DNA from: a virus
DNA: 30,030 bases
IMG/VR virus record: IMGVR_UViG_3300026183_000027
Location: 1-30,030 of that record
Strand: one strand, 5' to 3'
Shown one piece after another: positions 1-30,030 of this stretch. The notes under the pieces are model-generated. The model did not search any database. It was given only the letters and a program-made list of their open reading frames with translations, and was not told the DNA's origin. Every line of letters starts with the position of its first letter. Position 1 is the first letter of the stretch. A program made the position numbers and the translations under genes.

Positions 1-138
1 AGACTAATAGAGGACTTTAGTACCGATACCATAAAGAAGTATGGATATAAATACATAATAGAAGAACTACCTGAAGAAATGATAGTATCAAACTTCGTCG
101 ATAAATTGCCTAAAAAAATAATTTCCTTATTTTCTTGA
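1..138 (+). CDS. 3' fragment of the PD-(D/E)xK-like protein gene (complete copy at 29340)
   Basis: The reading frame is open from base 1 and stops with TGA at 136-138. It encodes the last 45 residues of the protein that is complete at 29340-30017, with one substitution (Asp for Asn at the codon covering base 25). It is partial only because the contig breaks here; on a circular map it is the same gene. The stop codon overlaps the TTGACA -35 box of the next promoter, so the early operon runs straight into that promoter. Confidence 0.9.
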   Translation, partial: RLIEDFSTDTIKKYGYKYIIEELPEEMIVSNFVDKLPKKIISLFS

Positions 139-151
139 CATTTGTTTTAGA
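1..151. repeat. Terminal direct repeat, left copy
   Basis: These 151 bases match 29880-30030 with one difference, G at 25 versus A at 29904. The repeat carries the 3' end of the last gene and the -35 half of the promoter that follows. The most economical reading is that a circular or circularly permuted genome was assembled with an overlap. A true short terminal redundancy cannot be excluded. The mismatch changes Asp to Asn in the encoded protein, so it is either population variation or an assembly error. Confidence 0.93.
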
Positions 152-163
152 ACTCCATATACT
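135..163 (+). promoter_or_regulatory. Strong sigma70-type promoter
   Basis: TTGACA at 135-140, a 17-base spacer, and TATACT at 158-163 give a near-perfect housekeeping promoter. The predicted start falls at about 169-171. It precedes the gene at 193 and overlaps the stop codon of the upstream gene. Its design and leader resemble the promoters at 24131-24159 (plus) and 23908-23936 (minus). Confidence 0.88.
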
Positions 164-168
164 ATAGT

Positions 169-187
169 GTTAATTAAATAAAGGAGA
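169..187 (+). promoter_or_regulatory. Shared leader motif with ribosome site (copy 1)
   Basis: GTTAATTAAATAAAGGAGA begins 6 bases after the -10 box, at the predicted transcription start, and ends in the ribosome site of the gene at 193. Near-identical leaders occur at 24166-24184 (plus) and 23900-23881 (minus), each just downstream of a promoter. It could be an operator, a 5'-end stabilising element or a translation enhancer. Confidence 0.6.
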
Positions 188-192
188 TTAAA

Positions 193-468
193 ATGAACAC
201 AAATATTAAAAACAACAAAATGGGTTTAGGTCTTAATGATAGCAATAAAAGATATATGATTAAATACAACACTTCTGATATGAATGTTTTTAAAGTAGAA
301 AAAACTTATTTACCAAATGGAAGAAGTGTAAGATTGCAATTTAAGACTATTGCTAACTTAACTGAATATCTTTATAACGATGGTTTTGAAGGTTTTAATG
401 AGTTAAGTTTAGTTGAATTTCCTCAAATGTTGGTAAATACTTTTAACGACAAAGGAACAATCTTGTAA
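193..468 (+). CDS. Hypothetical 91-aa early protein, single-gene unit
   Basis: This is an open frame of 91 codons with a strong AAGGAGA ribosome site 6 bases before the ATG. I recognise no family. The N-terminus is rich in Asn and Lys, followed by a mixed alpha/beta-looking segment containing YLPNGRSVRLQF near the middle. There is no signal peptide, membrane segment or cysteine pair. The gene has its own near-consensus promoter (135-163) and its own intrinsic terminator (498-519), which is unusual here and suggests abundant, independent expression, perhaps a host-takeover or regulatory protein (inference). On the circle it follows the early operon directly. Confidence 0.85.
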   Translation: MNTNIKNNKMGLGLNDSNKRYMIKYNTSDMNVFKVEKTYLPNGRSVRLQFKTIANLTEYLYNDGFEGFNELSLVEFPQMLVNTFNDKGTIL

Positions 469-497
469 TACCTCTTAATATCAGTTAGACAAATTAG

Positions 498-519
498 CCC
501 CTCAATCGAGGGGTTTTTT
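498..519 (+). terminator. Rho-independent terminator
   Basis: CCCCTC at 498-503 pairs with GAGGGG at 508-513 around an AATC loop, followed directly by six T (514-519). It ends the gene at 193 and isolates the early transcript from the packaging genes. Confidence 0.92.
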
Positions 520-539
520 GTAGTCCTAAATAAATTATC

Positions 540-676
540 TTTCTCAACAATATCAACACTTACAAGCATTTAGAACTCTTAGATAAGAGTTTCTTGTAGT
601 CTTTTTCCCTATAGGGTAGAAGGGTAACACCTTCCCTTTCGTTTTAATAACGAACACATAACCTTCAAATAGTGGG
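540..676 (+). other. Gene-free structured leader before the terminase genes
   Basis: No credible gene lies between the terminator and the small terminase. The stretch holds several short inverted repeats. AACTCTT 574-580 pairs with AAGAGTT 585-591; CCCTATAGGG 608-617 is self-complementary; GAAGG and CCTTC lie around 619-634; TTCGTT 638-643 pairs with AACGAA 649-654. I found no convincing -35/-10 pair. The place next to the small terminase is where many phages keep their packaging recognition site, so this could be a pac/cos region or a late leader; neither is proven. Confidence 0.45.
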
Positions 677-1045
677 GTGATTAGTTTGGCTGCAGCTAAA
701 ACAACAAAGGTTGTAAAACAACCAAAAAACAACGAAAAACTTGTTGGTGGAATAACTGGCAAGGGTTGGAAAAAAGGACAATCAGGTAATCCTAATGGAA
801 GACCTAAATCAGGTTTTGCCTTAAATGAATATATCACCGATTTGGCTAATGTAGAATTAGAAGATAAAAAGACTATGTTAGAAGCTGTTGTAGGTAAAGT
901 ATATGAAGAAGCATTAGATGGTAATATGAGTGCTATTAACTTCCTGGCAGATAGAATCTTGGGTAAACCAAGTCAAAGTATAGGGATTAAAGATGTTTCA
1001 GATGAACCAATTAAGGTATTTGATATAGATGGACTGGACGATTGA
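677..1045 (+). CDS. terS: Putative terminase small subunit (DUF5681-like)
   Basis: Predicted DNA-recognition subunit of the packaging motor. The N-terminal part holds GWKKGQSGNPNGRPKSG, the motif of DUF5681-type proteins often found just before phage large terminases. The rest is helical and ends in an acidic tail (IDGLDD). It overlaps the large terminase start by 17 bases. The start is uncertain. A GTG at 677 opens the frame, but a TTG at 686 has GGGGTGA ending 5 bases upstream and would give a protein starting MAAAKTTK; I favour the TTG. The assignment rests on the motif and on its position before the large subunit. Confidence 0.82.
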   Translation: MISLAAAKTTKVVKQPKNNEKLVGGITGKGWKKGQSGNPNGRPKSGFALNEYITDLANVELEDKKTMLEAVVGKVYEEALDGNMSAINFLADRILGKPSQSIGIKDVSDEPIKVFDIDGLDD

Positions 1046-2222
1046 TGCCACAAGGAAATCAATCCTTAAAGACCCTGCGAGATTTAAGATACTTTCTTGT
1101 GGGAGGAGATGGGGCAAATCGATGCTATCAGTATTGTTCTTACTTCATAAACCTTTTAAACCGAATGAAAGAAGATGGATTGTTTTTCCAACATATAGAC
1201 AAGCTAAGATGGTATCTTGGAGTATCCTCAAAAACATTTTTGCAAATAAAAATGTTAGTATCAATGAAACTGAATTATCTATTACACTTGATAATGGAGC
1301 AAAGATTGAGCTTAAAGGTGCAGACAGAGGCGAAGACAGTCTTCGTGGAGTGTCAGTAAATATGGTGGTTATGGATGAATATGCTTTTATGAAAGAGAAT
1401 GTATGGGGGGAAGTCATACAACCTACTTTAGCAGAAACACAAGGTAAAGCATTATTTGTTGGAACACCAAGTGGATTAAACCACTTCTATGATTTATTTG
1501 TTAAAGGACAAACTGAAGGTAGTGATTACAAGTCCTGGCAGTTTACCACATTAGATGGTGGCTTTATTTCTGAACAAGAAATAGAGAATGCCAAAAAGAA
1601 TTTAGATAAGAGAACTTTTCAGCAAGAATATGAAGCAAGTTTTCTTACTGCTGCAAATAGAGCAGCATACAATTTTAGTAGAGATATACATTGTAGAGTT
1701 ATGGAGAAGTCCCCAAGAATGTTTTGGGGAATTGACTTTGGGGTAGCATCTTACATGACTGCCTTATTAATGTGTGAAAATACTGCAGGGGAAGTTTATG
1801 TATTTGATGAGATTGGATTACAGAACTCTAACACCTTTGAATTGGCTAAGCTAATGCAGTTAAAAGGTAGAGGATTACCAGTATATCCTGACCCAGCAGG
1901 TAAGGCAAGAACTTCTAATAGTACCAAGTCTGACCATAGAATATTACAAGAGGCAGGATTTACAGTCATCAGTAAAAAATCCAACCCAACTCAAAAGGAC
2001 AGACTAAATGCCTTGAATAAGATGTTGGAAGATGCAACTGGGAAAGTAAGACTATTTATTAATCCTAAGTGTAAGAACACTATTAGAGATTTAGAACTAT
2101 GTACTATGGAGAATGGTCAAATACTAAAGACTGAAACCTTATCTCACTTCTTAGATGCTTTATGTTATCCAGTAGATTATAGATATGGATTCAAAGGACA
2201 AGCTAAGGCAATAGAATGGTAA
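1029..2222 (+). CDS. terL: Terminase large subunit (ATPase and nuclease)
   Basis: Packaging motor that translocates DNA into the prohead and cuts it. Visible ATPase features are Walker A SCGRRWGKS (23-31), Walker B VVMDEYAF with D116 and E117, and the coupling motif LFVGTPSG (142-149). The C-terminal RNase H-like nuclease shows acidic residues in GIDFG (D236), VFDEI (D260/E261) and VYPDPAG (D288). At 397 aa it is slightly shorter than many large terminases but has both domains. It starts inside the small-subunit gene and its TAA overlaps the next ATG (TAATG), suggesting coupled translation with the membrane protein and portal that follow. Confidence 0.96.
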   Translation: MDWTIDATRKSILKDPARFKILSCGRRWGKSMLSVLFLLHKPFKPNERRWIVFPTYRQAKMVSWSILKNIFANKNVSINETELSITLDNGAKIELKGADRGEDSLRGVSVNMVVMDEYAFMKENVWGEVIQPTLAETQGKALFVGTPSGLNHFYDLFVKGQTEGSDYKSWQFTTLDGGFISEQEIENAKKNLDKRTFQQEYEASFLTAANRAAYNFSRDIHCRVMEKSPRMFWGIDFGVASYMTALLMCENTAGEVYVFDEIGLQNSNTFELAKLMQLKGRGLPVYPDPAGKARTSNSTKSDHRILQEAGFTVISKKSNPTQKDRLNALNKMLEDATGKVRLFINPKCKNTIRDLELCTMENGQILKTETLSHFLDALCYPVDYRYGFKGQAKAIEW

Positions 2223-2395
2223 TGTTTTTATTAGGAATGAGTGTTGGAATTATTATTAGCATGATAAGTGCTATGGTATGGGGATACCGATTAAGTATAA
2301 AAGAAGAAGAACTAAGCAGAGAAATGATAAAGGATTTCCAGGATAGATTCTTGGAAACCGAAGAACAAAAAATTTATAAAAGGTATGAATCATGA
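2222..2395 (+). CDS. Small single-TM protein between terminase and portal
   Basis: A 57-aa frame that starts on the terminase stop (TAATG) and ends on the portal start (ATGA), so it fills the gap exactly. Residues 2-20 are hydrophobic (FLLGMSVGIIISMISAMVW), a likely membrane segment. The rest is a charged amphipathic helix rich in Glu and Lys. I do not recognise a family. The perfect end-to-end coupling argues that it is real. It could help head assembly at the membrane or have an unrelated envelope role; no function can be given. Confidence 0.72.
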   Translation: MFLLGMSVGIIISMISAMVWGYRLSIKEEELSREMIKDFQDRFLETEEQKIYKRYES

Positions 2396-3723
2396 TAATT
2401 TATAATTTAACAGAAAAGATGTTGTATGACTTGTTAATGGATACAATAGAAGAAGGATTAGAAAAAGAACATAGTGAACGAGAAAGATTGTTAGACTATT
2501 TCGAGGGTATCAATCTTGAGCACGACATTAAAGGATTCTTTGATAGTGAATCTTTATCACAAATCCCACCTATGTACATTAATCTTGTTAGAAATATTAT
2601 TAGTCGTAGAGCATTGGTATATCAACAAGCACCAGTAAGATACAACGAAAAATATACAGATGTCTTAGGCAACTTTGATTCTGTAATGAAACAATTTGAA
2701 CAGCTTACTTATCTATTAGGTACAGAAGCTTTATATACTCATTGGGACGACAATGCAAAGAAACTAAAGTACAGACCAATCCACTTCTTTACCCCATTCT
2801 TTAAACCTAATGAAGATGAACCTTTTGCTATTATGTATCAAGCAGAATCACAGCTACAAGGTAGAACAGAAGATGCTCAATATATGTTTTGGAGTAAAGA
2901 AACAGAAGATATGGAAGGCAAACACTTTATGATAAGCAGTAGAGGTGCTATTACTTCTATTGTAGAAGGGGATAGAAACCCTTATGGAGATGTCTTACCA
3001 TTTAACATAGCACATAGACACCCATTCACAAGAGATTTCTTTAGAGAAGGGGCATCAGACTTAGTAGATGGTATGAGAAGTATCAACATTATGCTTACCG
3101 AACTTGCTTTACATGGCAGATTCCAATTAGGACAACCAGTCTTTACTGGATTAGATACTGAACAACGAATCACTATGGGACAAGATAAAGCCTTAGTATT
3201 ACCTGAAGGTGCGAACTTCCAATATGCAACTCCTAATGCTAATGTCCAGGCGATGATTGAATCTACAAAGTATATGGTAGATAGTATTGCACAATCCAAC
3301 AATGTTAGAATCAACTGGGCTGATAAGAGCCAGGAAAGTGGATTAAGTAAAAAGATGTCTGAATTAGATTTAATGGATGCACTACGAAGTGATACAGAAC
3401 AAATCTATAGACCATTTGAGAAACAACAATTTAGAATTGCTAAAAGAATATGTGAAGTATCAGGTGGTATTAATCTTGGCGACCAATTCAGTATAGACTT
3501 TGCTGAAAGAGAAGTGCCTATGAGTGCCGATGAAGAAATTAAATACTATTCTTGGGCATTCCAGAACGATTTAGAAACAAGACAATCTTATTTAAGAAAG
3601 AAGAATCCTGACTTACAGGAAGAAGAAATTACAGCTATTGTGGAACAGATAGATGCTGAAAAACCACAAGAGCAAAATGAAACACAATCTATCTTTGATA
3701 GAATAGGTGAACAAGTTGGCTAA
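2392..3723 (+). CDS. Portal protein
   Basis: A 443-aa protein at the canonical portal position, right after the large terminase and before a minor head protein. It would form the ring at the head vertex through which DNA enters and to which the connector binds. The sequence shows the usual portal look: an acidic helical N-terminus, an IPPMYINLVRNIISRRALVY segment near residues 58-77, a beta-rich middle, and a Glu/Gln-rich C-terminal helix. The start ATG overlaps the preceding stop. No catalytic motif is expected. Identification is by context, length and general resemblance. Confidence 0.87.
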   Translation: MIIYNLTEKMLYDLLMDTIEEGLEKEHSERERLLDYFEGINLEHDIKGFFDSESLSQIPPMYINLVRNIISRRALVYQQAPVRYNEKYTDVLGNFDSVMKQFEQLTYLLGTEALYTHWDDNAKKLKYRPIHFFTPFFKPNEDEPFAIMYQAESQLQGRTEDAQYMFWSKETEDMEGKHFMISSRGAITSIVEGDRNPYGDVLPFNIAHRHPFTRDFFREGASDLVDGMRSINIMLTELALHGRFQLGQPVFTGLDTEQRITMGQDKALVLPEGANFQYATPNANVQAMIESTKYMVDSIAQSNNVRINWADKSQESGLSKKMSELDLMDALRSDTEQIYRPFEKQQFRIAKRICEVSGGINLGDQFSIDFAEREVPMSADEEIKYYSWAFQNDLETRQSYLRKKNPDLQEEEITAIVEQIDAEKPQEQNETQSIFDRIGEQVG

Positions 3724-4408
3724 TTTAGATTTCTATAATAAAGAAATAGAAAATATCCAACAACAGTTAATTGACAAATTGGATAACCTGGTAGTAGGGT
3801 TAGGTAGAGTAACCGATACTGAACTAATGCAGATTGCTAAGCAAATAGACTTCTTTGCAGAAATGGAAACATTAGGGTTTACTAAACTGATGAATAGAGT
3901 GGGTAAAACCTTTGATGATGAGATAGCAAGAGTATTTGCAGAACTATCTAAAAGAGAGTTAGGACAAGTGTCTGCAGCAAGTATCGATGCTTTAAGAGAA
4001 CTAAAGAACTTTGAAATGACTTATTTGACAAATGGAGTAAGACAATATTCAGACCAACTAAAGACTGCGATGCTAAGAGGGATTATAACTGGTGAGAATA
4101 ATATTCAGATAATGAATAACATTAATAGCACCTTTGGTGTGGGAACTTATATTAGTTCAAGTGAAACTTCTTTTTTGATTAATGATGCTTTCTCACGATT
4201 CAGTAATACTTCAAGAGCAAAGGCATTTGAGGAGTTTCCTGAAATAAAGTTTCAATACATTGGACCAAGCGATGGCAAGACAAGAGATGTATGCCAACGA
4301 GCATTACAAGAGCCACCACTAACAAGAGAAGAAATCAATTCTTTGGGATATATAGATTTTGGTAATAGGGGTGGATACAACTGCAGACATGACTGGGTAA
4401 GAGTATGA
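3707..4408 (+). CDS. Minor head protein (Mu F / SPP1 gp7-like)
   Basis: A minor capsid protein, about 230 aa, probably attached to the portal inside the head. The C-terminus carries the pattern seen in the Mu F/SPP1 gp7 group: GPSDGKTRDVC near residue 184, then GNRGGYNCRHDWVRV at the end. The first half is helical. It overlaps the portal 3' end. The start is ambiguous: GTG at 3707, or TTG at 3716 with AGGTGA at 3705-3710 spaced 5 bases away. The TTG gives a protein beginning MANLDFYNK and looks better placed for a ribosome site. Its stop overlaps the next ATG (ATGA). Confidence 0.8.
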   Translation: MNKLANLDFYNKEIENIQQQLIDKLDNLVVGLGRVTDTELMQIAKQIDFFAEMETLGFTKLMNRVGKTFDDEIARVFAELSKRELGQVSAASIDALRELKNFEMTYLTNGVRQYSDQLKTAMLRGIITGENNIQIMNNINSTFGVGTYISSSETSFLINDAFSRFSNTSRAKAFEEFPEIKFQYIGPSDGKTRDVCQRALQEPPLTREEINSLGYIDFGNRGGYNCRHDWVRV

Positions 4409-4869
4409 GATTAGACCAAGTAGTCAAACCTAATTCTAAAGTAATGACTAAGTTAGCACAAGATGCTATTGATAAAATTACTTTAGATGCAAGTAAAGGG
4501 AAGTTTCAGAATGGAAGAAGTGGATATTCTTACAAAAATGATACTTATAGAAAGTATAAAGCAAATAGTATGCAAGGAAAGAATGGTAAACTGAAAGCAT
4601 TTAGAAACCAATCTACCGACACACAAACTGCTTTTGTCAATATGAAACTAACTGGTAGAACTCTAAGAAGTATGAGAGCATCATCAAAACCTGATACTGC
4701 AATCATTACTTACGATAGAGGAGAAATAGTATTAGGCAATCAGAAAAGAGGATATGACATCTATGATTTGTCTAACAAAAACAAAGAATTTATAGCTGAG
4801 AGATTCAGTAAAGAACTTTTGGATAGAAACATTAAAAAGTATGTATCCAAAACAACGATAATAAAATAG
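4405..4869 (+). CDS. Putative virion morphogenesis protein
   Basis: A 154-aa basic protein translated from an ATGA overlap with the minor head gene. It contains a Tyr/Lys-rich stretch (GYSYKNDTYRKYKANSMQG) and LTGRTLRSM, a motif seen in phage virion-morphogenesis and neck-type proteins. Position between the minor head protein and the scaffold supports a head-completion or connector role. The family assignment is tentative because only a short motif is recognisable. Confidence 0.62.
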   Translation: MRLDQVVKPNSKVMTKLAQDAIDKITLDASKGKFQNGRSGYSYKNDTYRKYKANSMQGKNGKLKAFRNQSTDTQTAFVNMKLTGRTLRSMRASSKPDTAIITYDRGEIVLGNQKRGYDIYDLSNKNKEFIAERFSKELLDRNIKKYVSKTTIIK

Positions 4870-4878
4870 GAGGGCAGT

Positions 4879-5418
4879 ATGTCCGAAGAAACAAAAATAG
4901 TAGAAGAAACACAAGCAGTAGCAGAAACACCTACACAGGAAGAAAATAACGAAGTCGGTAGTTTAATTGCAGAAAGCAAGAAATATCGTACAAGAGCACA
5001 GTCAGCAGAGGCTGAGTTAAATGAACTCAAAGAAAACCTCAAACTTCAAGAAACAAAACAGCTTGAAGAAAAAGAGGAGTTTAAATCTTTGTATGAGAAA
5101 ATGAAAGAGGAAAACTCACAGTTAAAACCTGTAGTAGAACAATTTCAGATTCAAGAAAAACAAAGACGAGAACATCTGCTGTCCCAACTTTCAGATGATG
5201 ACCAAGAAATCTATGTAGACCTGCCAACGATTAAGTTGGAAAAGCACATTGAAAGATTGGGGAATAAAAAAGTGCAAATATCTGATGCCAAAGAGGTTAC
5301 TTCAAGTGGCAAGTTTGCTGAAAATGCAAAATGGTCTGATTTGTCCGAAAAAGACAGAACAGAAGCCAGGAAGAATCCTAAACTTTGGAAACAGATAGTA
5401 GATGGCTATAGAAACTAA
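4879..5418 (+). CDS. Scaffold-like protein
   Basis: Predicted internal scaffold for prohead assembly. The 179-aa protein has an acidic, Glu/Thr/Val-rich N-terminus, a long charged coiled-coil region (about residues 30-100), and a short basic C-terminus ending KLWKQIVDGYRN. This composition, together with its place immediately before the major capsid gene, is typical of phage scaffolds. No protease motif is visible here or next door, so the scaffold would leave the head without an encoded prohead protease, or be cut by an unrecognised one. The ribosome site is AGGAGGGC. Confidence 0.82.
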   Translation: MSEETKIVEETQAVAETPTQEENNEVGSLIAESKKYRTRAQSAEAELNELKENLKLQETKQLEEKEEFKSLYEKMKEENSQLKPVVEQFQIQEKQRREHLLSQLSDDDQEIYVDLPTIKLEKHIERLGNKKVQISDAKEVTSSGKFAENAKWSDLSEKDRTEARKNPKLWKQIVDGYRN

Positions 5419-5447
5419 CAACTAACTATCTTTAAGGAGATATAAAC

Positions 5448-6314
5448 ATGGCAAATGTAACAACAACAACAGCTGCTAATTTTATTCCTGAAATGTGGAG
5501 AGATGCTATCCTTGACTATGCAGAAAGAAAATTTATCCTTCGTAATCAAGTATCTGACTTCTCATCTATGGTTTCAGGTGGTGGCGACATACTAAACATC
5601 CCAAAAGTTGCTGAAGAAACAGCTGCATCTAAAAGTGCAGACACAGCAGTAACTTATTCTGCTAACACAGATGGGGTAATTCAATTATCAATGGACCAAC
5701 ATCACTACGAAGCAAAAAGAATCGAGGACATCGTAAGAGTTCAAGAATCTGCTGACCTATTCAATGCTTATGCAAAGTCAATGGGTTATGCTTTAGCTAA
5801 GAAAGTAGAAAACTACTTAGCTGTTGATGTACTTCAATCAGCTACAGGTAACGATGTTACTTTAGCTGCTGATAACACCTTCACTACTGCTTTAATCAGA
5901 GAAGGCTTACAAAAAATGCTTGATGCAGGATTTGACTACACAGATGGCGAATCATTCTTATATGGTTCTCCTGCTGCTTATATGTCATTACTTTCTTTAG
6001 GTGACTTCACAGAAGCACAAAAAAGAGGCGATGATGCAAATCCATTAGTATCAGGTAATGTAATCCAGGCTTATGGTTTAAGCTGTTATCCTTCAGTAGA
6101 CTGGGATGACGATGGTGGTACTGGTGATGAAACAGCAACTATCTTTAACAGAAATTCTGTGTACTTTGCACAGCAATTAGCACCAAGAGTTCAGTCAGCA
6201 TATGACATTGACCACTTGGCAACTTCTGTAGTAGCTGATGTACTATTCGGTGCAGCATTATCACATGCAACATCTTCAACATCATTAGGTGTTGTAAACT
6301 TCGTAAATCCATAA
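5448..6314 (+). CDS. Major capsid protein
   Basis: A 288-aa protein in the capsid position, after the scaffold, with a strong AAGGAGATATAAAC ribosome site. An HK97-type fold is expected for this position but was not tested. Visible features are an N-terminal arm (MANVTTTTAANFIPEMWRD), a flexible loop-like segment near residues 45-80 (GGGDILNIPKVAEE), and a conserved-looking alpha/beta core. G+C is slightly higher and codons look more selected than in the fibre gene, as expected for an abundant protein. A hairpin at 6337-6368 follows its stop. Confidence 0.87.
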   Translation: MANVTTTTAANFIPEMWRDAILDYAERKFILRNQVSDFSSMVSGGGDILNIPKVAEETAASKSADTAVTYSANTDGVIQLSMDQHHYEAKRIEDIVRVQESADLFNAYAKSMGYALAKKVENYLAVDVLQSATGNDVTLAADNTFTTALIREGLQKMLDAGFDYTDGESFLYGSPAAYMSLLSLGDFTEAQKRGDDANPLVSGNVIQAYGLSCYPSVDWDDDGGTGDETATIFNRNSVYFAQQLAPRVQSAYDIDHLATSVVADVLFGAALSHATSSTSLGVVNFVNP

Positions 6315-6336
6315 TTGGACTAACGAAAATCGGTTA

Positions 6337-6368
6337 AATATGGGGCTAATTTCGGTTAGCCCTATATT
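6337..6368 (+). terminator. Hairpin after the capsid gene
   Basis: Bases 6337-6349 pair with 6356-6368 (13 pairs including one G-T) around a six-base loop, TTTCGG. There is no good T run after it, so it may be a weak terminator or a 3'-end stabiliser that raises capsid mRNA over the fibre genes downstream. Confidence 0.6.
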
Positions 6369-6399
6369 ACCATTAAATATTAATTTGAAGGGGATTTAG

Positions 6400-6624
6400 A
6401 TGCCATTATACGATTATAAATGCAGTTGTGGTAAACAATTTGAAACACTACAAAGTATGCATGATGATAAATTAGTGAAATGCAACCAAAGTATCCAAGA
6501 ATGTGATGGAAATGGAACTTTGACAAGACTTATAGGCAAACCTGCCATATTTTCTGATGACATCGGTAGAGGTCATAAACGAATGAAAGACAAAGATTTA
6601 TATAAGGAATTAGAAATTGAGTAG
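6400..6624 (+). CDS. FmdB-type zinc-ribbon protein
   Basis: A 74-aa protein beginning MPLYDYKCSCG, close to the MPxYEYxCxxCG start of FmdB-family putative regulatory zinc ribbons. Cysteines at 8, 10, 28 and 35 could bind one zinc ion, although the first pair is CxC where CxxC is usual. The LTRLIGKPAI segment also matches the family pattern. A leader with AAGGGGATTTAG precedes the ATG. It sits between capsid and fibre; its role there is not known. It could be a structural or regulatory accessory. Confidence 0.72.
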   Translation: MPLYDYKCSCGKQFETLQSMHDDKLVKCNQSIQECDGNGTLTRLIGKPAIFSDDIGRGHKRMKDKDLYKELEIE

Positions 6625-9600
6625 TAATACCAATATAGGAAATACTCCTGTAAATCAGGGCTATGTTCAATTAATCCACACAGGAGAAACTGGGGGAATA
6701 GATGGAACACTTCGTACTTTATACGATGGTGATGGAACTGCATCAGATTTACAGATTGCAAGTAATAAAGTTAAAATATCTACTCAATTATACATTGGTA
6801 GCAAAACTATTACTGAATATGTACAAGATGTGGTCGGTGATATGCTTGATACCAATGGTAGTCATACAAACATTACTGCTACCTATGACGATGCAGGTGA
6901 TGGGGCTATAGATTTAGTAGCTACTGGTGCTATATCAAGCATCATTGGTGGCACAGGAATAGATGCTACTGGTAGTGGAGATATTACTATAGCTATTGAT
7001 TCTACTGTTGCTACTTTAACAGGAACACAAACCTTATCTAATAAAACCTTAGCAAGTCCAACTTTTACAGGCACAGCAAATGGTGCTAATTTAACTCTTA
7101 CTGGCGATTTAACAGTTAGTGGAGATACTATATTTACTAATTCCAATACAGTATTAATTGGTGATGCGATTCTTACTTTGAATGCAGATGAAACAGGAAG
7201 TCCAACAGCAAATGCAGGGTTTGAAGTAGAACGAGGAACTTCTGCAAATAAAACTTTTATATGGAACGAAACAGATGATAAATGGACTATCGGAAGTGAA
7301 ACCTTTGTAGCAAGTACAGTAGAAGCAAACCTAACTGGTAATGTAACAGGGAATGTAACTGGTAGTGCAAGTCTTAATCTTTTAATATCTAACAACTTAT
7401 CAGACTTGGCAAGTGCATCAACTGCAAGAAGTAATTTAGGTGTAGATGCAGCAGGTACAGACAACTCAACTGATGTTACTTTAGCAGGTAGTTTAGATTA
7501 TATCACATTAAGTGGTCAAGAGATTACAAGAAATGCTATAGATTTAACTACTGATGTTACTGGTGTTTTACCTTCTGCTAATTTAGATGCAGATACTGCA
7601 CATTTATCAGGTACACAAACATTTAGTGGTGCTAAAACTTTTTCAAGCACTATCACAGGAAACCTCTCAGGAAATGTAACTGGAGATGTAACTGGTAATG
7701 CTGATACAGCTACTGCCTTAGCAACTGCAGGAACACTTACTTTTACTGGCGATGTAGTAGGTGGAACAACACCGACCTATACAAGTGGTGGAGATTTAAG
7801 TATTGCTATGGCTATACAACCAAATAGTGTTGCATTAGGAACAGATACTACTGGTAATTATGTTGGAACAATTACAGCAGGTTCAGGTGTTTCTACTTCA
7901 GGTGCAAGTACAGGAGAAGGTATAGCACACAACCTAAGCATTGATGCATCACAAACAGTAATTACTTCTATATACAATTCTGCTTTACAAATTGGTAGTG
8001 CTACAGATGAACAAAGAATAGATTTTGGTACTACAGATGAAATACGATTAGGAAGTGCTACACAAACATCAGTTAAGATTAAAACAGACCCATTAGGTTC
8101 TGCACAAGATGAAGTAATTATTGGAGATGGCACAGCAGATGTAGACTTCGTTGTAGATGGTTCAAGTGGTAGCACTATATTTAAAGTAGATGCAGGAACA
8201 GGCAATACTGCAGTTACAGGCGATTTAAGTATTTCAGGAAGTTTCAATCCTGCTACAATAACTGCTTCAACATCAGTTAGAACTCCTTTAATAGAATTTA
8301 CAGATGGAGATGATGCAATTACGATTGAAAATGGTGGAGGAATGACTTTTGCTAAAGGATTTACTGTAACATCAGGGGCTTCTTCTTTTGGTGCAAATGT
8401 AGATATAAAAAATACAGGTGGCACAATATTACAATTAAATACATCAAGCACAGATGTTGACATAAATGGACTTTTAGGAAGAATTAATTTTTCAGCACCT
8501 GACGAATTTGCAGGTAGCGATTCAAACCTATTAGCTGCTTCTATTGTAGCAAAAGCAACTGCAGATTTTACATCAACATCTAATAAAACAGATATGATAT
8601 TTGAATTAGGAGTATCAGAAACTGCATCAGAAAAATTTAGAATAGTAAGTGATGGTAAAATTAAGATTGGTGGTTCATACACTTTACCTTCATCAGATGG
8701 TAGTGCTAATCAAATATTAAAAACCAATGGTAGTGGAACAGTATCTTTTGCAGATGAAAGTACAGGAATATCTTTTAATGGCTCTACTGCTAATGGATTA
8801 TTGACTTATGGTAATAGTACCACAGCAGATGTAGAATCTAATCTTACTTTTGATGGAACAAATTTAGATTTACCTGATAGTAAAAAAATCAGATTAGGAA
8901 CTTCTCAAGATTTAGAAATCTATCACGATGGAACTAATAGTGTAATTAATAACACTCAAACTGGTGCTTTACAAATTTATAATAATGTTGATAATGGTAT
9001 GGTTGAGTTATTAACAGACAATGGAAGTGGTGGAACACAAGTATTTTTAAGAGCAGATGGTGCTAACAATATGGTTAGAATGCCAGTAGATGGAGTAAAA
9101 TTTACATTAGGCGATGCAAGTGATTTACAATTATATCACGATGGAACAGATAGCATAATATTAAATCAAACTGGTGATTTAATTTTAAGAAATGATGAAG
9201 CAGACCAAGATATTATATTTCAATCTGATGATGGTGCTGGTGGAGTAACACCTTACATAACATTAGATGGTAGTGCTACAGAAGTAGATGTTCATAAAAA
9301 TATGAGATTTGACGATAGTAAACTTGCAGTATTCGGTAATGGTGGAGATATGTATATATACCACGATGGAACTAATAACCATATTCGGACAGATGCTGGA
9401 GATATGATACTTCATCAAAACACAGACGATAAAGATATTATATTTAAATGCGATAATGGTAGTGGTGGTGTTACTCCTTACCTAACCTTAGATGGTGGCA
9501 CAGGACACTTAAACTTAACACCACCTAATAATGTCGGTATAGGAACTACATCACCTACAGAAAAATTAGAAATAAGTGGTGGTAAATTACTAGTATCAGG

Positions 9601-10930
9601 TGGTCAAATAAGAAGTGGTTCATACTTAGAAGGTTTTCCAAGTTTTAGTTTTGCTAATGATAATGATACAGGAATGTTTAGTGATACTGCAAATCAATTA
9701 GAATTTTCTACTGGTGGTAGTTCAAGATTAACTATAGACTCATCAGGTAATGTCGGTATAGGAACTACATCACCACAAAGTAAACTTCATACTGTACAAA
9801 CTTTAGATACAGTTTCTAATACTCTTGCTAATGGTAATTATGGTTTAGTTGTTGCAGGAGATGTTGCAGGAGTTGCAACAGATACAGTAGGAATACACTT
9901 AGCTGCTAAATCAGTACCAGGCACACCAACAAGAGGAGCATCAATTCTTGCAGAGGTTCAATCAACAAATAATAATCACGATTTAATTTTTGCTACTTCA
10001 GCAGCAGTTTCAGCACCTGCAGAAAGAATGAGAATAGACTCATCAGGAAATGTCGGTATAGGAACTCAATCACCTGCAAGTAAATTACACATTAGAAACG
10101 ATTCAGCAGCAGACCAATTAAGATTAGGTAGAGTAGATGATGATTCTTACTTATCTGTTGGTGCAGGTGCAACATATGCAGTTTATAATATGGTTACTGG
10201 TGGAACAATAGCACATCAATTCCAAGAAGATGGCGATGCAAAGATGACAATACAAACTAATGGTAATGTCGGTATAGGAACTTCATCGCCAAGTGCTAAG
10301 TTAGAAATATCTAATGATGTAGGTCATGCACAAAATACAGTTCTTGTTATTAAATCAGATGACCCTAATGGTGACCAAGGTGCAAGTTCTTCTGCTGACA
10401 TAGACTTTCATATATGGGATAGTAATACAAGATTATCTACACCACAAGCAAGAATAGGTATTAGAGGAGATGGTACTGCAAGTCAAAATAGCGAAGCAGG
10501 TGGAACTTTATCATTTTATACTAATGTCGCAAGTTATAGTTCACCATCTCTTACCGAAGCATTAAGAATTGACCCAAGTCAAGATGCACACTTTGACCAA
10601 GATGTTATTGCATTTTCTACTACACCATCAGATATAAGATTAAAAAAGAATTTTACAAAAATAGAAAATGGATTAGAGGTAGTCAATAAATTAGAAGGAC
10701 ATACTTTTAATTGGAAAAAGGGTGGAGATAGATTAAGTGCAGGATTTAAAGCACAAGAAGTAGAAAAGATTTTACCACATTTAGTTGATGAGAAAAAACT
10801 TCCATTAAAAGCAGATGATGATAAAGAATACAAAATTTTACGATATGAGGAAATGATACCTTATTTAGTAGAGGCAATAAAAGAACAACAGAAACAAATA
10901 AACCAATTAGAGGAGAAGTTAAATGGCTAA
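6617..10930 (+). CDS. Tail fibre with S74 self-cleaving chaperone
   Basis: A 1437-aa predicted receptor-binding fibre. The N-terminal part has fibre-type repeats (GTQTLSNKTLASPTFTG near 135). The middle has LEIYHDGTNS/LQLYHDGTDS/MYIYHDGTNN repeats, and the C-terminal third has four NVGIGTxSP repeats. The last 100 residues form a peptidase S74 intramolecular chaperone with SDIRLKKNF at 1338; cleavage is expected before S1338 after trimerisation. Start is TTG at 6617, eight bases after AAGGA, inside the preceding gene. A full-length fibre gene between capsid and connector is an unusual place for a siphovirus. Fibre identity is firm; the receptor is unknown. Confidence 0.93.
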   Translation: MSSNTNIGNTPVNQGYVQLIHTGETGGIDGTLRTLYDGDGTASDLQIASNKVKISTQLYIGSKTITEYVQDVVGDMLDTNGSHTNITATYDDAGDGAIDLVATGAISSIIGGTGIDATGSGDITIAIDSTVATLTGTQTLSNKTLASPTFTGTANGANLTLTGDLTVSGDTIFTNSNTVLIGDAILTLNADETGSPTANAGFEVERGTSANKTFIWNETDDKWTIGSETFVASTVEANLTGNVTGNVTGSASLNLLISNNLSDLASASTARSNLGVDAAGTDNSTDVTLAGSLDYITLSGQEITRNAIDLTTDVTGVLPSANLDADTAHLSGTQTFSGAKTFSSTITGNLSGNVTGDVTGNADTATALATAGTLTFTGDVVGGTTPTYTSGGDLSIAMAIQPNSVALGTDTTGNYVGTITAGSGVSTSGASTGEGIAHNLSIDASQTVITSIYNSALQIGSATDEQRIDFGTTDEIRLGSATQTSVKIKTDPLGSAQDEVIIGDGTADVDFVVDGSSGSTIFKVDAGTGNTAVTGDLSISGSFNPATITASTSVRTPLIEFTDGDDAITIENGGGMTFAKGFTVTSGASSFGANVDIKNTGGTILQLNTSSTDVDINGLLGRINFSAPDEFAGSDSNLLAASIVAKATADFTSTSNKTDMIFELGVSETASEKFRIVSDGKIKIGGSYTLPSSDGSANQILKTNGSGTVSFADESTGISFNGSTANGLLTYGNSTTADVESNLTFDGTNLDLPDSKKIRLGTSQDLEIYHDGTNSVINNTQTGALQIYNNVDNGMVELLTDNGSGGTQVFLRADGANNMVRMPVDGVKFTLGDASDLQLYHDGTDSIILNQTGDLILRNDEADQDIIFQSDDGAGGVTPYITLDGSATEVDVHKNMRFDDSKLAVFGNGGDMYIYHDGTNNHIRTDAGDMILHQNTDDKDIIFKCDNGSGGVTPYLTLDGGTGHLNLTPPNNVGIGTTSPTEKLEISGGKLLVSGGQIRSGSYLEGFPSFSFANDNDTGMFSDTANQLEFSTGGSSRLTIDSSGNVGIGTTSPQSKLHTVQTLDTVSNTLANGNYGLVVAGDVAGVATDTVGIHLAAKSVPGTPTRGASILAEVQSTNNNHDLIFATSAAVSAPAERMRIDSSGNVGIGTQSPASKLHIRNDSAADQLRLGRVDDDSYLSVGAGATYAVYNMVTGGTIAHQFQEDGDAKMTIQTNGNVGIGTSSPSAKLEISNDVGHAQNTVLVIKSDDPNGDQGASSSADIDFHIWDSNTRLSTPQARIGIRGDGTASQNSEAGGTLSFYTNVASYSSPSLTEALRIDPSQDAHFDQDVIAFSTTPSDIRLKKNFTKIENGLEVVNKLEGHTFNWKKGGDRLSAGFKAQEVEKILPHLVDEKKLPLKADDDKEYKILRYEEMIPYLVEAIKEQQKQINQLEEKLNG
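9530..10282 (+). repeat. Four copies of an 18-base in-gene repeat
   Basis: AATGTCGGTATAGGAACT occurs at 9530, 9749, 10049 and 10265 inside the fibre gene and encodes NVGIGT. Copies two and three also share the preceding ATAGACTCATCAGG. The DNA identity exceeds what the protein repeat alone needs, suggesting recent duplication or recombination between fibre modules. Confidence 0.88.
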
Positions 10931-11174
10931 AGTAATCGCAGAAAAAGTACAAGAACAAGTACAAGTTGATTCACCTAAAATGGTAGAAATCAAGCATACA
11001 AGAACGATGCAAGATGCATCAGGTAGTAATGTAGAAGTAGTAGATTGGACTGAAACAAAATCAGTAGATGAAGCTATCTCACAATGTGAAGCACATAAAG
11101 CTAATTTAGAATCACAACTTACTGAGTGTGAATCAGAATTAGCAGACTATATAGCAATTAGAGATGCTGAGTAA
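10923..11174 (+). CDS. Small fibre-associated coiled-coil protein
   Basis: An 83-aa acidic protein starting inside the last codons of the fibre gene and ending on the next ATG (TAATG). The ribosome site GGAGAAG lies in the fibre 3' end. Residues 50-83 look like a short coiled coil with two cysteines. I recognise no domain. Its tight link to the fibre suggests a fibre-attachment or assembly role (inference). Confidence 0.72.
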   Translation: MAKVIAEKVQEQVQVDSPKMVEIKHTRTMQDASGSNVEVVDWTETKSVDEAISQCEAHKANLESQLTECESELADYIAIRDAE

Positions 11175-11743
11175 TGGCAACAACTAATGTTCCAAGTGCA
11201 AATATTGGTATGTCTGACTTAGCAGATGCCTGTGGGGTAGAAATACAAACCAATCTTAGTTTAAATGGACTAAGAGCAGGCAGTGGTGGAGATTTAACTA
11301 CTTCAGATACTGATAGTGGAGAAACATTAGCAGAAGCATTAGACACTAACGAAACTTTAGTAGATGTTAGTGATGGTTCGGTATTTACAGATGAATATAT
11401 TAGAATTGATAGTGAAGTTATGAAAGTACAATCGGTTTCAGGGAATACATTAACTGTATTAAGAGAAGAAAATGTAGACCCACCAAGCACAGTAGGAGAT
11501 TCACATACTAATGGTGCAACAATTTATTTTTCTAATCCTTTTGTACCTCATCACTTTCCTGACAATTTAGGATTTGGTGGTGGTAAAATAAGGGTGCAAG
11601 GATATTTAACATCTTGGCTTGTTGCAAGCGATTTAGAAACTGGCTATGGGCAGAACACTACTAACATAGGCATGAAAGAAACTTTTTATACAAATGCAGG
11701 TTCGGGAAGAAGTGCAGATAGTGATGGATATATTAGTGCATAA
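11174..11743 (+). CDS. Hypothetical virion protein downstream of the fibre
   Basis: A 189-aa protein starting at a TAATG junction. It is rich in Ser, Thr, Gly and Asp, with few Lys, like a beta-rich extracellular virion protein. Residues 65-110 (VSDGSVFTDEYIRIDSEVMK and after) read like a small beta-barrel module often found in phage tail proteins. The second half has Gly-rich turns (LGFGGGKIRVQGY). It may decorate the fibre or tail tip. No family is recognised. Confidence 0.72.
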   Translation: MATTNVPSANIGMSDLADACGVEIQTNLSLNGLRAGSGGDLTTSDTDSGETLAEALDTNETLVDVSDGSVFTDEYIRIDSEVMKVQSVSGNTLTVLREENVDPPSTVGDSHTNGATIYFSNPFVPHHFPDNLGFGGGKIRVQGYLTSWLVASDLETGYGQNTTNIGMKETFYTNAGSGRSADSDGYISA

Positions 11744-11776
11744 AGATTTTATTAATATAACATGGAGGTTATGAAA

Positions 11777-12001
11777 ATGAGTGAAGAAAGAAAAGTAACA
11801 ATAAACGATAAAGACTACAACTATGAAGAACTATCACAAGAACAAAAGATTCTTGTAGAACACATTGAGAATTGTAGAAAAAGAAAATCATCTTTAGCAT
11901 TTGAAATGGATAGAGAAAATGTAGCTGAAGGTGCATTTGCTAAAATGCTAACTGAATCGTTTGATAAAAAAGAAGAAGAGAAAGAAGAAAAAGATGCCTA
12001 A
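11777..12001 (+). CDS. Small charged protein upstream of the holin
   Basis: A 74-aa protein, helical and strongly charged, ending in a Lys/Glu run (FDKKEEEKEEKDA). Two in-frame ATG codons lie upstream (11762 and 11771), but GGAGG at 11764-11768 is spaced 8 bases from the ATG at 11777, so that start is chosen. The 3' end overlaps the holin start by 8 bases. It could be a fibre or tail chaperone or a lysis regulator; nothing identifies it. Confidence 0.7.
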   Translation: MSEERKVTINDKDYNYEELSQEQKILVEHIENCRKRKSSLAFEMDRENVAEGAFAKMLTESFDKKEEEKEEKDA

Positions 12002-12365
12002 ATTAAATGTAGTAGCAGGAATCATTGATAAAGTTGCTGATAAGATAGACGAGTTTACACTTGATAAAGCAGAAAAAGCACAACTTATACAAGAGATTAA
12101 CAAAGCACAAATTGAAGTCAATAAAGTTGAAGCGAATAGCAACAGCTTATTTGTTTCAGGTTGGCGACCTTTTGTTGGTTGGACTTGTGGAATAGCTTTA
12201 TGTTATCATTTCGTCTTACAGCCATTCTTAACATTCTTATTATTTGCCTTTGGATACCCAATAACCTTACCCACTTTCGATATGGGAACATTAACAACTG
12301 TATTGATGGGTATGTTGGGACTTGGTGGATTGAGAAGTTACGAGAAGGTCAAGAAGTCAGCATGA
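11994..12365 (+). CDS. Holin, 3-TM type
   Basis: Predicted inner-membrane holin that times lysis and releases the endolysin. The 123-aa protein has a cytoplasmic helical N-terminus (about 1-52), then GWRPFVGWTCGIALCYHF (57-74), typical of the 3TM holin family. A second hydrophobic stretch (FLTFLLFAFGYPITLP) and a third (LTTVLMGMLGLGGL) follow, then a basic tail. The frame is open further upstream through a Lys-rich stretch; the ATG at 11994 gives the family's usual MPKL-type start. Its stop overlaps the endolysin ATG (ATGA), a normal holin-lysin arrangement. Confidence 0.87.
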   Translation: MPKLNVVAGIIDKVADKIDEFTLDKAEKAQLIQEINKAQIEVNKVEANSNSLFVSGWRPFVGWTCGIALCYHFVLQPFLTFLLFAFGYPITLPTFDMGTLTTVLMGMLGLGGLRSYEKVKKSA

Positions 12366-12838
12366 CGACCTTTGAACAGATTATCGATGGTGTCCTGGAA
12401 CATGAAGGGGGCTATGTGAATGACCCCTATGATAAAGGTGGTGAAACCAAGTTTGGTATTGCTAAACGATGGTATCCTGATTTAGATATTAAGAATCTCA
12501 CTAAAAGTGATGCTATAAATATCTATTACAATGAATATTGGAAGCCAAGTAAAGCAGATTTCTTACCGAATGACTTGAAAGCCACCTATTTCGATATGTG
12601 TGTAAACATGGGACAAAGACAAGCTGTAAAAATACTACAACAAGCCATTAATAGTAGAAAAATGAAGAAGATTGAGGAAGATGGAGTTATCGGAGAAATA
12701 ACCATAGGTAGTGCAGGGAGAATCTCAAAGAAGCGATTACAAGCCTATCGCTGCTTATTCTATGGTAGATTAGTATCCGAAGAACCTGACCAACAACGAT
12801 TCTATTATGGGTGGTTTAAAAGGGCAACTACTATATGA
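12362..12838 (+). CDS. Endolysin, GH108 muramidase
   Basis: Predicted N-acetylmuramidase that cuts the glycan strands of peptidoglycan at lysis. The 158-aa protein shows the GH108 signature HEGGYVNDPYDKGGETKFGI at 14-33, with E15 as expected catalytic acid. It ends RFYYGWFKR, the usual C-terminal pattern of the family. There is no signal peptide, so it depends on the holin to reach the wall. The start is taken at the ATGA overlap with the holin stop; the frame is open further upstream but that part lies inside the holin gene. The stop overlaps the next gene start. Confidence 0.93.
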   Translation: MTTFEQIIDGVLEHEGGYVNDPYDKGGETKFGIAKRWYPDLDIKNLTKSDAINIYYNEYWKPSKADFLPNDLKATYFDMCVNMGQRQAVKILQQAINSRKMKKIEEDGVIGEITIGSAGRISKKRLQAYRCLFYGRLVSEEPDQQRFYYGWFKRATTI

Positions 12839-13602
12839 AAAAAATTAAAAGCACAGGAATCATATTTGGCGATATGCATTTTCCTTTGCATGATGAAAAA
12901 GCATTTAGCTGTGCTTTAAAGGTAGTTGAAAAAGTAAAACCTGATGTATTTATTAACTTAGGCGATTTTGCAGAAGGGGAGTATGTATCACATTGGAGAT
13001 GGCAACGAAGAAGGCGACCACCATTGGAATACCAACTTCCCTTAATTGATAAAGAAGCAGATGAAGTCAATTACCACATGGATAGAATTGATAAAGCACT
13101 TGATAAAGTAGGGTGTAAAAAGAAATATTTGGCTATGGGAAACCACGATGCCTGGTATAATCAATTTGTAGATGAGAATCCATATTTGGAGCAATATAAG
13201 CCTGAGAATCTATTTAAGATAGAAGAAAGGGGTTATGAGTGGTATCCTTATGGAGAGTTATTTAAGCTGGAAAATTCTAAGCTATATGCTTATCATGGAG
13301 GACATTATAGTTCAGTCAGTCATAGTAGGCAAACTGTAATGCACTTAGGGTGTAATGTCATTTATGGGCATACTCACGATTGCCAACGAAGTGTAATGCA
13401 ACACATTTCAGGCATACATATAGCACAAAGTATGGGGTGCTTGTGTAAGATGAAGAAAGACTTTTTAAAAGGTAGAAAGGTAAATTGGACTCACAATGTA
13501 GGGATTGTTGATTTCTTTACAGATGGGTGGTTTAACTTGATTACCTTAGACATACATAATGGAATGACAACTTGGAACAATAAAATTATAAAGGGAAACT
13601 AA
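12835..13602 (+). CDS. Calcineurin-like metallophosphoesterase
   Basis: A 255-aa two-metal phosphoesterase. All main motifs are present: GDMH (12-15), GD (43-44), GNHD (102-105), AYHGGH (152-157) and GHTHD (178-182). These would bind two metal ions and hydrolyse a phosphoester; the substrate (nucleic acid, nucleotide or protein phosphate) cannot be read from sequence. It begins within the endolysin stop (ATGA) and sits in the late operon between lysis and connector genes. Such enzymes are common phage accessory genes. The RWQRRRR stretch at 55-61 may contact a polyanion. Confidence 0.9.
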   Translation: MKKIKSTGIIFGDMHFPLHDEKAFSCALKVVEKVKPDVFINLGDFAEGEYVSHWRWQRRRRPPLEYQLPLIDKEADEVNYHMDRIDKALDKVGCKKKYLAMGNHDAWYNQFVDENPYLEQYKPENLFKIEERGYEWYPYGELFKLENSKLYAYHGGHYSSVSHSRQTVMHLGCNVIYGHTHDCQRSVMQHISGIHIAQSMGCLCKMKKDFLKGRKVNWTHNVGIVDFFTDGWFNLITLDIHNGMTTWNNKIIKGN

Positions 13603-13772
13603 TGGATTTGGGCGAAACAATAAAACGATTAAAAGAACTATCTGCTATACTACAAGCAAACACTATATCAGATAGAGAAAAAGAATATTACCTACCCGAG
13701 ATGTTTCGTTTAATAGATAAATTAGAAGTTCCTCAATTAATAGGAGAATTTAGTAATGACTACATATCTTGA
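13602..13772 (+). CDS. Small helical protein before the connector
   Basis: A 56-aa frame starting on the metallophosphoesterase stop (TAATG) and overlapping the following gene by 17 bases. It is an amphipathic, mostly helical protein (MDLGETIKRLKELSAILQAN at the start), without membrane segment or cysteines. The tight overlaps support it as a real gene. I recognise no family; it may be a small adaptor of the head-tail interface. Confidence 0.65.
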   Translation: MDLGETIKRLKELSAILQANTISDREKEYYLPEMFRLIDKLEVPQLIGEFSNDYIS

Positions 13773-14742
13773 TACATATTGCACAATAGATGATATACAA
13801 CTGGTAGCCCCATTTGTATTTGATTATGACAGGAAAAGAACAATCACAAACTGGGTAAGTCATAGTGGTAGTGGAAATGATGAGGTCTGGAAAGCAGGTA
13901 GTGTGGGTAAGTTCACCATGCTTTTTGAAAATGACATCGAACAAACATTAGTAGCAGATATTCCAAGCATAGATGCAGATGGAAAATACTACTTTGATGA
14001 AGATGCTGATGTTGTTTACTTCAGACCAAGCACAAACAGCAATCCAAACTACGATGTAACTATGACAGCTGGAAGGGATAATAAAACACTCTTTAATGAG
14101 TTTATATCGAGAAGTTCTGACTTTGTTCGTTCTTATATCAATAAACCAATCTACAAGAACAAGGGTGTCGGAACTGGGGATAGTTTAGGTAGGGATTATC
14201 CTGAAGTAATCGTTAGGGCTACTGCATTGTTGTCAGCATCTATGGCAATCTTACCATATGATGAGCAACATGGACTACGATTACAAGTTCAAGTATATGA
14301 CCAAGAAGGTGGAACTGGACTATTAGACCTAATTAGAAAAGGGATTATTAGCTTAGACCAAGATGAAGATGGTAGAGATAAAATCGTAAAAGATGTATCG
14401 ATTGATGCAAGTACAACTGGTGCTATTGTAGACACTTATGGTTATCCAAGTGTGTCTTATGATAGAATCAAGGTTATCATTGAAACTGGAGGTACTTTTG
14501 CAGCAGGTTCTACATCTACTGTAACCTATAAGACTTTTGTAGGTGATGATTCAGGGCTTAAAATCAATGCTAATCAAGAAGCAGAAGTTGTTGATGGTAG
14601 TTTCCAATCAATAGGACATGGAGTCTATGTACGATTCTCAACTGGTGTCTATACTGCTAATGATGAATGGGAAGTAGAAGTAACAGGATTAGACCATACA
14701 TCAGGTGGTGGAATTGAAACAATCCAACTTAAAAGGAGATAA
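13756..14742 (+). CDS. Putative head-tail connector protein
   Basis: A 328-aa protein at the start of the connector-tail block. Residues 1-100 are beta-rich; 110-200 contain helices with FISRSSDFVRSYINKP, resembling gp6-like connector subunits that pack under the portal. The C-terminal third (from about 210) is beta-rich and may be a separate domain. Assigned from position and the helical segment; a tail-accessory role is an alternative. An in-frame GGAGAATTTAGTA ribosome site precedes the ATG. Confidence 0.6.
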   Translation: MTTYLDTYCTIDDIQLVAPFVFDYDRKRTITNWVSHSGSGNDEVWKAGSVGKFTMLFENDIEQTLVADIPSIDADGKYYFDEDADVVYFRPSTNSNPNYDVTMTAGRDNKTLFNEFISRSSDFVRSYINKPIYKNKGVGTGDSLGRDYPEVIVRATALLSASMAILPYDEQHGLRLQVQVYDQEGGTGLLDLIRKGIISLDQDEDGRDKIVKDVSIDASTTGAIVDTYGYPSVSYDRIKVIIETGGTFAAGSTSTVTYKTFVGDDSGLKINANQEAEVVDGSFQSIGHGVYVRFSTGVYTANDEWEVEVTGLDHTSGGGIETIQLKRR

Positions 14743-14744
14743 AG

Positions 14745-14786
14745 ATGCCTTATCATAAAAAAGGAAAAAAAGGTCGTAAAAAATAA
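14745..14786 (+). CDS. Thirteen-residue basic peptide gene
   Basis: ATG at 14745 opens a 13-codon frame encoding MPYHKKGKKGRKK, with stop TAA at 14784-14786. An excellent ribosome site, AAAAGGAGAT, ends 4 bases before the ATG, and the TAA overlaps the next ATG (TAATG). With eight Lys/Arg in 13 residues it could bind DNA or RNA. Alternatively it is a leader peptide that couples ribosomes onto the next gene. Its place among other Lys-rich small genes argues for a product. It is too short for certainty. Confidence 0.55.
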   Translation: MPYHKKGKKGRKK

Positions 14787-15115
14787 TGCATTTAGGTAGA
14801 AAGAAAAAACTCTTAAAACGATATGGCTTGAAAGCAGTCAATCGACCGAAGATGACACCAAGTCATAAGACTAAGAAAGCTGTTGTATTGACAGAAGTAG
14901 GACATAAACTAAAGTTGATACGATTTGGTGCTAAAGGCATGGGACATAATTATTCTGCAGGTGCAAGAAAAGCATTTAAAGCAAGACATAGAAGAAACAT
15001 AGCTAAGGGTAAATCATCTGCTGCATATTGGGCAGACAAGTTCTTATGGAGTGCAGGGGGAAGAAAGAAAAGCCCACCTAAATCACAAAAGAGGGTTTAT
15101 GGCAAAAAGAGGTAG
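14786..15115 (+). CDS. Small Lys/Arg-rich protein (DUF6321-like)
   Basis: A 109-aa, strongly basic protein. The central segment KLIRFGAKGMGHNYSAG, followed by KAFKARHRRNIAKGKSSAAY and WADKFLW, resembles a DUF6321-type module seen in marine phage proteins of unknown role. It starts on the stop of the 13-aa gene and overlaps the next small basic gene. Location in the connector block suggests a virion-associated DNA- or nucleoprotein-binding function (inference). The family resemblance is from memory of the motif, not from a search. Confidence 0.75.
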   Translation: MHLGRKKKLLKRYGLKAVNRPKMTPSHKTKKAVVLTEVGHKLKLIRFGAKGMGHNYSAGARKAFKARHRRNIAKGKSSAAYWADKFLWSAGGRKKSPPKSQKRVYGKKR

Positions 15116-15236
15116 TGTAAACATTGTCAGAAGAAATGGTAAAAAGAAAACCAGGCAAGGTAAAAGCAAACGAACCAAGTATGGTACAAAAGCAAGTACA
15201 AAATATTATAAGAAAAAGTATAGAGGACAAGGATAA
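15099..15236 (+). CDS. Forty-five-residue basic protein
   Basis: ATG at 15099 gives MAKRGSVNIV and a protein of 45 aa, about half of it Lys/Arg, ending YYKKKYRGQG. The frame is also open 48 bases upstream, but GAGGG five bases before 15099 and the overlap pattern favour the short form. It overlaps the previous basic gene by 17 bases, and its TAA overlaps the next ATG. A role in binding packaged DNA at the connector or in the head is possible. No family is recognised. Confidence 0.65.
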   Translation: MAKRGSVNIVRRNGKKKTRQGKSKRTKYGTKASTKYYKKKYRGQG

Positions 15237-15676
15237 TGGCAAGAGTAGAATTTGAAAATATATATAAAGATAGGGTTATAGATAATATCCAAAAACTAAT
15301 CAAACAAACTATTCCAAGTATTCCTTTGTATTATGATGAACACAAAGGACAGGAAAGTTTCTTAATTAGACCTATATCCGATACTTTTATTGATTATGCA
15401 AGTAATGCACATATCAGACAATATATAACTGAAATTAGTTTTGAAATACATTCAGGTTCTGAATTTACAAGAAACCATGATGTGCAACGATTGACTGATA
15501 AAGCAGAACTTGTTAAAAGAATATTTTTTGATAATCGTGATTTGGAGGCATTAAATATTAATCAATGGTTTAATGCAAAAGTAACCGATATTGTATATGA
15601 ACGAGATACAGAAGATACTGAAAGAGAACGATTTGTAATGACTTTAGAATGTAATGTAAATGAAGGGGTTTCATAA
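15236..15676 (+). CDS. Putative tail terminator/completion protein
   Basis: A 146-aa alpha/beta protein at the position where siphoviruses encode the tail terminator, two genes before the tail tube. It begins at a TAATG junction. The look (an N-terminal helix, LYYDEHKGQESFLIRPIS, then alternating strands and helices) is compatible with the gpU/gp17-type fold that caps the tail tube and joins it to the head. This is position-based; a minor capsid accessory role is possible. Confidence 0.6.
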   Translation: MARVEFENIYKDRVIDNIQKLIKQTIPSIPLYYDEHKGQESFLIRPISDTFIDYASNAHIRQYITEISFEIHSGSEFTRNHDVQRLTDKAELVKRIFFDNRDLEALNINQWFNAKVTDIVYERDTEDTERERFVMTLECNVNEGVS

Positions 15677-15876
15677 TGAAATATAAACATATTAAAGGAC
15701 TTCAACTTCAAAAACCAAGTTATTTAGAAACACCTAATCAAAAGATTAGAGAATTGTTAGAAGGTAAAGAAGTGGAGTTAAATGAAGAAAATGTGGCTGA
15801 ATTTGAATCGTTAGGTGTTCAAGTCAAGCCAGTAGAAAACAAACCTAAAAAGAAAAAAGTTAAAAAAGAGGAGTAA
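15676..15876 (+). CDS. Small protein with Lys-rich tail
   Basis: A 66-aa protein starting on the preceding stop (TAATG). The first 50 residues are a plain acidic-basic mix; the last 12 are nearly all Lys/Glu (KPKKKKVKKEE). It lies directly before the tail-tube gene. Unknown function; possibly a tail assembly accessory. Confidence 0.7.
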   Translation: MKYKHIKGLQLQKPSYLETPNQKIRELLEGKEVELNEENVAEFESLGVQVKPVENKPKKKKVKKEE

Positions 15877-15882
15877 TAACAA

Positions 15883-16989
15883 ATGGCTATAAGTTCCAAA
15901 GTCTATGGTAAAAGCCAATATGCCATAGGTATTAAGCAAAAAAATGCAACTGCTTTTGAAACAGCAGGTGCTACTGACACAGCATATCAATTACTACCTG
16001 TAATTAATGTATCTGCCCCAGTCCTCAATCTTGTAGAATCAGGGGAGATACGAAGCAACAATGCAGGTATGATTGAAACTGACTTTGACCAGTTTAGAAC
16101 AAGAAAAGGTGGATTTGTAACACTTGATTTTGAAGTTCCTGCAGAAAGAGCAGGACTATCAAGATTGTTGGCTAATGTATTACAAGACCATACAGAAAGT
16201 GGTAGTTATATTCACACAGTAGAATCATCATCAAGTAATGCTTTATCAAGACCTGATTTTACAGGAAGTTCAACAGCAGGTATCCCAAGTATTTTTGATA
16301 TTGGGTTATATGGACCTGCAGCAGGAGAAGATAAAATCATCACAAGTGCTACTTTACAATCATTGACAATGAATTTTGATATGACTGATGGTAGATTATT
16401 ATTGAATGGTACTTTCTATTCAGGTTTTGCAAGTTCAACAGGATTTCTTGTAGGACAAACATTATCTGCTAATAGTGGAGAACCAACATTAATGAGTGCT
16501 TCACCAACACAAATTGAATCATATTTTGATACAAAACAATTTGATGTCAATAGTGTAGCAACTGATGCGATTATTACAGCAGTATCATTTACTTTTGAAA
16601 ACAATGTTGCAAGAGTAGGTAGAGATGCTAATGGCGATGCAGAAGCTTATGCTTTTGGTGTCCCATCAGTAAACATCACAGGAGAGATTTCTTTCATGTA
16701 TGATGGAAACTACAATGATGGTGCTGACAATGTATTACAGGACTTCTTAAATGGAACTCCTGCTACATTAACACTACAACAAGGTGATGGTACAGTATCT
16801 ACTGCAGGTGAAATGAATATTACTGCAGAAGTATATTCAACTGCTGTCAATTATGATTTAAATGCAGACACAGGTGCTATAATTACAATTCCATTTAAAG
16901 TTATTCAACCTACTACAACAGGTGGAGTACACAATGGAACAGCATTTAAGTTTGAGTTCATGGATGGTATAAGTAACACAAGTTGGTAA
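15883..16989 (+). CDS. Major tail tube protein
   Basis: A 368-aa, beta-rich Ser/Thr/Gly/Asn protein with low Lys, typical of siphovirus tail tubes. It precedes the two tail-assembly-chaperone frames and the tape measure, which is the standard order. It would stack as hexameric rings around the tape measure. The C-terminal part (from about 225, AVSFTFENNVARVGRD) looks like a tube-domain beta sandwich. The ribosome site is GGAGTAATAAC, 8 bases before ATG. Confidence 0.8.
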   Translation: MAISSKVYGKSQYAIGIKQKNATAFETAGATDTAYQLLPVINVSAPVLNLVESGEIRSNNAGMIETDFDQFRTRKGGFVTLDFEVPAERAGLSRLLANVLQDHTESGSYIHTVESSSSNALSRPDFTGSSTAGIPSIFDIGLYGPAAGEDKIITSATLQSLTMNFDMTDGRLLLNGTFYSGFASSTGFLVGQTLSANSGEPTLMSASPTQIESYFDTKQFDVNSVATDAIITAVSFTFENNVARVGRDANGDAEAYAFGVPSVNITGEISFMYDGNYNDGADNVLQDFLNGTPATLTLQQGDGTVSTAGEMNITAEVYSTAVNYDLNADTGAIITIPFKVIQPTTTGGVHNGTAFKFEFMDGISNTSW

Positions 16990-17004
16990 ACGAAGGAGTA
17001 ACAC

Positions 17005-17277
17005 ATGAAGGTTAAAATGTTCGATAAAGAGTGGGAAGTGAAGAATCCTACTTACAAAGAAAAACGAGAACTACAAAAAATGAGAATGATGGCTTTAGAT
17101 TCTACTGGTAAAGTAGATACCGAAAAGTTTTATGATTGTCTTGAATTTGTAGAAAAGATAAGTGGCTTATCAGAAAGTGATTATGTTGCTAAAGATAAGC
17201 CCTTAACAATGGGTGAGGTAGATGCTTTGCTTTCGAAATGTCTAAGTGAATTTTTAGATGTTTCAAAAAAAGGCTAA
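17005..17277 (+). CDS. Tail assembly chaperone, upstream frame (gpG-like)
   Basis: A 90-aa helical protein between tail tube and tape measure, the place of lambda gpG. It should bind the tape measure and recruit tube subunits. The segment NPTYKEKRELQKMRMMALDS is of the type seen in such chaperones. Its last codons run over seven consecutive A (17265-17271), a -1 slippery heptamer A AAA AAA in frame, followed by a stable stem. Shifted ribosomes would enter the next frame and make a 225-aa G-GT-like fusion. The ribosome site GAAGGAG lies 8 bases before the ATG. Confidence 0.85.
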   Translation: MKVKMFDKEWEVKNPTYKEKRELQKMRMMALDSTGKVDTEKFYDCLEFVEKISGLSESDYVAKDKPLTMGEVDALLSKCLSEFLDVSKKG

Positions 17278-17334
17278 TGGCTTTGTCGTCGTATGTGTGG
17301 TTTAGCCACTATGGTTATCCACACTTCGACAAAG
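17265..17334 (+). promoter_or_regulatory. Programmed -1 frameshift signal
   Basis: The in-frame heptamer A AAA AAA (17265-17271) is followed by a 9-base spacer and a long stem. Bases 17281-17288 pair with 17327-17334 (8 perfect pairs), 17295-17300 with 17319-17324 (6 pairs), and 17303-17308 with 17312-17317 (6 pairs, one G-T, three-base loop). A -1 slip enters the downstream frame without a stop. This is the arrangement used for tail-assembly-chaperone G/GT production in many long-tailed phages. Confidence 0.8.
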
Positions 17335-17681
17335 AGTTTCCTTATAAAAGGCAAAGTCCAATCACTAATAAAGTAAAGACATATAAGGATAAAGAAGATG
17401 TATTATTGGAAATTGATAGAGTGTTTGACAAGTTCAAAGATTCTAAATTTTCTATGGGTAGAAACCTATATTTTATATTACCTCTTTTTTGTAATCCAAA
17501 ATGTCTTTACCAGGATTGGATAGGGGAAACCATTAAAGAATATAAGATGAGTAAGAATCTTAATATTCCGATAGCAAGAAGCTTAGATGAAGCAGATGCA
17601 TTTATTGTAGATAATTTTTTAATTATAGATAACGAACTAAACTCCATAAGAGAGTATGAGGTAGAAAAGAATGGCAGATAA
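17277..17681 (+). CDS. Tail assembly chaperone, downstream frame (gpT-like)
   Basis: A 134-aa frame in the -1 register relative to the previous gene, starting ATG at the TAATG junction. It can be made as the C-terminal part of a frameshift fusion (entered at 17271), and possibly also from its own ATG by stop-start coupling. The sequence has a Trp/Tyr-rich beginning (SYVWFSHYGYPHFDKEFPYK) and a helical C-terminal half. Lambda gpT, the analogue, recruits tube protein. The overlap with the tape-measure start supports its role in tail assembly. Confidence 0.75.
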   Translation: MALSSYVWFSHYGYPHFDKEFPYKRQSPITNKVKTYKDKEDVLLEIDRVFDKFKDSKFSMGRNLYFILPLFCNPKCLYQDWIGETIKEYKMSKNLNIPIARSLDEADAFIVDNFLIIDNELNSIREYEVEKNGR

Positions 17682-19266
17682 AAAAATAAGATTATTAGTT
17701 CAAGCCGAAGTTAAAAAAGCTGTTCAAGCACTTAACAAAGTAGAAAAAGAACAAAAAGATATAAAGAAGCAAAATGATGGATTAAAGAAAAGTTTTGCTA
17801 CTATGGGTGGTGCAATAGCTGCAGCATTTAGTATACAGGCAATAGCAAGATTTACTCAAGAATCGATTAAACTGGGTTCTCAGACAATATCGCTTACACG
17901 AAGTTTTACAAATCTTGGAAAAGGCATTGGATTAAATGAACAGTCTTTGCAAAAATTTAGAAAAGCTACTGATGGTACTGTATCAGATGTTGATTTAATG
18001 ATTCAAGCAAATAATGCTATGTTGCTTGGTGTTGTACAAAACGAAGAAGAATTTTCTGAATTAATTGATTCGGCACAAAGACTTGCTAAGGCAGTTGGTA
18101 AAGATACTTTATTTGGTATTGAAAGTTTAACAACTGGTATCGGTCGTCAATCAAGACTTATGTTAGACAATCTTGGTATTATTGTAAAAGCAGAAGATGC
18201 TTATAAAGCGATGGCACAAGCTACTGGTAAATCAGTTGCAGCATTAACTGATTTAGAAAGAAAACAAGCATTTATTACTGCTACTATGGAATCAGTAAGA
18301 AGTAAAGTTGCTAATCTTGGACAAGAACAATTAGATGCTACTGATGCTACATTAAAATTAACATCAGCATATAAAAATTTACAAGGAACTATTGGAAAAG
18401 AATTACAAGATGAAGTAGAAGCTACTGCAGGATTATTTGCAAAACTTTTATCAACTACCGATTCATTAATTCAAAAAGTTGGATTATTTAATTTTATTAC
18501 AGGCAATATGGCATTTGGATTAGCACAGGTTAATACAGAAGCAAAAAAAGCAGCAGAAGAAGGAGTGGATGATTTTATTGATAAATTTCAAAGAATCCCT
18601 GAAACAGACCCAATGCAACAAGCATCATCACAAGCAGAATCCTTTGGATTAATACAAGGTAATTATCAAGCACATAATGATGCTATGGCAGCTATAGATG
18701 AAAATGCTATGAATTTTAGAATGGGTGGTTTAGAAAATGAGTATTTTCGTAGACAAGCATTTAATAAACAAGTTGAGCAAGATATGAAAGAACATAGAAA
18801 AGCTGCAAAAGATGCACACGAAGAAAAGATGGCACAAAATCTTGAAGCTGCAATCTTACAAGGACAATCTGCAAAACAAGCTGGTGTATCAGTAATCAAA
18901 GCTGAAATTGCAAAATCAACTGCATCATTAATTACAAAAATTATGCAAGGTGTTCCATTTCCATTAAATTTGGCTTTAGCAGCAGGGGCAGGTGGAATGA
19001 TTGGTAAAGTAACAGATTCTTTATTTTCCTCTTTTGCAACAGGTGGTAGTTTTGTAACTAAAGGCAGAACAACCTTACCTATTGGAAATGGAGTAGTAGT
19101 AGGAGATAATGCTTCAGGAATGGAACGAATTGATGTAACACCATTACCAAGTCCTACAAGTAATGGAAATAACATCACAATAAACATATCTGCACCATTG
19201 GTAGATGAAACAGTAGTAGACCATATTATACCAGCTATTAGGAGAGCAGAAAAATTAAACTTATGA
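17671..19266 (+). CDS. Tape measure protein
   Basis: A 531-aa protein that would set tail length and be ejected with DNA. The N-terminal 45 residues form a coiled coil (VKKAVQALNKVEKEQKDIKK). Next come a small-residue hydrophobic segment (GGAIAAAFSIQAIARF), a long helical middle, a second hydrophobic segment (PLNLALAAGAGGMIG, about 430-445), and a C-terminal GVVVGDNASGMERIDVTPL motif typical of phage tape measures. It is short for a siphovirus, which predicts a short tail. The ATG overlaps the chaperone stop; its own stop overlaps the next gene. Confidence 0.87.
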   Translation: MADKKIRLLVQAEVKKAVQALNKVEKEQKDIKKQNDGLKKSFATMGGAIAAAFSIQAIARFTQESIKLGSQTISLTRSFTNLGKGIGLNEQSLQKFRKATDGTVSDVDLMIQANNAMLLGVVQNEEEFSELIDSAQRLAKAVGKDTLFGIESLTTGIGRQSRLMLDNLGIIVKAEDAYKAMAQATGKSVAALTDLERKQAFITATMESVRSKVANLGQEQLDATDATLKLTSAYKNLQGTIGKELQDEVEATAGLFAKLLSTTDSLIQKVGLFNFITGNMAFGLAQVNTEAKKAAEEGVDDFIDKFQRIPETDPMQQASSQAESFGLIQGNYQAHNDAMAAIDENAMNFRMGGLENEYFRRQAFNKQVEQDMKEHRKAAKDAHEEKMAQNLEAAILQGQSAKQAGVSVIKAEIAKSTASLITKIMQGVPFPLNLALAAGAGGMIGKVTDSLFSSFATGGSFVTKGRTTLPIGNGVVVGDNASGMERIDVTPLPSPTSNGNNITINISAPLVDETVVDHIIPAIRRAEKLNL

Positions 19267-19382
19267 GTAATGTAACAAAATCAACTGCTTTTGCATACAT
19301 ACCTAAAAAACTATTTGGTATGAAAAAGAAAAGCATAAAACAAAAACTAAAAAAACCAAAACTTAAATTGAGGAGATATTAA
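19263..19382 (+). CDS. Thirty-nine-residue basic peptide
   Basis: ATG at 19263 overlaps the tape-measure stop (ATGA). It encodes MSNVTKSTAFAYIPKKLFGM followed by a Lys-rich end (PKLKLRRY). The AGGAG ribosome site of the next gene is built into its last codons. About 40 per cent of residues are Lys/Arg. This is another very small basic gene of the tail region; no family is recognised. Confidence 0.6.
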   Translation: MSNVTKSTAFAYIPKKLFGMKKKSIKQKLKKPKLKLRRY

Positions 19383-19383
19383 A

Positions 19384-19680
19384 GTGGAAATAGGAAAAGG
19401 CACAAAATTAACTTTTAGTATTGAAACACTTATCAGTATTAGTGTAACAATATTTATGGTGGTCGGATTGTGGTTTAATTTACAAGCTGACATTGAAGAA
19501 GCAAAACAATTACCTGAACCACCAATCAGTAGAACAGAATATGATTTAAAAGACCAAATGATTAGAAATTCTATTTTAAATACAGAAGAAAAAGTAGAAA
19601 AATTAGAAGATAAAGTAGATGACATTAAAGAGGATACAAGAAGTATTAATGAAACCCTACTAAACATGAATAACAATTAG
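19384..19680 (+). CDS. Single-TM coiled-coil protein
   Basis: A 98-aa protein from a GTG start, eight bases after AGGAG. Residues 13-32 are hydrophobic (ETLISISVTIFMVVGLWFNL), followed by a polar linker with two prolines and a long acidic coiled coil (about 55-95). The topology resembles inner-membrane spanins and other TM/coiled-coil phage proteins, and no spanin was found in the lysis cassette. However, its location in the tail block and lack of a partner lipoprotein make spanin only a possibility. Confidence 0.7.
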   Translation: MEIGKGTKLTFSIETLISISVTIFMVVGLWFNLQADIEEAKQLPEPPISRTEYDLKDQMIRNSILNTEEKVEKLEDKVDDIKEDTRSINETLLNMNNN

Positions 19681-19688
19681 GATGGATT

Positions 19689-20069
19689 ATGAAAAAATTG
19701 ATAAATATGTGGCTATTGGTGCTTGGATTATTTACTTCGTCGCTATACTCACAATCAGTATCTTTGGATAGTTTTCAAGATATTCAATTAATGAAAAATG
19801 AGTTCTGTGCAGTTATAGAGGTAAATGCTTCTTGGAATTGGGCAAACAAAATACCATTAGAGAAATTAGAGAATTGCTATACTGGATATGTAGATATTGC
19901 CAATAAAAACATTGGGGCAGTCATACAAAAAGAATGGGACATTAAAGTAGTACCTACTATTATTATCTTTGAATATGGAGTAGAGGTCAAACGATTTGAA
20001 GCAGACTTATCTATGAAATTTAGAGAAGAAGAAATCTTAAATAGTATAAGAAAAGAAATTGGACAATAA
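19689..20069 (+). CDS. Secreted thioredoxin-fold protein without CxxC
   Basis: A 126-aa protein with a signal peptide (KKLINMWLLVLGLFTSSLYS, likely cut near 21-23). The mature part has a thioredoxin-like order: strand VIEVNASWNWAN (42-53), helix, strand, then VVPTIIIF (87-94) with the cis-proline type P89 and a last helix. Where thioredoxins have WCGPC this protein has SWNWAN, so it cannot be a normal disulphide oxidoreductase; only C40 and C63 remain in the mature chain. It may bind an envelope partner or act as a chaperone. It lies in the tail operon between a TM protein and a basic protein. The fold is inferred by eye. Confidence 0.72.
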   Translation: MKKLINMWLLVLGLFTSSLYSQSVSLDSFQDIQLMKNEFCAVIEVNASWNWANKIPLEKLENCYTGYVDIANKNIGAVIQKEWDIKVVPTIIIFEYGVEVKRFEADLSMKFREEEILNSIRKEIGQ

Positions 20070-20458
20070 TGTCAAAGCATTTTACCAAACCTAAATTAAG
20101 AGAACGAATTAAAAATCGTATTATGAGAAGTTCTAAAGGTGGTAGACCTGGACAATGGTCTGCAAGAAAATCACAACTTCTTGTTAAGGCATACGAAAAA
20201 GCAGGTGGTGGATATAGAGGTGGTAAAAGCAAATCAGCTAAATCACTTTCAAGATGGACTAAACAGAAATGGACTACCAAGTCAGGAAAGAAATCATCTA
20301 AGACTGGAGAACGATATTTACCTGAAAGACTAATTAAGTCTATGAGTTCATCTCAATATGCTTATGAAACAAGAAAGAAAAGAGCAGCAACTAAAAAGGG
20401 AAAACAATCAGCAAGTTATTCCAAGAAAACTACGAAACGAATTAGGAGATATACATGA
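20069..20458 (+). CDS. Basic DUF5872-like protein
   Basis: A 129-aa, very basic protein. It starts MSKHFTKPKLRERIKNRIMR and continues with GGRPGQWSARKSQLL, YEKAGGGYRGGK and GERYLP. I recognise this pattern as DUF5872, a small Lys/Arg-rich family of unknown function known from viruses and bacteria. It may bind nucleic acid. It begins at a TAATG junction with the thioredoxin-fold gene and ends on the next ATG. Its occurrence in a tail operon is unexplained. The family call is from memory of the motif. Confidence 0.82.
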   Translation: MSKHFTKPKLRERIKNRIMRSSKGGRPGQWSARKSQLLVKAYEKAGGGYRGGKSKSAKSLSRWTKQKWTTKSGKKSSKTGERYLPERLIKSMSSSQYAYETRKKRAATKKGKQSASYSKKTTKRIRRYT

Positions 20459-22812
20459 GTTTTGTTAATTCAAACTATGAATCAAAGCTATCGCCAACTA
20501 TGACAGAAAATTGGTTGGTACAAATCTTTAAAAATGATGCAACAAGTATTTTAACAACTGCAACACCTAATGTAGTGGATAAGGATGATGAAGATTATAA
20601 TTTAAGATTTTCTTTTTCTGGCACCACATATAATGGATATGATTATTATCCTGCAATCCTCAACAAGCCAAGTATATCTTATTCATTGGATTTAAAAGGA
20701 TTCACCACTAAGACTGGTAATATTACTTTAAACATAGCCAATATAGATTTAGATGGAACAACCCTATTAGAATTATTAGGGAATGAATTTGTCAATGGTC
20801 ATGTAAATGTATTGAGCCAAGTAGATGGAGATGATACTGCAAATAATGCTTTACAAATCTTTAGTGGTAAAGTATCAAGTTTTGGTTATAGAAATAATAC
20901 GATTGTATTGAATGTCATCTCTAACAGACCATTTCAGAATGTGTCTATCCCACAAGGCAGAAGTGATGCCGACAATCCTCAATACAATAATAAGATAGTC
21001 CCTTTGGTTTATGGGGACTATACACCCAATACGAACTTTGTTAATGGTCAAGATGTCTATGCTTGTCCTTTCCTTAAAAATGATGGTAAAGACTTTATGT
21101 ACATTGTACCTGAAGGAACAGATGGTGCAGATACTGCTAAATTAGAGTTCTATGACAAAGGATTAAAACGATTCTTGGAATTAATCAATACTGATACAAC
21201 TATTGCAACAGAAGATACTATAAGTATATTAAAAGTTCCTAAGCTAATGAGAAGGCAATTTAAAATGCTACCTGATGAAATTCCAGGTGGAGTTACTAAA
21301 CAAGAAGGTAGTGGTTCAGGAGTTATTGCAGTTACATTTCCAGGTGGAGATGGTACAATAAATAATGCTTTTGATGGTTCAACAGATAGTGAAGTAGATA
21401 TAAACCATGCAACTAATTTTGCAGATATAAGAGGATTTACTTTAAAATTAAAAATGCCACAGGTATCAGGTAAAATTACTGATATTACTTTAGGATTAGA
21501 TGGAACATTAACACAAGCATATAGTAGTGGTAGTCCAGGTGTAGACGATGGATTGTTTGTTAATTTAGCAACAGAATTAGATAGTGGATTTGGAAGCACA
21601 ACACCAAGTAAACATGTAGCAATAATTGGGACATCAAGCAATTATAGTAGAACAACATCTTTTGATTTAACTGCTAGTTATAATGCAGTTGATATATCAG
21701 GTATTTTAAGCGATAATGCCCTACCTGATGAATTATATTTAAGTTTTAGATGGGATACAGCAGATGGAGATGTTGATTGTAATAGTTTTAATGTATCATT
21801 AGAAAATGTTTTTGTAACAGTAACTGCAGAAAATGATTTAGCTAATGAGCCGATTGCATCACAAGATTTTAATGCAGGGATTGATAAACTTTATTTAGGT
21901 AGAGATGTTACAACACCTGGATTCACAGAACATACAACTGCAACTACTATTGGAGATTTAGATAATCCAGTAGCAATTCATAGAGAACTATTACATAGCA
22001 TAATCAATGTTACTGATTTTACTGGTGATACTGATATTGAAAATTCAGGATTTAAAACAGTAGCAGAACTAAGAGATTCTACTTTGACCAGTCCAACATC
22101 AACTCATTGGAAAACAAGATTAGCATTAGATGAGAAAGAATCCTTAGAAAGTATTATGGAACAATTACAATATGAGGGTTGTTTCTTCTTTGAGTTTAGT
22201 CCACAAGCACAACAAACTGCAATTAGTGGTGTAGCAGGATTACGATACTTTACTATAGAAGATAGTGTTACTGCTAATGTTGATTTATCTCAAAATGATA
22301 TTTCAGGATATGAACTTGGGATTACTTCGGCACAAGATTTGGAAACCAGGCTTTTGGTAAATTACAAAAAACACCCTGCTGAAAATGAATATTTAGAACA
22401 AGATACTTTTACAGCATCTACTCATACAACTATTTTTGGTGATGCAGATATTCAAAAACAAGAAATCAATCTTGATTTAGTATATGATGCAGTAGCAGAT
22501 GTGGTAGGTTCAAGAAATTCCAGTTGGATTAACTTTAGAGAAAGTATTTTTGGGGATTACAAAACTACAGTAAATGCAACTTTAGTAAATCCTGAAAAAT
22601 ATGGAATGCTACAAGTTGGAGATTACATAGACTTCGGAGAGATTACCTTTGAAGAACTTGGAAGTCCATTTAATGAAATATCAGACACCTTTGATAGTTT
22701 TGTTGCTATGCCTACAAGATTATTTAAAGATGCTTGGTCAGGGAAAAAATTTATAATAACACAACTAAAGAGGCAAGTGGGCAAGGTTTCTGTCCAATGC
22801 CGAGAAGTATAG
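20455..22812 (+). CDS. Large tail tip/hub protein
   Basis: A 785-aa beta-rich protein downstream of the tape measure, where siphoviruses encode distal tail and hub proteins. Residues 1-160 look like a beta domain (KPSISYSLDLKGFTTKTGNI). A segment near 280-455 is a Gly/Asp/Ser-rich likely jelly-roll insertion (a carbohydrate-binding type is possible). The C-terminal part (about 540-785) is alpha/beta and may correspond to a hub domain. The start overlaps the previous stop (ATGA) with AGGAGATATAC upstream. Tail-hub identity is by position and size. Confidence 0.72.
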   Translation: MSFVNSNYESKLSPTMTENWLVQIFKNDATSILTTATPNVVDKDDEDYNLRFSFSGTTYNGYDYYPAILNKPSISYSLDLKGFTTKTGNITLNIANIDLDGTTLLELLGNEFVNGHVNVLSQVDGDDTANNALQIFSGKVSSFGYRNNTIVLNVISNRPFQNVSIPQGRSDADNPQYNNKIVPLVYGDYTPNTNFVNGQDVYACPFLKNDGKDFMYIVPEGTDGADTAKLEFYDKGLKRFLELINTDTTIATEDTISILKVPKLMRRQFKMLPDEIPGGVTKQEGSGSGVIAVTFPGGDGTINNAFDGSTDSEVDINHATNFADIRGFTLKLKMPQVSGKITDITLGLDGTLTQAYSSGSPGVDDGLFVNLATELDSGFGSTTPSKHVAIIGTSSNYSRTTSFDLTASYNAVDISGILSDNALPDELYLSFRWDTADGDVDCNSFNVSLENVFVTVTAENDLANEPIASQDFNAGIDKLYLGRDVTTPGFTEHTTATTIGDLDNPVAIHRELLHSIINVTDFTGDTDIENSGFKTVAELRDSTLTSPTSTHWKTRLALDEKESLESIMEQLQYEGCFFFEFSPQAQQTAISGVAGLRYFTIEDSVTANVDLSQNDISGYELGITSAQDLETRLLVNYKKHPAENEYLEQDTFTASTHTTIFGDADIQKQEINLDLVYDAVADVVGSRNSSWINFRESIFGDYKTTVNATLVNPEKYGMLQVGDYIDFGEITFEELGSPFNEISDTFDSFVAMPTRLFKDAWSGKKFIITQLKRQVGKVSVQCREV

Positions 22813-22821
22813 GAGATTACA

Positions 22822-23589
22822 ATGGCATCATATTTTATTTATGATTCAATCAATATGTACAGGTCAGATAATACTGATTCTGAAGGAACAATAACCACAG
22901 GAACTTTTGCTCCAGGAACTGCTGTAACACTTCATGAACGAGCATCAGATATGAATATCGGTACTGGAATGAGTGATATAGTTGATAATGATGCAATCCA
23001 ATATTCAGTTGGAAGTAGTACAACAGCAGATGCAGCAGCAGTTTATTTTTTAGGAGATGATGGAGTTGCAAGTGGTACTATTATGACTTTTTATGCAAGT
23101 GATACTACAAGTGTTGGTTCAAGCATTGGAACTATATCTGCAGTAAGTGGTGCAGGATGGCAAATAGCAAGTTTAACAGAAAGCACAAATACCAAATTTT
23201 ATACTGAATTTAATGCAACCATAACCAATAATATTATTTCAGAAATCCTTATTGGTAAAAAATTAAACTTTGAAATAGAACCTGATGTTAATGTTCAATC
23301 ATCTATTAATTATGAAAATGAAGTCCAAAGAAGTTTAGGTGGTGTAGAGTATGCCATTAATGTAAATCCAGGACAAGAAGTATTTACCATATCATTTCAA
23401 AATATATCAAGCACATTTAAATCTGATTTAATTACTATGCAAGATGCAATCAAAGGTGAAGCTAAGAAATTTGTTTGGTATGATGGTTCTAACTTTAATT
23501 GGGTAAGATTAGATAAACCAATGACATTTACTGAAATAGCAGATGGAAGATTTAGCACACAATTAGTTTTAAGGCAACAAATCCAGTAA
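22822..23589 (+). CDS. Last tail gene, beta-rich protein
   Basis: A 255-aa beta-rich protein, last of the structural operon. It contains repeated strand-turn patterns with many Thr, Ser and Asp. The second half (SINYENEVQRSLGGVEYAINV, then FTISFQNISSTFKSDL, then KKFVWYDGSNFNWVRL) has the look of a distal-tail or phage minor tail domain. The ribosome site is AGGAGATTACA. A bidirectional terminator follows it at 23634. No enzyme motif is seen. Confidence 0.75.
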   Translation: MASYFIYDSINMYRSDNTDSEGTITTGTFAPGTAVTLHERASDMNIGTGMSDIVDNDAIQYSVGSSTTADAAAVYFLGDDGVASGTIMTFYASDTTSVGSSIGTISAVSGAGWQIASLTESTNTKFYTEFNATITNNIISEILIGKKLNFEIEPDVNVQSSINYENEVQRSLGGVEYAINVNPGQEVFTISFQNISSTFKSDLITMQDAIKGEAKKFVWYDGSNFNWVRLDKPMTFTEIADGRFSTQLVLRQQIQ

Positions 23590-23633
23590 ATACAAGACTT
23601 TTATACTGAAAGGTATATAATCACCCCATAAAC

Positions 23634-23663
23634 AAAAAACCCCCTTATTTTAGGGGGTTCTTT
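23634..23663. terminator. Bidirectional intrinsic terminator
   Basis: CCCCCT (23640-23645) pairs with AGGGGG (23652-23657) around a six-base loop. Six A precede it (23634-23639) and TTCTTT follows, so it can stop the plus-strand structural operon and the minus-strand gene converging from 23681. Confidence 0.9.
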
Positions 23664-23680
23664 GTATCTAAGAGTTAGTA

Positions 23681-23875
23681 TTAAAGTATTTGCCCAAAAC
23701 TTTTAGCATTTCTCAAAGAACCGAATCTTTCAGAATTACCAGTTTCAAGATTTTCTACTTGATAAGTTTTTGAACCTCTCATTTTAGTTATGATAACATC
23801 TTTATTATCTTCTCTCTCCCATAATAAGTAAGATTTTTCATCACTATATTCATCGTAATATCTGTTAAATTTCAT
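23681..23875 (-). CDS. Only minus-strand gene, 64-aa hypothetical protein
   Basis: On the minus strand, ATG at 23875 is preceded by AAAAGGAGAAAACA and gives MKFNRYYDEYSDEK. A longer frame to 23902 lacks a ribosome site and starts within the leader. The protein is small, charged, with Tyr-rich beginning and the segment KTYQVENLETGNSERFGSLR. No HTH is obvious. It has its own promoter (23908-23936) reading away from the early operon across the origin region, so a regulatory or early host-directed role is likely, but no family is recognised. Confidence 0.78.
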   Translation of the reverse strand: MKFNRYYDEYSDEKSYLLWEREDNKDVIITKMRGSKTYQVENLETGNSERFGSLRNAKSFGQIL

Positions 23876-23880
23876 TGTTT

Positions 23881-23900
23881 TCTCCTTTTGTTTAACTAAC
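23881..23900 (-). promoter_or_regulatory. Shared leader motif with ribosome site (copy 3)
   Basis: Read on the minus strand this is GTTAGTTAAACAAAAGGAGA, beginning 8 bases after the -10 box. It matches the leaders at 169-187 and 24166-24184. Confidence 0.6.
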
Positions 23901-23907
23901 ATACCTT

Positions 23908-23936
23908 ATATTACTACAATAAATAATAAAGTGCAA
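23908..23936 (-). promoter_or_regulatory. Minus-strand sigma70-type promoter
   Basis: Minus-strand TTGCAC (23936-23931), a 17-base spacer, and TAATAT (23913-23908). It drives the 64-aa gene ending at 23681. It is divergent to the early promoter at 24131. Confidence 0.78.
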
Positions 23937-23938
23937 GT

Positions 23939-24130
23939 CTTTTTTAAAAAAAAGTTAAGGGTTATATAAAGGGTTATAATAATATAAACAAATTGTGGAT
24001 AACTATGTGGATAACAAGACTTACCATAACCCTTACCATAAGGGTGCAAGAAAAAGACAAAGACAAAGACTAATATAAAGTTAAAGCATAAGAAGAATCA
24101 GAAGAATAAAAAGAATTAGCAAAATAAGTA
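23939..24130. other. Candidate replication origin
   Basis: A gene-free stretch between the divergent early promoters. It has an AT block (T6A8 at 23940-23953) and two AAGGGTTATA direct repeats 12 bases apart (23957, 23969). Two perfect DnaA boxes, TGTGGATAA (complement of TTATCCACA), lie at 23994-24002 and 24006-24014, again 12 bases apart. An inverted ATAACCCTT follows at 24026-24034, then a 7-bp hairpin ACCCTTA/TAAGGGT (24029-24045). A purine-rich run with AAAGAC repeats runs to the early promoter. These are origin-type signals; replication from here is inferred. Confidence 0.62.
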
Positions 24131-24159
24131 TTGACAAGTTCCATATTAATCATTATTCT
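24131..24159 (+). promoter_or_regulatory. Early operon promoter
   Basis: TTGACA at 24131-24136, a 17-base spacer, and TATTCT at 24154-24159. It reads into the early operon beginning at 24190. Confidence 0.87.
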
Positions 24160-24165
24160 TGTAGA

Positions 24166-24184
24166 GTTAGTTAAACGAAGGAGA
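24166..24184 (+). promoter_or_regulatory. Shared leader motif with ribosome site (copy 2)
   Basis: GTTAGTTAAACGAAGGAGA starts 7 bases after the -10 box, at the predicted transcription start, and supplies the ribosome site of the gene at 24190. It matches the copies at 169-187 and 23900-23881. Confidence 0.6.
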
Positions 24185-24189
24185 ACAAA

Positions 24190-24276
24190 ATGTTAGTAGA
24201 AATAATCGCATACTCAGTATTTATAATATTTTTTTGGGAAATGTTTAAAAAGGTGGTACAAGAATGGATACAGTAA
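24190..24276 (+). CDS. Twenty-eight-residue membrane peptide, first early gene
   Basis: ATG at 24190 follows GAAGGAGAACAAA and opens a 28-aa frame with a hydrophobic core (IIAYSVFIIFFW) and a Lys-containing end. It is the first gene after the early promoter and overlaps the next gene by 13 bases, so it is probably translated. It could be a membrane-active micropeptide or only a translated leader. No family is recognised. Confidence 0.58.
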   Translation: MLVEIIAYSVFIIFFWEMFKKVVQEWIQ

Positions 24277-24494
24277 TTAAATTTAATTTTAAAGAATTAG
24301 AATTGTTAATTGAAGTAATGGAAAGAAATCGAATTGACAATGATGATGAAAACAAGTTAAGGCATGAACTACGAAAAATTCGTAAAGATGCAGAAATTAA
24401 GAAAAACACAGATACAGAAGTATTGGCTAACAAGCCATCAGAAGAAGTGAGATTAAATCCTTCTATGAGTACAGCTGTTGATGAAATAGAATAA
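24264..24494 (+). CDS. Hypothetical early protein
   Basis: A 76-aa charged, helical protein with AGGTGG 6 bases before its ATG. The first 55 residues look like a long helix (FKELELLIEVMERNRIDNDD, then RHELRKIRKDAEIKK); the tail is polar and disordered. It precedes the SSB-like gene in the early operon. No family is recognised. Confidence 0.75.
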   Translation: MDTVIKFNFKELELLIEVMERNRIDNDDENKLRHELRKIRKDAEIKKNTDTEVLANKPSEEVRLNPSMSTAVDEIE

Positions 24495-24505
24495 GGAGAA
24501 ATAAT

Positions 24506-25132
24506 ATGGCTTTTGTAAATTTAAAAGACCTAAAAGCAAATGTAGGTGGTCAGTTGAGATTGACTTTAAACTCGGCAGGTGTCTACGAAGAGAAAGAATG
24601 GCAAGGTAAGAAGTTCAATACCTTTAAGTATGAAGTAATCCAAGATAATACAATCAGTACCTTAGATGCTACTGATGCTTTAAAAAGAAAGTTAGATGAA
24701 ATACCTCAAGGAAGTGATTTCCTATTAAGTTGGGAACAATTCACTACTGATTCAGGCGAGCTTAGAAATTATTGGAAGGTTGAACCTACTGATAAGAGTT
24801 CTGCTAATCCAGTATTTGAGAATGTAAAGAAAAGCATCAATGAGTTTGACCAAAAACTACAAGCAGATAAAGCAGTAAAACAAGCAGTAGAAACTACTAA
24901 TCAAGCATATAGCAATCCTGCAAGAATGGGTATGATATTTAATAATACCATTAAATTGTATATTGCCAATGATATGATATGGACTACTGATGAGTTTGTA
25001 AACAACTTTAAACGAGTTGAAGCTTGGGTAGAAGCTTGTGAAAATCCTAAAGCGATACCACAAGCAAGTAAACCTAATGAACCAGTTTCCGAAGAATCGG
25101 TAGAAATCAAAGCAGACGACCTACCATTCTAA
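24506..25132 (+). CDS. Putative single-stranded-DNA-binding protein
   Basis: A 208-aa early protein. The C-terminus ends EIKADDLPF, an acidic tip like the DDDLPF/DDIPF tails that SSB proteins use to recruit partners. The N-terminal half (residues 1-95) is beta-rich, with strands that could form an OB fold (GQLRLTLNSAG, KFNTFKYEVIQDN, DFLLSWEQFTT). A polar linker with Pro, Ser and Glu precedes the tip. Position at the head of the early operon next to the origin and nucleases supports a replication/recombination role. The OB fold is not proven from sequence alone. Confidence 0.6.
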   Translation: MAFVNLKDLKANVGGQLRLTLNSAGVYEEKEWQGKKFNTFKYEVIQDNTISTLDATDALKRKLDEIPQGSDFLLSWEQFTTDSGELRNYWKVEPTDKSSANPVFENVKKSINEFDQKLQADKAVKQAVETTNQAYSNPARMGMIFNNTIKLYIANDMIWTTDEFVNNFKRVEAWVEACENPKAIPQASKPNEPVSEESVEIKADDLPF

Positions 25133-25230
25133 TGAGTAACGAAAATACAATAATAATGCTCTTATTAGTGATTGTTTGGTTGATAGTTGCATTATTTGGA
25201 ATTATGTTTGTGGGGTTAATTATAGTGTAG
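25132..25230 (+). CDS. Thirty-two-residue membrane peptide
   Basis: ATG at 25132 lies on the stop of the previous gene (TAATG). The frame encodes MSNENTIIM followed by an almost entirely hydrophobic stretch (LLLVIVWLIVALFGIMFVGL) and ends IIV. It is a clear single membrane helix. It has no recognised family. The stop-start overlap supports translation; the role is unknown. Confidence 0.6.
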   Translation: MSNENTIIMLLLVIVWLIVALFGIMFVGLIIV

Positions 25231-25235
25231 AAACT

Positions 25236-25311
25236 GGGGCAGCTACTTCTTATTCCTTTGTTTAATTAACATATTACAATCGAATAGTAGCTGTCCCTTT
25301 CTCCTGAAAGG
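25236..25311 (+). promoter_or_regulatory. Structured leader with inverted repeat and covered ribosome site
   Basis: GGGGCAGCTACT (25236-25247) pairs with AGTAGCTGTCCC (25286-25297), 12 pairs with one G-T, around a 38-base loop. The loop holds, on the minus strand, GTTAATTAAACAAAGGA (25270-25254), a further copy of the shared leader motif preceded by TAATAT. Next, CCTTTC (25296-25301) pairs with GAAAGG (25306-25311) around TCCT and covers the ribosome site of the gene at 25317. The two stems share bases 25296-25297, so they compete at their junction. Confidence 0.58.
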
Positions 25312-25316
25312 ATATT

Positions 25317-25679
25317 ATGAAATTTAATAGTGATTTTAAGCATGATTTAGAATTAGGTGAAATGGCAGAAACAGATTTTCATTTAATGCTATCTGAAAAA
25401 AAGATTGAAGTAAAATATGATAGAAAAACAAAAGAAACTGGTAATGTGTATATAGAGTTTGAATCCAGGGATAAACCATCAGGGATTAAAACTACACAAG
25501 CAGATTATTGGACTTATTATATAGATGATGATTTTACCATAACAATTAGTACAGAAAAATTAAAAGATAAAATGAAAAACTTATTTGAAACAAAAAAAGC
25601 AAAAATAATTTCAGGTGGAGATAATAATACTTCAAAGGGATTATTGATAAGGGTACAAGATTTAGTATGCCTAAGTTAA
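25317..25679 (+). CDS. PD-(D/E)xK-like phage protein
   Basis: A 120-aa early protein with the pattern EVKYDRKTKETGNVYIEFES followed by KPSGIKTTQADYW. This E-x-K / TGN-x-x-IE / PSGIxTTxADYW arrangement is seen in small phage proteins of the PD-(D/E)xK nuclease-like group. A resolvase or endonuclease activity is plausible but not shown. Its ribosome site GAAAGGA lies within a hairpin (25296-25311), suggesting controlled translation. The 3' end overlaps the NinG-like gene by 13 bases. Confidence 0.68.
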   Translation: MKFNSDFKHDLELGEMAETDFHLMLSEKKIEVKYDRKTKETGNVYIEFESRDKPSGIKTTQADYWTYYIDDDFTITISTEKLKDKMKNLFETKKAKIISGGDNNTSKGLLIRVQDLVCLS

Positions 25680-26083
25680 AAATATTTCCAAGCGACTCTA
25701 TATGGAGTAAATACATTAGAACAAGAGATAACTGGACTTGTCAAAGATGTGATAAGAAATATGCACCACCTACTTCTGCCTTACATTGTTCACATTTTTG
25801 GTCAAGAGGTAATTGGAGTGTCAGGTTCGATTTTTTTAATTGTCAGGCATTATGTTATGGCTGCCACTCATACTTAGGTGGTAATCCACAAGAGCATAGA
25901 GAATTTATATTGAATAAATTAGGACAAAAAGAATTTGATGCCTTACAGAAAAGAAGAAATACACCATTAAAATCAGGACAAAAGAAATACTTATTATCAA
26001 AAGAATTTAGAAAAGAAGTACAATTAATGTTAGATAACTTAAATCTTAAAAAGTCAGAAGATTTTTACGACTATTTAGATTAG
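25667..26083 (+). CDS. NinG/Rap-like HNH-type nuclease
   Basis: A 138-aa protein with zinc-binding C25xxC28 and C63xxC66, HCSH at 40-43, and RFDFFNCQALCYGCHSYLGG (53-72). This matches the RFDexNxxxQCxxCNxYLSGN signature of lambda NinG-type recombination nucleases. The expected role is processing of recombination or Holliday intermediates. It overlaps the previous nuclease-like gene and precedes further small early genes. The family resemblance is good; the activity is inferred. Confidence 0.82.
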   Translation: MPKLKIFPSDSIWSKYIRTRDNWTCQRCDKKYAPPTSALHCSHFWSRGNWSVRFDFFNCQALCYGCHSYLGGNPQEHREFILNKLGQKEFDALQKRRNTPLKSGQKKYLLSKEFRKEVQLMLDNLNLKKSEDFYDYLD

Positions 26084-26101
26084 GAGAAAAAGGAGAATAA
26101 A

Positions 26102-26236
26102 ATGAGTTGTTACAGAATAATATATTGCTTAACAAAAAAATGCAACACTTTAATAAACAATGACGAAGGTGGATATTGTATAAAGTGTTGGAATAAAAAA
26201 GACGAAGAAGCAAAAAAAGCAAGCAAGAATGGCTAA
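26102..26236 (+). CDS. Forty-four-residue cysteine-rich protein
   Basis: ATG at 26102 follows AAAAAGGAGAATAAA. The 44-aa product has CLTKKC (9-14) and CIKC (26-29), a possible zinc-ribbon knuckle pair, and a Lys/Glu/Ala-rich tail. It overlaps the next gene start. It may bind nucleic acid. No family is recognised. Confidence 0.65.
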   Translation: MSCYRIIYCLTKKCNTLINNDEGGYCIKCWNKKDEEAKKASKNG

Positions 26237-26492
26237 ATCACATAGGACATACGATAAAAACAATAATCCTTTAAAGTTTGAAAAAAGCTTTAAAGAACGA
26301 TTAAAAAAATTTAAAAATGTAGATGCTTGGAGTAAAGAAGGAATAGCAGAAAGAGAAGCTTTTGCAAAACAGTTTGGAAGGGCATGGTATTTATTCCAAG
26401 AAAGTCAAATTAGATACAATAGAGAAAAGACTTGGATAGAACAATTCAATGTTTATACAAGAAGACCAAGAGGAAAGGAGAGAAGTAAATGA
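26229..26492 (+). CDS. Hypothetical early protein
   Basis: An 87-aa basic helical protein (MAKSHRTYDKNNNPLKFEKS start; ends TRRPRGKERSK). It has several Trp and Phe but no cysteine motif. It overlaps both neighbours (start inside the 44-aa gene; stop on the next ATG). Its role is unknown. Confidence 0.72.
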   Translation: MAKSHRTYDKNNNPLKFEKSFKERLKKFKNVDAWSKEGIAEREAFAKQFGRAWYLFQESQIRYNREKTWIEQFNVYTRRPRGKERSK

Positions 26493-26578
26493 TAGACACA
26501 ATAGTTACTATAGGTGTGCTTTATGGATGCTATAAATTATTTCCAAAAGTATACAAAGAAATACACAAATTAGATTAA
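26489..26578 (+). CDS. Twenty-nine-residue peptide
   Basis: ATG at 26489 overlaps the previous stop (ATGA) and follows GGAAAGGAGAGAAGTAA. The encoded MIDTIVTIGVLYGCYKLF has a short hydrophobic N-terminal half and a Lys-rich C-terminal half, possibly a membrane-surface helix. The overlap and ribosome site support translation, but such a short frame could be chance. Confidence 0.48.
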   Translation: MIDTIVTIGVLYGCYKLFPKVYKEIHKLD

Positions 26579-26609
26579 TTAATAATCAGGAGAATAAAGG
26601 GAGAATAAA

Positions 26610-27356
26610 ATGATTGAAATACTTACATCAAACACAAGAGAGTTGTCTAAGCAATATCTGCATAGAACATATCCTCAATACTCAAAAGAAGTTTACACAA
26701 ATTACTATGTATTAGAACAAAGGGATATATCACTATTATTTAAACCTTCATACTGGAAAAATAACTATGCTAAATTTGATAAAGACTTTAAAAAGAAAAT
26801 AGCAAAAAAGGATTTAACTAATTTTAATTTTATAAAACAGAAAAAAAATAGAATTAAATTGTTGAATGAATTGGGATTGCCTTATAGTTTTATAATTAAG
26901 TTTATGAAATGGTATTATCCAAGAATTGGTAAATCGACACTTGCTTATGCTTTAAATGAAAAGACAAGAAAAAAACAAAATAAAGCTACAAAGAAAACAC
27001 AACAAAGTCCTATGCCTAAACTTAAAAAGAAAATAGGTAGAAAGTTTGATATTGTTGGGATGTCTGATGATATTTTGTTAAAACATCTTGGAACTTGTTG
27101 TTATCTTTGTTCAAAAAAGATAAATCCATTAAAAACATCTACTTGGGAAGTAGAACATATTATTCCAACAATTAGTGGTGGGTCAAGACATGTAAATAAT
27201 TTTGGAATGGCTTGTAGGCATTGTAATAGAAGTAAACATGATTATAGCATACCTGAATATATTGAATATATTGAACAACAATATCATCATGTTAAAAAGA
27301 ATAAAAAGAATTTAATAAATACATATAATAAAGCATTGAAATATTCAATGCAATAA
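26610..27356 (+). CDS. HNH endonuclease
   Basis: A 248-aa protein with a basic helical N-terminal region (1-145) and a C-terminal HNH domain. Visible residues are C164xxC167, the EVEHIIP core with H183, SGGSRHVNNF with N196/N197, and C202RHC205NRSKH. This could be a homing-type endonuclease or a phage replication/packaging nuclease; lack of an intron or interrupted gene nearby favours a free-standing enzyme. Two tandem ribosome-site-like AGGAGAATAAA and GGGAGAATAAA precede the ATG. Confidence 0.85.
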   Translation: MIEILTSNTRELSKQYLHRTYPQYSKEVYTNYYVLEQRDISLLFKPSYWKNNYAKFDKDFKKKIAKKDLTNFNFIKQKKNRIKLLNELGLPYSFIIKFMKWYYPRIGKSTLAYALNEKTRKKQNKATKKTQQSPMPKLKKKIGRKFDIVGMSDDILLKHLGTCCYLCSKKINPLKTSTWEVEHIIPTISGGSRHVNNFGMACRHCNRSKHDYSIPEYIEYIEQQYHHVKKNKKNLINTYNKALKYSMQ

Positions 27357-27369
27357 AAGGAGAATAAAA

Positions 27370-28014
27370 ATGGCACATACAATATATAAAACAAAGGAAG
27401 GTAAAAGAGTTAGTTCGGTTACCACAATCATAGGCAACAATCTTGGGTGGAACTTTTATCCATTGTTAAATTGGAATTTAAAATTACTAAAACAGGGAGT
27501 AGACCCAAAAGAAGAATTAAGGTCTGCAGGTAGAACAGGGACTTTAGCACACAATATGATAGAACAGTTTACTATTGGTGGTAGAGTACAGAATTTAGAT
27601 ACCTATTCTCCAACAGAAATTAGTCAAGCTAAACAAGCATATTACAACTATTTGGATTTTAAAAACGACTATCAACCTGAAATCTTGCATAGTGAATTAC
27701 AGATGGTTTCAGAAAAATATAAGTTTGGTGGAACTTGTGATGCAGTAGCTAAAGTAAAGATTGGTAAAAACACCAAGCTAATGATATTAGACTGGAAAAG
27801 TAGTAATTCTATACATTCAGAACATAAAATACAAATATCTGCTTATGCAAAAATGTATGAAGAAAATACAGGCGAAAAAATCAAAGGTGCTTTAATTGTA
27901 CGAATAGACAAAGAAAAAAAAGAGTATCAAGTAGAGCATTTAAAGATTAAAGACTTGAACTGGGGTTGGAAAGTTTTTAAGTTATTACTTAAAATACAGG
28001 AGAATAAAAGATAA
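27370..28014 (+). CDS. RecB/Cas4-type PD-(D/E)xK exonuclease
   Basis: A 214-aa protein with the full RecB-family nuclease order: GTLAH with H61, E109 (SELQ), GGTCDA with D124, LDWKSS with D141 and K143, and QISAY with Q155 and Y159. It should degrade DNA ends and supply single strands for recombination with the SSB-like protein of this operon. No Cas4-type cysteine cluster is seen, so it is a simple RecB-like exonuclease. The stop overlaps the next ATG (TAATG). The ribosome site is AAGGAGAATAAAA. Confidence 0.9.
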   Translation: MAHTIYKTKEGKRVSSVTTIIGNNLGWNFYPLLNWNLKLLKQGVDPKEELRSAGRTGTLAHNMIEQFTIGGRVQNLDTYSPTEISQAKQAYYNYLDFKNDYQPEILHSELQMVSEKYKFGGTCDAVAKVKIGKNTKLMILDWKSSNSIHSEHKIQISAYAKMYEENTGEKIKGALIVRIDKEKKEYQVEHLKIKDLNWGWKVFKLLLKIQENKR

Positions 28015-28373
28015 TGAGAAAACGATTTTTAGATGCAGACATTAATTCAAAGAGTTGGTATAGAAAGCTAACTGCACAGGAAAAAGTGTTATGGTATTAC
28101 ATAAGCACAAGCTGCACCCATGATGGCTTCTGGGAAAAAGATGATGAAGCTATACAATTTTATTGTAATGGGTACGATGGTCAAATTCCAGAAGTAATCA
28201 AAGACAAAATGGGCATGATACAAATAGATGATTCACAATATCTATTAAAAGAATGGATTAAGTTTCAATACAAAGAACTAAAAGAAAATGTATCTACTCA
28301 TAAAAGAATCATAGAACGACTAAGAAGAAAAGGGTTAGACCAACATTTCCCTGAACTACAAGAGAACTTCTAA
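28014..28373 (+). CDS. Replication-initiator-like wHTH protein
   Basis: A 119-aa protein starting MRKRFLDADINSKSWYRKL, with VLWYYISTSCTHDGFWEKDD. This resembles the N-terminal winged-helix domain of phage replication initiator/DnaD-like proteins (K-R-F-x-D...W-x-R-x-L...D-x-x-G-x-W). It may bind the origin or recruit the host helicase. It is short and lacks the usual C-terminal part. It begins on the exonuclease stop and ends on the next gene start. Assigned by pattern; the function is inferred. Confidence 0.65.
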   Translation: MRKRFLDADINSKSWYRKLTAQEKVLWYYISTSCTHDGFWEKDDEAIQFYCNGYDGQIPEVIKDKMGMIQIDDSQYLLKEWIKFQYKELKENVSTHKRIIERLRRKGLDQHFPELQENF

Positions 28374-28579
28374 TGGATACCAAAGAACTAAATTCCATCT
28401 TAATATATTGTAAAGTGAATGACATCTATGAAATTCAATATGTAGAATCTTCAGGTAGAGTTTCATCAGAACTACAAAACACAATGGAATTGTATTGCTT
28501 TAAGTACAATAAATACATACCAGTAAAAGATATAATAAAAACAGCCAAAGAACATGGCTACAACAAGGATTTGGGATAA
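28373..28579 (+). CDS. Hypothetical small early protein
   Basis: A 68-aa protein from a TAATG junction, mixed alpha/beta (NSILIYCKVNDIYEIQYVES), with no recognised domain. It follows the initiator-like gene and may work with it. A larger frame (from 28554) overlaps its last 26 bases. Confidence 0.7.
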   Translation: MDTKELNSILIYCKVNDIYEIQYVESSGRVSSELQNTMELYCFKYNKYIPVKDIIKTAKEHGYNKDLG

Positions 28580-28584
28580 AGATA

Positions 28585-28704
28585 ATGAACATATATTGGC
28601 ATTTAGAAGGAGTGTCGCAGGTAACCAATCCTGTCTACCCTTGGTCAAATATATGCTTTCGAGTCTTATTGGTCTGGCGACATATCCCAAAAATATTAAC
28701 ATGA
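28585..28704 (+). CDS. Thirty-nine-residue frame in a GC-richer stretch
   Basis: ATG at 28585, five bases after the previous stop, opens a 39-codon frame that ends in TGA overlapping the ATG at 28701 (ATGA), exactly the coupling used elsewhere in this genome. The peptide has an unusual composition with Trp, Arg, Val and Pro and little Lys (MNIYWHLEGVSQVTNPVYPW, then SNICFRVLLVWRHIPKILT). The alternative is that the sequence is read in the other frame as the N-terminus of the next protein (from 28554). Evidence for each is about equal. Confidence 0.45.
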   Translation: MNIYWHLEGVSQVTNPVYPWSNICFRVLLVWRHIPKILT

Positions 28705-29003
28705 AAAACTCAATAGACAATCAAGCAAAAGGGTACCAAGACCTAATAGATGAGGTAGAAAAAGAACAAGCAAAGATATTAAAAGAGCTAAAATATGTTA
28801 TTACTGGTATACAAGGGGGAAGGTCATTATCTGACCAAGAATATCAATGCTTTATTGAACGAGCATTAGAAAGAAAGAAATTTGATGATATAGCTTATAA
28901 CATGAGAATATCAGAAAGTTCAGCAAAAACCTATTATAATCGAGCCATAAAAAAGCTATCGAAAGAAGCCACTTTGGTAAAATATAAGCTTCGTAGAAAA
29001 TGA
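28701..29003 (+). CDS. Sigma-region-4-like / phage late regulator protein
   Basis: A 100-aa protein with an N-terminal coiled coil and a C-terminal helix-turn-helix (FDDIAYNMRISESSAKTYYN then RAIKKLS). It resembles sigma-70 region 4 and phage ArpU/RinA-type late transcription regulators. It could activate the packaging/structural operon, which has no obvious housekeeping promoter. Start is uncertain: ATG 28701 overlaps the 28585 frame stop (ATGA), whereas ATG 28554 gives a 149-aa form whose first 49 residues come from a GC-richer stretch. The shorter form contains the whole recognisable domain. Confidence 0.7.
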   Translation: MKNSIDNQAKGYQDLIDEVEKEQAKILKELKYVITGIQGGRSLSDQEYQCFIERALERKKFDDIAYNMRISESSAKTYYNRAIKKLSKEATLVKYKLRRK

Positions 29004-29368
29004 CAGACGACTCTCCAGGAAGATGTGGATTAGATAGTAGGGTATATCAATCTCCGAAAGATAAAAGAAAATTTATAACAGTATATGGAGATAATGATAA
29101 ATATCTTTTATATGAAGAATATATAAAAAGAAAAAAAAGAAAAAAAAAATATAACAGAAGTGAGGGAAATAAAGATGGTAGGCGATATTATATTGTCTGG
29201 GCAAGTGGAAAAATATCAAATTATTTTTTTACCTTAAATCAAGCAAAGTATATAGCACAAAAAAATAGTAAAAACAAAAACTTAGGCAATCCTACAATAT
29301 TTGAAGAAACAAAAGATGAAAACGATTGGATAATTACCTATGAACAAGAATTGCCCCACTATGAATAA
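29000..29368 (+). CDS. Hypothetical basic protein
   Basis: A 122-aa protein starting on the previous stop (ATGA). It has a Lys/Arg-rich middle (EEYIKRKKRKKKYNRSEG), followed by a Tyr- and Asn-rich region (RYYIVWASGKISNYFF) and an acidic end. It has no recognised domain. The basic stretch may contact DNA or RNA. Confidence 0.7.
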   Translation: MTDDSPGRCGLDSRVYQSPKDKRKFITVYGDNDKYLLYEEYIKRKKRKKKYNRSEGNKDGRRYYIVWASGKISNYFFTLNQAKYIAQKNSKNKNLGNPTIFEETKDENDWIITYEQELPHYE

Positions 29369-30017
29369 GTTAGATACAGCATATCATCAACTAAAAGAAC
29401 TATCTCATAGTACAGATTACCACCATTACTTACATAACAAGTATTACACCTACCAACAGCAACTAAAGACCATTAATAATAAACTGGATAAAGAAATGGC
29501 ACATATCCAGGACAATAGAACACCTGAAGAACACTTTATAGACATTTGTAGAGGTTGGCTAGTAGAAGATGTATTTACTTATCTATTCTCATTACCACCA
29601 TATAAAGAACTAACTGCGACCTTTGATAACCATGACCAAGATAGAGTAATAAGAGTCATGAGAAGGGAAATAACTGCAGCACCTGACTTTAAAATAACCT
29701 ATAGAAACAAAACCATAAAGATAGAAGTACAGTCCTTATTTGCTAATATGCCTTATTTCCACATCAAAGAACATAAAGCAAAAAAACTTACTGATAATAA
29801 CAGTTATCTAATCCAATTTAATATCCCACATCAACATATAGTAGTCTTTGAGCCACATCAAATAGAATTAGGCACATATAGACTAATAGAGGACTTTAGT
29901 ACCAATACCATAAAGAAGTATGGATATAAATACATAATAGAAGAACTACCTGAAGAAATGATAGTATCAAACTTCGTCGATAAATTGCCTAAAAAAATAA
30001 TTTCCTTATTTTCTTGA
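29340..30017 (+). CDS. PD-(D/E)xK-like nuclease with ExQ variant
   Basis: A 225-aa protein, last of the early operon. The middle has AAPDFKI (PD), then 12 residues on, IEVQS (ExQ), followed by strands and a helix. This is the spacing of a PD-(D/E)xK nuclease active site, with Gln where Lys is usual, as in some restriction-type enzymes. Start may be ATG 29340 or 29361; neither has a good ribosome site and the preceding gene overlaps both. The last 45 codons are repeated at bases 1-138, where one base differs. It could cut host or incoming DNA; the nuclease role is inferred. Confidence 0.75.
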   Translation: MNKNCPTMNKLDTAYHQLKELSHSTDYHHYLHNKYYTYQQQLKTINNKLDKEMAHIQDNRTPEEHFIDICRGWLVEDVFTYLFSLPPYKELTATFDNHDQDRVIRVMRREITAAPDFKITYRNKTIKIEVQSLFANMPYFHIKEHKAKKLTDNNSYLIQFNIPHQHIVVFEPHQIELGTYRLIEDFSTNTIKKYGYKYIIEELPEEMIVSNFVDKLPKKIISLFS

Positions 30018-30030
30018 CATTTGTTTTAGA
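29880..30030. repeat. Terminal direct repeat, right copy
   Basis: Matches bases 1-151 except A at 29904 for G at 25. It joins the end of the early operon to the promoter at 135-163 on the circular map. Confidence 0.93.

Follow-up and report, generated by a model that had tools for sequence, protein, structure and literature searches.

A predicted signal for programmed −1 ribosomal frameshifting in a gene pair of the tail-assembly-chaperone type from uncultivated marine phages

Layout of the G/T junction

In the window, i.e., the whole stretch of 30,030 nucleotides that was analysed, a short open reading frame (G) runs through a stretch of adenines shortly before its stop codon and is followed by a second frame (T) in the −1 register. 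This locus raises the question of how T is translated: by ribosomes that slip back by one base on the adenines, by ribosomes that terminate and restart at a TAATG overlap, or by both. The features of the junction (17005–17681) are as follows:

17005–17277, plus strand: G frame, zero-frame product of 90 aa (candidate short chaperone), with homologues in all loci
17265–17271, plus strand: slippery heptamer A AAA AAA in the zero frame, kept in relatives as A AAA AAA or C CCA AAA
17272–17280, plus strand: 9-nt spacer including the G stop codon TAA (17275–17277), read from the sequence
17275–17279, plus strand: TAATG stop/start overlap, a possible non-conserved restart site, read from the sequence
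17281–17334, plus strand: predicted stimulatory stem of 8+6+6 bp, based on fold, conservation and recoding
17281–17288/17327–17334, plus strand: outer helix of the stem, 8 bp
17295–17300/17319–17324, plus strand: inner helix of the stem, 6 bp, the universal core
17303–17308/17312–17317, plus strand: further helix of the stem, 6 bp
17271–17681, plus strand: T frame in −1, 136 codons past the slip and open to its stop, from frame reading
From ATG 17277, plus strand: 134-aa ORF in the T frame, from the ORF list

The 3′ end of the G ORF reads ...GTT TCA AAA AAA GGC TAA. The sequence-only reading had described an in-frame A AAA AAA heptamer, a 9-base spacer, a stem of 8, 6 and 6 pairs and a −1 slip at 17271 uniting the 90-aa and 134-aa frames. 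The heptamer (17265–17271) and the spacer (17272–17280) proved exact, the coordinates and pair counts of the stem were right, and the −1 frame stays open past 17271, giving a predicted GT fusion of 89 + 136 = 225 aa with no stop between the two parts.

Position of the heptamer and strength of the downstream fold

The window is AT-rich (GC content of 33%), and A7 runs are not enriched in it (33 found, 41 expected). Among the 61 in-frame XXXYYYZ heptamers of the listed ORFs, the site at 17265 is followed by the 70 nt with the most stable fold, lies 6 nt from the ORF end and is the only A7 site adjoining its stop. The A7 run is therefore ordinary, and what is unusual is the combination of heptamer, fold and position.

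Folding of the junction, which had been proposed as a check on the stem, recovered all helices within an MFE fold of −28.1 kcal/mol (z −5.13), and none of 200 dinucleotide shuffles was as good. When the T-frame codons were replaced synonymously, the mean of the recoded sequences was −9.0 as compared to −24.4 for the window stem, and none of 1000 recodings was as stable. Since synonymous recoding abolishes the fold, the stem is not a by-product of the T protein sequence.

Conservation of the heptamer and of the frame relation

Relatives of the locus were found by protein-based scans of viral contigs and were picked by similarity of G or T, not by the heptamer. The sample comprised 291 loci with a complete junction, in which the identity of G ranged from 35 to 100%. 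This number includes overlapping fetches of single contigs, so the 55 distinct junctions are the count to use. Two loci containing G (L223 and L243) are situated at contig ends and lie outside the junction set.

A canonical −1 heptamer was found at the same codon pair in all 55 distinct junctions (all 291 loci), as A AAA AAA in 53 of them and as C CCA AAA in two, and T was in −1 relative to G throughout (55/55 distinct junctions, 291 loci). The distance from the slip site to the stop was 3–6 nt in the window and its relatives, and a downstream stem was present in every locus of the comparative set. The locus thus combines a zero-frame X XXY YYZ heptamer within the overlap, a predicted structure 9 nt further on (within the expected 5–10 nt) and a conserved relation of site and frame, as expected for −1 frameshifting. 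The sequence-only reading had named loss of the heptamer and the stem in relatives keeping both frames as evidence that would speak against it; no heptamer loss occurred in the 291 loci.

In L150 (3499–3505) and its relatives, A AAA AAA is naturally swapped for C CCA AAA whereas the remaining cassette is kept. A proline codon takes the place of the first lysine codon in this clade, and the heptamer is still of the slippery type. The swap is hard to explain otherwise, which argues that tandem −1 slippage is what selection keeps.

These comparisons also bear on RNA polymerase slippage on A7, which needs a homopolymer (PMC5009743) and would produce mRNAs one base longer or shorter that encode GT. 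Most loci do contain an A7 or A8 homopolymer, as this explanation would have it, but the L150 clade, with C CCA AAA, keeps the two-frame layout and the stem without a long homopolymer, so that a homopolymer run is not maintained in all homologues. Moreover, the A-run sits exactly in the register of tandem codons, and the stem is located 3′ of the run, whereas a stimulating nascent hairpin must lie 5′ of it (PMC5009743). Slippage of the polymerase is hence very improbable. Since the frame break falls at a homopolymer, one might suspect that the two frames are really one, split by a sequencing error or by decay of a fused gene; however, the same break appears at a conserved position, with differing heptamers, in all 291 loci, which come from many independent metagenomes. 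So many independent records rule out an error, and the probability of this explanation is practically nil.

Maintenance of the stem across clades

The other half of the comparison, the stem, gave an equally uniform result: a significant stem was found in all 43 distinct 80-mers, each of which was more stable than its own synonymous recodings (mean z −5.6, weakest −2.9). The core at 31–36/55–60 (GUGUGG/CCACAC, 6 bp) was paired in 100% of cells. Its codons are near-frozen (Val GTG in 46/46, His CAC in 45/46 and Pro CCA in 43/46), whereas proline codons elsewhere in T are free to vary, the other invariant prolines using several codons. The synonymous rate was lower in the stem than in the rest of T, a difference that was not significant (p = 0.12).

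Outside the core the architecture varies. The clade of the window has a separate 8-bp outer helix beyond an asymmetric internal loop; in distant clades the core is extended almost continuously, with an outer stem built in a different register. Covariation, which had been put forward as a further check, answered in part: the distant clade contains three compensatory pairs (9 cells as compared to 3.6 in shuffles), whereas within the clade of the window the sequences were too similar for the analysis to be informative. The earlier description of the stem as unusually long and composite likewise needs qualification. The stem stands out against shuffles beyond the lambda and P2 sites, in a comparison limited to these sites, but only the clade of the window has the composite 8+6+6 geometry, other clades having a more continuous stem.

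The TAATG overlap and possible restart of ribosomes

The sequence-only reading had suggested that restart at TAATG may operate besides frameshifting; as an equal second route it was not supported. The junction reads TAATG in 15 of the 55 distinct junctions and TAGTG (GTG) in 7, whereas the remaining 33 have no ATG, GTG or TTG among the first eight codons of T; a start codon at the stop is therefore not kept in homologues, as stop-start coupling would demand. TAATG is limited to the clade of the window, and the GTG version occurs in another clade. Across relatives, Met, Ile or Val occupies T residue 3, i.e., the position of the ATG. Such conservative exchange among hydrophobic residues is what would be expected inside a fusion protein, and T residues 1–5 (RLMAL, RLIGL, RIVGL and similar) are conserved as protein, including those upstream of the ATG. 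The sole Shine-Dalgarno (SD)-like motif, AAGG, ends 3 nt 5′ of the ATG, whereas most genes of the window have better-spaced SD-like motifs. Given this lack of conservation, the Met/Ile/Val residue and the poor SD spacing, restart is at most a clade-specific extra.

Were coupling the only mechanism, ribosomes that terminate at TAA 17275 would reinitiate at ATG 17277, yielding G and a separate 134-aa T, with the A-run and the stem being incidental. The overlap is indeed present and kept across the close clade of the window, and many other gene borders of the window have TAATG-type junctions. Nevertheless, the junctions lacking a start codon still keep heptamer, frame and stem, the protein is conserved upstream of the ATG and has a hydrophobic Met, Ile or Val at the ATG position itself, and a stable stem begins right past the poorly spaced ATG, all of which make coupling alone highly unlikely. 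Coupling alone, polymerase slippage and sequencing error were considered and rejected on the grounds set out here.

A combination of both routes in the clade of the window, with frameshifting producing GT and restart at ATG 17277 producing additional free T, is unlikely as well, although to a lesser degree. TAATG is intact in 15/15 distinct junctions of the main group of the close clade, and frameshifting and coupling can coexist in other genes, as described by Antonov and colleagues (PMC3711429), but the overlap is not kept beyond this clade and the SD spacing is poor. Under this combination, a single RNA element would set a three-way G : GT : T balance in the clade of the window, and sister clades with ATA in place of the ATG would make G and GT only, which we regard as a rather doubtful arrangement. 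Moreover, the lambda system is not known to require free T, which counts against the use of both routes.

Gene order and candidate protein identities

The G/T pair is located between two ORFs with weak similarity to tail proteins:

15883–16989, plus strand: 368-aa ORF directly upstream, candidate major tail protein (weak PHROGs match to phrog_10528 ‘major tail protein’, E 0.0012)
17671–19266, plus strand: 531-aa candidate tape-measure protein, overlapping the end of T (weak tblastn matches)

The tblastn matches of the downstream ORF were to annotated tail tape measure proteins, with E values down to 3e-5. The position between a major tail protein and a tape measure, as suggested by these weak matches, is the location expected for a tail-assembly-chaperone pair. 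Searches with tblastn in cultured phages gave no match for the 368-aa ORF and no useful match for T, a 443-aa ORF and a 785-aa ORF.

The AF2 model of G (pLDDT 92) consists of a beta hairpin and three helices, and T is mostly helical. Several of the top BFVD matches to the G fold are named tail assembly chaperone, with weak E values of 0.2–1.3. Neither the profile search nor the fold search returned a PDB match for G, and neither G nor T matched a family in PHROGs or Pfam. Chaperone pairs are known to diverge widely, and a family match is not required of them. With no family and no PDB fold match, the chaperone name draws on gene order and on the weak resemblance in fold: layout and mechanism support it well, homology weakly. 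Finally, no relative was found in GTDB genome contigs, Rfam gave no match, and a promoter and terminator scan of 15800–19400 revealed no excess over shuffles.

Comparison with known frameshifting systems

Low-level −1 frameshifting between G and T is widely conserved in long-tailed phages (PMC5009743), and a frameshifting of 6–7% was measured for HK97-like chaperone genes (PMC3711429). A close parallel is lambda G/GT (G_GGA_AAG), which is likewise located between the major tail protein and the tape measure and consists of a short frame followed by a −1 frame; towards its end the first frame has a canonical X XXY YYZ heptamer, and the T end overlaps the start of the tape-measure gene (G/T/H layout). 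In contrast to lambda, to which no sequence-family similarity was detectable, the phages of the window group use A AAA AAA or C CCA AAA, and their slip site lies 3–6 nt before the stop whereas that of lambda is further upstream. The downstream fold of lambda reached z −2.6 as compared to −4.6 for the window in the same crude test, and the window stem is conserved in its clade. The E/E′ pair of P2 (T_TTT_TTG) shares the logic of gene order (E/E′/T) and the fusion design, but has a different heptamer, and its downstream fold was not significant in the same crude test (z +1.2). The HK97 gp13-type chaperone is also a two-frame chaperone with a −1 fusion that adjoins the tape measure; however, there was no sequence match, and a scan of the annotated gp13 region found no X XXY YYZ heptamer.

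The dnaX-type A_AAA_AAG cassette of E. coli (PMC5009743) resembles the window in its homopolymeric lysine codons followed by a stem stimulator, but the window has A_AAA_AAA and, as judged by eye, lacks an evident Shine-Dalgarno stimulator upstream. In E. coli, A_AAA_AAA is reported to slip much less than A_AAA_AAG (PMC5009743), a point against the frameshift reading. This low slipperiness may be why a strong stem was kept.

Proposed mechanism and significance

The heptamer, the stem, their conservation and the gene order support the earlier proposal of programmed −1 frameshifting in a tail-assembly-chaperone-type pair, and we consider the junction to be a signal for programmed −1 ribosomal frameshifting like that of lambda G/GT, with a probability of about 0.93. 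From the site, the frames, the stem, the conservation and the gene order, all observed, we infer the slipping itself, its rate and what the proteins do. Most ribosomes would terminate at TAA 17275 and release the 90-aa G. A minority, held by the stem at 17281–17334 with two tRNA-Lys on A AAA AAA, would slip back by one base, read AGG CTA ATG... and produce the 225-aa GT fusion. If lambda is a guide, G and GT may coat the product of the tape-measure gene that follows, with the T part recruiting the tail-tube protein.

The underlying principle is well known and is found here in an undescribed group of marine phages. The locus adds a G/GT pair, missed by the family libraries used, in uncultivated phages from many metagenomes. 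Its distinct points are the site 3–6 nt from the stop, the strong stem and the natural variants of heptamer and stem. In these variants C CCA AAA replaces A AAA AAA as the slippery site and the outer stem takes another register, with function apparently retained, a natural series which is useful for testing the requirements of a bacterial frameshift stimulator.

Other features of the window

Three places of the window have a 70-nt fold as stable as the frameshift stem. One of them (6332–6372) is a strong hairpin of approximately 14 pairs shortly 3′ of the major head protein ORF (5448–6314) and is a candidate terminator or RNA-processing site. A long stem at 25235–25300 (GGGGCAGCTACT / AGTAGCTGTCCC, approximately 12 pairs with a long inner loop) occupies the gap before the ORF at 25317; it had no Rfam match and could be a regulatory RNA or a terminator.

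A tail-fibre-like protein of 1437 aa (6617–10930), carrying an S74 self-cleaving chaperone domain at its C terminus, has its gene between head and tail genes and not after the tape measure. A calcineurin-like metallophosphoesterase ORF (12835–13602) adjoins an endolysin-like ORF (12161–12838) in the structural-gene half. In the region 29000–29368, several A-runs of A8 to A10 are clustered around 29131–29149 within an ORF.
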